DNA of 64,000 nucleotides, from assembly GCF_004365705.1 (NCBI RefSeq), contig NZ_SOBN01000001.1, forward strand, positions 3,024,001 to 3,088,000. Reading direction: 5' to 3'. The DNA is from Streptomyces sp. 846.5 (GTDB taxonomy: Bacteria > Actinomycetota > Actinomycetes > Streptomycetales > Streptomycetaceae). The translations under genes were made by a program, and so were the position numbers. Shown in pieces: positions 1 to 64,000 of this stretch. Positions within the stretch are counted from its first letter, which is position 1; the number at the start of each line of letters is the position of its first letter. Under the pieces are notes generated by a model. It saw only the letters and a list, made by a program, of their open reading frames with translations. It did not search any database and had not been told where the DNA came from.

Positions 1-379
1 CGCCGAGCTGGGTCCGGTACTTGTCGAGGTCCATCAGACCGCCGGTGGAGGCGTAGTACGCGGTCTGGGTGTTGCCGATGTCGAGGATGTCGGGCGGGAC
101 CATGTTGGAGAGCGCGTCGGTGACGGTCGCCTGGATGCCGGTCCACTGCTGCGTCTTGAAGTCGACCGTGGCGCCCGGGTACTGCTGCTCGAACTGCGCC
201 TTCACCGAGGCCATCCAGCTCGGCAGGTCGTCCCCGGCCATCAGCCAGACCACCAGTTTCCTGCCCTCGAAGGACGTGGCCGAGCTCTTGGCCCCGCCCG
301 AACCTCCCCCACTGCACGCACTGGCACCGACCATGACCACGGCCGTACCCAGCGCGGCGACCAACCGTCGACGATTCAC
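1..379 (-). CDS. DasA-like sugar ABC transporter substrate-binding lipoprotein (3' end outside window)
   Basis: Only the N-terminal 126 codons are present; the gene runs off the left edge. The GTG start at 379 follows an AGGAGG-type ribosome site at about 383-393. The product begins MNRRRLVAALG, a short lipoprotein signal peptide ending at the lipobox-like ASAC (Cys at residue 22), then a Gly/Ser linker and a solute-binding fold opening (KLVVWLM near residue 43). It shares the signatures VWLM and GNTQTA with the DasA-like protein encoded divergently at 1027, so the two are probably paralogues. Role inferred: extracellular sugar capture for an ABC importer. A DasR-like operator at 537-552 lies upstream, suggesting GlcNAc-linked control. 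The substrate cannot be told from this fragment. Confidence 0.8.
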   Translation of the reverse strand, partial: MNRRRLVAALGTAVVMVGASACSGGGSGGAKSSATSFEGRKLVVWLMAGDDLPSWMASVKAQFEQQYPGATVDFKTQQWTGIQATVTDALSNMVPPDILDIGNTQTAYYASTGGLMDLDKYRTQLG

Positions 380-536
380 GCCATCCCCTCCTCGGACGCC
401 CCAGCGCTGCCCCGGACCCCGCACGCGGACAATCCCCGGGGGTCGCCCCCGCGCCCCGGACGCAACGGTGTCGGTGCCGATGAAATACACCAAAGGCCTT
501 GCATAATGCGCGCGCCCAATTCGGCACCGAATCGCA

Positions 537-552
537 CTTGGCATAGACCAAT
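537..552. promoter_or_regulatory. Candidate DasR operator (dre-like box 1)
   Basis: CTTGGCATAGACCAAT matches the dre pattern ATTGGTCTAGACCAAT at 13 of 16 positions. It lies 158 bases upstream of the divergent lipoprotein gene starting at 379 and is the box nearest that gene. The match was made by eye against the remembered consensus; binding is inferred from the presence of the DasR-type gene at 6211. Confidence 0.5.
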
Positions 553-684
553 TGCCGGAGTCTGGCGCTCTGCGCGCACTGCGGTCAAGGAAAGGCAACC
601 CCCGTGCGGCAAGGTGTTACCGGACCGACACCTCGGCGGTGACTTGTCCCGATTCTCCGCGTTTGCAGGGGTTTTGGAGTCCTT

Positions 685-700
685 ATTGGTCCAGTCCTAC
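685..700. promoter_or_regulatory. Weak candidate DasR operator (dre-like box 2)
   Basis: ATTGGTCCAGTCCTAC has an intact left half (ATTGGTC) and a degraded right half, about 12 of 16 matches to the dre pattern. It sits exactly 100 bases before box 3. It is the weakest of the four boxes. Confidence 0.3.
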
Positions 701-784
701 CCCTGGCGTCCATCTGCGACCACCTGGCTTGTCAAGCGTTGGTAACGGCTTGGCCCAGCCTGTCGAGAACTCTTGACGCCCCAC

Positions 785-800
785 ATTGGTCCATGCCAAT
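785..800. promoter_or_regulatory. Candidate DasR operator (dre-like box 3)
   Basis: ATTGGTCCATGCCAAT is a 16-bp element with perfect outer arms ATTGG/CCAAT and 13 of 16 matches to the dre pattern. It lies 24 bases (start to start) before box 4 and downstream of a TTGACG hexamer at 773-778 that could be a -35 element. The position suits repression of dasA. Confidence 0.6.
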
Positions 801-808
801 CTCCGACC

Positions 809-824
809 ACTGGTCTACACCAAT
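809..824. promoter_or_regulatory. Candidate DasR operator (dre-like box 4, best match)
   Basis: ACTGGTCTACACCAAT differs from a canonical dre (A[C/T]TGGTCTAGACCA[A/G]T) only by C instead of G in the centre. It lies about 200 bases upstream of the dasA start codon. DasR-family repressors (GntR/HutC) bind such sites and are released by phosphorylated amino sugars; this is established for Streptomyces and inferred here. Confidence 0.65.
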
Positions 825-1026
825 CAGGTGGCTGCGTCGGAGCGACTGCCGTGGAATTCACCATTCCGCGTGGTTTCGGGCCGGTGCGCGGAAGCCACAG
901 CTCCACCAGCACCACGCGAAGACGGCACAACCCCCATTGAGCACCTTCCTTCAGGCACGGTCAAGCTCAGGAACACCTCCGAGACCGAACCGGTGCCCTC
1001 TCTCGCTCATCCCTCAGGAGGATGTT

Positions 1027-2346
1027 TTGAAGCGCAAGATCGCAGTCGCCGCGGCACTCGCCAGCGTGCTCACGGCCGCCGCCTGTTCGTCTTCTTCGAG
1101 CACCGGAAGCACCAAGCAGGCCACCCTGAGCACGGACGGCAAGGGCAAGACCATCAACGTCTGGCTGATGCAGGACGCCCAGAAGGGCTGGCCGGCGGTG
1201 GTCGACGCGGCGAAGAAGCAGTTCACCGCCGAGACCGGTGCCAACGTCAACATCCAGTGGCAGACCTGGACCAACTACAGCACCAAGCTCGACACCGCGC
1301 TGCTCTCCGGCAACGCCCCCGACGGGCTGGAGCTGGGCAACACCCAGACCGCCAAGTACATCGCGGCCAACTCCTTCGTGGACCTGACCAGCGTCAAGGA
1401 CAAGTTCGACAACTCGTCCAGCTGGCTGGACTCGCTGGCCGCCTCCGGCCAGAGCGCGGACCACACCAAGACCTTCGCGATCCCGTACTACGCGGGCGCC
1501 CGCATCATGATCTACCGCAAGGACCTGTTCACGGCGGCCGGCGTCACCACCCCGCCCACCACCCTGGCCGAGCTGACCGCCGACCTGACCAAGGTCAAGG
1601 CCGCCAACTCCAAGGTGCCGAACTTCTCCGCGCTCTACCTGCCGGGCAAGAACTGGTACACCGCCGTCTCCTTCGGCGCGGGCAGCTACGGCGTCGACAA
1701 CGTCATCGCCAAGTCCGACGGCTCCAAGTTCACCGGCACGCTCACCGACCCGGCGTTCATCCAGGGCATCCAGACCTGGAACACCCTGCAGAAGACCTTC
1801 TCGGTCGGCGGCACCACCGTCGACGAGACCACCCAGGACGCGCTGATGGCCAAGGGCAACATCGCCGCCATCATCGGCAACGGCTACGAGGTCGGCGCGG
1901 TCACCGACCCGAAGACCGGCGACCCGAACCTGGCGTCCAAGCTCGGCACCATCGCCGTTCCCGGCACCACCGCCGGCCAGCCGACCCCCGCCTTCCTCGG
2001 CGGCTCCGACCTGGCCGTCCCGACCCACGCCGCCAACCCGGGCCTGGGCGCCGAGTTCCTGCGCATCTACACCAACACCGCCCAGCAGACGACGCTGGCG
2101 AAGTTCGCCATCCCCAACAACAAGACCCTGCTGACCGCCTACGAGGCCGCTGCCCCGGCCAACGCGGCCTCGGGTGCCGCCGCCGCCGGCAAGACCTGGT
2201 TCATCCCGAACTCCCAGTTCTGGAGCCAGGCCTCCGACGAGGTCGCCCTGCAGACCGCCTTCAGCGCCATCGCCGCCGGCGGGGACGCCACGGCGGCCCT
2301 GACCACCGCTCAGACCACCATCACCGGTGACCTGAACGGCGGCTGA
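1027..2346 (+). CDS. dasA: DasA: N,N'-diacetylchitobiose-binding lipoprotein of an ABC importer
   Basis: A TTG start at 1027 preceded by AGGAGGA (1016-1022) gives 439 residues, the usual length for DasA; the open frame extends upstream to 739 but without a credible start. The N-terminus LKRKIAVAAALASVLTAAAC is a lipoprotein signal with the lipobox Cys near residue 20, followed by a Ser-rich linker. The mature part is a family 1 extracellular solute-binding protein with INVWLM near residue 40 and GNTQTA. It would deliver chitobiose/GlcNAc to DasB-DasC. Four dre-like boxes lie upstream, and two strong RNA hairpins separate it from dasB. Identity rests on the dasABCD gene set plus the regulator; another sugar substrate is possible. 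Confidence 0.85.
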   Translation: MKRKIAVAAALASVLTAAACSSSSSTGSTKQATLSTDGKGKTINVWLMQDAQKGWPAVVDAAKKQFTAETGANVNIQWQTWTNYSTKLDTALLSGNAPDGLELGNTQTAKYIAANSFVDLTSVKDKFDNSSSWLDSLAASGQSADHTKTFAIPYYAGARIMIYRKDLFTAAGVTTPPTTLAELTADLTKVKAANSKVPNFSALYLPGKNWYTAVSFGAGSYGVDNVIAKSDGSKFTGTLTDPAFIQGIQTWNTLQKTFSVGGTTVDETTQDALMAKGNIAAIIGNGYEVGAVTDPKTGDPNLASKLGTIAVPGTTAGQPTPAFLGGSDLAVPTHAANPGLGAEFLRIYTNTAQQTTLAKFAIPNNKTLLTAYEAAAPANAASGAAAAGKTWFIPNSQFWSQASDEVALQTAFSAIAAGGDATAALTTAQTTITGDLNGG

Positions 2347-2357
2347 CCCACCTGATC

Positions 2358-2398
2358 GCAGGTCCGGCCCCCTCCTCTGCCGAGCGGGCCGGGCCTGC
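2358..2398 (+). terminator. Intercistronic hairpin 1 between dasA and dasB
   Basis: Arms GCAGGTCCGGCCC (2358-2370) and GGGCCGGGCCTGC (2386-2398) pair over 13 positions with one G-U, loop 15 nt. It begins 12 bases after the dasA stop. There is no U-tract, so it more likely stabilises the dasA transcript 3' end or causes partial termination than full termination. Confidence 0.65.
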
Positions 2399-2415
2399 GG
2401 CCACTGAGCGCACCT

Positions 2416-2447
2416 GGGCAGCCGGTGGGAGCGTCTACCGGCTGCCC
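2416..2447 (+). terminator. Intercistronic hairpin 2 between dasA and dasB
   Basis: Perfect 11-bp inverted repeat GGGCAGCCGGT (2416-2426) / ACCGGCTGCCC (2437-2447) with a 10-nt loop, immediately after hairpin 1. Two stacked hairpins after a binding-protein gene are a common way to make more binding protein than permease; that role is inferred. Confidence 0.65.
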
Positions 2448-2466
2448 GCCCCGTGCGCGCATGCTC

Positions 2467-2511
2467 CTGAGCAAGACCCAGATGAGCAATACCCAGCTGA
2501 GCAAGACCCAG
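2467..2511 (+). repeat. Three tandem 15-bp repeats upstream of dasB
   Basis: Units CTGAGCAAGACCCAG (2467-2481), ATGAGCAATACCCAG (2482-2496) and CTGAGCAAGACCCAG (2497-2511). They lie in the dasA-dasB leader, in frame with dasB, and would read (L/M)S(K/N)TQ three times if translation began at the ATG at 2461. No good ribosome site precedes that ATG, so I treat the repeats as untranslated leader. Confidence 0.8.
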
Positions 2512-2538
2512 TTCCGCAGGCTCCGGGGAAGGACCCTG

Positions 2539-3522
2539 ATGAGTGTGATCGATTCCGACCGTCCAACGGCGAGCGCCGGTCGGCAGGACGCGTCCCCGAA
2601 GTCCGGCTGGCTCCGCAGACGAGGCGCCGCCGACAGCTACATGCCGTATGTGCTGATCGTCCCGGCCACCGTGGTGATGCTGGGAGTCATCGGCTACCCG
2701 ATCTTCAAGCTGATCCAGCTGTCGTTCCAGAACGTCAACGCCTACCTCTACCTGGCCGCGCCGGCCCTGGTCCGGTACATCGGCTTCGATGGCTTCACCA
2801 AGGTCCTCAGCGACCAGGCGTTCTGGCAGTCGGTCGAGCGCAGCGTGCTGCTGACGGTCGAGGTGGTGGTCCTCTCCATCGTTCTCGGCCTGGCCTTCGC
2901 CGTGCTGCTGAACCGGGTGTCCAACTGGGCCAAGGTCACCGTGGTCACGGTGCTGATGTTCGTCTGGGCCATCCCCGCCCTGGTCTCCGGAACGGTCTTC
3001 TCCTGGCTGTTCAACAACACCGGCGGCGTCATCGACTACATCTGCTACGAGCTCGGCGGCAAGGGGATGCTGGACCACAACTGGTTCGCCAACCCCACCC
3101 AGGGCCTCTACGTGGTGGTCGCCGCCTGCATCGTCTGGGGCGCGCTGCCCTTCCTGGTGATCGGCCTGAACGCGGCGATGACCCAGGTGCCCAAGGAGCT
3201 GGTCGAGGCGTCCAAGATCGACGGCGCCTCCCCCTGGCAGAGCTTCCGGTACGTGGTCGTCCCGGTGATCCGGCCCTTCCTGCTGCTCTCCACCGCACTC
3301 AGCTTCATCTGGGACTTCCAGGTGTTCGCCCAGATCTGGGCGCTCCGCCAGAACTCGCCGGAGCCCGGCTACCAGACCATCGGCGTCTACCTCTACGCGC
3401 AGGGCGTGGCCAGCAGCCACTACAGCCGGAGCGCGGTGGTCTCCATCGCGATGATCGTGCTGATGCTCGGCGTCCTGGTGTTCTACATCCGCCAGGTCAT
3501 CAAGATCGGAGAGCAGGACTGA
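2539..3522 (+). CDS. dasB: DasB: ABC sugar transporter inner-membrane permease
   Basis: The 327-residue product has a hydrophilic N-terminus and about six membrane segments. The ATG at 2539 was chosen because GGGGAAGGA ends 5 bases before it; the open frame continues upstream to 2425 without a convincing start. The cytoplasmic EAA loop reads ELVEASKIDGASPWQSFR, near residue 223, which docks on the ATPase. It forms the translocation channel with DasC, whose start overlaps its stop by one base, implying translational coupling. No ATPase gene lies in the operon, so a shared ATPase such as MsiK is expected elsewhere. Confidence 0.88.
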   Translation: MSVIDSDRPTASAGRQDASPKSGWLRRRGAADSYMPYVLIVPATVVMLGVIGYPIFKLIQLSFQNVNAYLYLAAPALVRYIGFDGFTKVLSDQAFWQSVERSVLLTVEVVVLSIVLGLAFAVLLNRVSNWAKVTVVTVLMFVWAIPALVSGTVFSWLFNNTGGVIDYICYELGGKGMLDHNWFANPTQGLYVVVAACIVWGALPFLVIGLNAAMTQVPKELVEASKIDGASPWQSFRYVVVPVIRPFLLLSTALSFIWDFQVFAQIWALRQNSPEPGYQTIGVYLYAQGVASSHYSRSAVVSIAMIVLMLGVLVFYIRQVIKIGEQD

Positions 3523-4445
3523 TGGCTTTCATCTCATCCCAGAAGACAGCGCCCGCCGGGCTCTCCAAGCCGCTCAAGGCATCGAAGGCGAGCCGCTCCG
3601 ACCGGCCCGCCCACCAGAACCGCTGGGCGACCGGCGTCTGGAACACCGTGGCCATCGGCTTCGCCGTGGTGATGGGCTTCCCGATCTACTGGGCGGCGCT
3701 GACCACGGTCAAGTCCAACCGGGACCTGCTCTCGCGGAACCCGACCTTCTGGCCCACCCACTTCGACCTCGGCAGCTACACCACCATCTTCCACGACCAC
3801 GATCTGCCGATCGCCCTGGAGAACACCGCGCTCATCACCGTCGGCGCGGTGCTGGCCGGCCTGGTGGTGGGTCTGCTGGCCGCCATCGCGGTGGCCCGGT
3901 TCCGGTTCCGCGGCCGCAACTTCTTCATCGTCACCATGCTGGTGGTGCAGATGGTGCCGCTGCTGTCGCTGATCATCCCGCTGTTCCTGATCCTCAAGAA
4001 CATCGGCCTCTACAACACCCTGTTCGGCGTGATCATCGCCTACCTGGTGTTCACCATCCCCTATGTGGTGTGGACGCTGCGCTCCTTCATCGTCAACATC
4101 CCCAAGGAGCTGGACGAGGCCGCCATGGTGGACGGCTGCACCCGCTGGGGCGCCTTCTTCCGGGTGGTGCTGCCGCTGACCGTCCCCGGCCTGGTCACCA
4201 CCGGCGTCTACTGCTGGATCCAGGCGTGGAACGAGTTCATCATCGCCAACACCATGCTGTCGGACAACAGCACCCACACCGGCATGGTCTGGCTGACCAG
4301 CTACTCCGCGGGGCCCACCTACGCCGCCGACTACGGGGCGCAGATGGCGGGCTCGCTGCTGATCTCGCTGCCCGTGATCATCCTCTTCGTCATCTTCCAG
4401 AAGCGCGTGGCCTCCGGGCTCACCGCCGGCGCGGTCAAGGGCTGA
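3522..4445 (+). CDS. dasC: DasC: ABC sugar transporter inner-membrane permease
   Basis: A 307-residue permease of the MalG type with six predicted membrane segments; its first 40 residues are basic and cytoplasmic. The EAA motif DEAAMVDGCTRWGAFFR lies near residue 198. The ATG at 3522 shares its A with the TGA stop of dasB, so both permeases should be made in equal amounts. It partners DasB and DasA in chitobiose/GlcNAc-oligomer uptake. A 63-base gap follows before dasD, with no clear terminator, so dasD is probably in the same transcript. Confidence 0.88.
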   Translation: MAFISSQKTAPAGLSKPLKASKASRSDRPAHQNRWATGVWNTVAIGFAVVMGFPIYWAALTTVKSNRDLLSRNPTFWPTHFDLGSYTTIFHDHDLPIALENTALITVGAVLAGLVVGLLAAIAVARFRFRGRNFFIVTMLVVQMVPLLSLIIPLFLILKNIGLYNTLFGVIIAYLVFTIPYVVWTLRSFIVNIPKELDEAAMVDGCTRWGAFFRVVLPLTVPGLVTTGVYCWIQAWNEFIIANTMLSDNSTHTGMVWLTSYSAGPTYAADYGAQMAGSLLISLPVIILFVIFQKRVASGLTAGAVKG

Positions 4446-4508
4446 CCCACCCGCCCGCCTCTCTACGCACCTGAGCCGTACGCAACGAAGACATGCAAGG
4501 AAGGAACC

Positions 4509-6086
4509 ATGACGAATCCCGGCCCGGACACCGTCCAACTCCTCGCGGACGCCGGAGCGGTGCTGCAGCCGGGGTTCACCGGCCTCACCGCTCCCGACTG
4601 GGTGCGGCACCGCCTGGAGACCGGTGAGCTCGGCGGTGTCGCCCTGTTCGGGCGCAACATCGCCGACCACGCGCAGGTCGCCGCGCTCACCAGCTCGCTG
4701 TACGCGCTCAACCCGGATCTGCTCATCGCCACCGACGAGGAGGGCGGCGACGTCACCCGTCTGGAAGTGATGACCGGCTCCTCCTACCCCGGCAACCTCG
4801 CCCTGGGCGCGATCGACGACATCGCGCTCACCGAGGACGTCGCCCGCTCCATCGGCATCGACCTGGCCGCGGCCGGGATCAACCTCAACTACGCGCCGGA
4901 CGCCGACGTCAACTCCAACCCGGACAACCCGGTCATCGGGGTGCGCTCGTTCGGCGGGGACGGCGAACTGGCGGCCCGTCACACCGCCGCCTACATCCGG
5001 GGCCTGCAGTCGGCCGGCGTGGCCGCCTGCGCCAAGCACTTCCCCGGCCACGGCGACACCGCCGCCGACACCCACCTCGGGCTGCCCAGGATCGACCTGC
5101 CGCTGGACGTCTTCGGCGCCCATCTGGCGCCGTTCCGCGCCGCGGTCGCCGCCGGGGTGAAGTCGATCATGACGGCGCACATCCTGTTCCCGGCCTACGA
5201 CACCGACCTCCCGGCCACCATGTCCCGGGCGATCCTCACCGACCTGCTGCGCAAGGACCTCGGCTACGACGGGCTGATCGTCACCGACGGCATCGAGATG
5301 GGCGCCATCTCCGGCACCCACGGGATAGCCGAGGGCACCGTCAAGGCCATCGCCGGCGGCGCCGACGCCATCTGCGTCGGCGGCGGGCTCCAGGACGAGG
5401 CCACCTTCCTCTATCTGCGCGACGCCCTGACCTGGGCGGTCCGCGAGGGCCGGATCGCCGAGGAGCGGCTGCACGAGGCCGCCGAGCGCAACCGCGCGGT
5501 GGCCCGCTGGTCCGCCGGGGTGCGCGCCCTGCACGCGGCGACCGCGGTGCCCGACATCGGCCTGACCGCCGCCCGCCGCGCCCTGCGGGTCAGCGGCGAG
5601 CTGCGCCCGGTCGACGGCGTCCCCCATGTGGTCGAGTTCTCCCCGGCCGCCAACTTCGCGGTGGGCGACGAGACCGCTTGGGGCCTGGCCGCGCCGCTCG
5701 GCGAGCTGATCCCCGGCACCACCGTCACCCGGGTCGGCGCACCGGCCTCGACCCTGCAGAGCGCCGGCCTGCTGCGCGCCACCGTGGACGACTCCGAGGG
5801 CCGGGTGGACACCACCCCGCTGCTCGGCGCGGCCGTCGGCCGCCCGCTCGTCATCGTGGTGCGCGATCTGCACCGCTACCCGTGGATGAAGCGTGCGGCA
5901 CTGGAGTTGACGGCGGCCAGGCCGGACGCGGTGGTCGTGGAGATCGGCACCGCCTACGGGCTGGAGGAGACCTTCTCGGGACGCGGAGTGACCGTGCTCA
6001 CCACCTACGGCGGCGCCAGGGTGTGCGGCCTCGCCGCCGCCGAGGCCCTCGCCGGGCCGGGCACCGGCGCGGTCCGGGTCGCCTGA
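4509..6086 (+). CDS. dasD: DasD: family 3 beta-N-acetylglucosaminidase
   Basis: 525 residues, ATG at 4509 after AAGGAAGGA. It is a glycoside hydrolase family 3 enzyme of the NagZ class: the signature KHFPGHGDTAADTH starts at Lys176, and VTDGIEM carries the presumed nucleophile Asp260. A C-terminal domain follows the TIM barrel. No signal peptide is visible, so it should cleave imported chitobiose to GlcNAc in the cytoplasm, directly downstream of the DasABC importer. The NagZ-type signature also allows activity on muropeptide GlcNAc-anhydroMurNAc, but the genomic context favours chitobiose. Confidence 0.85.
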   Translation: MTNPGPDTVQLLADAGAVLQPGFTGLTAPDWVRHRLETGELGGVALFGRNIADHAQVAALTSSLYALNPDLLIATDEEGGDVTRLEVMTGSSYPGNLALGAIDDIALTEDVARSIGIDLAAAGINLNYAPDADVNSNPDNPVIGVRSFGGDGELAARHTAAYIRGLQSAGVAACAKHFPGHGDTAADTHLGLPRIDLPLDVFGAHLAPFRAAVAAGVKSIMTAHILFPAYDTDLPATMSRAILTDLLRKDLGYDGLIVTDGIEMGAISGTHGIAEGTVKAIAGGADAICVGGGLQDEATFLYLRDALTWAVREGRIAEERLHEAAERNRAVARWSAGVRALHAATAVPDIGLTAARRALRVSGELRPVDGVPHVVEFSPAANFAVGDETAWGLAAPLGELIPGTTVTRVGAPASTLQSAGLLRATVDDSEGRVDTTPLLGAAVGRPLVIVVRDLHRYPWMKRAALELTAARPDAVVVEIGTAYGLEETFSGRGVTVLTTYGGARVCGLAAAEALAGPGTGAVRVA

Positions 6087-6210
6087 ACACAGCGGACACC
6101 ACAGCCGCGAGGACACCTCCGGCGGACCTGGCATGTCACCATGAGTGCCGCAGCCGTACGGCTGGCAGATTTCGGCTGGCAGATGACACAGCGTGGGAGT
6201 AGGAGCGGCG

Positions 6211-6975
6211 ATGACGACCGAAGGGGGTCCGGACGTGGAGACGTCTGGGGAGGGCGCCGTCACCGCACGCGTCCCCAAGTACTACCGGCTGAAGCGGCAC
6301 CTGCTGCAGATCACCCAGACCCAGGCGCCGGGCACCCCGGTGCCGCCGGAGCGCACCCTCGCGCTGGAGTTCGAGACCTCGCGCACCACGGTGCGGCAGG
6401 CGCTCCAGGAGCTGGTGGTCGAGGGGCGGCTGGAGCGGATCCAGGGGAAGGGCACCTTCGTCGCCAAGCCCAAGGTCTCCCAGGCACTGCAGCTCACCTC
6501 CTACACCGAGGACATGCGGGCCCAGGGTCTGGAGCCGACCTCCCGGCTGCTGGAGGTCGGCTATGTGACCGCCGACGACCGCCTGGCCGCGCTGCTGGAC
6601 ATCCGCCCCGGCGGCAGGGTGCTCCGGGTCGAGCGGCTCCGGCTGGCCAACGGCGACCCGATGGCCATCGAGGCGGCGCACCTCTCCGCCAAGCGCTTCC
6701 CGGCGCTGCGCCGCAACCTGGTGAAGTACAACTCGCTCTACTCCGCGCTCAACGAGGTGTACGGGGTGCATGTGGCCGAGGCCGAGGAGACCATCGAGAC
6801 CTCGCTGGCCACCCCCGCCGAGGCCGGCCAGCTGGGCACCGACGTGGGCCTGCCGATGCTGCTGCTGTCCCGGCACTCCTTCGACGCCGACGGCGAGCCG
6901 GTGGAGTGGGTGCGCTCGGTCTACCGCGGCGACCGGTACAAGTTCACCGCCAGGCTGCGCCGCCCGGAACAGTGA
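6211..6975 (+). CDS. dasR: DasR: GntR/HutC-family regulator of GlcNAc and chitin metabolism
   Basis: 254 residues, the same length as the well-studied DasR. The ATG at 6211 follows GTAGGAG. An N-terminal GntR winged helix (about residues 25-90, including [29 protein letters not shown] in two stretches) is followed by a UTRA effector domain to the C-terminus. DasR binds dre sites and is released by GlcN-6-P/GlcNAc-6-P; four dre-like boxes lie upstream of dasA here. The gene sits downstream of dasD on the same strand, whereas I recall it upstream of and divergent from dasA in Streptomyces coelicolor. Confidence 0.85.
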
Positions 6976-6980
6976 GCCGG

Positions 6981-7002
6981 CCCGTCCGGACTGTGGGACG
7001 GG
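6981..7002 (+). terminator. Possible terminator after dasR
   Basis: CCCGTCC (6981-6987) pairs with GGACGGG (6996-7002) across an 8-nt loop, starting 5 bases after the dasR stop. There is no U-tract, which is normal for high-GC actinomycete terminators. Confidence 0.4.
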
Positions 7003-7080
7003 CACGTCCGTTCTGATGTGTTCCGTCCCACTGCGCGCCCTGTGCCCACCCCAACAGGCCGACAATCTGTGTATCCACCC

Positions 7081-7109
7081 GTGACGTGGACCGATCAACG
7101 GTCTACATT
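7081..7109 (+). promoter_or_regulatory. Candidate promoter with palindromic operator for the symporter pair
   Basis: GTGACG (7081-7086) and TACATT (7104-7109) have a 17-bp spacer and resemble a housekeeping sigma promoter. The palindrome GACCG-ATCAA-CGGTC (7089-7103) fills the spacer, an ideal repressor position. The regulator is unknown. Confidence 0.45.
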
Positions 7110-7196
7110 CCGTGTGGTCACCTGTCCGATTCCGGTGGCGCCCAGGGGGAGGGCCGTCCTCGCGCGCGCCGTCGGCCTGCCTCCGGAGCCGCACCC

Positions 7197-7490
7197 ATGG
7201 CCGAGCCCGAGACACCGCCCCCAACCTCGCTGCCCCGCCCACCCCGTCCACCGCTGGTCACTCCGACCCGGGTGGTCTGCGCCTTCCTACTGGGCGCGCC
7301 CTTCGTGGCGCTGCTCTGGGTCAGCTCCTACTCCCGGCTGACCCCGGCCTTCATCGGCATCCCCTTCTTCTACTGGTACCAGCTGGCCTGGGTGATCGTC
7401 TCCGCGCTGTCCACCGCCGTGGTCTTCGTCCTGATCCGCCGTGAAGAGGCGGCCCGCAGGGCGCTGCTGACGGAGCGTGAGCCGTCATGA
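7197..7490 (+). CDS. DUF3311 small membrane protein, symporter partner
   Basis: 97 residues with a Pro-rich N-terminus and two membrane helices (about residues 26-46 and 58-80). The ATG at 7197 follows CCGGAG. Its TGA overlaps the ATG of the following solute symporter by four bases (ATGA), so the two are translationally coupled. DUF3311 proteins regularly pair with monocarboxylate-type sodium:solute symporters and probably act as a small accessory subunit; the exact role is not established. Confidence 0.8.
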   Translation: MAEPETPPPTSLPRPPRPPLVTPTRVVCAFLLGAPFVALLWVSSYSRLTPAFIGIPFFYWYQLAWVIVSALSTAVVFVLIRREEAARRALLTEREPS

Positions 7491-9127
7491 ACGAACTGGC
7501 CGCCGGCGGCACCAACGCCGTCTCGCTGACCGTCTTCCTGATCCTGTTCGTGGCCGTCACCGGGGTCGGCTTCGTCGCCTCGCGCTGGCGCCGCGCCGAG
7601 GACTCGCTGCACCTGGACGAGTGGGGGCTGGGCGGCCGCGGCTTCGGCACGGTCGTCAGCTGGTTCCTGCTCGGCGGGGACCTCTACACGGCGTACACCT
7701 TCATCGCCGTGCCCGCCCTGGTCTACGGCGTGGGCGCGGCCGGCTTCTACGCGGTCCCGTACACCATCCTGGTCTGGCCGCTGGTGTTCCTGTTCCTGCC
7801 CCGGCTGTGGTCGGTGGCGCGCAGCAAGGGCTATGTCACCCTGGCCGACTTCGCCCGGGGCCGCTACGGCTCCCGCAGCCTCGCGCTGGCCGTGGCGCTC
7901 ACCGGCATCCTGGCCACCATGCCGTACATCGCCCTGCAGCTGGTCGGCATCCAGGCGGTGCTGGACACCATGGGCATCGGCGGCTCCAGCGGCTTCGGCA
8001 AGGACCTGCCGCTGCTGATCGCCTTCGCAGTGCTGGCCGCCTACACCTACTCGTCCGGGCTGCGCGCCCCGGCGCTGATCGCCTTCGTCAAGGACACCCT
8101 GGTCTACATCGTGGTGATCGTGGCGGTGATCTACATCCCGATCCGCCTCGGCGGCTACGGCCACATCTTCCACGACGCCGCGACCTCGCTGGCGAAGACC
8201 AACCCGGCCACCGGCAAGGCCAAGGGCTCGCTGATCACCGGGCCCAAGGCGCAGTGGTCGTACGCGACGCTGGCGCTGGGCTCGGCGATGGCCCTGTTCA
8301 TGTACCCGCACTCGGCGACCGGCGTGCTGGCCGCCAAGAGCCGTACCACGGTGCGCCGGAACCTGGCCGTGCTGCCGGCCTACTCGCTGATGCTGGGCCT
8401 GCTGTCGCTGCTGGGCTTCATGGCGATCTCGGCCGGCGTGGGCAAGGGCGTGAAGGGCTACAACGCCCAGCTGGCCGTCCCACAGCTGTTCCAGCAGATG
8501 TTCCCGTCCTGGTTCGCGGGGGTGGCCTTCGCCGCCGTCGGGATCGGCGCGCTGGTCCCGGCCGCGATCATGTCGATCGCCGCGGCCAACCTGTTCACCC
8601 GCAACATCTACCGCGAGTTCTTCAAGCCGGACGCCACCCCGGCGCAGGAGACCGCGGTCGCCAAGATCGTCTCGCTGGTGGTCAAGCTGGGCGCGCTGGG
8701 CTTTGTCCTCGGCATCGACAAGCAGTTCTCCATCAACCTGCAGCTGCTGGGCGGCATCTGGATCCTGCAGACCTTCCCGGCGATCGTGGCGGGGCTGTTC
8801 TCGCGCTGGTTCCACCACTGGGCGCTGCTGGCCGGCTGGGCCGCCGGGATGGCCTACGGGACCTACCAGGCCTACAACGTCGCCGCGGCCGGCAAGCCGC
8901 ACTCGCACTTCGGCGGCAGCGCGGCGAACATCCCGGTGATCGGCCAGATCGGCTACATCGGTATCACCGCCTTCGTGCTGAACCTCGCCGTCGCGGTGGT
9001 GCTCACCCTCGCGATACGGGCTGCAAAACCGCGGGAGCTGCCGGACGAGACCACCCCCGGCGATTACCTGGTCGAGAGCGCGCCGCTGGTCCCGTTCACG
9101 CCGGAGATCACTCCTTCCGCGCCCTGA
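7487..9127 (+). CDS. Sodium:solute symporter family permease (probable monocarboxylate transporter)
   Basis: 546 residues with about 13 predicted membrane segments, the size and layout of the SSS family. Conserved features include the N-terminal WGLGGRGFGTVVSWFLLGGDLYTAYTF core, given here as positions 44-70. Pairing with DUF3311 suggests the MctP/MctC group that takes up acetate, propionate, pyruvate or lactate with sodium. The tail is hydrophilic. Transcription probably starts from the candidate promoter at 7081-7109. Substrate assignment is by family and neighbour only. Confidence 0.8.
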   Translation: MNELAAGGTNAVSLTVFLILFVAVTGVGFVASRWRRAEDSLHLDEWGLGGRGFGTVVSWFLLGGDLYTAYTFIAVPALVYGVGAAGFYAVPYTILVWPLVFLFLPRLWSVARSKGYVTLADFARGRYGSRSLALAVALTGILATMPYIALQLVGIQAVLDTMGIGGSSGFGKDLPLLIAFAVLAAYTYSSGLRAPALIAFVKDTLVYIVVIVAVIYIPIRLGGYGHIFHDAATSLAKTNPATGKAKGSLITGPKAQWSYATLALGSAMALFMYPHSATGVLAAKSRTTVRRNLAVLPAYSLMLGLLSLLGFMAISAGVGKGVKGYNAQLAVPQLFQQMFPSWFAGVAFAAVGIGALVPAAIMSIAAANLFTRNIYREFFKPDATPAQETAVAKIVSLVVKLGALGFVLGIDKQFSINLQLLGGIWILQTFPAIVAGLFSRWFHHWALLAGWAAGMAYGTYQAYNVAAAGKPHSHFGGSAANIPVIGQIGYIGITAFVLNLAVAVVLTLAIRAAKPRELPDETTPGDYLVESAPLVPFTPEITPSAP

Positions 9128-9237
9128 ATTCACCCCCTTTGCGCCCCCTCCACGGGCCGCCGCTCCCGCACACTGGGACCGGCGGCCCGTGCGCATTCCC
9201 GCGCCGGGCCGGGCCGAAGAACCGCTCAGGGGGACTC

Positions 9238-10008
9238 GTGGAGCTCACCGACCACCACCTCAGCCCGTCCGAACCCGCGTCCGACAGACCCGCCTTCTCC
9301 GCCCCGCCCCGCCCGCTCTCGCTGACCGTCACCCGGCACGGCCAGTCCACCGCGAACGCCGCGTTCGCCGCCGCGGAGGCGGCCGGCGCCCTGGACACCG
9401 GCATCACCTGCCGCGACGCCGACCTCTCGCTCACCACGCTGGGCCGGGCCCAGGCGACCGCCCTGGGTCGCTGGCTGGCCTCGCGCGCCGACGGCCCGCT
9501 GCCGCACAGCGTGTGGGTCTCCCCGTACCTCCGGGCCCAGGAGACGGCGGAGCTGGTCCTCACCGAGCTGGACCGGGCCGGGCTGCCGCTCCCCGACGTG
9601 CGCACCGACGAGCGGCTGCGCGACCGCGAGCTGGGCATCCTGGAGATGGTCACCAAGGCGGCCATCGAACTGCACCACCCCGCCGAGGCGGCCCGGCGCC
9701 GCCGGCTCGGCGAGCTGCGCTGGCGGCCGCCCGGCGGCGAGTCCCTCGCCGACGTCGCCCTGCGGCTGCGCAGCCTGCTGCGCGACCTGTACGAGACCGA
9801 GGCCTCCCGCCGGGTGCTGCTGGTGGCCCACGACGCGGTGGTGGTGATGCTCCGTCACATCCTGGACGACCTGGACGAGGAGGGCTACCTCGCCCTGGAG
9901 CGCGAGGGCGCGGTCGGCAACGCCTCGATCACCCGCTGGTCCCGGACCTCCTCCGGCCAGCTCAAACTGGACTGCTACAACAGCATGTCGCATCTGGACC
10001 CGGGCTGA
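9238..10008 (+). CDS. Histidine phosphatase superfamily protein
   Basis: 256 residues; GTG start at 9238 chosen because AGGGGGA ends 4 bases upstream, although the frame is open far upstream. The catalytic TRHGQST motif is near residue 35, the substrate Arg lies in SPYLRAQETAE, the acid in DRELGILEM, and the second His in VAHDAVVVML. All catalytic elements are present, so it should be active on a phosphomonoester. The phosphoglycerate-mutase-like fold does not reveal the substrate. Its 3' end overlaps the convergent surface-protein gene by 34 bases. Confidence 0.8.
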   Translation: MELTDHHLSPSEPASDRPAFSAPPRPLSLTVTRHGQSTANAAFAAAEAAGALDTGITCRDADLSLTTLGRAQATALGRWLASRADGPLPHSVWVSPYLRAQETAELVLTELDRAGLPLPDVRTDERLRDRELGILEMVTKAAIELHHPAEAARRRRLGELRWRPPGGESLADVALRLRSLLRDLYETEASRRVLLVAHDAVVVMLRHILDDLDEEGYLALEREGAVGNASITRWSRTSSGQLKLDCYNSMSHLDPG

Positions 10009-10739
10009 TCCCTGCGGCGGCGCGCGCACCCCACCAGCGCCGCGCCGCCGCCCACCGAGAGCGCTGCCGCCCACGCGATGACCGCCGTCGCCTCCGAGCC
10101 GCCGGTGGCGGCCAGTTGCGGCCGCTCCTTGCTCACCACATGCCTGCTGACCACCTGCCCGCCGACCACCCGGAAGAAGTGCGGGTCGGTGATGCCCACC
10201 GGAAGCGGCACGGGCTCCCCCTCCAGCGGCACCGGCACATAACCCACCGCCAGGGTCACCCAGCGCCCCAGCGGCGCTCCGGCGGAGAACCGCAGCCGCA
10301 GCGGCACCGACGCCCGGCCCTTCGGGGTCACCGCCAGGCCGTCCGCCGGGCCGATCCGGCCCAGCAGCGCGCCGTCCTCCTCCAGCAGCCGGACCCGCTG
10401 CCAGGACGCCCCGGCGCCGCGCCGCCACTGCAGGCGCACCTCCCCGGCGCGCAGACCCCGCTTGTGGGCTCCCAGCACCAGCACCGGCTGGACGCCCCGG
10501 CAGGACGCCCCGGTGTGGTTGCGCACCCCCAGCCGGGCCCCCGACCAGGAGCCGCCGGCCCGGTAGACCCGGTGGAACCGGTGCAGGGCGAGCCCCAGCG
10601 GCTGCCCGGAGGCCGAACCCACACTGCACGGGGCCGCCCGAGTGCCGCTGGACGCGGCCCGGGCCGTCCCCGCCACGCCCAGCACTGCCTGCCCGGCAAG
10701 CACCGCCACTGCGATACCGCTGACCCACGCACGCCGCAC
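9975..10739 (-). CDS. Secreted protein with LAxTG sortase-anchor signal
   Basis: 254 residues if it starts at GTG 10739, with GGGAGG seven bases upstream; an ATG at 10763 is the alternative. A signal peptide (VRRAWVSGIAVAVLAGQAVL, processed after TARA) leads to an extracellular domain of about 150 residues. The C-terminus has LAATGG, a hydrophobic helix and an Arg-rich tail, the sorting signal used by class E sortases of actinomycetes. The ectodomain resembles no family I can name. No sortase gene is in this window. Confidence 0.7.
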   Translation of the reverse strand: MRRAWVSGIAVAVLAGQAVLGVAGTARAASSGTRAAPCSVGSASGQPLGLALHRFHRVYRAGGSWSGARLGVRNHTGASCRGVQPVLVLGAHKRGLRAGEVRLQWRRGAGASWQRVRLLEEDGALLGRIGPADGLAVTPKGRASVPLRLRFSAGAPLGRWVTLAVGYVPVPLEGEPVPLPVGITDPHFFRVVGGQVVSRHVVSKERPQLAATGGSEATAVIAWAAALSVGGGAALVGCARRRRDQPGSRCDMLL

Positions 10740-10879
10740 TGCCGCCTCCCTCGCCGCCCGCATCCCTCCGGCCCCCACCCGAATCTGACACGGCGCCGGC
10801 CCTCCCGCCCGATGACCGCCGCCACCGGGGTGAGCGCCCCGGCCGTCGCCGGTCACTGCAGCTCAGGCAGACTTTTCCC

Positions 10880-11413
10880 ATGACCGTCATCGTGCGCCCC
10901 GCCCTCGACTCCGAGGTGGACGCGGCAGGCCACCTCACCGCCGAGTCCTTCATCGCCGACGGCCACACCACCCGTGGCGGCCACTACGAGCCGCGGCTGC
11001 GCGACAGCCGCGACCGCGCCGCCAACGCCGAGCTGCTGGTCGCGGTGGACCCGGTCAGCGGCGCGCTGCTGGGCTCGGTGACCTTCGCACCGCCCGGTTC
11101 GCCCTACGCGGACCTGGCCGCGGGCGACAAGCAGGAGGGGGAGTTCCGGATGCTCGCGGTCTCCCCCGAGGCCCGCGGCCGGGGCGCCGGCGAGGCGCTG
11201 GTGCGGGCCTGCCTGGACCGGGCCAGGGAACTGGGTCTGTCCCGGCTGGTGATGTCCACCCAGCCGGGCATGGTGCACGCCCACCGGATCTACGAACGGC
11301 TGGGCTTCGTGCGCACCCCGGAGCGCGACTGGTCGCCGGTTCCCGGCATCGACCTGATGACCTACGCGGTCGAGCTCACTACCGAGAGCGACCCTGCGCG
11401 ACACAACATGTAG
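10880..11413 (+). CDS. GNAT-family N-acetyltransferase
   Basis: 177 residues, ATG at 10880. The acetyl-CoA loop is visible as EFRMLAVSPEARGRGAGEALVRACL (about residues 88-112), containing the RGRGAG version of the Q/R-x-x-G-x-G/A motif; the C-terminal half has the usual IYERLGF signature. Substrate unknown. Its TAG stop at 11411 lies inside the left arm of the long inverted repeat upstream of nrdA, so its 3' end overlaps nrd regulatory DNA. Confidence 0.8.
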   Translation: MTVIVRPALDSEVDAAGHLTAESFIADGHTTRGGHYEPRLRDSRDRAANAELLVAVDPVSGALLGSVTFAPPGSPYADLAAGDKQEGEFRMLAVSPEARGRGAGEALVRACLDRARELGLSRLVMSTQPGMVHAHRIYERLGFVRTPERDWSPVPGIDLMTYAVELTTESDPARHNM

Positions 11414-11447
11414 GGGTGCTTCGGGAAAGCACCCCTACATGTATGCT
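11401..11447 (+). promoter_or_regulatory. Pair of NrdR-like boxes in a perfect inverted repeat, with nrdA -10 element
   Basis: Box A is ACACAACATGTAGGGG (11401-11416) and box B is CCCCTACATGTATGCT (11432-11447). Their ACATGT centres are 31 bp apart, about three helical turns, as is usual for NrdR sites. Together they form a 16-bp perfect inverted repeat (11406-11421 / 11427-11442, loop CGGGA). TATGCT at 11442-11447 is a plausible -10 hexamer inside box B. NrdR would repress nrdAB when dATP is plentiful. The repeat could also act as a terminator for the acetyltransferase gene. Confidence 0.65.
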
Positions 11448-11690
11448 CACTCTCGCTGACGACGCAGGGGAACCCGGTGCGATTCCGGGACTGCCCCGCA
11501 GCGGTGAGCGGCTTCTGCCGCGAGTCCGAGTACCTGCCGACAGCCCGCTCCGCGCTGCCCTACCGACGCCGCCGGAGTGCTGCACGTCCGGGCCTCGCGG
11601 GTGGGCCGGGGACGCGCTCCGCGCTGCCTTCGTGCTGCCCGGCTGCGCCTCCGCTCCTCCGTCCGCCGGCCCGCCGCCGACCGGCCGCCA
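11448..11690 (+). ncRNA. Cobalamin riboswitch and leader of nrdAB
   Basis: The aptamer core is clear: GGGGAACCCGGTGCGATTCC (11467-11486), then CTGCCCCGCAGCGGTGA at about 11491-11507, and a B12-box-like GAGTCCGAGTACCTGCC (11522-11538). The remaining 150 nt before nrdA are GC-rich expression platform, with a 14-nt direct repeat CGCTCCGCGCTGCC at 11546-11559 and 11615-11628. Class Ia RNR operons of Streptomyces are known to be switched off by coenzyme B12 through such a riboswitch, leaving the B12-dependent class II enzyme. Aptamer borders are approximate. Confidence 0.85.
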
Positions 11691-11704
11691 ACGAGGAGCG
11701 CACA

Positions 11705-14077
11705 GTGACAGTGATCGACACGACCGTCCCGCAGCAGACCGCCGTCCCCCTGCCCGCGCCGGGCGACGGCCCCGGAGCGGCCCTGCTGCGCGCCCTCACC
11801 GAGCGGTCCACCGACCTCACCAGCGTCGACCCGGGCCGGGTCGCCGCCGCCGCGCTGCGCGGCCGCAGCTCCGTCTCCGACTACGCCGAGCTGCGCGGTC
11901 TGGCCGTCGAGGCCTCCGCCTCGCTGATCGCCGAGGACCCGGAGTACTCCCGGCTGGCGGCCCGGCTGCTCGCCGAGGAGATCCGCGAGGAGGCCGCCGG
12001 CCAGGGCGCGACCTGCTTCGCCGCCTCCATCGCCGTCGGCCACCGCGAGGGCCTGGTCGGCGACCCCACCGCCGCCTTCGTCGCCGAGCACGCGGCCGCA
12101 CTGGACGCGGTGATCGACCCCACCGCCGACGACCGCTTCGAGTACTTCGGCCTGCGCACCCTCTACTCCCGCTACCTGCTGCGCCACCCGATCACCCGCC
12201 AGGTCATCGAGACCCCGCAGCACTTCATGCTGCGAGTGGCGTCCGGGCTGCAGGTCGGGGGTGACGCCGCGTCGGTGGCCGAGGTCGCCTCGCTCTACGC
12301 GCTGATGAGCCGGCTGGAGTACCTGCCGTCCTCCCCCACCCTGTTCAACTCCGGCACGCGGCACCCGCAGATGTCCTCCTGCTACCTGCTGGACTCCCCG
12401 CTGGACGAGCTGGACTCGATCTACTCCCGCTACGCGCAGATCGCCCGGCTCAGCAAGCACGCCGGCGGCATCGGCCTCTCCTACAGCCGGATCCGCTCCC
12501 GCGGCAGCCTGATCCGCGGCACCAACGGCCAGTCCAACGGCATCGTTCCGTTCCTGCGCACCCTGGACTCCTCGGTCGCCGCGGTGAACCAGGGCGGCCG
12601 CCGCAAGGGCGCGGCCTGCGTCTACCTGGAGACCTGGCACGCGGACATCGAGGAGTTCCTGGAGCTGCGCGACAACACCGGCGAGGAGGCCAGGCGCACC
12701 CACAACCTCAACCTGGCGCACTGGATCCCGGACGAGTTCATGCGCCGGGTCGACGCCGACACCGAGTGGTCGCTGTTCTCCCCGGGCGACGTGCCCGAGC
12801 TGGTCGACCTGTGGGGCGCCGAGTTCGACGCCGCGTACGCCAAGGCCGAGGCGGCGGGCCTGGCCATCCGCACCATCCCGGCCCGCACCCTCTACGCCCG
12901 GATGATGCGCACCCTGGCGCAGACCGGCAACGGCTGGATGACCTTCAAGGACGCCTCCAACCGCGCCGCCAACCAGACCGCGCTGCCCGGCCGCACCGTC
13001 CACTCCTCCAACCTCTGCACCGAGATCCTGGAGGTGACCGACGACAGCGAGACCGCCGTCTGCAACCTCGGCTCGGTCAACCTGGGCGCCCATCTGCTCT
13101 CCAGCGGCGAAATGGACTGGGAGCGGCTGGACTCCACCGTCCGCACCGCGGTCACCTTCCTGGACCGGGTCGTCGACATCAACTTCTACCCGACCCCGGA
13201 GGCCGGGGCGTCCAACGCCCGCTGGCGCCCCGTCGGCCTGGGGGTGATGGGCCTTCAGGACGTCTTCTTCAGGCTGCGCCTGGACTTCGACTCGCCCGAG
13301 GCCAAGGCCCTGTCCACCAGGATCTCCGAGCGCATCATGCTCGCCGCCTACGAGACCAGCGCCGACCTGGCCGAGCGGCTGGGCCGCCATGTCGCCTACG
13401 AGGAGACCCGCGCGGCCCGCGGCCAGCTCCACATCGACCACTTCGCCACCGAGCCCACCTGGCCGGAGCGCTGGGACGCTCTGCGCGCCCGGATCGCCAC
13501 GACCGGCCTGCGCAACTCGCTGCTGCTGGCCATCGCGCCCACGGCGACCATCGCCTCGATCGCCGGCGTCTACGAGTGCATCGAGCCGCAGGTCTCCAAC
13601 CTCTTCAAGCGGGAGACCCTGAGCGGGGAGTTCCTGCAGGTCAACCCCTACCTGGTCGCCGACCTCAAGGCCCGCGGCCTGTGGAACGCGGCGACCCGCG
13701 AGTCGCTGCGCGCGTCCAACGGCAGCGCCCTGGACATCCCCGGCCTGCCCGCCGACCTGGCCTCGCTCTACCGCACCGCCTGGGAGCTGCCGCAGCGCGC
13801 CCTGATCGACCTGGCCGCGGCCCGGATGCCCTACCTGGACCAGAGCCAGTCGCTGAACCTGTTCCTGGCGTCGCCCACCATCGGCAAGCTCAGCTCGATG
13901 TACGCGTACGCCTGGAAGGTCGGCCTGAAGACCACCTACTACCTGCGCTCCCGCCCGGCGACCCGGATCGCCCGGGCCGCGGCGGCGGCGGCGCCTGTCG
14001 TCCCGGTAGCGGTCGAGGACGAAGCCGTCATCGCCTGCTCCCTCGAAAACCCCGAGTCCTGCGAGGCCTGCCAGTAA
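11705..14077 (+). CDS. nrdA: Class Ia ribonucleoside-diphosphate reductase, large subunit
   Basis: 790 residues; GTG start at 11705 with GAGGAG six bases upstream. The active-site motif NLCTEI gives Asn436, Cys438 and Glu440, almost the numbering of the E. coli enzyme. The C-terminus ends SCEACQ, the redox Cys pair (786 and 789) reduced by thioredoxin-type donors. I see no VxKRxG ATP-cone signature at the N-terminus, so overall activity control by dATP may be missing or altered. It reduces NDPs to dNDPs with NrdB, whose start overlaps its stop by one base. Control is by NrdR-like boxes and a B12 riboswitch. Confidence 0.95.
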   Translation: MTVIDTTVPQQTAVPLPAPGDGPGAALLRALTERSTDLTSVDPGRVAAAALRGRSSVSDYAELRGLAVEASASLIAEDPEYSRLAARLLAEEIREEAAGQGATCFAASIAVGHREGLVGDPTAAFVAEHAAALDAVIDPTADDRFEYFGLRTLYSRYLLRHPITRQVIETPQHFMLRVASGLQVGGDAASVAEVASLYALMSRLEYLPSSPTLFNSGTRHPQMSSCYLLDSPLDELDSIYSRYAQIARLSKHAGGIGLSYSRIRSRGSLIRGTNGQSNGIVPFLRTLDSSVAAVNQGGRRKGAACVYLETWHADIEEFLELRDNTGEEARRTHNLNLAHWIPDEFMRRVDADTEWSLFSPGDVPELVDLWGAEFDAAYAKAEAAGLAIRTIPARTLYARMMRTLAQTGNGWMTFKDASNRAANQTALPGRTVHSSNLCTEILEVTDDSETAVCNLGSVNLGAHLLSSGEMDWERLDSTVRTAVTFLDRVVDINFYPTPEAGASNARWRPVGLGVMGLQDVFFRLRLDFDSPEAKALSTRISERIMLAAYETSADLAERLGRHVAYEETRAARGQLHIDHFATEPTWPERWDALRARIATTGLRNSLLLAIAPTATIASIAGVYECIEPQVSNLFKRETLSGEFLQVNPYLVADLKARGLWNAATRESLRASNGSALDIPGLPADLASLYRTAWELPQRALIDLAAARMPYLDQSQSLNLFLASPTIGKLSSMYAYAWKVGLKTTYYLRSRPATRIARAAAAAAPVVPVAVEDEAVIACSLENPESCEACQ

Positions 14078-15093
14078 TGACCACCACACCCGACAAGAAC
14101 CTTCTCGACCCGGGCTTCGAACTGACCCTCCGTCCGATGCGCTACCCGGACTTCTACGAGCACTACCGCAACGCCATCAAGAACACCTGGACCGTGGAGG
14201 AGGTGGACCTGGTCTCCGACGTCACCGACCTGCCCAAGCTCAGCGCGGACGAGCGGCACCTGCTGGGCCGCCTGGTCGCCTTCTTCGCGACCGGCGACTC
14301 CATCGTGTCCAACAACCTGGTGCTGACCCTCTACAAGCACATCAACTCGCCCGAGGCCCGGCTCTACCTCTCCCGCCAGCTGTTCGAGGAGGCCGTCCAC
14401 GTCCAGTTCTACCTGACCCTGCTGGACACCTACCTCCCCGACCCGGAGGACCGCAACGCGGCCTTCGCCGCCGTCGAGAACATCCCCTCCATCCGCGAGA
14501 AGGCGCAGTTCTGCTTCCGCTGGATGGACCAGGTCGAGAAGCTGGACAGCCTGCAGACCAAGGCGGACCGGCGTCGCTTCCTGCTCAACCTGATCTGCTT
14601 CGCCGCCTGCATCGAGGGGCTGTTCTTCTACGGCGCCTTCGCCTATGTGTACTGGTTCCGCTCCCGCGGCCTGCTGCACGGCCTGGCGACCGGCACCAAC
14701 TGGGTCTTCCGCGACGAGTCCATGCACATGGACTTCGCCTTCCAGGTGGTCGACACCGTCCGCGCCGAGGAGCCCGACCTCTGGGACGAGGAGCTCGGCA
14801 AGCAGGTCACCGCGATGCTGGAGGAGGCCGTCGAAGCCGAGCTCCAGTTCGCCCGCGACCTCTGCGGCGACGGCCTCCCGGGCATGAACACCGAGTCCAT
14901 GCGCGAATACCTGCAGTGCGTCGCCGACCAGCGCCTCACCCGCCTGGGCCTGCCGATCCGCTACGGCTCGGAGAACCCGTTCGGCTTCATGGAGCTCCAG
15001 GGCGTCCAGGAGCTCACCAACTTCTTCGAGCGCCGGGTCTCCGCCTACCAGGTCGCCGTGGAGGGCTCGGTCTCCTTCGACGACGACTTCTAG
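14077..15093 (+). CDS. nrdB: Class Ia ribonucleoside-diphosphate reductase, small (radical) subunit
   Basis: 338 residues; ATG at 14077 overlaps the nrdA TAA stop (TAATG), so synthesis is coupled. Diiron ligands are visible in LFEEAVHVQFY and DESMHMDFAF, and the helix following IEGLFFYGAFAYVYW belongs to the ferritin-like core. It supplies the stable tyrosyl radical for NrdA. No nrdS-type regulator gene accompanies the pair. A 15-bp tandem duplication spans its stop codon. Confidence 0.95.
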   Translation: MTTTPDKNLLDPGFELTLRPMRYPDFYEHYRNAIKNTWTVEEVDLVSDVTDLPKLSADERHLLGRLVAFFATGDSIVSNNLVLTLYKHINSPEARLYLSRQLFEEAVHVQFYLTLLDTYLPDPEDRNAAFAAVENIPSIREKAQFCFRWMDQVEKLDSLQTKADRRRFLLNLICFAACIEGLFFYGAFAYVYWFRSRGLLHGLATGTNWVFRDESMHMDFAFQVVDTVRAEEPDLWDEELGKQVTAMLEEAVEAELQFARDLCGDGLPGMNTESMREYLQCVADQRLTRLGLPIRYGSENPFGFMELQGVQELTNFFERRVSAYQVAVEGSVSFDDDF

Positions 15094-15111
15094 AGCGACG
15101 GCTTCTAGAGC
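15082..15111. repeat. 15-bp tandem duplication across two convergent stop codons
   Basis: Units GACGACTTCTAGAGC (15082-15096) and GACGGCTTCTAGAGC (15097-15111) differ at one base. Each contains TCTAGA, which reads TAG on both strands. The first copy supplies the nrdB stop and the second the stop of the convergent VKOR-family gene, leaving 11 bases between the two coding regions. Confidence 0.8.
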
Positions 15112-15782
15112 AGCGTCCTCCAGTAGGACCAGAACCTGATCAGCACCATCCCGCCGACCACCAGGTACCACAGCAGCGGCCCGAACCAGTGCAGGGTCAG
15201 CACCGCGTCCAGCCCCTCCCGCCAGCGCTCGGGGAAGGGCAGGACGCGGTGCTTGAGGTTGTGCAGGGTGACGTACCAGAACATCGGGAAGATGATCACC
15301 CAGACCACCATGCAGTACGGGCAGAGCGCGCCGATGCTGTAGAGCGACTGGGAGATCAGCCAGCAGATCAGCACCAGGCCGAGGGTCACCCCGACCTGCA
15401 GTCCGGCCCAGAACCAGCGGCGGTAGCGCGCACCCGCGAGCAGACCCGCGGCGACGGCCAGGACCACCGCGAAGCCGGCGATGCCCATCAGCGGGTTGGG
15501 GAAGCCGAAGACCGCCGCCTGCGGCTTGGTCATCACATTTCCGCAGCTGATGATGGGGTTGATGCTGCAGCTGGGCTTGTAGCCGGGTTCGGTGAGCAGC
15601 TTGAAGCGCTCGTAGGTCAGGGTGAAGGAGGCTATGAAGCCCAGCACCCCGGTGATCACCAGGAACCAGGTCATCGCCCGGCCGGCACCGATGCCCTCAC
15701 CGGCGAGGACCTCACCGTCCGTGGCCTCGGCCGAGCGGTCGAGATCCTGGTCGACGTCGTTGTTCATGCCTTCCAGGATCAC
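15105..15782 (-). CDS. Vitamin K epoxide reductase (VKOR) family membrane protein
   Basis: 225 residues with four to five membrane helices. The active-site CxxC is in GALCPYCMVVW (about residues 158-168), and a second Cys pair occurs in the loop SCSINPIISCGN. Bacterial VKOR homologues re-oxidise DsbA-like proteins using quinones and so drive disulphide formation outside the membrane. The GTG at 15782 was kept as start; an ATG at 15767 has a ribosome site too close. No DsbA gene adjoins it. Confidence 0.85.
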   Translation of the reverse strand: MILEGMNNDVDQDLDRSAEATDGEVLAGEGIGAGRAMTWFLVITGVLGFIASFTLTYERFKLLTEPGYKPSCSINPIISCGNVMTKPQAAVFGFPNPLMGIAGFAVVLAVAAGLLAGARYRRWFWAGLQVGVTLGLVLICWLISQSLYSIGALCPYCMVVWVIIFPMFWYVTLHNLKHRVLPFPERWREGLDAVLTLHWFGPLLWYLVVGGMVLIRFWSYWRTLL

Positions 15783-15812
15783 CTACCGCGGCGTTCGGCG
15801 CAGATAAAGGCC

Positions 15813-16466
15813 TCAGTTGTTCGCGACGACCTCGTACCGCGGCGTCAGCTCCGCCATCTGCCGCAGCGCGTCCTTGCGGTCGCGCTTGGACAGCCGGTCG
15901 ATGTAGAGGTAGCCGTTGAGGTGGTCGGTCTCGTGCTGGAGGCAGCGGGCGAAGAAGCCGGTGCCCTCGACCACGACGTCCTGGCCGTCCCGGTCCTGGC
16001 CGCGCACCAGCGCGTAGTCGGGGCGGGCGAGGTCGGCGTACGCGCCGGGGACGGAGAGGCAGCCCTCGGCGGACTCGTCCAGGGTGCGGCGCGAGGGGTC
16101 GAGGTCCTCCAGCACCGGGTTCACCACGACGCCGACGTGGCGCACGCCCTCGTCGTCGGGGCAGTCGTAGACGAACACCCGCTGGGCGACCCCGATCTGA
16201 TTGGCCGCCAGGCCCACGCCCTCGGCCGCGTACATGGTCACGAACATGTCGTCGATCAGCGCTCCCAGTTCGGCGCCGAAGTCGCTGACGGTCGCACACG
16301 GGTGGTGCAGCACCGGATTGCCGACGACCGTGATCGGGCGCACCGAACCCCTGCTGGTGTCCGGCTCCTCGCCGACGACCGTCATGGGGGCCGGCTCCTC
16401 GCCGACCACCGTCATTGGGGCCTGCCGCTCCTCGACCTGCACTGCCTCGACCTGCTGCTCCGACAT
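15813..16466 (-). CDS. def: Peptide deformylase with repeated N-terminal extension
   Basis: 217 residues from the ATG at 16466 (GAAGGCGAG upstream); a GTG at 16481 would add five. All three motifs are intact: [18 protein letters not shown] and QHETDHLNG, giving Cys and two His as metal ligands and Glu as base. It removes formyl groups from nascent proteins. The first 40 residues contain two copies of [10 protein letters not shown] followed by the native [10 protein letters not shown] strand, so the extension seems to have arisen by duplication of the domain's own first strand. Confidence 0.9.
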
Positions 16467-16548
16467 ACCGCTCGCCTTCACTCCGTACCGGGATCAGCCA
16501 CCAGGGTACGGGCTCGGGCCGGACGGGGCCGACCGGCCGGTTCCCGCC

Positions 16549-17523
16549 TCAGCAGACCTCTTCCAGATCCCGGTAGGCCCGCCCGGACCGGTTCCCGGCC
16601 GCCCAGCGGTCCAGCAGGGTGCGCACCACCCCGCTCGGCGCGGCCACCCCGCACTCGCGCTCCGGGATCCACAGCGCCCCCGCGCTGCGGTGGCTGAGGT
16701 GCCCGTCGTCGTGCGGGTCGTGGTGCTCGCTGTGGCCGTCGTCGGCCGGCATCCGGCTCTCCGAGCAGTCCCGGCAGAGCAGCCGCACCGAGGAGGTCCA
16801 GTCCTCGGCCGCGTACCCGGCCTCGGAGACCAGCCGTTCCAGGGCGTCCCGGTCGGCCTCGGTCTCGGCCTGCAGCAGCACCACGTACGTCGGCACCGGG
16901 GACGGCGCCCACAGCTCGATCTCGTCGAACACCGGGTACGGGACCCCGCCCGCGACCCGCTCGCCGTGCGGGCTGCCGTCGTGCAGCACGACCTCGCCCC
17001 AGCGCCGTCCGGAGGAGGGCAGCGGGATGGAGAGCACCTCGACCCGGGCCGGGTCCAGCCGGCGGCCCCAGACCACCTCGGACTCGCCCTCCGGGGAGAG
17101 CCGCACCGGGGTGGTGCCGAAGTCCAGGCTGACCGGCCCCTCGCCGGGCGCGAGCCGCAGCCCGTAGGCCTGCCAGCAGCGCCGGGCCAGCGCCCAGTCC
17201 TGCAGGGCGGTCGCGGCGATGCCCAGGTTCCACCAGTCGGGGGCACCGGGGTTGCGGTCGAGCAGGGCCACGGCGCGCAGGCCGGCCGCGCGCGCCTGCT
17301 CCCAGTCCCTGCGGAACTTGTGCAGCAGCGCCAGGTTGAACCAGGAGTCGGAGAGCCAGGGCTCAAGATCGGCAGCCCGGACCAGCAGGGCGCCCGCGTC
17401 CTCGAAGCGCCCGTTGCCCATGAGCGTGAAGGCCCGGTCGGTCGTCTGCCGCCAGCTGGCGGACGGCCTCTGCCGTGCCCGATTGAAGATCTTCACCTCG
17501 GCCTGCCACTTGTCCGATTCCAC
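16549..17523 (-). CDS. TPR-containing protein with Cys/His-rich C-terminal segment
   Basis: 324 residues from a GTG at 17523; the start is uncertain because no good ribosome site precedes it. Residues about 20-110 form two to three tetratricopeptide repeats (for example WFNLALLHKFRRDWEQAR), followed by a beta-rich domain. Near the C-terminus there is CRDC and a stretch rich in His and Asp, which could bind a metal. It lies upstream of the deformylase gene on the same strand, 82 bases apart. Function unknown; the TPRs suggest a protein-binding role. Confidence 0.65.
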   Translation of the reverse strand: MESDKWQAEVKIFNRARQRPSASWRQTTDRAFTLMGNGRFEDAGALLVRAADLEPWLSDSWFNLALLHKFRRDWEQARAAGLRAVALLDRNPGAPDWWNLGIAATALQDWALARRCWQAYGLRLAPGEGPVSLDFGTTPVRLSPEGESEVVWGRRLDPARVEVLSIPLPSSGRRWGEVVLHDGSPHGERVAGGVPYPVFDEIELWAPSPVPTYVVLLQAETEADRDALERLVSEAGYAAEDWTSSVRLLCRDCSESRMPADDGHSEHHDPHDDGHLSHRSAGALWIPERECGVAAPSGVVRTLLDRWAAGNRSGRAYRDLEEVC

Positions 17524-17812
17524 CCGGCGGTCCGGGCTGGGTTCCTTCGGTGCGGTGCTCGTTCCCTGCGACGGCGCAGGCAACGATGGCGCTGTGAACG
17601 GTGGGGCCCGATGACGCTGCCCCCGGATGCACGCTACGTCCCCCCGCGCCCCGACGCCATGCGCAGCCGTCCCGCCCGAAGGGCCCAACGGCTTCACCGA
17701 ACTCCATGCCCACTGGGCGGCGCACCACACACCCGCTGCCCGCCCTTCTGCTGCATCCAACCACGACCGGGCCCAGCTCCACTCCTTACCTGCGCGTTCA
17801 CCCCCGGAGGTG

Positions 17813-18679
17813 CTAGGGATCGGCCGGATTCCGCAGGCACACACGTGCCAATGCCTCCACCGCGTGCGGTTCGTACTCACGGGCGGTGTTCCGCCGCAAC
17901 TGCTCCACCACTTCCTCGCGCTGCTCCCGGTCCCCGCCGTCACAGCCGAGGTCGTCGAAGGCGTTGGCGACCCGGATGATGGCGGCCGCACGCGGCAGTC
18001 CCGGGTCCCGGGTGCCGTCCTCGCGCCGGTACGGCTCCGGGATCGCCGCGACGATCTCGGCGACCTCGGGCGGGACCCCGGTCTGCCGGATCACCTCGCT
18101 GCCGAGCCTGCCGATCCGGCGCTGCTCCGGCAGCGGGAGCAGCGCGGTGGCCCCGCCGGGGACCGGGTCGACCAGCGAGAGCTGCCCGACGTCGTGCATC
18201 AGGGCCGCGCATTCCAGCAGTTCCAGTTCCTTTGCCCCGAGACCGAGTTCACGGCCGATCCCGGAGGCCAGGTCGGCGACCCGGCGGGCATGGCCGGGGA
18301 GGGTGTAGCCGGCCACCTCGGTGGAGCGGGCCAGCGAGATGACCGTCTGCCACCGGGTGGCCCTGATCGCCCGGTACCGGCGGAAGGACAGCTGGCTGAC
18401 CAGCAGCGGCAGCGAGAACAGCGGAAACGCCCACCACCCCGCCTCGCGCACCGCGAGCCCGACGCAGACCACCGCCGCCACCCCATGCACCACCCGCACC
18501 ACAACCAGCCCCCGAGACGCCCCCAGCACCGACCCGGCCGCACGCCCCGCTCCCGATGCCCCTGCCGGCGCCCTCCTGCCCGCCGCCTTCGCCGTTTCCA
18601 CCGATCCAGCCGGCCCCGCCGCTCCGGCCGCCCCCGTTGCCCCTGTCGGCTCCGCCGACCCCGCGCCCCGCCCGCTCAC
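17813..18679 (-). CDS. Membrane HD-domain protein, degenerate HD-GYP partner
   Basis: 288 residues from the GTG at 18679, whose GTGA overlaps the stop of the upstream HD-GYP gene; a GTG at 18691 is also possible. An Ala/Gly-rich N-terminus precedes two membrane helices (about residues 55-100), then an HD domain with GHARRVADLA and LMHDVGQ. The HDxGK Lys is Gln, and the HHExxDGxGYP block is lost (it reads EPYRREDGT). It therefore probably has weak or no c-di-GMP phosphodiesterase activity and may regulate its neighbour. The 289 bases upstream of the next gene (17524-17812) show nothing I can name. Confidence 0.7.
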   Translation of the reverse strand: MSGRGAGSAEPTGATGAAGAAGPAGSVETAKAAGRRAPAGASGAGRAAGSVLGASRGLVVVRVVHGVAAVVCVGLAVREAGWWAFPLFSLPLLVSQLSFRRYRAIRATRWQTVISLARSTEVAGYTLPGHARRVADLASGIGRELGLGAKELELLECAALMHDVGQLSLVDPVPGGATALLPLPEQRRIGRLGSEVIRQTGVPPEVAEIVAAIPEPYRREDGTRDPGLPRAAAIIRVANAFDDLGCDGGDREQREEVVEQLRRNTAREYEPHAVEALARVCLRNPADP

Positions 18680-20136
18680 CGCCGCCACCACGGCGGCGTA
18701 CGCCCGCCCGCAGCCCCGAAGCCACCACCCGCGCCGCCCCCGGCCTGCCGCGCCCCCGCGGCCCCCGCGCCGGCCGGGGCCGGCATCCGGGGCAGCGGCT
18801 CGCGCGCGCCCAGCGGTACCTCGGGCGCCTGCTCGTCCGCCTCGCGCCCCAGCAGCGCCGGCTGCCAGTGGGTCCGCTCCAGGGCCCGGACCAGTGCGGT
18901 CACCATCGCCGGGTCGAACTGACTGCCCGCGCAGCGCTCCAGCTCGGCCAGCGCCTCGGGGACCGGCCGGCCGCGCCGGTAGGAGCGGGTGGAGGTCATC
19001 GAGTCGAAAGCGTCGGCGACCGCGATCACCCGGGCGAACTCGGGGATCTCCGCCCCGGCCAGGCCGTGCGGATAGCCGCGCCCGTCCATCCGCTCGTGGT
19101 GGTGCAGGATGCCGGCCCTGGCCTCGCCCAGGAAGCCGATCCCCCGGACCAGTTCATGGCCGTACTCGGGGTGCAGCACCACCTGCCGGTACTCCTCGTT
19201 GGTCAGCGGGCCGCTCTTGCGCAGCAGCCGCGTGGGCACCCCCAGCTTGCCGACGTCATGGAGGGTTCCGGCGACCCGCAGCGAGGCCACCCGCTCGGCG
19301 CCCATCCCCAGCTCACCCGCCATCAGAACGGCGGCGCGGCCCACCCGTTCGCTGTGTCCGCGGGTGTAGCCGTCCTTGATCTCGACCGCCTGCACCAGGG
19401 CGCGCACGGTCGCCTGATGCGCCGCCCGCTCGCGCTGCGACTGCGCCGCCATCCAGCTGGAGACGCCCAGCGGCAGCAGCGCCAGCACCCCTGCGAAGGC
19501 CCCGTAGGGGCCCTCCCAGAGCACCGCCATCATCAGTCCGACCAGGCCGTGGCCGAAGGCCGGGGCGGGGCAGCGCAGCAGGCCCCGGTACCACTCCCGG
19601 CGCCGCCCCCCGGGCTCCGCCGCCGCCAGGATGCCCCCCATCAGCGCACTGTTGACCAGGCAGAAGACCAGCGCGGCCACCCCGGCGGGGAGCAGCACGG
19701 CCGGCAGCCGGACCCCGGTCAGCAGCCGGTGGCCGTCCAGCGCCCGGAAGGCGCAGGACGCGGCGAAGGCGGACAGGCCCAGCTGGGACGCGTTCCAGCA
19801 CCGGCGGACCGCCCGGGGCGGCGCGGCGGGCGCGAGCAGCACACCCGGGAGCGCGACCAGCGCCGCGGCGGCGGGCGGCAGCAGCACCACGCCGGCGAGC
19901 AGGACCGGGAAGTGGGCCGCAGGGGTGACGGCGGGGGTGGTCTCCTCGCCCTCGGCCGCGCTGCGGGCGGCGATGTCGCAGCCCAGGAAGAGCAGCGCCA
20001 GCACGGCGAGCCGGGACCAGGCCTCGGCGGACCGCACCTGCGGCAGCCCGGGCAGCACGCAGCCGAGCGCGGCCGCCAGCACCAGGGCGATGTACGCCCG
20101 GGCCACGGTCGGGAGCGCGCGGCGGCTCTGCTCCAC
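18676..20136 (-). CDS. Membrane-anchored HD-GYP domain phosphodiesterase
   Basis: 486 residues. The first 240 form about seven membrane helices, a possible sensor. The catalytic HD-GYP domain (about residues 240-420) is complete: GHSERVG, LHDVGKLGVP, HPEYGHELV, and HHERMDGRGYP. Such proteins hydrolyse c-di-GMP, which controls sporulation entry in Streptomyces. The tail is Pro/Ala/Gly-rich. It overlaps the degenerate HD gene by four bases, so the two are coproduced. It lies just downstream of the sigR-rsrA operon, separated by a hairpin terminator. Confidence 0.8.
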   Translation of the reverse strand: MEQSRRALPTVARAYIALVLAAALGCVLPGLPQVRSAEAWSRLAVLALLFLGCDIAARSAAEGEETTPAVTPAAHFPVLLAGVVLLPPAAAALVALPGVLLAPAAPPRAVRRCWNASQLGLSAFAASCAFRALDGHRLLTGVRLPAVLLPAGVAALVFCLVNSALMGGILAAAEPGGRRREWYRGLLRCPAPAFGHGLVGLMMAVLWEGPYGAFAGVLALLPLGVSSWMAAQSQRERAAHQATVRALVQAVEIKDGYTRGHSERVGRAAVLMAGELGMGAERVASLRVAGTLHDVGKLGVPTRLLRKSGPLTNEEYRQVVLHPEYGHELVRGIGFLGEARAGILHHHERMDGRGYPHGLAGAEIPEFARVIAVADAFDSMTSTRSYRRGRPVPEALAELERCAGSQFDPAMVTALVRALERTHWQPALLGREADEQAPEVPLGAREPLPRMPAPAGAGAAGARQAGGGAGGGFGAAGGRTPPWWRR

Positions 20137-20295
20137 TGCTGCGGTAGAGATCTCGGCCTCCGCGCTCGTCCGGTACCCGTCACGGAGGATATGTCCCCGA
20201 ACCCGTCATAACCGGCCGGCAACGGTATTGCCGCGTTCGGCGGAGGCAGACTCACACGATCAGGTGACGCATCTGTGTTTCGCCCCGTCAATACC

Positions 20296-20328
20296 CGTGG
20301 CCCCAGGGAATCAAGCCCCGGGGCCACG
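20296..20328 (-). terminator. Terminator of the sigR-rsrA operon
   Basis: CGTGGCCCC (20296-20304) pairs with GGGGCCACG (20320-20328); beyond one mismatch, GGG and CCC extend the stem, leaving a 7-nt loop. It lies 33 bases after the rsrA stop. A second small hairpin, ACTGAC-GCACC-GTCAGT (20349-20365), overlaps the rsrA stop codon. The region 20137-20360 otherwise looks like spacer and promoter for the HD-GYP gene. Confidence 0.55.
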
Positions 20329-20360
20329 AATTCATGCCTACCTTTTTTACTGACGCACCG

Positions 20361-20717
20361 TCAGTGATGCTCGGCCTCCGCCGACGCGGAGGACGCGGCC
20401 GCGGTGGACGCCGCGCCGGCGCCCACCGGGTCCTCGCCGACCAGGTCGCCCTGGACCGGCACCCCGGCGCGGATCTGCTCGATCCGGGCCAGCACCTTGC
20501 CGCGCAGGTCCGACGGTGCGGTGTCGCAGCCGCAGGAGCGCTTCACCAGCGCCTTGATGGCCTGTTCCAGGCCGTACTGGGCCAGGCACGGGGAGCACTC
20601 GTCGAAGTGCTCCTTCAGCTTGGCGCAGTCCCCCTCGCCCATCTCGTTGTCGAGATACTCGTACAAGTGGTCGAGCACCTCACCGCACGCGGTGTCGTGG
20701 TGGTTGCCGCAGCTCAT
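20361..20717 (-). CDS. rsrA: RsrA: zinc-binding redox-sensitive anti-sigma factor
   Basis: 118 residues; ATG at 20717 overlaps the sigR TGA stop by four bases. The ZAS motif HFDECSPC supplies His and two Cys, with further Cys at residues 3 and 11 ([11 protein letters not shown]) and in RSCGC. Zinc-bound reduced RsrA holds sigma-R; disulphide formation under thiol-oxidative stress ejects zinc and releases it. The C-terminal 30 residues are Ala/Ser/Glu-rich and extend beyond the core. Gene order sigR-rsrA is the standard arrangement. Confidence 0.92.
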
Positions 20718-21448
20718 GAGCCCGCGCCTTTCGCCAGATCCTGTGCAGCACCAGTCTGCGAGACACCGGCCCCGGCGCCGCTGCCGGCCGGGACCAGCCC
20801 ACGGTCGCGGGCGTAGTCCTCCAGCAGCTCGCGCAACTGGCGGCGACCGCGGTGGAGACGGGACATCACCGTACCGATGGGTGTCCCCATGATGTCGGCA
20901 ATCTCCTTGTAGGCGAAGCCCTCGACGTCCGCGAGATAGACGGCGATCCGGAACTCCTCCGGAATCGACTGCAGCGCGTCCTTCACATCGCTGTCCGGGA
21001 GGTGGTCCAGCGCCACCGTCTCGGCGGAGCGCAGCCCGGTCGACATGTGCGACTCGGCGCGCGCCAGCTGCCAGTCCTCGATCTCCTCCGCGCCGGTCCG
21101 CTGCGGCTCGCGCTGCTTCTTCCGGTAGGAGTTGATGAAGGTGTTGGTCAGGATGCGGTACAGCCACGCCTTGAGGTTGGTGCCCTCACGGAACTGGTGG
21201 AAGGAGGCGAACGCCTTGGCGAACGTCTCCTGCAGCAGGTCCTCGGCGTCGGCCGGGTTTCGGGTCATCCGCAGCGCGGCGGAGTACAGCTGGTCCAGGT
21301 AGCCCAAGGCGTCGCGCTCGAAGCGCGCCGAACGCTCGGACTCGGTCTCCTCGGCGGCAGCCCTGAAGGTGTCGCCGTCGAAGTCGTCGTCCGGCTTCGG
21401 GTCGACCACGGCCCCCGTCTCGTCCTCGGTCCCGGTGACCGGACCCAC
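20714..21448 (-). CDS. sigR: Sigma-R: ECF sigma factor for thiol-oxidative stress
   Basis: 244 residues from the GTG at 21448, at the [12 protein letters not shown] sequence that matches the short sigma-R form. Region 2 includes [20 protein letters not shown] and the DNA-melting/-10 recognition helix, region 4 includes [23 protein letters not shown] and the helix-turn-helix [22 protein letters not shown] (read as two pieces). It directs transcription from GGAAT-N18-GTT promoters of thioredoxin, mycothiol and proteolysis genes. A sigma-R promoter and an in-frame upstream start produce a longer isoform (separate entry). The GAGGAG directly abutting the GTG is unusually close. Confidence 0.9.
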
Positions 21449-21604
21449 CTCCTCAGCGACAAACGGACGGTCCACAAGAGTGGACCCGCTCGCAAGGGAG
21501 ACTATCGGGCCCACGCTCTTGTCGCCCGCCACCGGCCACTGCGGCCAGGACAGAACGGAGCTCGCCACGCCCTCGGACCGGGCGGGGCATGCGGCTGAAA
21601 CCAT
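21449..21604 (-). other. N-terminal extension of the long sigma-R isoform
   Basis: An in-frame ATG at 21604 has GGAAGG seven bases upstream and adds 52 residues ([12 protein letters not shown]...) to sigma-R. In Streptomyces coelicolor a 55-residue-longer, unstable isoform sigma-R' is made from the sigma-R-induced promoter and gives a short-lived amplification loop. The near-equal extension length and the promoter placed just upstream argue for the same design here. Confidence 0.7.
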
Positions 21605-21647
21605 GAGCACTGCCTTCCACTGACGCTTTGCTGCCGACAATGGTGTG

Positions 21648-21673
21648 AACCCAGGGAGCGCTGCACACATTCC
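21648..21673 (-). promoter_or_regulatory. Sigma-R-dependent autoregulatory promoter of sigR
   Basis: On the minus strand GGAAT (21673-21669) and GTT (21650-21648) are separated by exactly 18 bases, the sigma-R consensus. Transcription would start about 40 bases before the long-isoform ATG at 21604. Induction by free sigma-R closes a positive feedback loop, balanced by RsrA from the same transcript. Confidence 0.8.
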
Positions 21674-21691
21674 CGGGTCTGTGCACATGCA

Positions 21692-22456
21692 TCAAAAAAG
21701 TCCGTCCGGCTCCAGGCCCGGGGTCAGCTCGCGGGTCAGCTCGGGACCGTTGTTGCGGATGTTCCCGACCGCCGGCCCCACCGGACGGGCCCCCATCAGC
21801 CCCGGCGGCGGGGGCGCCAGCAGGGCGCGGGCCTCCTCCGGGTCGGTGAGGGCCGGGTCCAGCCAGTCGTTCCAGCGGTCGCGGGGCAGTGCCAGCGGCA
21901 TCCGGTCGTGGATGGAGGCCAGCACGGGTTCGGCGGCGACGGTGACGATCGTGCAGGTGGTCCACCAGCCGGCGGGGTCCTCCGAGGGGATGTCGCGGTC
22001 CCGCCAGAACTCGTAGAGGCCGGCCATCGCCATCACCGAACCGTCGGCTGGGGTGATGAAGAACGGCTGCTTCTTCACCCTGGACTTCGGCGTACCTGCC
22101 GGCATCTCCGGGGTGAACCACTCGTAGTAGCCGTCGGCGGGGATCAGGCAGCGGCGGGCGGCGAAGGGGCGGCGGAAGGCGGGCTTCTCATGGAGGGTCT
22201 CGGCCCGCGCATTGATCATCTTCACGCCGGACGCGGGCGTCTTGGCCCAGGACGGAACGAGCCCCCAACGCAACGCCCGCAGCTGGCGTACCTTTTCGCT
22301 CTCCCCCTTGGGCACCCGGTCCAGCACCGCGTACACCGGGTCCGTCGGGCCGATGTTCCAGTTCTGGGCGAGGGCCTCGGTCGGGTCCCAGGCGGCCACG
22401 TCGAAGAGGCCGGCCAGGTCCTCCGGCTTCCGACTCGACGCATAGCGACCGCACAT
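21692..22456 (-). CDS. SRAP/YedK (HMCES) family protein
   Basis: 254 residues. MCGRYASS at the start gives the catalytic Cys2 after Met removal; further conserved motifs are NARAET, ADGYYEW and IHDRMP. Family members crosslink to abasic sites in single-stranded DNA and shield them during replication; the name reflects frequent association with SOS genes. I see no LexA box in the 136-base divergent gap with the next gene. Its 3' end lies right beside the sigR promoter. Confidence 0.88.
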
Positions 22457-22592
22457 GCCCCCACCATGCCACCGGACACTGACAGCCGGGGTCCGAACCG
22501 GCGACTACCCCAACCGCGTCCCTCCGTGCGAGGCTTCCACCTCTCCCCTCCGTTCCTGTCCGTCAACGGCCCACCCGAAGGCATCTCACTCC

Positions 22593-23306
22593 ATGCAACC
22601 GCAGAGCATCAGCCAGGTCTGGGACCAGGTCACCGGCGTCCAGGCCGCCCCCTCGGGGCCCATCGTCTGGGCGACCGCGGCCATCGCCCTGCTGGCCGTC
22701 TGGCCACGCTTCAGCTGGCACTACACCCGCAATGTCGTGACCATCGCACACGAGGGCGGCCACGGCCTGGTCGCCGTGCTGACCCGGCGCAGGCTGCACG
22801 GCATCCGGCTGCACTCGGACACCTCGGGACTCACCGTCTCCTCCGGCAAGCCGCACGGCCCCGGCATGGTGCTGACCGCAGCCGCCGGCTACTCCGCGCC
22901 CCCGCTGCTGGGCCTCGGCGGCGCCTGGCTGATCTCCGCCGGCCATATAACCGCCCTGCTGTGGGCCGTGGTCGCGCTGCTGATCGCCGTCCTGGTCATG
23001 ATCAGGAACGCCTACGGGGCGCTGACCGTGGTAATCACCGGCGGCATCTGCTTCGCCGTCTCCTGGTTCGGCAGCCAGCAGGTGCAGGGCGCCTTCGCCT
23101 ATCTGAGCGTCTGGTTCCTGCTGATCTCGGGCGTCCGGCCGGTGGTCGAACTCCAGCGCAAGCGCCGCCACGGCGGAGCCCCCGACTCGGACGCGGACCA
23201 GCTGGGCCGGTTGACCCGTACCCCGGCACTCCTCTGGGTGACCCTGTTCTTCCTCATCGGCCTGGCCTGCCTGGCCGCCGGAGCCCGCTGGCTGCTCACC
23301 CGCTGA
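22593..23306 (+). CDS. M50-type membrane zinc metallopeptidase-like protein
   Basis: 237 residues, ATG at 22593 with GAAGG about 12 bases upstream. HEGGH (about residues 54-58) is the HExxH zinc motif placed in the first membrane region, and six or so membrane helices follow, as in M50B peptidases. It is shorter than site-2 proteases and lacks a PDZ domain, so the substrate is unknown. It lies 23 bases upstream of aroA on the same strand and is probably cotranscribed. Confidence 0.75.
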
Positions 23307-23329
23307 GCAAGCCGATAGGCTCGGTACCC

Positions 23330-24709
23330 ATGACCGGCACTCTGGAACCCCTGTGGCCCGCACCGACCGCGACCGACCCTGTCGACGCGGTCGTCACCGT
23401 TCCCGGATCCAAGTCGGCGACCAATCGCGCCCTGATCCTGGCGGCCCTCGCCGACCAGCCCGGCTATGTCCGCCGCCCGCTGCGCAGCCGGGACAGCCTG
23501 CTGATGGCGGACGGCCTGCGCGCCCTGGGCGTGGGCATCGAAGACACCCTCAACAGCACCAGCGGCGTGTCCGGCGGGGGTGACGCCTGGCGCGTCTTCC
23601 CCAACTCGCCTGCCTTCCCGGGCCAGTACAGCCTGGCCGGCCCGCTCGTCGGCCCGGTGCGGGTGGACGTGGGCAACGCCGGCACGGTCATGCGCTTCCT
23701 GCCGCCGGTCGCGGCCCTCGCCGACGGCGAGGTGCACTTCGACGGCGACCCCCGTTCGTACGAACGCCCGCTCGACGGTGTGATCAGCGCGCTGCGCACG
23801 CTGGGGGCGCGGATCGAGGACGAGGGCCGGGGCGCACTCCCGCTCACCGTCCACGGCACCGGCGGCCTGGTCGGCGGGACCGTCACCGTGGACGCCTCGT
23901 CCTCCTCCCAGTTCGTCAGCGCGCTGCTGCTGTCCGGGCCGCGCTTCCAGCAGGGCGTCGAGGTCAGGCACTCCGGCGACCCGGTTCCCTCGCTGCCGCA
24001 CATCCGGATGACCGTGGAGATGCTGCGCGCCGCCGGCGCCCAGGTGGACGCCCCCGAGGACGGCGGCGAGCCGGACGTCTGGCGGGTCACCCCGGGCGCG
24101 CTGCTCGGCCGGGACATCGTGGTCGAGCCCGACCTCTCCAACGCCGCGCCCTTCCTGGCCGCCGCCCTGGTCACCGGGGGCACCGTCACCATCCGCGACT
24201 GGCCGGAGCGCACCAGCCAGCCCGGGGACCAGCTCCGCGGGCTGTTCACCCGGATGGGCGGCAGCTGCGAGTTGACCCCGGACGGCCTGCGGTTCACCGG
24301 CACCGGCAACATCCACGGCTTGGACGCCGACCTGCACGACGTCGGTGAGCTCGCCCCGGTGGTCGCCGCGGTCGCCGCGCTCGCCGACTCCCCGTCCCGG
24401 CTCAGCGGCATCGCCCATCTGCGCATGCACGAGACCGACCGGCTCAAGGCCCTCGCCGACGAGTTCAACGCCCTGGGCGGCGATGTCACCGAGACCGAGG
24501 ACGGCCTGGTCATCAACCCCCGCCCGCTGCACGGCGGCGTGTTCCACACCTACGAGGACCACCGCCTGGCCACCGCCGCCGCGGTGATCGGGCTCGCCGT
24601 TCCCGGGATCCAGGTGGAGAACGTCGCCACCACCGCCAAGACCCTGCCGGACTTCCCGGGGCTGTGGAGCGCCATGCTGGACAGCGCGCCGATGTCGGCG
24701 AAGGGCTGA
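23330..24709 (+). CDS. aroA: 3-phosphoshikimate 1-carboxyvinyltransferase (EPSP synthase)
   Basis: 459 residues, ATG at 23330. PEP and shikimate-3-phosphate sites are visible: [17 protein letters not shown] (about residues 23-39), [20 protein letters not shown], and [12 protein letters not shown]. It makes EPSP, the penultimate step to chorismate. It is some 20 residues longer than typical because of a Gly/Ser-rich insertion near residues 70-100. The rsgA gene begins nine bases after its stop. Confidence 0.95.
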
Positions 24710-24718
24710 GCCGCCGCC

Positions 24719-25762
24719 ATGCGCCGTTACGGCAAGGACGCCGACGAGGACGACATCCGCGCCCGCCCCTCCCGCAAGGGCTCCCGGCCGCGGACCCGGA
24801 CCAGGCCCACCCACGAGGACGCCGCCGAGGGCGTGGTGCTCACCGTCGACCGGGGCCGGTTCACCTGCCTGGTCGAGGCCGACACCAAGCACGAGCGGGA
24901 GATCTCCGCGATGAAGGCCCGGGAGCTGGGCCGCAAGGGCGTCGTCGTCGGCGACCGGGTCGGCCTGGTCGGGGACCTGTCCGGCGAGCCGGGCGTGCTG
25001 GCCCGGATCGTCCGGGTCGAGGAGCGCGCCTCGGTGCTGCGCCGGACGGCGGACGACGACGACCCGTACGAGCGGATCGTGGTCGCCAACGCGGACCAGC
25101 TCGCCATCGTCATCGCCCTGGCCGACCCGGAGCCCCGGGCCCGGCTGATCGACCGCTGCCTGGTCGCGGCCTACGACGCGGGGCTGCGGCCGCTGCTGGT
25201 GCTCACCAAGTCCGACCTGGCGGCCCCCGAGCCGCTGCTGGACATCTACGCCCCGCTGGGCGTCGACCATGTGGTCACCCGCAGGGACGACCTGGCGGCC
25301 GAGGGCGCCGAACGGGTCCGCGAGCATCTGCGCGGGCTGTCCACCGTGTTCATCGGCCACTCAGGCGTGGGCAAGACCACCCTGGTGAACGCCCTGGTGC
25401 CGGAGCACCAGCGGTCGACCGGCCATGTCAACGCGGTCACCGGACGCGGACGACACACCACCACCTCGGCACTGGCCCTGCGGCTGCCCCCGGCCCCGGG
25501 CGCGAAGAAGGGCGACCGTCCCGGCTGGGTCATCGACACGCCCGGCTTCCGCTCCTTCGGGCTCTCCCACATCGAGCCGGGACGGGTCATCCTGGCCTTC
25601 CCCGACCTGGTCCCCGGCACCGAGGGCTGCCCCCGCGCCTGCAGCCACGACGAACCCGACTGCGCCCTGGACGCCTGGGTCGCCGAGGGCCACGCCGACC
25701 CGGCCCGCCTCTACTCCCTGCGCCGCCTGCTCTCCACCCGGGAGACCCGCGAAGGGGACTGA
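24719..25762 (+). CDS. rsgA: RsgA: ribosome small-subunit-dependent GTPase
   Basis: 347 residues. An OB-fold region (about residues 35-95) is followed by a circularly permuted GTPase, in which the G4 motif LTKSDL precedes the P-loop GHSGVGKTTLVN and the G3 DTPGF. A zinc finger C-x-C-x-H-x-C (GCPRACSHDEPDCALD) lies near the C-terminus. It assists late 30S maturation. It follows aroA with a nine-base gap, an order conserved in Streptomyces near sigR. Confidence 0.93.
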   Translation: MRRYGKDADEDDIRARPSRKGSRPRTRTRPTHEDAAEGVVLTVDRGRFTCLVEADTKHEREISAMKARELGRKGVVVGDRVGLVGDLSGEPGVLARIVRVEERASVLRRTADDDDPYERIVVANADQLAIVIALADPEPRARLIDRCLVAAYDAGLRPLLVLTKSDLAAPEPLLDIYAPLGVDHVVTRRDDLAAEGAERVREHLRGLSTVFIGHSGVGKTTLVNALVPEHQRSTGHVNAVTGRGRHTTTSALALRLPPAPGAKKGDRPGWVIDTPGFRSFGLSHIEPGRVILAFPDLVPGTEGCPRACSHDEPDCALDAWVAEGHADPARLYSLRRLLSTRETREGD

Positions 25763-25825
25763 CGACTCGCTGCGGCAGCGTCTCTGACCGACGATGGTGA
25801 TCACTGTCCGACCTTGGGAGGAACC

Positions 25826-26149
25826 GTGGCCTGGCTGATGGTGGTCATCGCCGGATTCCTGGAGACCGGCTTCGCCGTGTGCCTCAAGCTCAGCGAGAAC
25901 TTCTCCAAGCTCTGGCCCAGCGTCGGCTTCGCACTCTTCGGCATCGGCAGCTTCGGCCTGCTCTCCACCGCCCTGAAAACCCTGGACGTCGGCCCCGCGT
26001 ACGCGGTCTGGACCGGAATCGGCGCGGCCGGCACAGCGATCTACGGCATGGTCTGGCTCGGCGACGTGGTCTCGGTGATGAAGATCGTCTCCATCAGCTT
26101 CGTCCTGATCGGCGTCATCGGCCTCCAACTCAGCGGCTCCACCCACTAA
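25826..26149 (+). CDS. SMR-family exporter, SugE/Gdx-like
   Basis: 107 residues with four membrane helices. The GTG at 25826 follows GGGAGGAA. The essential membrane Glu is in IAGFLETGFAVCLKLS, and GPAYAVWTGIGAAGTA is the loop typical of the SugE/Gdx subgroup, which exports guanidinium or quaternary ammonium cations as a dual-topology dimer. No guanidine riboswitch fits in the 63-base upstream gap. It converges on a MarR gene across a long inverted repeat. Confidence 0.82.
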   Translation: MAWLMVVIAGFLETGFAVCLKLSENFSKLWPSVGFALFGIGSFGLLSTALKTLDVGPAYAVWTGIGAAGTAIYGMVWLGDVVSVMKIVSISFVLIGVIGLQLSGSTH

Positions 26150-26165
26150 CAGTGCAGCGTGTGCC

Positions 26166-26255
26166 TGGCTGGTCGCGCAGTTCCCCGCGCCCCTAGGTGT
26201 CTGCAACTGGCCCAGTTGCACTTGCCAGGGGCGCGGGGAACTGCGCGACAAGCCA
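26166..26255. repeat. Nested long inverted repeat, bidirectional terminator
   Basis: A 23-bp perfect inverted repeat (26172-26194 / 26227-26249) has its core GGGGCGCGGGGAACTGCGCG on the right arm. TGGCT and AGCCA extend it by five pairs after one mismatch. Inside lies an 8-bp hairpin, TGCAACTG (26202-26209) / CAGTTGCA (26213-26220). It separates convergent genes. The core recurs at 28872-28891 and is, from memory, a very common dispersed intergenic repeat of Streptomyces. Confidence 0.8.
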
Positions 26256-26276
26256 CCTACGGTCCGCACCCGACAA

Positions 26277-26750
26277 TCAAACCGAACCCCGCCGCGCCTC
26301 ACTCGCATCCCGCAACACCCGCATCAGTCCCGCCAACTCCCCCGCCCCCCGCACTCCCAGCGGAGCGAGAAAGTGCTCGCGCAACGCGACCACATGAAGC
26401 CGCTGCGCCTCCTCCCCCACCCGGACCCCTTGGTCCGTGAGCACAACGAAGACCACCCGCCGGTCCTCCGCCGAAACCTGCCGCTCGATCAGACCGGCCC
26501 GCACCATCCGGTCCGCCAGCTTGGTGAAGCCCCCACTGCTCAGTGCAACGTCATGGGCCAGCTGGGTCATCGTCAGCCGCTGCCCCGGCGTCCGCAGCAG
26601 CCGCAGCAGCACCTCGAACCAGGGCCCGGGAATGTCCACTCCGCCGACCGGCCCGACCTGCAGCAACGGAGCCGTCCGCGCGTAGGCCTCGACCACAAGC
26701 CCCCACCAGGTGACCAGTTCCCGGTCGTCCACTGCTGATTCCGCCGCCAT
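26277..26750 (-). CDS. MarR-family transcriptional regulator
   Basis: 157 residues. The winged helix-turn-helix spans about residues 40-115, with RLTMTQLAHDVALSSGGFTK and the wing EDRRVVFVVLTDQG. It probably acts as a dimeric repressor responding to a small aromatic or oxidant ligand. It is divergent from hisN and convergent with the SMR exporter; neither is an obvious target. The short gap to hisN (64 bases) may hold its own operator, but I see no clear palindrome. Confidence 0.82.
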   Translation of the reverse strand: MAAESAVDDRELVTWWGLVVEAYARTAPLLQVGPVGGVDIPGPWFEVLLRLLRTPGQRLTMTQLAHDVALSSGGFTKLADRMVRAGLIERQVSAEDRRVVFVVLTDQGVRVGEEAQRLHVVALREHFLAPLGVRGAGELAGLMRVLRDASEARRGSV

Positions 26751-26814
26751 GCGGCCAGCCTAGAGGTGTGGACGCTGCTGGCCCTGCCCCCTCCTGATCG
26801 TTACTGTGCAGGAC

Positions 26815-27606
26815 ATGCCCGACTACCACGACGATCTCCGCCTCGCCCATGTCCTCGCCGACCACGCCGACTCGGTGACGCTGGAGCGGTTCAAGGCGCT
26901 CGATCTGAAGATCGACACCAAGCCTGACCTGACTCCCGTCAGCGACGCCGACAAGGCCGTCGAGGACCTGCTGCGCAACGACCTCAAGCGGGCCCGCCCG
27001 CGCGACGCGGTGATGGGCGAGGAGTTCGGCAGCACCGGCCACGGCCCGCGCCGCTGGGTGATCGACCCCATCGACGGGACCAAGAACTACATCAGGGGCG
27101 TCCCGGTCTGGGCCACCCTGATCGCGCTGATGGAGCTCGGCGAGGGGGGCGAACGCCCGGTGGTCGGCATGGTCTCCGCCCCCGCCCTGAACCGGCGCTG
27201 GTGGGCCGCGAAGGGCACCGGCGCGTTCACCGGGCGCAGCCTCACCAAGGCGTCCAGGATCCAGGTGTCCGACGTGGCCGGCCTGGAGGACGCCTCCTTC
27301 GCGTACTCCTCGCTCACCGGATGGGAGGAGCGGGGCCGTCTCGACGCCTTCCTCGACCTCTCCCGCACCGTCTGGCGCACCCGCGCCTACGGGGACTTCT
27401 GGCCCTACATGATGGTGGCCGAGGGCTCCGTGGACATCTGCGCCGAGCCCGAGCTCAGCCTCTGGGACATGGCCGCGACCTGCGTCATCGTCGAGGAGGC
27501 CGGCGGCCGCTTCACCGGTCTCGACGGCGTGCCGGGCGTCCACAGCGGCAACGCCGCCGCCTCCAACGGCCTGCTGCACGGAGAGCTGCTGCAGCGCCTG
27601 GGCTGA
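26815..27606 (+). CDS. hisN: Histidinol-phosphate phosphatase, inositol monophosphatase family
   Basis: 263 residues from the ATG at 26815; a GTG at 26806 is also in frame. The metal-binding motifs GEEFG, WVIDPIDGTKNYIRG and SLWDMAATCVIVEEAGG are complete. In actinomycetes this branch is HisN, which makes histidinol from its phosphate. It stands alone, away from the other his genes, as is usual. Inositol-phosphate activity is the alternative. Confidence 0.87.
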   Translation: MPDYHDDLRLAHVLADHADSVTLERFKALDLKIDTKPDLTPVSDADKAVEDLLRNDLKRARPRDAVMGEEFGSTGHGPRRWVIDPIDGTKNYIRGVPVWATLIALMELGEGGERPVVGMVSAPALNRRWWAAKGTGAFTGRSLTKASRIQVSDVAGLEDASFAYSSLTGWEERGRLDAFLDLSRTVWRTRAYGDFWPYMMVAEGSVDICAEPELSLWDMAATCVIVEEAGGRFTGLDGVPGVHSGNAAASNGLLHGELLQRLG

Positions 27607-27693
27607 CCCCGGCGGAACCATCCGCCCGCCGCGTGACGTTGCCCAGGTACGGTTTGGAGTGTTCTTTACCTTCCACTGCCTGGAGGCTCACCG

Positions 27694-28380
27694 GTGTCCT
27701 GGATCAGCGACCATCTGCTGGCGCTCAACGGCACCCTGGTGCTGCTGGCGGTCTTCCTGCTGCCGGCCCTGGAGTCCTCTGTCTTCCTCGGCTTCGTGAT
27801 CCCCGGCGAGACCGCCGTGGTGATCGGCGGGGTCACCGCCTACAACGGCAGGACCGCACTGTGGGCGGTGATCGCGGTCGCCATCGCCGGCGCGATCATC
27901 GGCGACAGCATCGGCTACGCGGTCGGCAAGCGCTGGGGGGACAGCCTGCTGGGCCGGATCCCGCACCGGCTGATCAAGCCGGCCCATGTCCGGCAGAGCA
28001 AGGACATGATCGCCCGGCTGGGCGGCCGGGCGGTCTTCGCCGGGCGCTTCGCCGCGGCGCTCCGCGCCCTGGTCCCGGGCCTGTGCGGGGTCTCCGACAT
28101 GCGGTACCGCACCTTCGCCCTGTGGAACGTGCTCGGCGGGGCCTTCTGGGCCACCGGCTTCGTCCTGCTCGGCTACTTCGCCGGCGCGGGCTGGCACCAG
28201 GTCGAGCACTACGCCAGCCTGGCCAGCTGGATCTTCGTCGGCGTCATCGTGGTCGCCGTCGGCGCCCTGCTCTACCTCAAGCACCGCGCCGAGAAGCGCT
28301 CCGCCTCCCGCTTCGAGGAGACCGCTGAGGCCGATGAGGCACATGAGGCAGTTCTTGACGCACCGCAGCACACTAATTAG
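27694..28380 (+). CDS. DedA-family membrane protein
   Basis: 228 residues with four to five membrane segments and the DedA core GxFxxxxxP(G/x)E region (GFVIPGETAVVIGG) and FAGRFAAALRALVPGLCG. DedA proteins flip undecaprenyl phosphate or phospholipids and support envelope homeostasis. GTG start at 27694 with GGAGG about ten bases upstream. The last 30 residues are hydrophilic and acidic. No operon partner is evident. Confidence 0.85.
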   Translation: MSWISDHLLALNGTLVLLAVFLLPALESSVFLGFVIPGETAVVIGGVTAYNGRTALWAVIAVAIAGAIIGDSIGYAVGKRWGDSLLGRIPHRLIKPAHVRQSKDMIARLGGRAVFAGRFAAALRALVPGLCGVSDMRYRTFALWNVLGGAFWATGFVLLGYFAGAGWHQVEHYASLASWIFVGVIVVAVGALLYLKHRAEKRSASRFEETAEADEAHEAVLDAPQHTN

Positions 28381-28409
28381 ATCGAGTCCAAATCAGTACG
28401 TCCACTAAC

Positions 28410-28439
28410 TTCAAACCTGCTCCGACCTCCTGTTATCCT
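28410..28439 (+). promoter_or_regulatory. Candidate promoter giving a leaderless fur-family mRNA
   Basis: TTCAAA (28410-28415) and TATCCT (28434-28439) are 18 bases apart. The expected start point, seven bases beyond, coincides with the ATG at 28447, and there is no Shine-Dalgarno sequence before that ATG. Leaderless mRNAs are common in actinomycetes. Confidence 0.5.
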
Positions 28440-28446
28440 TCCGGGT

Positions 28447-28860
28447 ATGAGCGACCTGCTGGAACGACTCCGGGATCGAGGCTGGCGGCTCACCTCGCAG
28501 CGGCGAGTCGTGGCCCAGGTGCTCGACGGAGACCATGTGCACTTCACCGCTGACGAGATCCACGCCCGCGCGGTCGAGCTGCTGCCGGAGATCAGCAGGG
28601 CGACGGTCTACAACACCCTCGGCGAGCTGGTGAGCCTGGGCGAGGTGCTGGAGGTCAGCACCGACGGCCGGGCCAAGCGCTACGACCCCAACGCCCACCA
28701 CGCCCACCAGCACCTGGTCTGCTCCTCCTGCGGCTCGATCCGCGACGTCCACCCCACCGACGACCCGATCGCCGCCCTCCCTCCAGCGGAACGTTTCGGC
28801 TTCACCATCTCCGCCGTAGAAGTCACCTACCGAGGCCTCTGCCCCAACTGCGCCCCGTAG
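28447..28860 (+). CDS. Fur-family metal- or peroxide-responsive regulator
   Basis: 137 residues. The winged helix (about residues 1-80) contains HFTADEIHARA and ISRATVYNTLGELV; the C-terminal domain has HHAHQHLVCSSCG and CPNC, giving the regulatory His cluster and the structural zinc site of two CxxC motifs. It could be a PerR/CatR, Zur or Nur type; sequence by eye does not separate them. No target such as a catalase is adjacent. The mRNA is probably leaderless. Confidence 0.85.
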   Translation: MSDLLERLRDRGWRLTSQRRVVAQVLDGDHVHFTADEIHARAVELLPEISRATVYNTLGELVSLGEVLEVSTDGRAKRYDPNAHHAHQHLVCSSCGSIRDVHPTDDPIAALPPAERFGFTISAVEVTYRGLCPNCAP

Positions 28861-28870
28861 GGGCGTATTC

Positions 28871-28891
28871 AGGGGCGCGGGGAACTGCGCG
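28871..28891. repeat. Dispersed Streptomyces-type intergenic repeat, single arm
   Basis: Contains the 20-mer GGGGCGCGGGGAACTGCGCG (28872-28891), identical to the right arm of the inverted repeat at 26227-26249. It lies between two convergent genes (fur-family and SEL1 gene) and probably helps end transcription. A partial inverted copy, GCGCAATCCCC at 28920-28930, could pair with it. Confidence 0.65.
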
Positions 28892-28947
28892 GCCAACCCC
28901 CCACCCACCAGCACGGTTGCGCAATCCCCAGCCCCACCCCGCCCGGG

Positions 28948-30921
28948 TTAAGCCGTCAAATCCGCCCGCAACGCCTCAATCAGTCGCACCGCCCGCTCAG
29001 TAACACTCCCCGGCCCGTACTCCGCAGCCCGCTCGCACCACCGATGCGCCTGCGCCAGCTCCCCCCGCCGCGCCGCCACCAGCCCAAGCCGAAGCGCCGC
29101 CCGCCCATGCCCCGCATCGGCCGCCCGGGTGTACCAGAGCATCGCCTCCGACTCGCTCCCCTCCCGCGCCAGCAGCAGCCCCAGGTTGAACGCCGCACTG
29201 CGGCTCCCCCCTTCCGCCGCCCTGCGGTACCACTGCTCCGCCGTCACGGTGTCGCCCCGCTCCGCCGCGCGCACCCCCACCCGGACCTGCGCGCGCCCGT
29301 GCCCGGCCTCGGCCGCCATCGCGTACCAGCGGTCGACCTCCTCGTCGAACCGCTCCTCCGCGGCCCGCTCCAGCAGCACCGCCAGCCGGAAGGCCGCCTC
29401 GGCCGACCCCCGCTCCGCCGCCTGCCGGTACCTCGTGGCCGCTGCAGAAACGTCTCCGCGCCGCTCCTTGGCGACGGCGAGCTGCAGCGCGGCCTCGGCG
29501 TGCCCCTGCCCGGCCGCGCGGGCGTACCACTCCTGTGCGTCGTGCTGCTCCCCACGGCCGGCGTGCAGGATTCCCAGGTTGAAGGCCGCGTCCACGCTCC
29601 CGGCCTCGGCCGCCTTGGAGAACCACGGCTCGGCGCCGGGGGTGTCCCCCCGCTGCAGCAGCATCACCGCCAGCGCGTTGCTGGCCTCCCGGTGCCCGGC
29701 GTAGGCCGCGCGCCGGTACCACTGCTCGGCCTGGGCCTCCCGGCCCTCCGCCGCGCACAGCAGCCCCAGGTTGAAGGCGCCGTTGTGGTCCCCGGCCTCC
29801 AGCGCGGCGCGGTACCACTGCTCGGCCATGTCGGTCTCGCCCCAGGAGGCGTGCAGCGCGCCCAGCGCGTTGGCGGCGTTGCCGTCGCCGGCCTCGGCGG
29901 CCTCGCGCCACCAGTCGGCCGCGGCGACCTCGTCCCCGCCGTCGCGCAGCAGGAAGCCCAGGGCGCACGCCGCCCGGGGCTCGCCGCCCTGCGCGGACTG
30001 CCGGTACCAGCGCGCGGCCTCGTCGCGCTCGCCGCGCCGCTCCAGCTGGATGCCGAGCCGCAGCGCCGCGCGGGCGTGGCCGCGCGCCGCCGCCTGGCGG
30101 TACCACTGCTCGGCCCCCTCGCCCTCCTTGGTGGTCTCCTTGAGCCGGCCGAGACGGTACGCGGCCTCCCGGTGCCCGGTCTCCGCCGCGGCGCGGAACC
30201 AGCGCTCGGCGCGGACCGTCTCCCTGCGGTGCTCCAGCAGGTCCGCCAGGGCGTAGGCGCCACCGGTGTGGCCCTGCTCGGCGGCCTGGTGCAGCCAGTA
30301 CTCGGAGCCCGGCTCGTCCCCGTGGTCGCGGAGGTGGAGGCCCAGGGCGTGCGCCGCCGGAGCGCTGCCGGCGACCGCGGCGGCACGCCACCACTGCGCG
30401 GCCTCCTCGCGGTGGCCGCGCTGGTGCAGCAGGACGCCCAGGTTGTTGGCCCCGGCCCTGATGCCGGAGGCGGCGGCGCGACGGAGGTAGGGCTCGGCGT
30501 CGTCCGGGTCCCCCCGGCGCAGCAGCATCGCGCCGAGCAGGCTGCTCGCGGCGGGGTCCTCCTCGGCGGCCAGCCGGTAGCGGGCCTCCAGCGCCGCCTC
30601 CTCCTGCGCCTCCAGGGCGGACTCGAAGGTGCGGAAGTCCGACTCGTCGTCCCCGGAAGCCGCCCCGAACCCGTTCGTGTCAGGGGCGGCGGCGTCCTGA
30701 ACGGCGTCTTGAACAGCGCCGTCAGGGACGCGCTGCTCCGCTTCGGGGACGCGTTGCAGGGGCAGCCGTCCGACCTGCGGGTCGTCCTGATCGACGCCCG
30801 CTCCTCCTCCAGCGACTACCGACATGTCGACTCCTGCGTCAGCCGGATTCCTGGGCATCCCTGGTACGCATCGGAGCTGACGGCCGATTTCCGGCCACGC
30901 ACCGTCCCCCATGGGGTTCAT
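28948..30921 (-). CDS. Large SEL1/TPR-repeat protein
   Basis: 657 residues from the ATG at 30921 (MNPMGDGAW); the start is uncertain because upstream in-frame codons exist and no strong ribosome site is seen. After an Asp/Glu/Ala-rich N-terminus of about 110 residues, roughly fifteen SEL1-like repeats of 36 residues run to the C-terminus, each with the core (A)(E/Q)WY(R/x)xAAExGHxxAAxxLG. No signal peptide or membrane helix. Such solenoids act as scaffolds. Conserved in Streptomyces near this locus, function unknown. Confidence 0.75.
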   Translation of the reverse strand: MNPMGDGAWPEIGRQLRCVPGMPRNPADAGVDMSVVAGGGAGVDQDDPQVGRLPLQRVPEAEQRVPDGAVQDAVQDAAAPDTNGFGAASGDDESDFRTFESALEAQEEAALEARYRLAAEEDPAASSLLGAMLLRRGDPDDAEPYLRRAAASGIRAGANNLGVLLHQRGHREEAAQWWRAAAVAGSAPAAHALGLHLRDHGDEPGSEYWLHQAAEQGHTGGAYALADLLEHRRETVRAERWFRAAAETGHREAAYRLGRLKETTKEGEGAEQWYRQAAARGHARAALRLGIQLERRGERDEAARWYRQSAQGGEPRAACALGFLLRDGGDEVAAADWWREAAEAGDGNAANALGALHASWGETDMAEQWYRAALEAGDHNGAFNLGLLCAAEGREAQAEQWYRRAAYAGHREASNALAVMLLQRGDTPGAEPWFSKAAEAGSVDAAFNLGILHAGRGEQHDAQEWYARAAGQGHAEAALQLAVAKERRGDVSAAATRYRQAAERGSAEAAFRLAVLLERAAEERFDEEVDRWYAMAAEAGHGRAQVRVGVRAAERGDTVTAEQWYRRAAEGGSRSAAFNLGLLLAREGSESEAMLWYTRAADAGHGRAALRLGLVAARRGELAQAHRWCERAAEYGPGSVTERAVRLIEALRADLTA

Positions 30922-30986
30922 CGTCGCACCACCCGCAACCCGCGTACACCTGGTATACCCCAGCCGATGAGGTAACTTCAGCGCTT

Positions 30987-31002
30987 TGTCGATATCGCGA
31001 CA
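30987..31002. promoter_or_regulatory. Palindrome upstream of the SEL1 gene
   Basis: TGTCG-ATATCG-CGACA (30987-31002) has perfect 5-bp arms and an AT-rich centre, 66-81 bases upstream of the SEL1 start. It may be an operator; no regulator can be named. The rest of 30922-31280 is non-coding, noticeably richer in A+T than the surroundings, and shows no gene that I can support. Confidence 0.35.
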
Positions 31003-31280
31003 CATCAACCTCGCACAGTCGCCGCCGGGGCTCGGTGCTGACTCCGCCACAACGGCGCGGCAGCTGCCCCTCGGGGCCCAGTCTCCCCACTCGGGGCGGC
31101 AATAGACAGACCGTCAGATTCCCTACCGGATCGGACGATTGAAGCGACAACCAGATTGCCGTACGGGTCCCGTCCGGCCCACAGCGACCCCCTCGGCACC
31201 TTATTCCTTCGTCCCCTCCGCGCCGATCACCCGTAGGAGTGAGACGTACGACACACCGTCAGATATGCCGCTACGACGTG

Positions 31281-31315
31281 CAGGAGGCCCGGTGCGCTAT
31301 GCACCGGGCCTCCTG
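31281..31315 (-). terminator. Terminator of the second initiator tRNA gene
   Basis: Perfect 15-bp stem: CAGGAGGCCCGGTGC (31281-31295) / GCACCGGGCCTCCTG (31301-31315), loop 5 nt. It begins 9 bases beyond the 3' end of the tRNA at 31324. Confidence 0.8.
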
Positions 31316-31323
31316 ACAAGGAG

Positions 31324-31397
31324 TAGCGGGGACAGGATTTGAACCTGCGACCTCTGGGTTATGAGCCCAGCGAGCTACCGAGCTGCTCCACCCCGCG
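31324..31397 (-). tRNA. Initiator tRNA-fMet (CAT), copy 2
   Basis: 74 nt, anticodon CAT in the loop CTCATAA. The anticodon stem has three consecutive G-C pairs (GGG/CCC), and the acceptor position 1-72 is an unpaired C-U, both marks of an initiator tRNA. CCA is not encoded. The sequence is identical to the copy at 31507-31580. Transcribed leftward, with a terminator at 31281-31315. Confidence 0.93.
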
Positions 31398-31410
31398 TCG
31401 TTGTGCCCTC

Positions 31411-31440
31411 ACCCTAGATCACCGGCGACCGGCACCGCAA
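31411..31440 (-). promoter_or_regulatory. Candidate promoter of initiator tRNA copy 2
   Basis: On the minus strand TTGCGG (31440-31435) and TAGGGT (31416-31411) are separated by 18 bases, 13 bases before the tRNA 5' end. This would let copy 2 be expressed independently after the terminator of copy 1. Confidence 0.5.
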
Positions 31441-31466
31441 ATCACTTCGCGGCCGAGCGAAAGCGA

Positions 31467-31495
31467 AAGGCCCGGTGCGCTGTGCACCGGGCCTT
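31467..31495 (-). terminator. Terminator of the first initiator tRNA gene
   Basis: AAGGCCCGGTGC (31467-31478) pairs perfectly with GCACCGGGCCTT (31484-31495), loop 5 nt. The core is the same as in the terminator at 31281-31315, showing that tRNA and terminator were duplicated together. Confidence 0.8.
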
Positions 31496-31506
31496 CCGAC
31501 AAGGAG

Positions 31507-31580
31507 TAGCGGGGACAGGATTTGAACCTGCGACCTCTGGGTTATGAGCCCAGCGAGCTACCGAGCTGCTCCACCCCGCG
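31507..31580 (-). tRNA. Initiator tRNA-fMet (CAT), copy 1
   Basis: 74 nt, identical to the copy at 31324-31397, with anticodon CAT, the GGG/CCC anticodon stem and the C-U mismatch at 1-72. CCA is not encoded. It lies 68 bases downstream of the truncated UPF0182 gene. A TACGGT hexamer at about 31594-31599 (minus strand) may be its -10 element. Confidence 0.93.
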
Positions 31581-31648
31581 TCGTTGTGTCCTCACCGTAG
31601 CACGGGGTGACCCGGCCCGAAGAATCCCTGCTCACACCGCAGATGCGC

Positions 31649-33226
31649 TCAGCTGCCGGTGCCCAGCATGTGCTGCTGGAGCACAAAGAGTTCCTGCGGG
31701 TAGCGCAGCTCGGACCGCAGGCCGTCGACGATCGTGGCGTAGGGCCGGACTGTGCCGGGGAAGGCCCGCATCCAGGTCCGCAGCACCGGGTCCACGGTGT
31801 CCCACTGGTAGAGGGCCACCGCCCCGGTCGACACGTCGACGGTGGCCTTGACCGAGTCGCGGATGTAGTCGACCGCACCGCCGCCCATCGCAGTTCCGGC
31901 CCGCGCGGCGAAGGGATAGCTGTCGCTGGTCGTGTAGCCGTCCACCACCCACTCGGTCCGGCCGCCCACGGTGACCTGGTACGGGTCCGCGCCGGTACGG
32001 AGCCAGGGAGCGACCGCCTGCACCCGCTGCCGCGCGTCCTCGGCAGCCACCGGCACCTTCGCCGCCGTCTCCGAGGACGACGCCCCGGACGGACCGGTGG
32101 AGGGGGAGGCGGACGGGGACGCCTGCAGCAGCGCCCCGGCCCGGGGCGCGGCCGCCGCGACATAGCCGCTCATGCCGTACGCGGCTGCCGTGGCCGCGCT
32201 GTTCCGCGCCGCGTACGGCGCCTCCTTGGCCTGCTCGTCCGGCATGACCTGGAACTGCTGCACCAGGGCCGGGCAGACTGAGCCGATCAGCACCGAGGAG
32301 AAGGCCATCAGCGCCAGCCCGGCCAGCGGCAGCGCCCAGGTCCGGCGCAGCGGGGTCGCCAGGAACAGCACCGCGCAGATGACCGCGATCCCGCACATCA
32401 CCGCCTTGGCCGGCAGCACCGCGTTGGCCTCGGTGTAGCCGACGCCGTTCCAGCCGCCGGCCGCCCGGTCCGCCCCGGCCTTCACCGCCAGCGAGTAGCG
32501 GTCCAGCCAGTAGGCGACCGCCTTCAGGCCCACCAGCAGGCCGAGCAGCACCCCCAGATGGCTCTGGGCCGGGTAGGACAGCAGCCGGCCGGGCCCCTGC
32601 GTCCTGATCCCGCCGTACAGGTAGTGCACCAGCGCGGCGGTGAGCGCCGAGACCGCCAGCGCGACCAGGCCGAAGTCGACCAGGAAGCGGTACCAGGGGA
32701 GTTGGAAGACGTAGAAGGAGAGGTCCCGGTGGAACTGCGGGTCGGTGCTGCCGAAGGAGGTGCTGTTGGCCGCCGCCAGCCAGGTCTTCCAGGCGGCCGC
32801 GGCCGCCGCGCCCGCGACCAGCCCGGGCAGCATGGCCACGGCCACCAGCGCCCAGGCCCGGTGCCGGGCCACCGAGGTCCGGTAGCGCTCGAGATGCCGC
32901 TGCTCGAAGGACATGGCGCTCAACGGCGGGCGCAGCCGGTACGCCAGCCAGGCGTTCAGCGCGGTCGCCAGGGCCATCAGCAGGCCGAAGGCCACGAAGA
33001 GCATGCTCTGGGTCCGCAGCCGGACCGAGTAGACGCTGGAGAAGCCGACCGACCGGTACCAGACCCGTCCGGTCCACAGGTCGAAGGCGATCAGGGCCAG
33101 CAGGAACATCAGCAGCAGCACGAACAGGGTCCCCAGCAGCAACCGGGCAGCCGAGCGCGCGCCGGTACGTCCACGAAGGACGCCCGGCGGCCGACAGCCG
33201 CCGTGGTCGGGCATCTGGAAGACCAA
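31649..33226 (-). CDS. Short UPF0182-family membrane protein with internal and C-terminal deletions
   Basis: 525 residues from a TTG at 33226 (TGAGGTG upstream, matching the family start ..FQMPDHGG); a GTG at 33235 is possible. The first 330 residues contain the usual seven membrane helices (for example RPPLSAMSFEQRHLERYR and KAVAYWLDRYSLAVK). After NEQ/DEQAKEAPYAARN the sequence jumps, via a Pro/Ser-rich linker, to the late family block RQRVQAVAPWL...VDGYTTS...YIRDSVKATVD, then stops at LFVLQQHMLG. Family members have about 990 residues, so about 200 internal and 300 C-terminal residues are missing. The frame is intact, so it may be a functional short form. Confidence 0.75.
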   Translation of the reverse strand: MVFQMPDHGGCRPPGVLRGRTGARSAARLLLGTLFVLLLMFLLALIAFDLWTGRVWYRSVGFSSVYSVRLRTQSMLFVAFGLLMALATALNAWLAYRLRPPLSAMSFEQRHLERYRTSVARHRAWALVAVAMLPGLVAGAAAAAAWKTWLAAANSTSFGSTDPQFHRDLSFYVFQLPWYRFLVDFGLVALAVSALTAALVHYLYGGIRTQGPGRLLSYPAQSHLGVLLGLLVGLKAVAYWLDRYSLAVKAGADRAAGGWNGVGYTEANAVLPAKAVMCGIAVICAVLFLATPLRRTWALPLAGLALMAFSSVLIGSVCPALVQQFQVMPDEQAKEAPYAARNSAATAAAYGMSGYVAAAAPRAGALLQASPSASPSTGPSGASSSETAAKVPVAAEDARQRVQAVAPWLRTGADPYQVTVGGRTEWVVDGYTTSDSYPFAARAGTAMGGGAVDYIRDSVKATVDVSTGAVALYQWDTVDPVLRTWMRAFPGTVRPYATIVDGLRSELRYPQELFVLQQHMLGTGS

Positions 33227-33378
33227 CGCACGCACCTCACGACAGTGGTTCCAACCGGGCGCGGCGGGAGCAGCACCCCAGAAGGCAACTGAACGGACCC
33301 GCCTTCTGGTTCCCGGCCGCTGCTGCGGACGGGTCTCCGTGATGAGGTCGTTGCCTCCGGCGTGTGAGGATGGATGCC

Positions 33379-33930
33379 ATGTCGGAAACCCTCGAGGAGA
33401 GCCTTCCTCCCGCCGCCCGCCCGATCACCCGCGCCGTCCTGGAGATCGACGAGTACGCCGCCGGTCTCGGCTGGGACCAGCCCGCGCGCCTGTTCGCGCT
33501 GGTGGACACCGCCGCGCTGCTGAAGAACGAGCCGAGTCTGGCCCGCCAGCTGGGCCTGGAGCCGGGCACCACGGACCAGTTCACCCCGATCGAGCAGGAC
33601 GAGGTGCCCAAGGGCACCCCGCTGGACACCTTCCTGGGCACCATCGCCTGGCCCGACGCGGTCGCCGGCTGCGCACTGGTGGTGGAGCGGCTGATCCTGC
33701 CGCCGACCGCCGAGGCCAAGCTGCCGGAGGGCGTGTCGGAGAAGGAGCTCACCGCCTGGGTCGCCAAGCACCCGGAGCGGCAGGAGGTCCGGATGACCGT
33801 CGCGGTGCTGCGGGACGGCACCAGGGAGACGGCGCTGCGGCTGCGCCAGAAGGACTCCGCGCGCGAGGTGCTGACCGGCCCCGCCCTGGTGCCCGGGCTG
33901 GCCGAGGCGCTGCTCACCACCTTCGCCTGA
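33379..33930 (+). CDS. PPA1309-family conserved actinobacterial protein
   Basis: 183 residues; ATG at 33379 with AGGA eight bases upstream. A soluble protein lacking signal peptide and membrane helices, with conserved stretches RPITRAVLEIDEYAAGLGWDQPARLFALVDT and GTIAWPDAVAGCALVVERL (shown here in parts). The family is widespread in actinobacteria next to the PDZ/Lon-like protease and UPF0182 genes, but no function is known. It is divergent from the UPF0182 gene across 152 bases. Confidence 0.75.
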   Translation: MSETLEESLPPAARPITRAVLEIDEYAAGLGWDQPARLFALVDTAALLKNEPSLARQLGLEPGTTDQFTPIEQDEVPKGTPLDTFLGTIAWPDAVAGCALVVERLILPPTAEAKLPEGVSEKELTAWVAKHPERQEVRMTVAVLRDGTRETALRLRQKDSAREVLTGPALVPGLAEALLTTFA

Positions 33931-33942
33931 GCCGCCGGCGAG

Positions 33943-33997
33943 CTGCCCGCCTGCCCGCGTACCCGCCTGCGCGGTGCTACTTGCTGCAGGCGGGCAG
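33943..33997. terminator. Possible bidirectional terminator
   Basis: CTGCCCGCCTGC (33943-33954) pairs perfectly with GCAGGCGGGCAG (33986-33997) across a 31-nt loop. The right arm lies in the last codons of the PDZ protease gene. It would serve both convergent genes. Confidence 0.4.
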
Positions 33998-35035
33998 CGC
34001 CGACAGGTCGCCGGAGCGGATGTCGGCCAGGTCCGCCACCGCCTGCGACAGCTTGTCGACCTTGATCAGCCGCAGTCCTGACGGGGTGTCGGCAGCCGCC
34101 TCGGCGCAGTTGGACGACGGGGTGAAGAAGTACTGGGCGCCCGCGTTGCGCGCCGCGATGATCTTCATGGAGATGCCGCCGATCGGCCCGACGGTGCCGT
34201 CGGCGTCGATGGTGCCGGTGCCGGCGACGAACTTCCCGCCGGTCAGGTCGGTGGACTGCAGCTTGTCGACGATGCCCAGCGAGAACATCAGCCCGGCGCT
34301 GGGGCCACCGACGTCGCCCAGGTTGATGTCGATGCCGAACGGGAAGGTGTGCTCGGTGCCCGGCTGGATGCCGACCATGGCCTTGCCGGTGTCCGGGTTC
34401 TTCGCCGTGGTGATGGTGACCTGCTGCAGGTCCCTGCTGGTCTTCCCGGGCGGAATGACCGTGAAGACCACGTTCTGGCCCGGCTGGTGCTCGGTGACCA
34501 GCGCGGCCACCCGGTTCGGGTCGGTGACCTTGGTGCCGTCCACCGCGACGATCACATCACCGGCGTGCAGCTTGCCCACCGAAGGGCTGCCCTCGACCAC
34601 CGCGGACACCACGACCTCGGTGCCGACCGGGATGCCCAGCTGGGTGAGCGCCGCCGCCTTGGCGCTGTCCTGGGAGGCCGAGAACTCCTCGGCGTTCTGC
34701 GCCTCGGCCTGCTTCTCGGTCTGGTTGTCCGGGTACAGGTTGCTGTGCGGAATGACCGCCTGGTCGTGCCGCAGCCAGCCGGTGAACGCCTCGACCAGGT
34801 TCAGCGTGTAGTCCGCGCTGGTCACCTCGACCGTGGTCATGTTGAGGTTCCCGGTGGTCGGGTAGGTGTTCCGGCCGCTGATGGTGATCACCTGCTTGCC
34901 GTTCTGGGTGCCCAGCGTGTTGTACGTCGGGCCCGGACTCATCTCCGAGTAGGGCACCTTGATCAGCACGGCGGCGCAGAACAGCGCTATCAGCAGCAGC
35001 GTGGAGGCGAGCATCGTCGCGGAGCGGCGTGGCAT
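33977..35035 (-). CDS. PDZ-domain protein with Lon-like serine protease domain
   Basis: 352 residues: one N-terminal membrane helix (about residues 8-26), an extracytoplasmic PDZ domain (about 130-215, VVVSAVVEGSPSVGKLHAGDVIVAVDG) and a C-terminal S16/Lon-like domain. The catalytic dyad is Ser246 in GDVGGPSAGLMF and Lys291 in GISMKIIAA, 45 residues apart as in Lon. It is probably a membrane-bound quality-control or regulatory protease. The same gene adjoins UPF0182 in mycobacteria. Confidence 0.85.
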   Translation of the reverse strand: MPRRSATMLASTLLLIALFCAAVLIKVPYSEMSPGPTYNTLGTQNGKQVITISGRNTYPTTGNLNMTTVEVTSADYTLNLVEAFTGWLRHDQAVIPHSNLYPDNQTEKQAEAQNAEEFSASQDSAKAAALTQLGIPVGTEVVVSAVVEGSPSVGKLHAGDVIVAVDGTKVTDPNRVAALVTEHQPGQNVVFTVIPPGKTSRDLQQVTITTAKNPDTGKAMVGIQPGTEHTFPFGIDINLGDVGGPSAGLMFSLGIVDKLQSTDLTGGKFVAGTGTIDADGTVGPIGGISMKIIAARNAGAQYFFTPSSNCAEAAADTPSGLRLIKVDKLSQAVADLADIRSGDLSALPACSK

Positions 35036-35113
35036 GCCCCGACCCTACGGGACGTGATCCCCGGCCCGCCCGGCGGACTGCTGCTCTCGGGTACGGCCCT
35101 CGCGGACCCCTCG

Positions 35114-35281
35114 CTAGGACTTGGGCGGGTTGGTGCCTCGTTCCATGGCCTCGCGGAAGCGCTGATGCCCCGCCAGCGAGTCGTGGTCGCCGGTCGACCT
35201 GGTCCGGCCGGACCAGACCACATAGAGGGCGGCGAGGATCCCGGACCCCACAGGAATGATCCACCACGCGAGAGCGCTCAT
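35114..35281 (-). CDS. Small single-pass membrane protein (55 residues)
   Basis: ATG at 35281 follows GGGAGTAGGAC. The product begins MSALAWWIIPVGSGILAALY, one N-terminal membrane helix (about residues 4-23), followed by a basic, hydrophilic tail SGRTRSTGDHDSLAGHQRFR and ending NPPKS. The ribosome site, codon bias and membrane topology support it as a real gene. It lies 78 bases upstream of the PDZ protease gene on the same strand and may be cotranscribed. Function unknown. Confidence 0.7.
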   Translation of the reverse strand: MSALAWWIIPVGSGILAALYVVWSGRTRSTGDHDSLAGHQRFREAMERGTNPPKS

Positions 35282-35406
35282 GTCCTACTCCCAGCTCATC
35301 GTGCCTCAGAGCAGACTATCCGCTCATCGTCGCAACGATCGCGGGGCCGTTCGGGTCACGCCCCAGCAGTCGCTTGGACCGAACCGGTCCGGTCGACCGA
35401 GCGCAT

Positions 35407-35442
35407 CCACCGATCGGGTGACGACGCATCACCGTTCGGTGG
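35407..35442 (-). terminator. Nested hairpin after moaE
   Basis: CCACCG (35407-35412) pairs with CGGTGG (35437-35442), and inside it GGTGA (35417-35421) pairs with TCACC (35429-35433), loop 7 nt. It starts 22 bases downstream of the moaE stop on the minus strand. The inner GGTGA-N7-TCACC could alternatively be an operator for the small membrane protein gene. Confidence 0.5.
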
Positions 35443-35464
35443 TTCCGCGCCGGGCGGTCCGCGA

Positions 35465-35905
35465 TCAGCAGGAGGCGACCCACTCCTCGGTGCCGTCGTC
35501 GAAGTGCTGGTGCTTCCAGATCGGGACGGTGTGCTTGAGGTCGTCGATCAGCCGGCGGCAGGCCTCGAACGCCTCACCGCGATGGGCGCAGGACACCGCG
35601 ACGATCACCGCGGCCTCCGTCACCTCCAGCCGGCCGACCCGGTGCACCGCGGCCAGGGCGACCACCGGGAAGTCGGCGACGACCTTCTCAGCGACCCGGC
35701 GCAGCTCCTGCTCGGCGCTGGGATGGGCGCTGTACTCCAGCGCCGTGACGTTCCTGCCGCCGTCGTGGTCGCGCACCGTGCCGACGAAGAGCGCCGTGCC
35801 CCCGGCATGGGTGTCCGCCACCGCGGCGTGCACCTCGTCCAGGGAGAGCGGGGTCTCCCGCAGCGCGAGCAGGCGGATCGGGTCGGCGGCAGCGGTTTCC
35901 TTCAT
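35465..35905 (-). CDS. moaE: Molybdopterin synthase catalytic subunit
   Basis: 146 residues from ATG 35905; in-frame ATGs at 35914 and 35917 are alternatives. MoaE signatures are present: GTALFVGTVRDHDGGRNV, HRVGRLEV, HRGEAFEACRRLIDDLK and the catalytic Lys in PIWKHQHFDDG. With MoaD it inserts the dithiolene sulphurs of molybdopterin. No moaD lies here; the MoeZ-type gene at the right edge belongs to the same pathway, supplying MoaD thiocarboxylate. Confidence 0.9.
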   Translation of the reverse strand: MKETAAADPIRLLALRETPLSLDEVHAAVADTHAGGTALFVGTVRDHDGGRNVTALEYSAHPSAEQELRRVAEKVVADFPVVALAAVHRVGRLEVTEAAVIVAVSCAHRGEAFEACRRLIDDLKHTVPIWKHQHFDDGTEEWVASC

Positions 35906-35987
35906 GGCACCCATCATGACCGATCCCGGCGACGGCCTCCGCATCGATTCCGCATCGCGGACATTACATTCCACGTAAGGATTCGGA

Positions 35988-37151
35988 TCAGATCCGCCGC
36001 CGCTTGCGCGCCCTGCGTACCAGCGCCGCCGTGCCGACCAGCGCCACCGTCGCGCCCGCGGCGCCGAGGGTGGTCGCGGCGTCCTTGCCGCCGAGCCTGC
36101 GGCCGGCCACCGCGTGGTTGCCGGAGACCTGCTTCAGCAGTTCCCCCAGCACCTCCTCATTGGTGTGCAGGGGACGCCATCCGGCCTCGTGCAGCCTGCT
36201 GCCCGACACCACCCAGGGGTACATGGTGTACGCCAGATCCCCCGCCGGGGCGGGGGTCAGGCCGAGCCGGTGCAGCCGGGCCGCGGTGCCCAGGGCCAGC
36301 GACGCCGGGAGCTCCATCCGGCGGATGCCGGTGATCTCCTCGACCTCCTCCTGCTCCAGCCAGCCGTCGCAGCCGACCGTGACCTCGCCCTCGACCAGGC
36401 CGAGCACCGCGTACTCCAGTGCGGTCGTCAGATCGTCGACGTGGCAGAACTGCCAGCAGGGCCGGGAGCCGGCGACCACCAGCAGCCGGGGCGCCTCGAA
36501 GTGGCGCGTCAGCACGGTGTCCACGCCGGGGCCCACCACGACGGCCGGGCGCAGCACGGTCACCGAGAGCCCGGGGTGCGCATGCGGCGCCCGCCGACCC
36601 AGCCGCTCGATCTCCAGCAGGTCCCCGACCAGGGATGCCTCCTCGGTCGCGCGCAGCGGCGCGTCCTCGTCCAGCGGGACCTCGTTGTCGTCCAGCGCCC
36701 CGTAGACCATGGCGGAGGTGCAGAGGACCACCCGGTGCACCCCGGCGGCCGCGGCGGCGGTGAGCACCGTCTGCGTCCCGCGCACGTTGTAGGCGCTGCG
36801 GGTCTTGGGGTCGGTGTCCATGCCCAGGTCCTGGGCCAGGTGCACCACCACGTCCACCCCGGCCAGCCGCTCGGCCACGGCGGGGTCCCGGACGTCCAGG
36901 ACCCGCCACTGCACGCCGGGCACGTCGCCGCGGCGCTCGTCGATCGCCAGCACCCGCTTGACCGCGGTCGAGGCGGCGAGCCGGGCGGCCAGCCGGCTGC
37001 CGATGCCGGAGGCGGCGCCGGTGACCGCGACCACGAGCGGCGGCCCGTCGTACTCGGGCGCCACGCCCTCCGCGTCCGCGGGGCCGTACTGCTCGACGGG
37101 CAGCCCATCGGCGGTCAGCCCAGAGCGAACGTGCGAAGGTGGGGAACTCAC
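35988..37151 (-). CDS. NAD-dependent epimerase/SDR-family protein with C-terminal membrane anchor
   Basis: 387 residues; GTG at 37151 with GAAGGAGA six bases upstream. An extended SDR fold begins with VTGAASGIGSRLAARL (about residues 39-54). The usual YxxxK catalytic pair is not obvious (the region reads MVYGALDDNEVPLDE), so catalysis may be altered. The last 30 residues contain one hydrophobic helix (TLGAAGATVALVGTAALV) followed by RRARKRRRI, a tail anchor. Substrate unknown. Confidence 0.8.
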   Translation of the reverse strand: MSSPPSHVRSGLTADGLPVEQYGPADAEGVAPEYDGPPLVVAVTGAASGIGSRLAARLAASTAVKRVLAIDERRGDVPGVQWRVLDVRDPAVAERLAGVDVVVHLAQDLGMDTDPKTRSAYNVRGTQTVLTAAAAAGVHRVVLCTSAMVYGALDDNEVPLDEDAPLRATEEASLVGDLLEIERLGRRAPHAHPGLSVTVLRPAVVVGPGVDTVLTRHFEAPRLLVVAGSRPCWQFCHVDDLTTALEYAVLGLVEGEVTVGCDGWLEQEEVEEITGIRRMELPASLALGTAARLHRLGLTPAPAGDLAYTMYPWVVSGSRLHEAGWRPLHTNEEVLGELLKQVSGNHAVAGRRLGGKDAATTLGAAGATVALVGTAALVRRARKRRRI

Positions 37152-37174
37152 CGGCTCTCCTTCACGGTTAATTT

Positions 37175-37198
37175 TGATGCGTACGTGTGATGCGTACG
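37175..37198. repeat. Two 11-bp direct repeats in a divergent promoter region
   Basis: TGATGCGTACG occurs at 37175-37185 and 37188-37198, a period of 13 bp; each contains the palindrome CGTACG or near it. They lie 24 bases upstream of the SDR start codon and 170 before the DUF2342 gene. Likely a regulator-binding site; no regulator is known. Confidence 0.5.
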
Positions 37199-37367
37199 CG
37201 CGTGTCACGTATCGACCATCCTGCCCGAGGCAAGGGTGCGGCGGTGCACCCGGCACGGTGGAGCCCGGCAGTGACCGGAAACCACCGCCCGGTTTGCACC
37301 CGCCGCGGCCCCGGGCATACCTTTCCCCGCCGCTCGGACGCGACGGCCGACGAGATCGAGGCAGCTC

Positions 37368-38885
37368 GTGAACGACTTCCCCTTCGGCTTCGGGGCTTCC
37401 CATGAGGAACCCGAGGACGGCAAGGAGAGCGGCAAATCCGATCCGGGCGGCGCGGGCTCCGGCTCGGGCGGCTCGGGCTCAGGATCGGGGTCCGACTCCG
37501 GACCAGGTTCGGGATCAGGCGGTCCGGCCAACCCCTTTGGGTTCGGTTTCGGCGGTCTGCCCGGGATGCCCGGCGGCGGATCGGGCAATCCGCTGGAGGG
37601 CCTCTTCGGAGCGATGAACCCTGGAGATCTGGGCGCGGCCTTCCAGCAGCTCGGCCAGATGCTCTCGTTCGACGGCGGCCCGGTGAACTGGGAGCTCGCC
37701 AAGGACCTGGCCCGCCAGGCCGTGGTGCAGGGCGCCGAGGACGGCTCGAAGGACCGTTCGGTGGGTGAGGCCGAGCGGACCGCGGTCGCCGAGGCGATGC
37801 GGCTGGCCGATCTCTGGCTGGATTCCGCCACCTCGCTCGCCGTGGGCGCCAACAGCGCGGTCGCCTGGAGCCGGGCGGAGTGGATCGAGGCCACCCTGCC
37901 GGCCTGGAAGGAACTGGTCGACCCGGTGGCCGAGCGGGTCGCCAACGCCATGGGCGGGGTCGTGCCCGAGGAGATGCAGGCGATGGCCGGCCCGCTGCTC
38001 GGAGTGATGCGCAGCATGGGCGGCGCGATGTTCGGCTCCCAGATCGGCCAGGCGCTGGGCGCGCTGGCAGCCGAGGTGGTGGGTTCCACGGACGTGGGCC
38101 TGCCGCTCGGTCCGGCCGGCAAGGCCGCGCTGCTGCCGCAGAACATCGAGGCGTTCGGCGAGGGCCTGGAGGTGCCCGCCGACGAGGTCCGGCTCTACCT
38201 GGCCCTGCGCGAGGCCGCCCACCAGCGGCTCTTCGCCCATGTCCCGTGGTTGCGGCAGCACCTCTTCGGCGCCGTCGAGGCCTACGCCCGCGGGATCAAG
38301 GTCGACGCGAGCCGGCTGGAGGACCTGATCGGCCAGATCGACCCGAGCAACCCCGAGTCCATGCAGGAGGCGATGGCCGGCGGTCTGTTCCAGCCCGAGG
38401 ACACCCCCGAGCAGAAGGCCGCGCTGGCCCGACTGGAGACCGCACTGGCCCTGGTCGAGGGCTGGGTGGACGCGGTGGTGCACGCCGCCGCCGCACCGCA
38501 TCTGCCGCACGCCGCCGCCCTGCGGGAGACGCTGCGCCGCCGCCGGGCCACCGGCGGTCCGGCCGAGCAGACCTTCGCCACCCTGGTCGGCCTGGAGCTG
38601 CGGCCGCGCCGGCTGCGGGACGCCGCCCGGCTGTGGGCGTCGCTCGCCGACGCCCGGGGCACCGACGGCCGGGACGCCCTGTGGGAGCACCCGGACATGC
38701 TGCCGACCGCCAAGGACCTGGACGACCCGGACGGCTTCGTGCACCGCGAGGAGCAGTCGGCCGCCGAGGACGGCATCGACTTCAGCAAGCTGGACGAGAT
38801 GCTGGGCAAGGCCGCCGCCGCCGAGGACAAGCACACCAAGGACGAGGACAAGGGCGACGACAAGGGCGAGGGGGACAAGGCGTGA
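37368..38885 (+). CDS. DUF2342 zinc-dependent metalloprotease-like protein
   Basis: 505 residues; GTG at 37368 with GAGG seven bases upstream. Residues about 20-75 are a low-complexity Gly/Ser/Pro linker, followed by a helical DUF2342 domain with AWSRAEWIEATLP and the block REAAHQRLFAHVPWLRQHL near residue 285, where the zincin-like motif of the family lies. The C-terminus is a Lys/Asp/Glu repeat (KDEDKGDDKGEGDK). Family members occur beside Lon-like PDZ proteases in actinobacteria; the physiological substrate is not known. Confidence 0.78.
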   Translation: MNDFPFGFGASHEEPEDGKESGKSDPGGAGSGSGGSGSGSGSDSGPGSGSGGPANPFGFGFGGLPGMPGGGSGNPLEGLFGAMNPGDLGAAFQQLGQMLSFDGGPVNWELAKDLARQAVVQGAEDGSKDRSVGEAERTAVAEAMRLADLWLDSATSLAVGANSAVAWSRAEWIEATLPAWKELVDPVAERVANAMGGVVPEEMQAMAGPLLGVMRSMGGAMFGSQIGQALGALAAEVVGSTDVGLPLGPAGKAALLPQNIEAFGEGLEVPADEVRLYLALREAAHQRLFAHVPWLRQHLFGAVEAYARGIKVDASRLEDLIGQIDPSNPESMQEAMAGGLFQPEDTPEQKAALARLETALALVEGWVDAVVHAAAAPHLPHAAALRETLRRRRATGGPAEQTFATLVGLELRPRRLRDAARLWASLADARGTDGRDALWEHPDMLPTAKDLDDPDGFVHREEQSAAEDGIDFSKLDEMLGKAAAAEDKHTKDEDKGDDKGEGDKA

Positions 38886-39451
38886 GCGGTCCGCTGCACG
38901 CCGACACGGTCCGCACCCTGCGGGCCTGGACCGCTCCCGACGACGAGGAGGAGCTGCTGCGGCGCGACTACCTCGACCATCTGGAGGCCCGCCCGGAAGG
39001 GGTGTGGCGATCCTGCCGCCCGGCGCACATCACCGCGAGTGCGCTGGTGGTGGACGTCGAGCGCGGGCGCGTGCTGCTGACGCTGCATCCCAAGGTGGGG
39101 CTCTGGCTCCAGTTGGGCGGCCACTGCGAGCCCGAGGACGCCACGCTGGCCGGGGCGGCGCTGCGGGAGGCGGTCGAGGAGTCCGGCATCGCATCGGGGC
39201 TGACGCTGTATCCGGCCGGCGCCCCCGCGCCGGTGAAGCTGGACCGGCACGCGGTGCGCTGCGCCGGCAAGGACCAGCCCGAGAACACCCATCTCGACGT
39301 CCAGTACCTGGTACTGGCCCCGCCGGACGCGGTGGAGCGGATCAGCGAGGAGTCGCTGGAGCTGCGCTGGTTCGGCTACGACGAGCTGCCCGAGCTGACC
39401 GACCGGTCGGTGCGGGTGCTGGTGGCGAGGGCACGGAAGCTGCTGGGCTGA
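38882..39451 (+). CDS. Nudix hydrolase
   Basis: 189 residues; GTG at 38882 overlaps the preceding TGA (GTGA), so the two genes are coupled. The Nudix box starts at about residue 79 and carries GGHCEPED and REAVEESGI, the metal-binding and catalytic elements. The substrate is a nucleoside diphosphate derivative of unknown identity. It converges on the M48-like peptidase gene across a short hairpin. Confidence 0.85.
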   Translation: MSGPLHADTVRTLRAWTAPDDEEELLRRDYLDHLEARPEGVWRSCRPAHITASALVVDVERGRVLLTLHPKVGLWLQLGGHCEPEDATLAGAALREAVEESGIASGLTLYPAGAPAPVKLDRHAVRCAGKDQPENTHLDVQYLVLAPPDAVERISEESLELRWFGYDELPELTDRSVRVLVARARKLLG

Positions 39452-39476
39452 GGCTGCGGCCGCGCGGGCCTCAGCC
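39446..39476. terminator. Bidirectional terminator hairpin
   Basis: GGCTGAGGC (39446-39454) pairs perfectly with GCCTCAGCC (39468-39476), loop 13 nt. It overlaps the 3' ends of both convergent genes. Confidence 0.6.
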
Positions 39477-40097
39477 GCAGTCGCCGAGGTCCTCCGGGCG
39501 GGATTCCTCCCGCGGCCCGGGCACATGCGGCAGCCGGGCCGCGGCCACCACGCCCTCCAGGTATCCGCGGGCCCGCTCGGTGCGCGGATACCCGGCGAGC
39601 AGCGCCCAGAACCGGGGGCCGTGGTCGGCGACCAGCAGATGGGCCAGCTCGTGCAGCAGCACGTACTCGATGACGTACTCGGGCATCCCCTGCAGCCGGT
39701 GCGACAGCCTGATGGTGCCCTCCACCGGGGTGCAGGAGCCCCAGCGGGTGTTCTGGTTGGTGACCCAGCGAACGCTCGCCGGCACCGCCCGGCCGTCCAG
39801 GTAACGGGTCGACAGGTCGGCGGCCCGGGTGACCAGGGCGTCGTCGCCGAGGACCTGGCGGCTCTCCTGGGCGGCGAGCTTGTCCAGCATCTGCGCGACC
39901 CAGCGCTTCTCCTCGGCCGCGGACATCCTGGCCGGAATCAGCACCACGGTCCGATCGCCCTCGCGGTAGGCGGACACGGTGCGACTGCGGCGCGCGCTCC
40001 GGCGCACCTCTACGTCCTGCGCCGCGGCACTCTCCCCCGAGGCTTCCGGAGCGCGCCGACGCGGCACAGGAGGACGGGAATCCGGTCCGGCTGCCAC
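39471..40097 (-). CDS. M48/YgjP-like zinc metallopeptidase
   Basis: 208 residues from the GTG at 40097. The zinc site is HELAHLLVADHGPRFW, HExxH plus a third His, typical of the YgjP/SprT-like group; RWGSCTPVEGTIRLSHRL precedes it, the family's other signature. The start is uncertain: a strong ribosome site (GGAGGGAGGA, minus strand, about 40131-40140) is followed only by CTG codons at 40127 and 40121, either of which would add about 8-10 residues. No signal peptide, so it is cytoplasmic. Confidence 0.8.
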   Translation of the reverse strand: MAAGPDSRPPVPRRRAPEASGESAAAQDVEVRRSARRSRTVSAYREGDRTVVLIPARMSAAEEKRWVAQMLDKLAAQESRQVLGDDALVTRAADLSTRYLDGRAVPASVRWVTNQNTRWGSCTPVEGTIRLSHRLQGMPEYVIEYVLLHELAHLLVADHGPRFWALLAGYPRTERARGYLEGVVAAARLPHVPGPREESRPEDLGDCG

Positions 40098-40345
40098 CCG
40101 CCAGACGTTACCCGGTGGCAGTGACAGAAGTCCTCCCTCCTGGCTGAATTGAGACCCTTCGTCAGGTGTCCCACTGCCCTGGATCCGGACAAATCTCGCC
40201 AGATCCGACAGACCGGATGCGGCATTCCTCCGATCATCATCCCGAGGCTGTGGATAACTTTCCGCACGATCCAGCCGCCCCGGGCATGCTCGGACCACGC
40301 AACCGATCGGTTGCCGGACCGCTCGCCGACCAACGGAGGAGAGCC

Positions 40346-41461
40346 ATGCGCCCCTGCCTCAAACCCGCTCTGCGCCGGGCCTGGCGCGACCGCAGCACGC
40401 TGCAGTTCGGTGTCGGCCGGGCGCACACCTCGCTGCTCACGGCGGCCGAGCCGGCCGAGGCCGCCTTCCTCGACCTGCTCGACGGCACCAGGGAGCTCCC
40501 GGCCCTCGCCGACGAAGCGGCCAGGCTGGGGATCCCCCGGGAACGGGTCGACGGCCTGCTGGCCGAGCTGGGCGCCGCCAGCGTGCTGGACGACACCTCC
40601 GCCCATCGCGATCTGCTGGAACTGCCCCCGCCCGAACTGGCCCGGCTGCAGCCCGACCTCGCCGCGCTGTCGCTGGCGCACCCGGCTCCCGGCAGCGCCC
40701 CGGCGCTGCTGCTCGCCCGGCGCAGGGCCAGGGTCCAGGTCCGCGGGGCCGGTCGAATCGGCGCGGCGATCGGCGCGGTCCTGGCCGCGGCCGGGGTCGG
40801 CCGGGTGGAGGTGCTGGACGGCGGCAGGGTGCGGGAGCAGGACACCTCTCCCTGCGGCCTGCTGGTCGGCGACACCGGCCGCTACCGGGCCGCGGCCGCC
40901 CGGGCCGCGGTGCGCCGGGCGGCGCCGGGGCGCCCGGACGACCGCAGCGGCAGCGGCAGCGAGGACGGCGATCGTGCGCCCGACCTGGTGGTGGTCGCGC
41001 CACGCGGGGACTCCGCCGGGCTGCTCGCCGACCCGGAGGTCGGCCGGGAACTGCTGACCTCCGGCATCCCGCACCTCTACGCCGGAGTGCTGGAGACCCT
41101 GGGCACGGTGGGTCCCTTCGTGCTGCCCGGCAGCACCGGCTGCGGCCGCTGCCTGTCCCTGCACCGGGCCGACGAGGACCCGGCCTGGCCCCGGCTGCTG
41201 GCGCAGCACTGCTCGGGCCGGGGTTCCGGTCCCGGCAGCGGAGGCAGCGGCGGCAGCGCGCCGTGCGACACCGCTCTGGCGACGACCGTGGCCGGACTGG
41301 CCGCCCTGCACTGCCTGATGTTCCTCGACGGCGGATCACCCCCTAGCCTGGGCGGGTGGGCCGAGGTCTCCATGGTGGACGGCTCGATGCGGCGCCGACC
41401 GCTCGACCCGCATCCGGACTGCGGCTGCCGCTGGGCCGACCGATGCTCTGGGGGACAATGA
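40346..41461 (+). CDS. ThiF/E1-like protein (orphan)
   Basis: 371 residues; ATG at 40346 directly after GGAGGAGAG. An N-terminal winged-helix-like region (about residues 25-95) is followed by a Rossmann segment VRGAGRIGAAIGAVLAAAGVGRVEVLDGG (read in parts, about 133-161) with the E1 glycine motif GxGxxG. Two zinc-type Cys pairs are present: GCGRC near residue 266 and DCGC at the C-terminus. This layout recalls the E1-like/leader-binding proteins of RiPP and TOMM pathways, but no precursor or YcaO gene is nearby. Conserved in Streptomyces at this locus; function unknown. Confidence 0.7.
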   Translation: MRPCLKPALRRAWRDRSTLQFGVGRAHTSLLTAAEPAEAAFLDLLDGTRELPALADEAARLGIPRERVDGLLAELGAASVLDDTSAHRDLLELPPPELARLQPDLAALSLAHPAPGSAPALLLARRRARVQVRGAGRIGAAIGAVLAAAGVGRVEVLDGGRVREQDTSPCGLLVGDTGRYRAAAARAAVRRAAPGRPDDRSGSGSEDGDRAPDLVVVAPRGDSAGLLADPEVGRELLTSGIPHLYAGVLETLGTVGPFVLPGSTGCGRCLSLHRADEDPAWPRLLAQHCSGRGSGPGSGGSGGSAPCDTALATTVAGLAALHCLMFLDGGSPPSLGGWAEVSMVDGSMRRRPLDPHPDCGCRWADRCSGGQ

Positions 41462-41495
41462 TGGCGACCCTCGCCCCGTCGACTGGGAGGCATGC

Positions 41496-42851
41496 GTGAG
41501 CGATCTTCCGCGTAAAGCCGTGACCCGCACGGCCAAGCTCGCCGCCCTCCCACTGGGGATGGCGGGTCGGGCGACGCTGGGCCTCGGCAAGCGGATCGGC
41601 GGGCGCCCCGCCGACGTCGTCGCCGCCGAACTGCAGCAGCGCACCGCCGACCAGCTGTTCCGGGTCCTGGGCGAACTGAAGGGCGGGGCGATGAAATTCG
41701 GCCAAGCCCTGTCGGTCTTCGAGGCCGCGCTCCCGGAGGAGGTCGCCGGGCCCTACCGGGCCGCGCTGACCAAGCTCCAGGAGGCAGCGCCGCCGATGCC
41801 GGCCGCCTCCGTGCACGGCGTGCTCGCCGCCCGGCTCGGCTCGGACTGGCGTGACCTCTTCCTGGAGTTCGACGACAGGCCGGCCGCGGCCGCCTCGATC
41901 GGCCAGGTGCACCACGCGATCTGGCACGACGGCCGTGAGGTCGCGGTCAAGGTGCAGTACCCCGGGGCGGGCGACGCCCTGCTCTCCGATCTGACGCAGC
42001 TCGGCCGGGTGGCCCGGCTGATCGGGCCGCTGATCCCCGGGCTCGATGTGAAACCGCTGATCAAGGAGCTGCGCAGCCGGGTCAGCGAAGAGCTGGACTA
42101 CGGCCTGGAGGCCCAGTCCCAGCGGATCCACGCCGAGGAGTTCGCCGACGACTGGGACATCCGCGTCCCCGGTGTGGTGGCCCAGGGCGACCAGGTGCTG
42201 GTCACCGAGTGGATGGACGGCGTGCCGCTGTCGGAGATCATCAGCGGCGGGACCCAGGAGCAGCGCGACCGCGCCGGGCAACTGCTCGCCCGCTTCCTCT
42301 TCGCCGGCCCGGCCCGGACCGGGCTGCTGCATGCCGATCCGCACCCGGGCAACTTCCGGCTGCTGGTCGACGACGGTCCGGCCGAGGACTGGCGGCTGGG
42401 GGTGCTGGACTTCGGCACCGTGGACCGGCTGCCCGAGGGACTGCCGCTGCCGATAGGCACCGCACTGCGGATGGCGCTGGCCGGGGATGCCGCGGGAGTG
42501 CTGGAGATGCTCCGTCAGGAGGGCTTCGTCAGGGCGTCGATCGACCTGGACCCGGCGGCCGTCCTGGACTACGTACTGCCGATCATCGAGCCGGCGGCGG
42601 TGGAGGACTTCCACTTCACCCGGGGCTGGATGCGTTCGCAGGCCGCCCGGGTCGGCGACCCGCGCTCGCCCGCCTACGCCCTGGGACGCCAGCTGAACCT
42701 CCCGCCGGCCTACCTGCTGATACACAGGGTGACCCTGAGCACCATCGGGGTCCTCTGCCAGCTGGACGCCAACGCGCGGCTCCGCGACGAACTGCTGGAG
42801 TGGCTGCCCGGATTCGCCGAGGCCGAGGACTGGGCCGAGGCCGAGGCCTGA
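41496..42851 (+). CDS. ABC1/UbiB (AarF) atypical kinase
   Basis: 451 residues; GTG at 41496 after GGGAGG. Family motifs are clear: KxGQ as MKFGQALS, the Ala-rich nucleotide loop AAAASIGQVH, VAVKVQYPG, LHADPHPGNF and LDFGTVD. UbiB-type proteins bind ATP and influence quinone or isoprenoid lipid homeostasis. The gene adjoins whiB7/wblC in mycobacteria too, where the region affects antibiotic tolerance. The C-terminus is Glu/Ala-rich. Confidence 0.85.
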   Translation: MSDLPRKAVTRTAKLAALPLGMAGRATLGLGKRIGGRPADVVAAELQQRTADQLFRVLGELKGGAMKFGQALSVFEAALPEEVAGPYRAALTKLQEAAPPMPAASVHGVLAARLGSDWRDLFLEFDDRPAAAASIGQVHHAIWHDGREVAVKVQYPGAGDALLSDLTQLGRVARLIGPLIPGLDVKPLIKELRSRVSEELDYGLEAQSQRIHAEEFADDWDIRVPGVVAQGDQVLVTEWMDGVPLSEIISGGTQEQRDRAGQLLARFLFAGPARTGLLHADPHPGNFRLLVDDGPAEDWRLGVLDFGTVDRLPEGLPLPIGTALRMALAGDAAGVLEMLRQEGFVRASIDLDPAAVLDYVLPIIEPAAVEDFHFTRGWMRSQAARVGDPRSPAYALGRQLNLPPAYLLIHRVTLSTIGVLCQLDANARLRDELLEWLPGFAEAEDWAEAEA

Positions 42852-42870
42852 AAGCCCTGATGGCCTTCAG
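42848..42870. terminator. Hairpin after the ABC1 kinase gene
   Basis: CTGAAAGCC (42848-42856) pairs with GGCCTTCAG (42862-42870) with one A-C mismatch, loop 5 nt. It overlaps the kinase stop codon. Confidence 0.45.
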
Positions 42871-42947
42871 GCAGCCCGCAGGCTCGGAACCGCTGTGGAT
42901 TCCGGGCCTGCTCGGTAGTGATGTGGTGTGTCTCGTGGGTGCCGCTG

Positions 42948-43106
42948 TTACTGCATGACCACGGTGGCGAGCGCCTTGCGCGCCTTCAGGGTCATCCGCT
43001 CCGCGCGCCGTCTGAGCTGGACGGCGCGCACGAGTCGTTCGTGCTCGGCCTCCTGGAGGCGTTCCTGGGTATGGACACGGGCCAGGGCTTCGGGCATGAG
43101 TTGCAT
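42948..43106 (-). CDS. Small Arg-rich helical protein (52 residues)
   Basis: The ATG at 43106 has GTAGGAG about eight bases upstream, the best start in an open frame that continues upstream to 43406. The product, beginning MQLMPEALARVHTQERLQEA, is one long charged helix rich in Arg and Glu, ending ATVVMQ. No domain is recognisable. It lies 203 bases downstream of wblC on the same strand; that gap holds nothing else I can support. Possibly a nucleic-acid-binding or ribosome-associated peptide, but this is a guess. Confidence 0.55.
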   Translation of the reverse strand: MQLMPEALARVHTQERLQEAEHERLVRAVQLRRRAERMTLKARKALATVVMQ

Positions 43107-43309
43107 GTGGAGGCTCCTACTGGGAGTGGTGGCCGGGTCGGTGCCCCGCCGGGTGTCGGTGGCGGTGCTGGTGAGCTGGGACATCAGGGCCTGCTTGTCG
43201 GACGTCGGATCGATGGACGGATGGAAGGCTGCGGGCGCGGCCAGGTCGGACTTGGATGTGGCCTCCCGCACGGACCTCCGCAGAGCGTTCGCGGGGGTGT
43301 GCCGGGCGG

Positions 43310-43585
43310 TCACGCGACGACCTCGTTCTTGCGCGGACGGCCACGGGGCCGCTTCCGGGCGACGACGACGCCCTGGACGAAGAGCTCGCCGCCCCAGACG
43401 CCCCACGGCTCCCGGCGCTCGAGCGCGCCCTGGAGGCAGGCGGCCTTCACCGGACAGGTCCCGCAGAGGGTCTTGGCGTACTCGACGTCGGCGGGGGTCT
43501 CGGCGAAGAAGACCTCGGGGTCGAGGGAGTGACAGGGGATGGGGGCGCCGAGGGTGTCGGCGTCGTCGAACGCGGTGAGCTGCAT
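43310..43585 (-). CDS. wblC: WblC/WhiB7: iron-sulphur regulator of intrinsic antibiotic resistance
   Basis: 91 residues from ATG 43585, with CGGAGG eight bases upstream; a GTG at 43669 would add 28 residues and match the length of some WblC proteins. The [4Fe-4S] cysteines are Cys18, 41, 44 and 50; EPWGVWGGE is the WhiB7 signature for sigma-factor binding; the C-terminal RPRGRPRK is an AT-hook. WblC binds the housekeeping sigma factor and activates promoters with an AT-rich box next to -35, including its own. Expression is controlled by a leader attenuator (separate entries). Confidence 0.93.
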   Translation of the reverse strand: MQLTAFDDADTLGAPIPCHSLDPEVFFAETPADVEYAKTLCGTCPVKAACLQGALERREPWGVWGGELFVQGVVVARKRPRGRPRKNEVVA

Positions 43586-43691
43586 GAGTGGTACCTCCGG
43601 GGGGTGAGCCTGCTCGGTGGGTGAAGCGGAGGGGGCGTACGGGGCGGTCGGGCTGGTCACCGGTGACACGTTGTCCTCTTTCTCATTTCTC

Positions 43692-43735
43692 AAAAACAGA
43701 AGGGCCGCGGTTCCCGAGTGGGAATCCGCGGCCCT
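43692..43735 (-). terminator. Intrinsic terminator in the wblC leader (attenuator)
   Basis: On the minus strand AGGGCCGCGGATTCCC (43735-43720) pairs with GGGAACCGCGGCCCT (43715-43701) with one bulged base, loop ACTC, followed by TCTGTTTTTG with five U residues at 43696-43692. A U-tract is rare in this genome and marks a genuine Rho-independent terminator placed between the upstream ORF and wblC. Confidence 0.85.
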
Positions 43736-43790
43736 GGAAGCCGACCTGACACATGATCAGGGTCGATCTCTCCAGGGTTCAGGCCCGCGG
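43726..43790 (-). promoter_or_regulatory. Candidate antiterminator pairing in the wblC leader
   Basis: CCGCGGGCCTG (minus strand, 43790-43780), inside the end of the upstream ORF, can pair with CAGGGCCGCGG (43736-43726), the 5' arm of the terminator, at 10 of 11 positions. The two structures exclude each other. Stalled ribosomes early in the upstream ORF would leave 43780-43790 free to block termination. Confidence 0.65.
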
Positions 43791-44071
43791 TAGGCCTTGC
43801 TTGCGCTGTACTGCTGGTGGTTTCCGGCACCTGCTGCATAGACGTGGCCGAGATTGGCCGCGACTGCTGCTACGGGTGCCGACATCGGTCGCTCATCGCG
43901 CATCGTCATCCACGTCGCCAGTCCGCCTTCGACACCGGTGGTGTCGGAGCCGGCGCCGAAGCCACCAAAGCTGCCCAGGATCGGGGCAGGAATGGACAGC
44001 AGGGCGGCGGGCACGCCAAGGCAGGCGGCGGTCATGGGCCGACCAGTCAGTTTGATCAGGGTTGTCTTCAC
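43757..44071 (-). CDS. Upstream ORF (leader peptide) of wblC
   Basis: 104 codons starting at GTG 44071 with GAGGAGG (44080-44086) eight bases upstream. The product begins MKTTLIKLTGRPMTAACLGV and is otherwise featureless and Ala/Gly-rich. Its stop lies 22 bases before the terminator stem. In Streptomyces and mycobacteria whiB7/wblC is controlled by translation of an upstream ORF that decides between terminator and antiterminator; this frame is in the right place. It might instead encode an ordinary small protein. Confidence 0.65.
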   Translation of the reverse strand: MKTTLIKLTGRPMTAACLGVPAALLSIPAPILGSFGGFGAGSDTTGVEGGLATWMTMRDERPMSAPVAAVAANLGHVYAAGAGNHQQYSASKAYRGPEPWRDRP

Positions 44072-44227
44072 AATGTCCGCCTCCTCTCGGCGTGCTCGGA
44101 TCCGGGCGGGCCAGGATCCTTGATGGTCAGTTGTCTTGGTGGTGCGGTGGAACTGTGCTGCTGTGATGCGGTGTTACTGGTGGTGCCAGTGGTGCTGGTG
44201 ACGGCTTCGTTCTCAACCGTCTCCGGC

Positions 44228-44266
44228 ACGCTAGTGTGCTCCGCGCTGCGGGCGCAAACTATTTTT
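44228..44266 (-). promoter_or_regulatory. Autoregulated wblC promoter with AT-box
   Basis: On the minus strand AAAAATAGTT (44266-44257) directly abuts -35 TTGCGC (44257-44252), followed by an 18-bp spacer and -10 TAGCGT (44233-44228). An AT-rich tract touching -35 is the WhiB7/WblC target. The start point near 44221 gives a leader of about 635 nt. It overlaps the end of the uvrD2 coding region. Confidence 0.75.
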
Positions 44267-46529
44267 CCGGCGAGTTCGCTCCGGTGTCTTTCTCGTCCCA
44301 GAGGTCCGGAATGTCGTCCGATTCGTCTGGTTCTTCCGGCGGCCCCTCAGCAGGCACGGAGGCGTCCGGAGACTCCCCGCGACACAACGACAGCACGGCC
44401 GCACCGTACTTGTCCAGCTTCGCCCGGCCCACTCCTGCGATTCCGGCCAGTTCGGCGACCGATCCGGGGGCGTCCTCGGCGATCGCGATCAGCGTCGCGT
44501 CGGTGAAGACGCAGTAGGCCGGGAGGCTCTGGGTCCTGGCCTGCTCGCCGCGCCAGTCGCGGAGCCGCTCGTACAGGCCCTCGTCCAGCTCGGACGGGCA
44601 GCCCTCGCAGCGGCGGAGTTTGCGCTCCACCGCCTCGGTGAGGACCCGGCCGCAGACCCGGCACTTCAGCGGGGCCCTGCTCCTGCGGACCGCGGCGGCG
44701 CCCTCGCCCGCCGTGGCCGGCCCGCGGCCGGCACCGCGGACGCCCCGCGCCGGGGTGCCGGGGCGCAGCCCGTCCAGGAAGCGGGACGGCAGGCGGCTGG
44801 CCCGGCCGCCGGGCGAGCGGGACAGCGCCCAGGACAGGCCGAGGTGCGCCCGGGCCCGGGTCACCCCGACGTAGAGCAGCCTGCGCTCCTCCTCGATCTG
44901 CTCGTCGGTCTTGGCGTAGGTGATCGGCAGCATGCCCTCGGTGAGCCCGACCAGGAACACCGCGTCCCACTCCAGGCCCTTGGCGGAGTGCAGCGAGGCG
45001 AGGGTGACCCCCTCGACGGCCGGGGCGTGCTGGGCGGCGGCCCGGGCGTCGAGCTCGGTGACATAGGCCGACAGGTCGGCCGGCAGCCCGACGGCCCGCT
45101 GCGCCGCCTCGAACTCCTCGCCGAGCCGGACCAGCGCGGCCAGCGACTCCCAGCGCTCGCGGACCGCTCCCGACCCGGTCGGCGGCTGCGAGCTGAAGCC
45201 CCGGGTGGAGAGCACGGCACGGACCTGCTCGGCCAGGCTCTCCGGGGCACCGTCGAGCAGCGGGTCGCTGCTGCCCCGGGCCGCGCCGCGGAGCAGCATC
45301 CCGGCCTCGCGGATCTCCGCGCGCTCGAAGAAGCGCTCTGCCCCGCGCAGCTGGTACGCGATGCCGAGGTCGGCGAGGGCCTGCTCGTAGACCGCGGACT
45401 GGCCGTTGATGCGGAACAGCACCGCGATCTCGCTGGCCCGCACCCCGGCGGCGAGCAGCGCCTGGACCTTCCTGGCGGTGCCCTCCGCCTCGGCGGGCTC
45501 GTCCTGGTACTCGGTGTACACGGGGTCCGGGCCGGGCTCGCGCTGCGAGACCAGCTCCAGCCGGCCGGCCGCGGCCCGGCCCCTGGCCTGGGCGAGCAGT
45601 CCGTTGGCGAGGTGCACCACCTGCGGGGTGGAGCGGTAGTCGCGGACCAGCTTCACCACCGTGGCGTCGGGGTGCTTCTCCCGGAAGCCGAGCAGGTAGG
45701 CGGGGGTCGCGCCGGTGAAGGAGTAGATCGTCTGGCTGGCGTCGCCGACCACGCAGAGGCTGGAGCGCGGGCCGAGCCAGAGGTCCAGCAGCCGCTGCTG
45801 GAGCGGCGAGACGTCCTGGTACTCGTCCACCACGAAGTGCTGGTACTGGGCCCTGACCTGCTCGGCGACCTCGGCCCGGTCCTCCAGCACGCCGACGGCG
45901 AGCAGCAGCACGTCCTCGAAGTCGATGACGCCGCGGTCCCGCTTGAGCTCCTCGTAGACCTTGTAGACCTGGCGGATCTCGGCCGGGTCCCGCGGGGCTT
46001 CCCGACCGGCCTTGCGGGCCGCGGCCGGATAGTCCTCGGGCACGGTCTGGGTGACCTTGGCCCACTCGATCTCGCTGGTCAGATCCCGCAGTTCGGTGCG
46101 CTCCAGCCGGAGCCGGCAGCGCGCCGCGGCCTCGGCGACCAGCTGGACCTTGCGCTCCAGCAGCCTCGGCAGCTCCCCGCCGACCACCCGCGGCCAGAAG
46201 TACTGGAGCTGGCGCAGCGCGGCCGAGTGGAAGGTCCTGGCCTGGACCCCCTCGGCGCCCAGCTCGCGCAGCCGCCCGCGCATCTCCCCGGCCGCGCGCG
46301 CGGTGAAGGTGACCGCCAGCACCCGCTGGGGCTGCATCACCCCGCTGCGGACGCCGTAGGCGATGCGGTGGGTGATCGCCCGGGTCTTCCCCGTCCCGGC
46401 GCCCGCGAGGACGCACACGGGACCGCTGAGGGCGGTGGCGACGGCACGCTGCTCGGGGTCGAGCCCGGCGAGCACGGCGTCGGCGTCCTGCGGGGGGAAG
46501 GGCTGCGCGCCCGTGAGCTGAACCTGCAT
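44259..46529 (-). CDS. uvrD2: UvrD2-type ATP-dependent DNA helicase with HRDC domain
   Basis: 756 residues of a superfamily 1A helicase: Walker A AGAGTGKTRA near residue 43, QDVSPLQQ-containing motif II VDEYQD, GDASQTIYSF (III), LHSAKGLEWD (V) and YVGVTRAR (VI). A tetracysteine zinc motif (CRVC...CEGC) and a C-terminal HRDC domain (about residues 650-725) identify the actinobacterial UvrD2 form. It unwinds DNA 3' to 5' in repair and replication. The same wblC-uvrD2-mrx1 order exists in Mycobacterium. Confidence 0.92.
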   Translation of the reverse strand: MQVQLTGAQPFPPQDADAVLAGLDPEQRAVATALSGPVCVLAGAGTGKTRAITHRIAYGVRSGVMQPQRVLAVTFTARAAGEMRGRLRELGAEGVQARTFHSAALRQLQYFWPRVVGGELPRLLERKVQLVAEAAARCRLRLERTELRDLTSEIEWAKVTQTVPEDYPAAARKAGREAPRDPAEIRQVYKVYEELKRDRGVIDFEDVLLLAVGVLEDRAEVAEQVRAQYQHFVVDEYQDVSPLQQRLLDLWLGPRSSLCVVGDASQTIYSFTGATPAYLLGFREKHPDATVVKLVRDYRSTPQVVHLANGLLAQARGRAAAGRLELVSQREPGPDPVYTEYQDEPAEAEGTARKVQALLAAGVRASEIAVLFRINGQSAVYEQALADLGIAYQLRGAERFFERAEIREAGMLLRGAARGSSDPLLDGAPESLAEQVRAVLSTRGFSSQPPTGSGAVRERWESLAALVRLGEEFEAAQRAVGLPADLSAYVTELDARAAAQHAPAVEGVTLASLHSAKGLEWDAVFLVGLTEGMLPITYAKTDEQIEEERRLLYVGVTRARAHLGLSWALSRSPGGRASRLPSRFLDGLRPGTPARGVRGAGRGPATAGEGAAAVRRSRAPLKCRVCGRVLTEAVERKLRRCEGCPSELDEGLYERLRDWRGEQARTQSLPAYCVFTDATLIAIAEDAPGSVAELAGIAGVGRAKLDKYGAAVLSLCRGESPDASVPAEGPPEEPDESDDIPDLWDEKDTGANSPEK

Positions 46530-46601
46530 GCGCCCATCCTCTCAAGTCCGGCCGACAGCCCCCGCCACGTTGTCCACAGGCCCGGTGTGTAGATAGGAAC
46601 T

Positions 46602-46627
46602 GGAATGTTCCGCCCGCCGCGCGCGTT
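46602..46627 (+). promoter_or_regulatory. Sigma-R promoter of mrx1
   Basis: GGAAT (46602-46606) and GTT (46625-46627) are separated by exactly 18 bases, the sigma-R consensus. It lies 57 bases upstream of the mycoredoxin start. The sequence GGAAC-N6-GTTCC around it is also an inverted repeat. Confidence 0.8.
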
Positions 46628-46683
46628 GAACGAGCGTTTGCCGAGCCGATGACGGCCGACCCAAAGACGAAGGAGCGACCTCG

Positions 46684-46926
46684 ATGTCCGCCACGATCAC
46701 CATGTACAGCACCACCTGGTGCGGTTACTGCCGTCGGCTGAAGACCCAGCTCGACCGCGAGGGCATCGGCTACACCGAGGTCAACATCGAGCACGACCCG
46801 GCGTCGGCGGCCTTCGTCGAGAAGGTCAACGACGGCAACCAGACCGTGCCGACCGTACTCTTCCCGGACGGCTCCGCGCTGACCAACCCCTCGCTGGCCC
46901 AGGTCAAGGCCAAGCTCGCGGCCTGA
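46684..46926 (+). CDS. mrx1: Mycoredoxin (glutaredoxin-like)
   Basis: 80 residues; ATG at 46684 after AAGGAGC. The active site is CGYC (WCGYCRRLK) in the first helix, with TVPTV as the cis-Pro loop, typical of mycoredoxin-1. It reduces mixed disulphides between proteins and mycothiol, the low-molecular-weight thiol of actinomycetes. A clear sigma-R promoter upstream ties it to the sigR-rsrA system 25 kb away. It is divergent from uvrD2. Confidence 0.93.
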   Translation: MSATITMYSTTWCGYCRRLKTQLDREGIGYTEVNIEHDPASAAFVEKVNDGNQTVPTVLFPDGSALTNPSLAQVKAKLAA

Positions 46927-46938
46927 CGCCGCGTCAAC

Positions 46939-46992
46939 GCAGTGAACAGCCCCGCCGCGTGAATCCGCGTCCACGGCGGGGCTGTTCGCTGC
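46939..46992. terminator. Strong bidirectional terminator
   Basis: A 19-bp stem with one G-U: 46939-46957 (core GAACAGCCCCGCCG) pairs with 46974-46992, loop 16 nt. It ends transcription of mrx1 and, from the other side, of the GntR gene. Confidence 0.8.
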
Positions 46993-47017
46993 CCTGCGAC
47001 CGGGCCCTGCGCCTCGT

Positions 47018-47803
47018 CTACTCGCCCGCGCGCCGTCCGAGCGAGTAGACGAGCCGGTTGCGGTCGGCGCAGTAGCGGGTCTCGGTCACCCGGATCGGGC
47101 CGGCCTCGGTGAAGCCGGTGCGCAGCTGCACCAGCAGCGGGACGCCGGGTCCCGCCTGGAACCACTGCGCCTCCTCGGGGTTGGGCATCCGCGCGGCCAG
47201 CTCGTCCACGCAGCCGATCTCCACATGCCCCGCCGACCCCAGCGCGACCTCGTCCCCGCCCTCGACCGGGTCCGGGTCCATCAGCGCGGTGCTGGCGGCC
47301 AGGGCGACCGGGTAGTGGCTCTCCTCGATGGACCAGGGCTCGCCGTCCATGTGCCGCAGCACCCGCCGCAGAACCACGGCCTCACCGGCCTTGATCCGCA
47401 GCCGGTCGGTGATGTCAGTGGTCGCTCGTACGATCAGCATCTGGAAGTCGGCCGTCAGTTTCCGACCGGCCCGATCCGCCTCCTGCGCATACGACTGCGA
47501 GGGCGGAGTGAGCGGAGTTTCGAGCGCCGGATCGGCCGGGGCCCGATATGCGTGGTGATCCAGTACCGGATGGTCCTTCAGATAGGTGCCTTTTCCCTGC
47601 ACCCGGACCAGTAGCCCCTCATTGACCAGCACATCAACTGCTAGTCGGACAGTATTACGAGCTACCCCGTATTGATTTTCCAGCTCGCTTTCCACCGGCA
47701 GCGGCTCCCCGCCCTGCCACTCGCCGGTCATGATCCGGCGACGCAGATCCGCAGCCAGACGCTGGTATTTGGGGGCCTGTCCCGGGCCACGAGAAATGTT
47801 CAC
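47018..47803 (-). CDS. GntR/HutC-family transcriptional regulator
   Basis: 261 residues: GntR winged helix (about 10-78, PKYQRLAADLRRRI and RNTVRLAVDVLVNEGLLV) plus UTRA effector domain. The GTG at 47803 has no ribosome site; a TACATT hexamer (minus strand, 47815-47810) lies six bases upstream, so the mRNA is probably leaderless. The effector is unknown. It is divergent from the RsbW-like gene. It is not a close copy of the DasR-type protein at 6211. Confidence 0.85.
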   Translation of the reverse strand: MNISRGPGQAPKYQRLAADLRRRIMTGEWQGGEPLPVESELENQYGVARNTVRLAVDVLVNEGLLVRVQGKGTYLKDHPVLDHHAYRAPADPALETPLTPPSQSYAQEADRAGRKLTADFQMLIVRATTDITDRLRIKAGEAVVLRRVLRHMDGEPWSIEESHYPVALAASTALMDPDPVEGGDEVALGSAGHVEIGCVDELAARMPNPEEAQWFQAGPGVPLLVQLRTGFTEAGPIRVTETRYCADRNRLVYSLGRRAGE

Positions 47804-47980
47804 TCAGCGAATGTAGCCATTTGGCTTGCGCGACATCCGAGAAACCAGCCAACATAAGTCAAGATTGGCGTAATACCACTCCATCCAACCACTTGCGTGC
47901 TATCCCTATCCATGCCCCGAATGCAGCAATCCGGGGCAGCCCCCAGCCATCAGTCACCTCGCACGGCCGGAGCAGCCACG

Positions 47981-48520
47981 ATGACCAACCGGAGAGCCTG
48001 GGCCGCGATCGCCTCCTTCCCTCCGCACCCGCAGAACGTCGGCCACGCCCGGCGGATCACCAGGACCGCACTGGCGGCCTGGGACGCGCACGACCTCGTC
48101 GACAGCGCGGAGACGGTGGTCTCCGAGCTGGTCACCAACGCCCTGCAGTACGGGCGCGGCCCGGTCGACCTGACCCTGGCGCTGACCGGTCGGCATCTGC
48201 GGATCGCCGTCACCGACGAGGGGACGTCCCTGCCGGTGCCCAGGGAGGCCGCCGAGGACGCCCAGAGCGGCCGCGGACTGTCCATCGTCGGGATGCTCGT
48301 CGAGAGCTGGGAGGTGGTGGTCCGGCTCACCGGGAAGACGGTGACCTGCGTCCTCGCCGTCCAGCCGACCGACCTGGAGCCGGACCTGAAGCCGGACCCG
48401 GAGCCGGACCTTGAGCCGGACCTTGAGCTGGAGCCGGGGCCGGACCTCGAACCCGAACCCGCCGCCGTCGGCGGAACGCGGCAGCGCCGTGTCCGCCCTT
48501 CGGGTGAACACGGCGCCTGA
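47981..48520 (+). CDS. RsbW-like histidine-kinase-type ATPase with acidic repeat tail
   Basis: 179 residues; ATG at 47981 with GGAG nine bases upstream. The GHKL ATP-binding domain (about residues 10-125) has the N-box ETVVSELVTNALQYG, the G1 box VTDEG and the G2 region SGRGLSIVGML. Such proteins are anti-sigma kinases or regulators in Streptomyces. Residues about 125-165 are a Glu/Pro/Asp-Leu repeat (EPDLKPDPEPDLEPDLELEP) encoded by repeated GAGCCGGACCT-type units, which may vary in length. No partner antagonist or sigma gene is adjacent. Confidence 0.78.
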   Translation: MTNRRAWAAIASFPPHPQNVGHARRITRTALAAWDAHDLVDSAETVVSELVTNALQYGRGPVDLTLALTGRHLRIAVTDEGTSLPVPREAAEDAQSGRGLSIVGMLVESWEVVVRLTGKTVTCVLAVQPTDLEPDLKPDPEPDLEPDLELEPGPDLEPEPAAVGGTRQRRVRPSGEHGA

Positions 48521-48526
48521 AGCACA

Positions 48527-48546
48527 CCGGGGGCGTGCGCCCCCGG
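48527..48546. terminator. Terminator hairpin between convergent genes
   Basis: CCGGGGGC (48527-48534) pairs perfectly with GCCCCCGG (48539-48546), loop GTGC. It lies seven bases after the ATPase stop and before the end of nudC. Confidence 0.65.
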
Positions 48547-48580
48547 CCTTCACTCCCTCACGTCCCTCACACGCGGACCG

Positions 48581-49564
48581 CTACCAGCGGGCGGACTCCG
48601 GCAGGGGACCGCCGTACCAGAGCTCCACCAGGCGTCGGGCGATGGAGATCCCGGAGGGCGGCAGCACGGTGCCGTCCTCCATCCCCGCCCTGAGCTCCTC
48701 CCGGCTGAACCAGCGGGCCTCGGAGAGCTCCTCGCCGTCGACGGTGATCTCGGTGCCGCCGTCGCTGTCGTCGGCGCGCCCCAGGAAGCCCAGCATCAGG
48801 CTGGACGGGAACGGCCAGGGCTGGCTGGCCACATAGCTCACCGAGTCGGGGTCCACCCGGACCCCGGCCTCCTCGGCGACCTCGCGGGCGACCGCCTGCT
48901 CCAGCGACTCCCCCGGCTCCACGAAGCCGGCCAGGGTCGAGTACCGCCCCTCCGGCCACAGCGCCTGACGGCCCAGCAGCGCCCGGTCCTGCCCGTCCGT
49001 GATCATCATGATCACCGCCGGGTCGGTGCGCGGGTAGTGCTCGTGCGCGCAGGAGGTGCAGCGCCGCACATGTCCGGCCAGCGCCGGGACGGTGGGATGC
49101 CCGCAGCGTGAGCAGAAGCGGTGCGAGCGGTGCCAGTTCTCCAGCGCCACCGCGTGCACCAGCAGCCCCGCGTCCCGGTCCGCCAGCAGCGCGCCGACCT
49201 CGCGCAGGCCCGCCGTGCGGGCGTCGCCGTCCAGCCGCCCGGGCAGGGTGCCGCCGGTGAGCGCGACCGCGAAGTAGGCCACCTGCTCCCCGTCGACGCC
49301 CAGGAAGTAGCGCTCGCCGCCCTCGGGCGCCTCGAAGCTGGGCAGCAGGACCAGTTCGGTGCCCTGCTCGGTGTCCATCACGAACGCCTGGCCCTCGGCG
49401 ACCGCGAGCACCCGGGTGTCCGGGTGGCTCCAGGCCGCCGCCAGCCAGGGTTCGTCCTGGCGGTGCTCGGCGGCCCGATCGACCCCGGCCCTGGACAGCG
49501 CCAGCGGCGGATACCCGTCCAGCCGTCCCTGCTGCTCCGTTCCCGCCTGTTCCTGCACAGTCAC
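48581..49564 (-). CDS. nudC: NudC: NADH pyrophosphatase / NAD-decapping Nudix hydrolase
   Basis: 327 residues from GTG 49564; an ATG at 49600 and a GTG at 49558 are alternatives. The zinc ribbon reads CSRCGHPT...CTSC, the Nudix box includes GFVEPGE and REVAEEAG, and SQPWPFPSS is the diagnostic NudC motif. It cleaves NADH and removes NAD caps from RNA. The gene lies between the mycoredoxin and adnAB region, as in mycobacteria. Confidence 0.9.
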   Translation of the reverse strand: MTVQEQAGTEQQGRLDGYPPLALSRAGVDRAAEHRQDEPWLAAAWSHPDTRVLAVAEGQAFVMDTEQGTELVLLPSFEAPEGGERYFLGVDGEQVAYFAVALTGGTLPGRLDGDARTAGLREVGALLADRDAGLLVHAVALENWHRSHRFCSRCGHPTVPALAGHVRRCTSCAHEHYPRTDPAVIMMITDGQDRALLGRQALWPEGRYSTLAGFVEPGESLEQAVAREVAEEAGVRVDPDSVSYVASQPWPFPSSLMLGFLGRADDSDGGTEITVDGEELSEARWFSREELRAGMEDGTVLPPSGISIARRLVELWYGGPLPESARW

Positions 49565-49641
49565 GTGGTACCCATCTCCCCGATCATCACTGCTCACCAT
49601 GGTGTGCCAATCACCGCGACTTATTCCGCCGGCGGTACAAG

Positions 49642-51057
49642 TCAGGAGGTCCCGGCCGCGTTCCAGTGCTCCGCCAGGTCGCCCCAGAGGTAGGCCGAGG
49701 TCTCCACGCCCTTGGCGAGGAGGTCGAGCTCGACCTTCTCGTTGACCGAGTGCCAGCCGTCCGAGGGGACCGAGATCCCGAGGAACAGCACCGGTGCGCC
49801 GAGCACGTCCTGCAAATCGGCCGCAGGTCCGGACCCACCCTCACGGGTGAACCTGATCTTCTGTTCGAATGCACGCCCCATGGATCGGACCACCGACTGC
49901 AGCGCCGGGTGGTCCAGCGGCGTCAGGCAGGGGCGGGTGGCCCCGGTGAAGGTGATCGAGTGCCGGATGCCGGCCGGCAGCCGGTCGGCCACCCAGTCGG
50001 CCACGGACTGCCGCACCTTCTCCACGTCCTGCCCGGCGACCAGCCGGAAGGACAGCTTGAGGTGCGCCTCGGCCGGGACGATGGTCTTGCCGCCGGGGCC
50101 GGTGTAGCCGCCGTAGACCCCGTTGACCTCGGCGGTCGGCCGGGCCCAGATCCGCTCCAGGGTGCTGAACCCCTTCTCCCCCAGGGTGGCCTCGGACTTG
50201 GCCACGCCCAGCCACTCCGGCTCGTCGAACGGGAGCTCGGCGAAGAGCTCGCGCTCCGCCGGGGTCAGCTCGACCACGCCGTCGTAGAAGCCGGGGACGG
50301 CCACCCGTCGGTCCTCGTCGTGCAGCCCCGCGACCAGCCGTGCGGCCTCGGTCGCCGGGTTGGGCACGGCGCCGCCGAAGGAACCCGAGTGGATGTCCTG
50401 GGCCGGGCCGAAGAGGTCGATCTGCAGCTCCACCATCCCGCGCATGCCGGTGCAGACGGTCGGGGTGGTCTCGGCCCACATCCCGGTGTCGGAGATCATC
50501 ACGACGTCCGCCGCGAGGCGGTCGGCGTGCGCCCGGATCAGCGCGCCGAAGTGCGGCGAGCCCGATTCCTCCTCGCCCTCGACCAGCAGCTTGAGGTTGA
50601 CCGCGGGGGCGGTGCGGCCGGTCACCGCCAGGTGCGCCCGCACCCCCAGGGTGTGGAAGAAGACCTGGCCCTTGTCGTCGGCGGCGCCGCGGGCGAACAT
50701 CCGTCCGTCCTTGACCACGGGCTCGAACGGGTCGGTCGCCCAGCCGTCCTCGCGGGCGGCCGGCTGCACGTCGTGGTGCCCGTAGACCAGCACGGTCGGC
50801 GCGTCGGGGTCGCCCGAGGGCCACTCGGCGAAGACGGCCGGCAGACCGCCGTCCTCGGTCTCCCAGACCTCCGCCACCGGGAAGCCGGTCTCCCTGAGCT
50901 TCCCGGCCAGCCACTCGGCCGACTGCCGGACCGAGGCGGCCCGGCCGGGGTCCGCGGAGACGGAGGGGATGCGCAGCCAGGCCGCGAGGTCGTCGAGGAA
51001 GGCGCTGCGGTGCTCGGCGATGAACTCGCGGACCGCGCTGTCCGGGAAAGTCGTCAT
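49642..51057 (-). CDS. M20-family dipeptidase
   Basis: 471 residues. Metal-binding motifs of the two-zinc M20 fold are complete: VYGHHDVQP (about residues 91-99), GAADDKGQ (about 124-131) and EGEEESGSP; the lid domain follows. No signal peptide, so it is cytoplasmic. Family members hydrolyse dipeptides or related amides; the specific substrate is unknown. Upstream gene order suggests a separate transcript. Confidence 0.87.
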   Translation of the reverse strand: MTTFPDSAVREFIAEHRSAFLDDLAAWLRIPSVSADPGRAASVRQSAEWLAGKLRETGFPVAEVWETEDGGLPAVFAEWPSGDPDAPTVLVYGHHDVQPAAREDGWATDPFEPVVKDGRMFARGAADDKGQVFFHTLGVRAHLAVTGRTAPAVNLKLLVEGEEESGSPHFGALIRAHADRLAADVVMISDTGMWAETTPTVCTGMRGMVELQIDLFGPAQDIHSGSFGGAVPNPATEAARLVAGLHDEDRRVAVPGFYDGVVELTPAERELFAELPFDEPEWLGVAKSEATLGEKGFSTLERIWARPTAEVNGVYGGYTGPGGKTIVPAEAHLKLSFRLVAGQDVEKVRQSVADWVADRLPAGIRHSITFTGATRPCLTPLDHPALQSVVRSMGRAFEQKIRFTREGGSGPAADLQDVLGAPVLFLGISVPSDGWHSVNEKVELDLLAKGVETSAYLWGDLAEHWNAAGTS

Positions 51058-51152
51058 GGGACGACTCTAGTTCGATCTCCGACCTGGCCCTTCATCGCGC
51101 CGTCCGACCGTGGCCACCGTCACGTCCGGCGGTGGCGCTAGGTTCTATAGGC

Positions 51153-52175
51153 GTGAGCCCTCTCCGCATCGCGACCTTCAATCTGCTCCACGGGCAGCCA
51201 CTGGACGAGGACGGCAGCCCGCTCCCCCTCCCCGAGGACCCCGCCGCACCCCTCGCCGAAGCCGTCGCCGCGCTCGACGCCGACGTCCTGGCCATGCAGG
51301 AGGTGGACCGCTACCAGGAGCGGTCCGGGCTGGTCGACCAGGCGGCCGTCGCCGCCAAGGCGCTGGGGGCGGGCGACTGGCGCTTCGCCGCCGCCCTGCA
51401 CGGCAGTCCCGCGCCCGGCGCGGGCTGGATCCACGACACCGCCTCCCCCGGCCGGCTGGCCTACGGCCCCGAGGATCTCGACGCCGGCGCCGACCGGCCC
51501 GCGTACGGAACGGCGCTGATCACCCGGCTGCCGGTGCACCACTGGCGGGCCCGGCGCTTCGCCCCGGCGCCGTTCGGCCTGCCGCTCCGGGTCGCCGGGC
51601 GACGCGGGCTGATCCCGGTGCCGGACGAGCCGAGGGCCGCGCTGGCCGCGGTGCTGGAAGGCAGCCACGGCCCCTTCACCGTGGTCGCGGCGCACCTGTC
51701 CTTCGTCCCCGGCTGGAACATGGGCCAGCTCGCGGGCATCCGGCGCTGGATCTCCGACCTGCCGGCGCCCTATCTGCTGCTGGGCGACTTCAACCTGATC
51801 GGTCCAGTGCCCCGCACCGTCCTGGGCGGCGCCGCGATCGTGGACGGCCTGGGCCGCGAGCGCTGGCGCCGGGACGGGGCGCCGCGCCGCGAGCACGGAC
51901 GGGAGGCCCGCGAGGCCCGGCGGATCCAGCGCAGACTGCGGGCCCGCCGGGGCGTGCACCTGCGACCGCGCCCGGCGGCAGCGCTGCCGCAGCGCGCGCT
52001 GCTGCAGGGCTGGCGCGACCTGGCCCGGACGCCGACCTATCCGGCGCACCGGCCCTCGGTGCAGTTCGACCATGTGCTCGCGGTCGGAGTGCCGCGCAGC
52101 TCCGTCCTCGGCAGCGACACCCCGGCGCTCGGGCTCTCGGACCACCGCCCGCTGCTGGTCCGGGTGGATCTCTGA
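51153..52175 (+). CDS. Endonuclease/exonuclease/phosphatase (EEP) family protein
   Basis: 340 residues from GTG 51153; no ribosome site is seen, and a TAGGTT hexamer at 51139-51144 would give a very short leader. EEP motifs: RIATFNLLHG, MQEVD, AHLSF, LLGDFNL and LSDHRPL, giving the metal ligands and catalytic His. It could act on nucleic acid or a phosphorylated small molecule. It ends seven bases from the convergent phosphatase gene. Confidence 0.8.
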   Translation: MSPLRIATFNLLHGQPLDEDGSPLPLPEDPAAPLAEAVAALDADVLAMQEVDRYQERSGLVDQAAVAAKALGAGDWRFAAALHGSPAPGAGWIHDTASPGRLAYGPEDLDAGADRPAYGTALITRLPVHHWRARRFAPAPFGLPLRVAGRRGLIPVPDEPRAALAAVLEGSHGPFTVVAAHLSFVPGWNMGQLAGIRRWISDLPAPYLLLGDFNLIGPVPRTVLGGAAIVDGLGRERWRRDGAPRREHGREAREARRIQRRLRARRGVHLRPRPAAALPQRALLQGWRDLARTPTYPAHRPSVQFDHVLAVGVPRSSVLGSDTPALGLSDHRPLLVRVDL

Positions 52176-52182
52176 CGATCGG

Positions 52183-53412
52183 TCAGTAGGTCTGCTGGGA
52201 TGCCCGACCGCGCGGGTGGCCGACGAAGCCGAACCGCCCGGGGTGTGGCGGACGCGGCACCTGTGCCTCGCCGTCGACCTGCGCCGGCACCGGGCCGATC
52301 GCTCGCGGCACCGTCGGTGCGTACTGGAGCAGCAGCATCGCGGCGTCGTCGCCGAGCTGACGGCCGACATGGCGGCGGATGTCCTCGTGCAGCTGCTCCA
52401 GCAGGTCGGCCGGGTCCTCGGCGACGGCGACCGCCGGCAGCCGGTCGACCAGGGGGTAGAAGGTGCCCCAGCGGTCGCGGGCCTCGATCACCCCGTCGGT
52501 GAACAGCAGGATCCGGTCGCCGTCGTGCAACGGGAGCTCCAGCACCGGCGGGTCGACCTCCCCCGGCTCCAGCACGCCCAGCGGCGGGACCGAGGTCACC
52601 GGGTCGAGCGCCCGCACCGGCAGACCGGTGCGCAGCAGCAGCGGCGCGGGATGGCCGCAGTTGACGATCTCGACGACCTGGTCGGGGCGCACGCTCACCA
52701 GCACCAGGGTGACGAACTCCTCCTCGGTGCCCTCGTGGTCGTTCTCGTGCAGGGCTCGGTGCAGGCTGTCGGCGAGCCAGACGGCGACCCGGTCCAGGGC
52801 CGGCTCCTGGTGCGCCGCCTCCCGGAAGGCCCCCAGCACGGCGGCGGCCGTCTCCACCGCCCCCAGGCCCTTGCCGCGCACGTCGCCGATCACCGCGCGG
52901 ACGCCGTAGCGGGTCTGCACCACCTCGTAGAGGTCGCCGCCGATCCTGGCGTGGGCGGCCGCCGCCGCGTAGTGGACGGCGGTGCGCATCGGGCCGACCC
53001 GGGCCGGGATGGAGCGCAGCAGCACCCGCTGGGCGACCTCGGACACCAGCCGGGCGTCGGCGAGCGCCTTCTCCTGGCGGTTGCGCAGCAGCACGCTGGT
53101 GGAGCCGATCACCGCGATCAGGACCACTGCGAAGACGCTCGCGGAGTGCACCGACTCGCTCAGCGTGCCGTCCACCGCGGCCAGCCCGAAGGCCGCGGCG
53201 ACGGTGACCCCGCCCACGGCGAGCGGGTACCAGGTGCGGCTGCTGACGACGGCGGCGAGGGCGGGGCCTGCGGTGAGCGCGGGCTCAAAAGTGACGTCGG
53301 GGTTTCCGCTGGCACGGTCGAGCGCGATCACCAGGGCGATGCCGAGGAAGGGCAGCGCCAATATGGCGCGGCTCCAATTGGTCAGACGGCGAAACCTTCC
53401 GGCAGCACTCAA
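52183..53412 (-). CDS. Membrane PP2C/SpoIIE-type protein phosphatase
   Basis: 409 residues from a TTG at 53412 with AGGAG about ten bases upstream. Three to four N-terminal membrane helices (about residues 10-110) lead to a PPM phosphatase domain (about 150-370) with GGDLYEVV, IGDVRGKGLGAVETA, LLFTDGVIEARD and GDDAAMLLL, the Asp ligands for two metal ions. Such enzymes dephosphorylate anti-anti-sigma factors. Its partner may be any STAS protein; none is in this window. Confidence 0.83.
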   Translation of the reverse strand: MSAAGRFRRLTNWSRAILALPFLGIALVIALDRASGNPDVTFEPALTAGPALAAVVSSRTWYPLAVGGVTVAAAFGLAAVDGTLSESVHSASVFAVVLIAVIGSTSVLLRNRQEKALADARLVSEVAQRVLLRSIPARVGPMRTAVHYAAAAAHARIGGDLYEVVQTRYGVRAVIGDVRGKGLGAVETAAAVLGAFREAAHQEPALDRVAVWLADSLHRALHENDHEGTEEEFVTLVLVSVRPDQVVEIVNCGHPAPLLLRTGLPVRALDPVTSVPPLGVLEPGEVDPPVLELPLHDGDRILLFTDGVIEARDRWGTFYPLVDRLPAVAVAEDPADLLEQLHEDIRRHVGRQLGDDAAMLLLQYAPTVPRAIGPVPAQVDGEAQVPRPPHPGRFGFVGHPRGRASQQTY

Positions 53413-53524
53413 CGTCGTTATCTCCTGCGGGCACGGAGGATCTGAGAAAATTTCTGAAGTGGGCTGGAGTTGACCGGTTCCTGACTCCACATTAGGCACG
53501 AAAAGGACATGCTGCACAGCCTTT

Positions 53525-56500
53525 TCACAAATCTTCCGTGGCCCCTCCACCCATGGACAGCCCGTTTGGAGTAATGCCGCTCATCAGCGCTTCCAGTTCC
53601 GGCCTTCCCGGCAGCGAATCCGGCCGCACCACAGTGCCGCTTCGGACGTACAGGAATGCGGCGGAGACCTGTTCGAGCGGCGTGCCGGTGGACTCGGCCC
53701 AGGCCAGCCGGTAGACGGCGAGCTGGAGCGGATCGGCGGTCTCGCGCTGGTTGGTCTTCCAGTCGACCACCTCGAACCCGCCTTCCGCGGTCCGGTAGAC
53801 CGCATCGATTCGGCCGCGTACCACCCGTCCCGCGAGAAGCAACTGAAACGGCGCTTCCACCCGGTACGGGGTCGAGGCCGCAAAGGGGGTGCGCAGGAAT
53901 GCCTCCTTGAGCCGGGCCAGATCCCGCTCGTCCTCGATTCCGTCGTCGTCGGCGCCGGGCAGCGCGTCCTCGCCGAGCAGCATCAGCGGTTCGAACCGCG
54001 ACTCCACCCAGGCGTGGAAACGGGTGCCCCGGCGCGCGGCCGGCTGCGGCGGCCGGGGCATCGGCCGGGCCAGTTCGCGGGCGAAGCCCTCCGGGTCGGC
54101 GGCCATCCGCAGCACCTGCGAGGCGGTGAGGGCGGCGGGCAGCGGGACGTCGCGGACCTGGGCGCGGGCCCGCAGCAGCTCACCGCTGAGCGCCTCCAGG
54201 TCCCGGTCCCAGGCTGCGACCAGCCGCCGGTCCTCGGGGACCAGACCGCTGTCGCGGACGGCACCGCCCTCGTCCTCGTACTCGGGCTCCCAATCGGGTT
54301 CCCAGTCGTCGAGTTCCGGCTCCGGCTCCGGCTCGGCCGCCGCAGCGGCGAGCCCGGCCAGGACCCGGAGCCCGGCCTCACGGCGGGCCGCCTGGGCGGC
54401 GCCGTCCAGCGGCAGCGGCCAGGGGTGCTCGGCGGTACGGGTCAGCGAGGGGTTCTCGGCGTCCTCCTCGGGGGCCTCCGCCCAGGCCTCGATCTCACCG
54501 CCGGTGCCGCTCTCGCAGTACCCGCGCAGCTCCTCCAGGAACGACGAGGGCCCGCGCCGCCGTTTCTGGGTCGGGCCCCACCAGTGGCCGGAGGCCAGCA
54601 GCAGGCTGCGGGGGCGGGTGAAGGCGACATAGCCGAGCCGCAGCTCCTCGGTGGCGGCGTGCTCCTTCATCTCCGCGGTGAACGTCTTCATCCCGGCGGC
54701 GGTCCACGGCGGGGTCCGCGGCAGGGTCGCGCCGTCGCCGCGCAGCTCGTGCGGCAGCGCCTCGGCCCGGCTGGTCCACCGCTCCCGCCCCTTCTCCCCC
54801 GGGAAGACCCCCTTGACCAGGCCCGGGACCGCGACGACATCCCACTCCAGGCCCTTGGACTTGTGCGCGGTCAGCACCTTCACCGTGTCGTCGCCGCCCG
54901 GAAGGGTGTTGTCGAGACCCCGGTCGTACTCCTGGGCCGCGCGCAGGAAGCCGAGGAAGGCCGAGAGCGAGGGGTCGCCGTCCAGGTCGGCGAAGCCGGC
55001 GGCGACATCCAGAAAGGCGTTCAGGGTCTCCTTGCGGCGGGCCGCCAGCGCATGCGGTGAGGCCGACAGCTCGACCTCCAGGCCGGTCACGGCCAGCACC
55101 CGGTGCAGCACGTCCATCAGCGGCTCGGACAGCGAGCGGCGCAGATCGCGTATCTCGGCGGCGATCCTGGCGAAGCGGGCCCGGGCCTCCTCGGAGAACG
55201 GCAGCTCCGGGGCGTCCCCGTGGTCGCTGCGATCCGCGCCCAGGAAAGTCTCCAGGGCGTCGGCGAGGGAGACCACCTCGGTCGGGTCGGTGCCGGCGAC
55301 CGCACCCGCGAGCCGGTCCTGCTCGTCCGCGCCACCGCCGACCCGGACCAGGTCGGCGGCGAGCCGGCCCAGCAGCGCCAGGTCCCGGGGCCCGATCCGC
55401 CAGCGCGGGCCGACCAGCAGCCGGACCAGCGCCGCGTTGGCGGTCGGGTCCTGGAGCACCTCGCAGACCGAGACCAGGTCGGCGACCTCGGGCAGGTTCA
55501 GCAGCCCGGACAGGCCGACCACCTCGACCGGGACGTCCCGGGCCACCAGCGCGGCGTGGATGTCGGGGAACAGCTCACGGCCGGCCCGGCAGAGCACCGC
55601 GATCCGGCCCGGCGCCGTCCCGGTGCGCACCAGATGGGCGATGGAGTCGGCGAGCCAGGCCACCTCCTCGTCATAGGTGTCGAGCAGGGCGCAGCGCAGA
55701 AAGCCGTCCCGCTCGGCGCCGGGCGCGGGACGCAGCGCCTCGACGCCCTCGTGCATCTCGCGCAGGGGGGCGGCCAGGGTGTTGGCGAACTCCAGCAGCC
55801 GGCCGCCGCTGCGGCGGTTCTCGCTGAGCGAGTAGCGGGCGGCCGGACTCCCCTGTGCCGAGGGGAAGTGCAGCGGGAAGTCGTCCAGGTTGGCGACCGA
55901 GGCGCCGCGCCAGCCGTAGATCGCCTGGCAGGGGTCGCCGACGGCGGTGACCGGGTGACCGCCGGCGTAGTGCTCGCTCGCGCCGAAGAGCCCGGCCAGC
56001 AGCAGCCGTTGGGCCACCGAGGTGTCCTGGTACTCGTCCAGCAGCACCACCCGGAACTGCTCCCGCAGCAGCCGGCCGACCTCGGGGCGGGTCTGGGCGA
56101 GCCGGGCGCAGGCGGCGATCTGGTCGCCGAAGTCCATCAGCCCGGCCTCGGCCTTGCGGCGGCGGTAACGGACCACCAGGTCCGCCAGCTCCAGCCGGGC
56201 GGATGCGGCCCGGGGGACCTTGCGCAGCTCCTCGTTGGTGATCCTGGCCGAGGCCAGCTCGGCGAGGAGCGCGGTGTCGTACGCCCGGAGCCGTTCCGGC
56301 TCCACCAGATGCTCGGAGAGCTCCCCGTCCAGGGTCAGCAGTTCGGCGATCAGCGTGGAGAAGCTGCTGGTCAGCGCGGGATAGGGGCCGGGGGCCTGGC
56401 GCAGCACCCGGGCCGCCAGCTGGTAGCGGGTGGCGTCGGCGAGCAGCCGTACGTCCGGCTCCAGGCCGATCCGCAGCCCGTGGTCCTTGAGCAGCCGCCC

Positions 56501-56872
56501 GGCGAAGGAGTGGTAGGTGGAGATCTCCGGCTCGCCCAGCACGTCCTCGGCGGTCGCCGGCTCCAGGTCCACCACCCCGGCCTGCACCAGGGCCCGGCGC
56601 ACCCGCTCGGCCAGCTCCCCGGCGGCTTTGTTGGTGAAGGTCAGCCCCAGCACCTGCTCGGGGCGGACCTGTCCGGTCCCGACCAGCCAGACCACCCGGG
56701 CCGCCATCACCGTGGTCTTGCCGGAGCCCGCGCCCGCGACGATCACCGCGGGGGCGAGCGGCGCCGTGACGGCGCGCAGCTGTTCCGCGGTGAAGGGGAT
56801 GCCGAGCAGCTGCTTGAGCTGCTCCGGACTGGTGATGGGAGGGTCGGCGGGGTCGGTGGTGCTCGGGCTCAC
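53525..56872 (-). CDS. adnB: AdnB-type helicase-nuclease subunit
   Basis: 1115 residues from GTG 56872; upstream in-frame GTG codons exist. An SF1A helicase with Walker A AGAGSGKTTVM, VLLDEYQDTS, GDPCQAIYGW and LTAHKSKGLEW is fused to a C-terminal PD-(D/E)xK nuclease, RGRIDAVYR...VVDWKTN. Together with the upstream AdnA-like protein it forms the RecBCD-like end-resection machine of actinobacteria. A 55-base gap separates the two genes. Confidence 0.87.
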   Translation of the reverse strand: MSPSTTDPADPPITSPEQLKQLLGIPFTAEQLRAVTAPLAPAVIVAGAGSGKTTVMAARVVWLVGTGQVRPEQVLGLTFTNKAAGELAERVRRALVQAGVVDLEPATAEDVLGEPEISTYHSFAGRLLKDHGLRIGLEPDVRLLADATRYQLAARVLRQAPGPYPALTSSFSTLIAELLTLDGELSEHLVEPERLRAYDTALLAELASARITNEELRKVPRAASARLELADLVVRYRRRKAEAGLMDFGDQIAACARLAQTRPEVGRLLREQFRVVLLDEYQDTSVAQRLLLAGLFGASEHYAGGHPVTAVGDPCQAIYGWRGASVANLDDFPLHFPSAQGSPAARYSLSENRRSGGRLLEFANTLAAPLREMHEGVEALRPAPGAERDGFLRCALLDTYDEEVAWLADSIAHLVRTGTAPGRIAVLCRAGRELFPDIHAALVARDVPVEVVGLSGLLNLPEVADLVSVCEVLQDPTANAALVRLLVGPRWRIGPRDLALLGRLAADLVRVGGGADEQDRLAGAVAGTDPTEVVSLADALETFLGADRSDHGDAPELPFSEEARARFARIAAEIRDLRRSLSEPLMDVLHRVLAVTGLEVELSASPHALAARRKETLNAFLDVAAGFADLDGDPSLSAFLGFLRAAQEYDRGLDNTLPGGDDTVKVLTAHKSKGLEWDVVAVPGLVKGVFPGEKGRERWTSRAEALPHELRGDGATLPRTPPWTAAGMKTFTAEMKEHAATEELRLGYVAFTRPRSLLLASGHWWGPTQKRRRGPSSFLEELRGYCESGTGGEIEAWAEAPEEDAENPSLTRTAEHPWPLPLDGAAQAARREAGLRVLAGLAAAAAEPEPEPELDDWEPDWEPEYEDEGGAVRDSGLVPEDRRLVAAWDRDLEALSGELLRARAQVRDVPLPAALTASQVLRMAADPEGFARELARPMPRPPQPAARRGTRFHAWVESRFEPLMLLGEDALPGADDDGIEDERDLARLKEAFLRTPFAASTPYRVEAPFQLLLAGRVVRGRIDAVYRTAEGGFEVVDWKTNQRETADPLQLAVYRLAWAESTGTPLEQVSAAFLYVRSGTVVRPDSLPGRPELEALMSGITPNGLSMGGGATEDL

Positions 56873-56927
56873 CCCAGGAACGCTATCCGGCCCCACTGAC
56901 AGCGGCCCACCCGCTCGCGAAGCGCCT

Positions 56928-59900
56928 TCACTCGACCACCTGCCGACCCTCCGGGTGCCCGGTGCAGCTGCGGCGGAACGAGCAGCCGGCACAGCCGGGG
57001 CCGACCGTCGGGGTGAAGCGCTCGTTGACGATCCGGTCGGCGGCCTCGGCGAGCAGGTCCTCGACCCAGCCGGGATCGCCGGCCAGCGACGGCTGGGCCT
57101 GGACCTTGGGCCGGTCCTCCTTGCCCTTGCCGGCTGGCTGGCGCAGCTGCACCAGCTCGGCGCCGCCCGGCTCCGGGCGTTCGCCCTCGAACGCCTCTAC
57201 GTCGTCCACCGCGCCCTCGGCGACGGCCAGCTGGTACACCCCCAGCTGCGGGTGGGTCAGCAGTTCGGGTCCGCTCACCACGTGCTTGCCGGTCTTGAAG
57301 TCGACGACGAAGGCCGCGCCGGTCTCGGTGTCCCGTTCGACCCGGTCCATGCTGCCGCGGATCCGGATCAGATGGTCGCCGACCTTCAGCTCCACCTCGA
57401 AAGGGTGCTCGGTGGCCACCGGGACGCGTCCGCGCTCACCGGCGTGCCAGGTCAGGAAGCGCTCCAGAGCCGCCCGGGCCTCGCCCTTCTCCTGCTCCGA
57501 CTTCCACGGCGCGTCAAAGGCCAGCGCGTCCCAGACCGTGTCCAGACGCTCCATCAGCACGCCCAGATCGGCCGGGGTGCGCCCGGAGCCGACCTCCTCG
57601 GCCAGCACGTGCACCACATTGCCGAAGCCCTGCGCCCCGCTGGACGCCTGCTCGGCATGGACCTCGCGGCCGAGGAACCACTGCAGCCCGCAGGAGTTCA
57701 CCTGGTCGAGCGCGCTGCCCGACAGCCGCAGTGGCTGCGCCGGATCACGGACCGGGACGGTGTTCACGGTCGGATCGGCCATCCCCCACCAGCGCTGCGG
57801 ATGCGCCGAGGGGACCAGCGGATAGCCGTCCTCGTCGGTGAGCGCGGCCAGCTTCACCAGCCGCTGCGCCGCCGCCTCGCGCAGCGCCGGATCCCTGGCG
57901 GGGTCGACGGTGGTCGCCCGAAGTTCGGCGACCAGCGCCGCGACCGCCAGCGGGCGGCGCGGACGGTGGGTGACGTCCTCGACCCGCACCTCCGGGACGC
58001 GGCTGCCGTCCGGGCGCTCGCGGTAGAGCTCGCGCAGGAAGCGTGACGGTTCGTCACCGTCCTCGGCCGGGGCCTTCACCGCGGTGACCACCAGCCGCTC
58101 CCTGGCACGGGTCGCCGCGACGTAGAACAGCCGCCGCTCCTCGGCCAGCAGCGCGCCCGGGGTCAGCGGTTCGGCGATGCCACTGCGACCGATCCGGTCA
58201 GCCTCCAGCAGCGAACCGCGGCGCCGCAGGTCGGGCCAGAGTCCCTCCTGCACCCCGGCGACCACGACCAGGCCCCACTCCAGCCCCTTGGACCGGTGCG
58301 CCGTGAGCAGCCGCACCGCGTCCGGCCGCACCGTACGCCCGGAGAGGGTGTCGGCGGCGATGTCCTGCTGCTCCAGCTCGGCCAGGAAGTTGAGCGCGCC
58401 GCGCGGACCCTTCACCCGCTCCTCGGCCCGGGCGGCGGTCTCGAACAGCGCGCAGAGCGCGTCCAGGTCGCGGTCGGCGTTGCGGCCGGCCGTTCCGGGG
58501 CGCAGCGCGGCCGTCTCCAGCCGCCGACGCCAGCGCTCGGAGCCGTCCCAGAGCGCCCACAGGGCCTCCTCGGCGGAGGCACCGCCGGAGATCATCTCCC
58601 GTACCTTGCGCAGCAGCTGGCCCAGGTGCAGCGCACGGCCGGCGAAGGAGCGGTCATGGGTGACCAGCCGTTCGGGTTCGGCCAGTGCTTCCCGGACCAG
58701 CACCTCGGCGGGGCGGACGGCCCTCGGCTGGTCCGCCTCTGTGGCAGCCACTGCGGCGGCCTCCCGGCGGAGCGCGGCGCGCTCCTCCTCGCGCAGGGCC
58801 CGGCCGAGACGGCGCAGGTCGGAGCCGTCGAGGCCGCCCATCGGGCCGGTGAGCAGGGTGTGCGCGATCTCGGTGGTGAGCGGGTCGGCCGCATAGGGGC
58901 CCTCGGGGTCCGCCCGGTCGTCCTGGCCGCCCCGACCGTCCTGGTCCGCCGCGCCGGTGCGGCGCCGGTCCCGGACCGCGCCGACCGCGCACACCCGCAG
59001 CGCGGTGAGCAGCGGGGCCACCGCCGGCTCCAGGTGCAACGGAAGATCGTCCCCATCGATCTCCAGCGGCACCCCGGCGGAGCTCAGCGCCCGTCGGAAG
59101 CCGGGGATGGAGCGGCCGCCGGCCCGGACCAGCACGGCCATGTCGCTCCACGGCACGCCCTGTTCCAGATGGGCGCGGCGGAGCAGGTCGGCGATGTTGT
59201 CGATCTCGGAGCCCGGGGTCGGGTACGTGTAGACCTCGACCTGCCCGCCCGGCCGGTTGGGGATCAGCCTGCGGTGCTGCTCCAGCGCCTGCGCCGGGAG
59301 CCGGCCCATCGGCATCCGCTCGGTGAGGGTGCGGCTGGCCGCCAGCAGCACCTCGCCGGAGCGGCGGGAGACCCGGAGCACCCGGATCGCCGCGGGGCTG
59401 CCGTCCGCCTGCGGGAAGTCCTTCGGGAAGTCGAGGATGCCGTTGATGTCGGCGCCCCGGAAGGCGTAGATCGACTGGTCCGGATCGCCGACGGCGACCA
59501 GCTCCCGGCCGTCGCCCGCCAGCGCGTGCAACAGCCTGACCTGGGCCGGGTCGGTGTCCTGGTACTCGTCCACATAGACCACCCGGTACTGGCGGCGCAG
59601 CTGCTCGCGGACCTCGGGGCGCTCGGCCAGCAGCACCGCGCGGTGCACCAGCTCGGCGTAGTCCAGGACGCCGTAGCTGTCGAGGACGTCCAGGTACTGG
59701 GCCAGGAAGTCGGCGGCGGCATGCCAGTCGGGGCGGCCCACCTCGGCGGCGAAGCGCCGCAGCGCGTCCTCGCCCAGGCCCAGCTCACGGGCGCGGGCCA
59801 GCACCGCGCGGACCTCGTCGGCGAAGCCGCGGGTGGTCAGGCAGGCGCGCAGCTCGTCCGGCCAGCGGATGCCGAGGCCCTCGCGGGCGTCCTCGGCGCC

Positions 59901-60347
59901 GCCGGCCAGCAGGTCGCGCACCATGACGTCCTGCTCGGGTCCGGAGAGGAGTCGGATCGGGTCGGCGAAGAGGTCGGCGTCCTGGTGGGCCCGGACCAGG
60001 GCGTAGCAGAACGAGTGGAAGGTGGTGGCCTGCGGGACTCCGCCGGCGCCCGCTGCACCGGCCCGCGCGGTCATCCGGTCGCGCAGCTCGACGGCGGCCT
60101 TGCGGCTGAAGGTGAGCACCAGGATCTGCTCCGCCGGAACGCCCTCGGCGACCCGCCGGGTCACCGCCTCCACCAGGGTGGTGGTCTTGCCGGTGCCCGG
60201 TCCGGCCAGGACCAGCAGCGGCCCGCCCCGGTGGTCCACGACGGCCTGCTGGTAGGCGTCGAGGACGGGGGGTGCTGGCGTCACGAGCGGGTCGCGCACC
60301 AGGCGGTACGCGCCCCCGCGCACCGGAGGGTCGGGCAGGGAGGTCAT
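56928..60347 (-). CDS. adnA: AdnA-type helicase-nuclease subunit with Fe-S-type cysteine cluster
   Basis: 1139 residues, first gene of the adn pair. UvrD-like helicase motifs: AGPGTGKTTTLVEA, TTFHSFCYALV, VYVDEYQDTDP, GDPDQSIYAFRG and LTAHRSKGLEW. The C-terminal nuclease reads GSMDRVERD...FVVDFKTGK. Four Cys, one in NSCGLQWFLG before the nuclease core and three in GCAGCSFRRSC at the end, match the AddB/Cas4-type 4Fe-4S arrangement. It resects double-strand breaks with AdnB. No ribosome site is evident before ATG 60347. Confidence 0.87.
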   Translation of the reverse strand: MTSLPDPPVRGGAYRLVRDPLVTPAPPVLDAYQQAVVDHRGGPLLVLAGPGTGKTTTLVEAVTRRVAEGVPAEQILVLTFSRKAAVELRDRMTARAGAAGAGGVPQATTFHSFCYALVRAHQDADLFADPIRLLSGPEQDVMVRDLLAGGAEDAREGLGIRWPDELRACLTTRGFADEVRAVLARARELGLGEDALRRFAAEVGRPDWHAAADFLAQYLDVLDSYGVLDYAELVHRAVLLAERPEVREQLRRQYRVVYVDEYQDTDPAQVRLLHALAGDGRELVAVGDPDQSIYAFRGADINGILDFPKDFPQADGSPAAIRVLRVSRRSGEVLLAASRTLTERMPMGRLPAQALEQHRRLIPNRPGGQVEVYTYPTPGSEIDNIADLLRRAHLEQGVPWSDMAVLVRAGGRSIPGFRRALSSAGVPLEIDGDDLPLHLEPAVAPLLTALRVCAVGAVRDRRRTGAADQDGRGGQDDRADPEGPYAADPLTTEIAHTLLTGPMGGLDGSDLRRLGRALREEERAALRREAAAVAATEADQPRAVRPAEVLVREALAEPERLVTHDRSFAGRALHLGQLLRKVREMISGGASAEEALWALWDGSERWRRRLETAALRPGTAGRNADRDLDALCALFETAARAEERVKGPRGALNFLAELEQQDIAADTLSGRTVRPDAVRLLTAHRSKGLEWGLVVVAGVQEGLWPDLRRRGSLLEADRIGRSGIAEPLTPGALLAEERRLFYVAATRARERLVVTAVKAPAEDGDEPSRFLRELYRERPDGSRVPEVRVEDVTHRPRRPLAVAALVAELRATTVDPARDPALREAAAQRLVKLAALTDEDGYPLVPSAHPQRWWGMADPTVNTVPVRDPAQPLRLSGSALDQVNSCGLQWFLGREVHAEQASSGAQGFGNVVHVLAEEVGSGRTPADLGVLMERLDTVWDALAFDAPWKSEQEKGEARAALERFLTWHAGERGRVPVATEHPFEVELKVGDHLIRIRGSMDRVERDTETGAAFVVDFKTGKHVVSGPELLTHPQLGVYQLAVAEGAVDDVEAFEGERPEPGGAELVQLRQPAGKGKEDRPKVQAQPSLAGDPGWVEDLLAEAADRIVNERFTPTVGPGCAGCSFRRSCTGHPEGRQVVE

Positions 60348-60551
60348 CGGGCGGTCCAGGGGCAGTGCAGGGAGGTAGGCAGCGGAAACCAGGGGCGTCG
60401 CTCGTCCGGTCAGGCGTCCCAGACGTCGTCCGCTACCGCGAGCCTACGATCCTCCACCGTCACTCACGCCGTTGTCCCACGGTCTCAAAAATCTCAGCAC
60501 GGGAACCTCAGTCCGCCGCTCCGAAATTGTCGGACCCCTGTGCTATCGGCC

Positions 60552-60935
60552 CTACCGCCCGTCCCACCGGGCCCGGGCGAGGTCCACCCTGGGCAGGTCC
60601 TCGGCCGCCGCGGAGCCCCGCGCCGGGCCGCGTCCGCGCACACTGCGCAACGGGGTGCCCTCGGCCCGGTACTGCTCCAGCGCCCGCAGCTCGTGCCCGG
60701 GCAGCAGCGCGCCGTCCGCCCGCACCACCCGCCACCAGGGCACGGCGGCTCCGTAGAGCGCCATCACCCGCCCGACCTGGCGCGGGCCTCCTTCTTCCAG
60801 GTACTCGGCGACGTCACCGTAGGTCAGCACCCGCCCGGCGGGGATGCGCTCGGTCAGCTCCAGCACCCGCTCGGCGAAGGGCGGCAGCTCGGCCGGCTCC
60901 ACATCCGGCTCATGGTTCCCACTCACCCGCCGCAT
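60552..60935 (-). CDS. Alkyltransferase-like protein (ATL), MGMT family
   Basis: 127 residues; ATG at 60935 with AGGA five bases upstream. It has the MGMT DNA-binding domain (RIPAGRVLTYGDVAEYL) but the active-site PCHR reads PWWRVV, so the alkyl-acceptor Cys is Trp. Such ATL proteins cannot transfer alkyl groups; they flag O6-alkylguanine for nucleotide excision repair. The C-terminus extends beyond the usual ATL core. It lies 204 bases downstream of nothing but spacer from adnA and probably has its own promoter. Confidence 0.82.
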   Translation of the reverse strand: MRRVSGNHEPDVEPAELPPFAERVLELTERIPAGRVLTYGDVAEYLEEGGPRQVGRVMALYGAAVPWWRVVRADGALLPGHELRALEQYRAEGTPLRSVRGRGPARGSAAAEDLPRVDLARARWDGR

Positions 60936-61124
60936 TGTGTCCTATCCCACTGACAGCCCGACACGTACGGGTGGAGCAGTCGTAGAACCTCCTCGCCCAC
61001 CCGGGCGGAGGAATGTAGCATCCGCCAGGGACCCGCACCTGGGGACCTGGCACCGACGCACATCCTCCACCCATGCCACCCTTGAGGGGTCGGTGACAGG
61101 CGACCAGAAGGCACAGACATTCAG

Positions 61125-63818
61125 ATGACCGGATCGAGCGCGAGCGCCGACCAGGCAGCGGACGCCTCCGGCACCATGCCCGACGACGCCTCCGATCCGC
61201 CCCCGCCGACCGATCCGGGGCCCGAACCCGACCCGACGGCCACCGACAAGACCCCTGTCGTGGACCTGGTCAAGATCCCCGGGCTGCAGCACCGCTCGAC
61301 GCTGCCGGCCGAGACCCGCGCCAGTTCGCACGTCGCGGTGGACGAACCGCTGCTGGCCGCCCGGGTGCACCGCCCGTCCGACCTGATCCGCTTCCTGCTG
61401 GGCATCCTCGGCGTCGCCGCCGTCCTGGTGCTGGCCAGCATCGCCACCTCGACCACCACCGGGCTGCAGAGCGACATCTCGGCGGGGGTCACCAAGGTCC
61501 CCAGCTTCCTCACCACCATCACCGGGGTCATCTCCACCGCCGCGGTGCTGATCGTCCCGCTGGCCTTCGCGGTGGAGCGGCTGATCAAACGGGACGGCCT
61601 GCGGGTCGCCGACGGCGTCCTGGCGGCAGTGCTGGCGCACGGCATCTCGCTGGCCGTCGACCTGTGGGTGGTCAAGGCCGCGCCGGAGTCCATCACCGCG
61701 GCGCTGACCCAGCAGATCCCCAACACCACCACGCTGACCGACCCGGTGCACGGCTACCTCACCCCCGTCATCGCCTATATGACGGCCGTGGGCATGGCCA
61801 GCCGACCGCGCTGGCGGGTCGCGCTGTGGGGCGTGGTCCTGCTGGACGGGCTCTCCGAGCTGATCAGCGGACACACCACCCCGCTGTCCATTGCAGTAAC
61901 CATCCTGCTGGGCCTGACCGTGGCCTACGGCACCCTCTACGCCGTCGGCACCCCGAACGTCCGCCCCACCGGCGAAACCCTGCTCGTGGGGCTGCGCAGG
62001 GTCGGCTTCGCCCCGCTCAGCGCCCACCGCTCCTCCGACGGCCCCGAGGGCACCCGCCGCTACCTGGTGATCCAGGACCAGGCGCTGCCGCTGGACGTCC
62101 ATGTGATCGACCGTGAGCAGCAGGCCTCCGGCTTCTTCTACCGGCTCTGGCGGCGGCTGCAGCTGCGCACCGTCACCGTCCGCTCCAGCCCCCAGTCGCT
62201 GCGCCAGGCCCTGGAGCAGGAGGCGCTGATCGCCTACGCCGCCAACGCGGCCGGGGCGCACTCGCCCAAGCTGATCGCCACCTCCGAGCTCGGCCCGGAC
62301 GCGGTGATCCTGGTCTACGAGCGGGTCGAGGGCCGCTCGCTGGACCTCGCGGACGACGACGAGCTCACCGACGAGGTCCTCGCCGACGCCTGGACCTCGG
62401 TCAAGGCCCTGCACGACCGCCGGATCGCGCACCGCCGGCTGACCAGTGAGTCGCTGCTGGTCACGCATCCGTCAGCGACCGCCCCGAACAGCGGGATCTG
62501 CCTGATCAACCTGGCCGGCGGCGACATCGCCTCCGGCGACCTGACGCTGCGGATGGACCTGGCCCAGCTGCTCACCACGCTGGCCCTGCGGGTCGGTCCG
62601 GAACGCGCGGTGGCCTCCGCCAACAAGGTGCTCGGCTCGAGCCGGACCGCGAGCGCCATGCCGCTGCTGCAGCCGGTCGGGCTGCACCGCTCCACCCGGA
62701 TGGCGCTCAAGCACCACAACAGCGAGCACAAGGCCGCGGTGGCCGCGGCCCGCGCCGAGCAGATGAAGGCCGGGGTCAAGGTCGAGGACGCGCTCACCGA
62801 CAACCCCGATCCGCAGGACTTCCTGTCGCAGATCCGCGAGCAGATCCTGGAGGTCGCGCCGCAGGCCCCGGTGGAGCCGGCCAGGCTGCAGCGGCTCAAG
62901 CCGAGGACCCTGATCACCCTGGTCGCCGGGGCGTTCGCGGCCTACCTGCTGCTGGGCCAGCTCGCGGCCGCCAACCCGACCAGCGCGTTCAGCCACGCCA
63001 AATGGGCCTGGGCGCTGGCCGCGCTGGCGGCCTCCGCGCTCAGCTACGTCGGCGCGGCGATGAGCCTGGCCGGCTTCGTGCCCGAGCAGCTGCCGTTCTG
63101 GCGGACCCTGTGGGCCCAGGTCGCGGGCAGCTTCGTGAAGCTGGTGGCCCCGGCCGCGGTCGGCGGGGTGGCCCTGAACACCCGCTTCCTGCAGCGGGCC
63201 GGGGTGCGCTCGGGACAGGCCGTGGCCAGCGTCGGTGCCTCCCAGCTGGTCGGCCTGGGGATGCACATCCTGCTGCTGCTGGGCTTCGGCTTCGTCGCCG
63301 GGACCGGCAGCGGCAAGGGCTCGGACATCCCCTCCTCGCGCACCGTGATCGCCGGGCTGCTGGTGGCGGCGGTGCTGGTACTGGTGGGCGCGGCCGTCCC
63401 GCCGGTCCGGCGCTGGACGCTGACCCGGCTGCGCACCCTGTTCATCGGCGTGATCCCGCGAATGCTGGACCTGCTGCGCTCCCCCACCAAGATCGCCACC
63501 GGCTTCGGCGGCATCATCATGGTCTCGCTGGCGTTCGTGGCCTGCCTGGACACCAGCATCCGCGCCTTCGGCCAGTCACTGCCGTTCGCCACCATCGCCG
63601 TCGTCTACCTGGCCGGCAACGCGGCCGGATCAGCCGTCCCCACCCCCGGCGGGATCGGCGCGATCGAGACCCTGCTCATCGGTGGGCTCACCGGCGCAGG
63701 GCTGCCGCTGACGGTGGCGACGCCGGCCGTGCTGCTGTTCCGGCTGCTGACCTTCTGGCTGCCGGTGCTGCCCGGCTGGATCGCCTTCAGCTATCTGCAA
63801 CGCAAGGAAGCCCTGTGA
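61125..63818 (+). CDS. Membrane protein with pseudokinase-like and LPG-synthase-like domains
   Basis: 897 residues. A Pro/Asp-rich N-terminus (1-90) is followed by about six membrane helices (90-280), a soluble kinase-like domain (about 300-500) and a C-terminal UPF0104/lysylphosphatidylglycerol-synthase-like membrane domain (about 600-895, with AGNAAGSAVPTPGGIGAIE). The kinase catalytic loop is degenerate, IAHRRLTSESLLV near residue 436, lacking the catalytic Asp and Asn, and no DFG is seen. It may sense or flip a lipid-linked compound; substrate unknown. Confidence 0.78.
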   Translation: MTGSSASADQAADASGTMPDDASDPPPPTDPGPEPDPTATDKTPVVDLVKIPGLQHRSTLPAETRASSHVAVDEPLLAARVHRPSDLIRFLLGILGVAAVLVLASIATSTTTGLQSDISAGVTKVPSFLTTITGVISTAAVLIVPLAFAVERLIKRDGLRVADGVLAAVLAHGISLAVDLWVVKAAPESITAALTQQIPNTTTLTDPVHGYLTPVIAYMTAVGMASRPRWRVALWGVVLLDGLSELISGHTTPLSIAVTILLGLTVAYGTLYAVGTPNVRPTGETLLVGLRRVGFAPLSAHRSSDGPEGTRRYLVIQDQALPLDVHVIDREQQASGFFYRLWRRLQLRTVTVRSSPQSLRQALEQEALIAYAANAAGAHSPKLIATSELGPDAVILVYERVEGRSLDLADDDELTDEVLADAWTSVKALHDRRIAHRRLTSESLLVTHPSATAPNSGICLINLAGGDIASGDLTLRMDLAQLLTTLALRVGPERAVASANKVLGSSRTASAMPLLQPVGLHRSTRMALKHHNSEHKAAVAAARAEQMKAGVKVEDALTDNPDPQDFLSQIREQILEVAPQAPVEPARLQRLKPRTLITLVAGAFAAYLLLGQLAAANPTSAFSHAKWAWALAALAASALSYVGAAMSLAGFVPEQLPFWRTLWAQVAGSFVKLVAPAAVGGVALNTRFLQRAGVRSGQAVASVGASQLVGLGMHILLLLGFGFVAGTGSGKGSDIPSSRTVIAGLLVAAVLVLVGAAVPPVRRWTLTRLRTLFIGVIPRMLDLLRSPTKIATGFGGIIMVSLAFVACLDTSIRAFGQSLPFATIAVVYLAGNAAGSAVPTPGGIGAIETLLIGGLTGAGLPLTVATPAVLLFRLLTFWLPVLPGWIAFSYLQRKEAL

Positions 63819-63838
63819 CCAGGGGTCACAGGGCTTCC
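63806..63838. terminator. Perfect bidirectional terminator hairpin
   Basis: 15-bp perfect stem, GGAAGCCCTGTGACC (63806-63820) / GGTCACAGGGCTTCC (63824-63838), loop AGG. It overlaps the stop codon of the membrane protein and precedes the end of the convergent MoeZ-type gene. Confidence 0.8.
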
Positions 63839-63855
63839 CGGGCGAGCCGGACCTA

Positions 63856-64000
63856 CTAGTAGACCGGCTTCTCGGGCTCGATCTGGTTGACCCAGCCGAT
63901 CACGCCGCCGCCCACGTGGACCGCGTCGGCGAAGCCGGCCGAGTGCAGCACGGCCAGCACCTCGGCCGAGCGCACCCCGGTCTTGCAGTGCAGCACGATC
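63856..64000 (-). CDS. moeZ: MoeZ/MoeB-type rhodanese C-terminus (5' part outside window)
   Basis: The last 47 codons of a gene entering from the right edge. The rhodanese active-site loop LHCKTGVRS is visible with its catalytic Cys, followed by HVGGGVIGWVNQIEPEKPVY and TAG. In actinobacteria such C-termini belong to MoeZ, a fused E1-like adenylyltransferase/rhodanese that makes thiocarboxylates on MoaD and other small carriers. The pathway link to moaE at 35465 fits. Confidence 0.75.
   Translation of the reverse strand, partial: IVLHCKTGVRSAEVLAVLHSAGFADAVHVGGGVIGWVNQIEPEKPVY

Follow-up and report, generated by a model that had tools for sequence, protein, structure and literature searches.

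A shortened UPF0182 membrane protein and the graded reduction of its gene in Streptacidiphilus

Introduction

The window analysed here, a stretch of 64,000 nucleotides from Streptomyces sp. 846.5, harbors an open frame of 525 codons whose product resembles a UPF0182 protein of about half the usual length and whose stop codon lies close to a pair of tRNA genes. The initial annotation regarded it as a domesticated short form or the outcome of old deletions, and pointed to the neighboring tRNA gene as a common recombination point. The locus thus raises the question of whether the truncated gene is a functional variant, a decaying remnant or an artefact, and how the missing parts were lost.

Results and discussion

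Architecture of the shortened protein

The product matches the Pfam profile PF03699 (UPF0182) with 435 bits (E=6e-130; curated cut-off 27 bits) in two stretches, namely profile positions 3-321 and 534-661 of 770, whereas positions 322-533 and 662-770 are missing. Judged by this match it is a clear homologue of the family, but a reduced variant, as the full-length architecture spans profile positions 2-770 in about 950-1030 aa. Its length of 525 residues compares with 948-1029 in full-length relatives, which bears out the first reading of an open frame with about half the family length. The NCBIfam models PRK00068.1 and PRK12438.1 indicate the same family with scores well under their cut-offs; for PRK00068.1 the short form reaches 390 bits where at least 995 are required, and the full-length, 967-residue relative G017 also stays below with 936 bits. 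Only these two pieces were retrieved when the entire genome (9.03 Mb, five contigs) was searched with the profile, which documents a single UPF0182 copy and no second, full-length one.

The alignment with G017 shows that residues 1-379 and about 546-701 of the relative have been kept. The N-terminal third exhibits seven hydrophobic segments at the same places as in full-length relatives. In the middle of the protein, a low-complexity linker of 43 residues (13 Ala, 9 Ser, 5 Pro) takes the place of about 165 ectodomain residues. The C-terminus is shorter by about 265 residues, among them a Pro-rich and helical tail. The Pro/Ser linker and both gaps of the initial annotation are hence real, and its estimates of about 200 and 300 missing residues were close, if somewhat too high. 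Membrane core and ectodomain region 534-661 of the profile are homologous to those of full-length proteins. About 130 ectodomain residues remain, with a predicted alpha/beta core that carries the motifs WVVDGYTT and VKATVDxxTGxVxLYQWDxxDPVLxTW. Given the count of seven helices, the large C-terminal domain would be located outside the cell, and the lost material would be mainly extracytoplasmic.

The coordinates of all features are compiled in Table 1. Of the two possible start codons, the TTG is preceded at eight bases by GAGG, which resembles a ribosome-binding site, and is better placed than the GTG nine bases earlier; the stop codon occupies 31649-31651. Neither a promoter nor a terminator pattern was detected.

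Table 1. Features of the UPF0182 locus (positions in the window)
Feature	Position	Strand	Remarks
tRNA-Met, second copy	31323..31397	-	
tRNA-Met (CAT), adjoining the UPF0182 stop, ancestral neighbor	31506..31580	-	anticodon stem GGG/CCC
UPF0182 short-form CDS	31649..33226	-	525 aa; TTG 33226, or GTG 33235 (528 aa)
Truncated C-terminal end, residues 495-525, to the new stop	31652..31744	-	also in S. carbonis, lost in S. jeojiense
Retained ectodomain core, residues 396-494, PF03699 534-626	31745..32041	-	profile, alignment, models
43-residue Ala/Ser/Pro/Gly linker, length and sequence variable between species	32042..32170	-	alignment
Juxtamembrane segment FQVMPDEQAKEAPY..AAYGM, residues 316-352, common to full-length relatives	32171..32281	-	alignment
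N-terminal seven-helix membrane core (predicted), residues 1-319	32270..33226	-	hydropathy; PF03699 3-321
PPA1309-family protein, conserved divergent neighbor	33364..33930	+	
Membrane-anchored PDZ / Lon-C (S16) protease, conserved upstream neighbor	33977..35035	-	

Three states of the gene at one conserved locus

The PDZ-S16 protease gene, the divergent PPA1309-family gene, UPF0182, tRNA-Met and a Sel1-like gene follow one another in a constant order in all 14 available genomes of the genus Streptacidiphilus, and the short form sits beside the protease and PPA1309-family genes as its full-length relatives do. The same protein architecture was found in Streptacidiphilus jeojiense NRRL B-24555 (90% identity) and S. 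carbonis NBRC 100919 (84%), and because two further species share it, the short form is no accident of one genome. A full UPF0182 gene is absent from all 14 genomes: three harbor the present form, seven a membrane-only form and four none, always at the same site. The four gene-less genomes have just 78-109 nt at the expected place of UPF0182. A tree of four neighboring genes resolves the three states as three clades, each with an ultrafast bootstrap of 100, and places the clade of the present form as sister to the gene-less one. The reduced length is accordingly normal for the three-species clade, as the initial annotation had considered, but neither for the genus nor for the family.

The membrane-only form comprises 285-286 residues counted from its FQMP motif and ends directly after the last helix. 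It resembles the present form in locus, membrane core and shortening under purifying selection (see below), but is devoid of any ectodomain. Besides the whole C-terminal ectodomain and part of the N-tail, it lacks the 18 residues of loop 1-2 and 9 residues from loop 5-6, and the losses in the two loops come in addition to those of the present form. The other loops, cytoplasmic under the topology proposed above, have not lost a single residue.

In S. jeojiense the end has been cut further. After the motif FPGTVR its frame enters the 3' half of the first tRNA-Met and acquires a tail of 53 residues; the second tRNA-Met is intact, so that one of the pair is left (L033:5480-5659). On the tree, this deletion is later than the truncation common to S. 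carbonis and the genome investigated here.

A survey of 395 Streptomycetaceae genomes, the 14 of the genus included, revealed full-length UPF0182 in those outside the genus (about 380), judged by scores and for some genomes by a per-genome E-value, with the exception of G015 (shortened), G206 (broken) and G022 (none). The nearest outgroup G015 encodes 813 residues with a complete but shortened architecture. Several of its ectodomain segments and the C-terminal tail are shortened or lost (L046), as if the reduction had started earlier than the genus itself. In G206 the gene is distributed over three frames of a single contig (L088, L094, L097), which reflects either sequencing frameshifts or a pseudogene. 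The genomes G040, G044, G045 and G047, from two genera (g20, g21) of the same order, lack a UPF0182 match, apparently due to a separate loss. Across the phylum, 168 of 248 genomes contain UPF0182, and those weak matches that were re-examined proved to be divergent full-length proteins, located at contig ends or frame-broken. The family is thus present in most of the sampled actinobacteria and almost always full length, and the reduced genus indicates which of its parts are separable.

Selection and the origin of the truncation

The ratio dN/dS was determined with Nei-Gojobori counts, a simple counting method, for three pairs of the present form and 21 pairs of the membrane-only form. The former yielded 0.21-0.34 overall (three species), 0.23-0.43 for the membrane part and 0.34-0.40 for the linker region (pN/pS of linker plus juxtamembrane part, 0.38-0.43), and the strongest constraint is found in the retained ectodomain core with 0.055-0.115. 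Compared with full-length proteins, the order of constraint on core and membrane part tends to be reversed, which is only suggestive in view of overlapping intervals. The membrane-only form exhibits values of 0.05-0.24, similar to those of the neighboring PDZ-S16 protease (0.11-0.31). When the same number of changes was simulated under neutrality in 500 replicates, none came out as low for any of the short-form pairs and segments tested. The low ratios, together with the simulations, indicate that the short forms have been kept by selection and are not drifting. We therefore favor, with a probability of about 75%, that UPF0182 persists here as a functional, domesticated short form, one state of a clade-specific reduction in Streptacidiphilus, as judged from comparative sequence data. 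Both proposals of the initial annotation thus come together: domestication is supported by three species with dN/dS well below 1 in every segment, and old deletions correctly describe the history.

The graded states could alternatively be snapshots of slow pseudogenisation, in which the short forms are decaying remnants without current function on the way to complete loss. Such a course would be in line with the complete loss in the four sister species, with the junk tail fused to the S. jeojiense protein and with the shortened gene of the outgroup G015. Yet all ten short forms have open frames, the membrane-only protein has the same length of 285-286 aa in seven species, and dN/dS values of 0.05-0.34, unmatched by any of 500 neutral simulations, are difficult to reconcile with decay, which we consider unlikely. 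A deletion introduced by sequencing or assembly, an explanation that the initial annotation had kept in play, found nothing in its favor and has practically no probability left, as the same deletions recur in the separate sequence records of three species.

The tRNA genes invite the further explanation that recombination or integration at this site created the truncation. Their distances from the UPF0182 stop are 68 nt, precisely as first noted, and about 250 nt, and the S. jeojiense frame does run into the first of them. However, full-length orthologues end 63-123 nt ahead of the same tRNA-Met, and the adjacency is therefore ancestral and no explanation for the truncation. Moreover, both tRNA genes are intact in the present genome, the conserved neighbors stand at unchanged distances with nothing inserted between them, and the deletion in the middle of the protein is unrelated to the tRNA. 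Among the junctions compared, only the S. jeojiense deletion ends inside a tRNA gene. A recombination origin, as hinted at by the initial annotation, finds no support at this gene and is highly improbable. In both tRNA-Met genes (31323-31580) the anticodon stem is GGG/CCC and the first acceptor pair is mismatched, two hallmarks of initiators, and the copy beside the stop is probably an initiator tRNA. The searched tRNA-Met segment occurs in four exact copies in the genome.

A possible reason for the reduction, which would complement and not replace the functional short form, is adaptation to acid: extracytoplasmic parts would have been pruned since the outside is acidic. Streptacidiphilus is acidophilic (PMC7601586), and this and the mainly extracytoplasmic losses suggest such a reason. 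On the other hand, UPF0182 also occurs in Leptospirillum, an extreme acidophile (PMC7231039), and the correlation comes from one clade, which makes acid a rather doubtful motive.

A structural lead for the retained ectodomain core

An AlphaFold2 model based on a five-sequence alignment has a confidence of 60-81 for most of residues 391-520 and a low one for the membrane part. When the Foldseek candidates were re-compared, residues 390-475 matched the lipoprotein CD1622 (4exr) with Z 6.5 and YpmB (2gu3) with Z 6.2, at an rmsd of 1.9-2.0 A over 62 residues, but these are modest values of a size that also arises between unrelated folds. A cystatin/PepSY-like fold, in which a helix packs on an antiparallel sheet, is thus a lead only. 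The same region in the model of a distant homologue, likewise from a five-sequence alignment, retrieved cystatin-like chains at Z about 4. Foldseek itself returned nothing from the PDB at E<0.001, and a sequence search for a solved UPF0182 structure gave none at a meaningful E-value. A full-length Methylomonas model was set aside as too weak overall (pLDDT 39.5), as were matches of the membrane core to TMEM16 and similar chains, which were regarded as generic helical packing in the low-confidence part of the model.

At the sequence level, the core of the short form gives no match to PepSY (PF03413; cut-off 24 bits); homologous cores reach E 0.018 at best, and two of them that were checked scored 13.5-15.4 bits over 15 residues. 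With hhalign and the domains of 15 relatives, only the VDAxTGxV turn could be aligned (probability 22%), and no PepSY protein for a comparison profile was found in the own genome. YpmB and CD1622 are modest structural matches of the core, and its homologues have the VDAxTGxV motif, but the core differs from PepSY domains in falling under the Pfam cut-off and in a sequence likeness limited to about 15 residues. From this weak evidence, it may adopt a cystatin/PepSY-like fold.

Functional implications

Four species have lost UPF0182 altogether, and the gene is therefore dispensable in the genus. The functional short form would imply that the seven-helix core performs a task for which most of the ectodomain is not required, and that the extracytoplasmic losses followed from this part having become dispensable in Streptacidiphilus. 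The Ala/Ser/Pro linker would tether the kept ectodomain module to the membrane core, and the module, if indeed cystatin/PepSY-like, might speculatively bind a partner in the envelope or a protease. The adjoining PDZ-S16 protease is an obvious candidate, yet its gene is retained even in species without UPF0182, and the protease therefore does not depend on it. It is a tentative proposal, with less than even odds, that the deletion series reveals a core function independent of the ectodomain and that the kept module is cystatin/PepSY-like and binds an envelope partner. Streptacidiphilus provides in any case a natural deletion series, namely core plus tethered module, core alone and nothing, from which it could be learned which part does what, and the short forms are small, tractable versions for biochemistry and structural work.

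The published papers searched name UPF0182 in passing, and no function of the family was found in them. We take Rv3193c and S. coelicolor SCO5204 to be UPF0182 proteins. Reports on these two and on MSMEG_1959 point loosely to the cell envelope. Insertions in Rv3193c are under-represented in a strain without the divisome protein Rv0954 (PMC8093794), and the UPF0182 protein MSMEG_1959 is among the cell-envelope proteins of a ClpC1 interactome (PMC10433963). SCO5204 is an O-glycoprotein (PMC6593405), and its gene was hit repeatedly by insertions in mutants that make less actinorhodin (PMC6585502).
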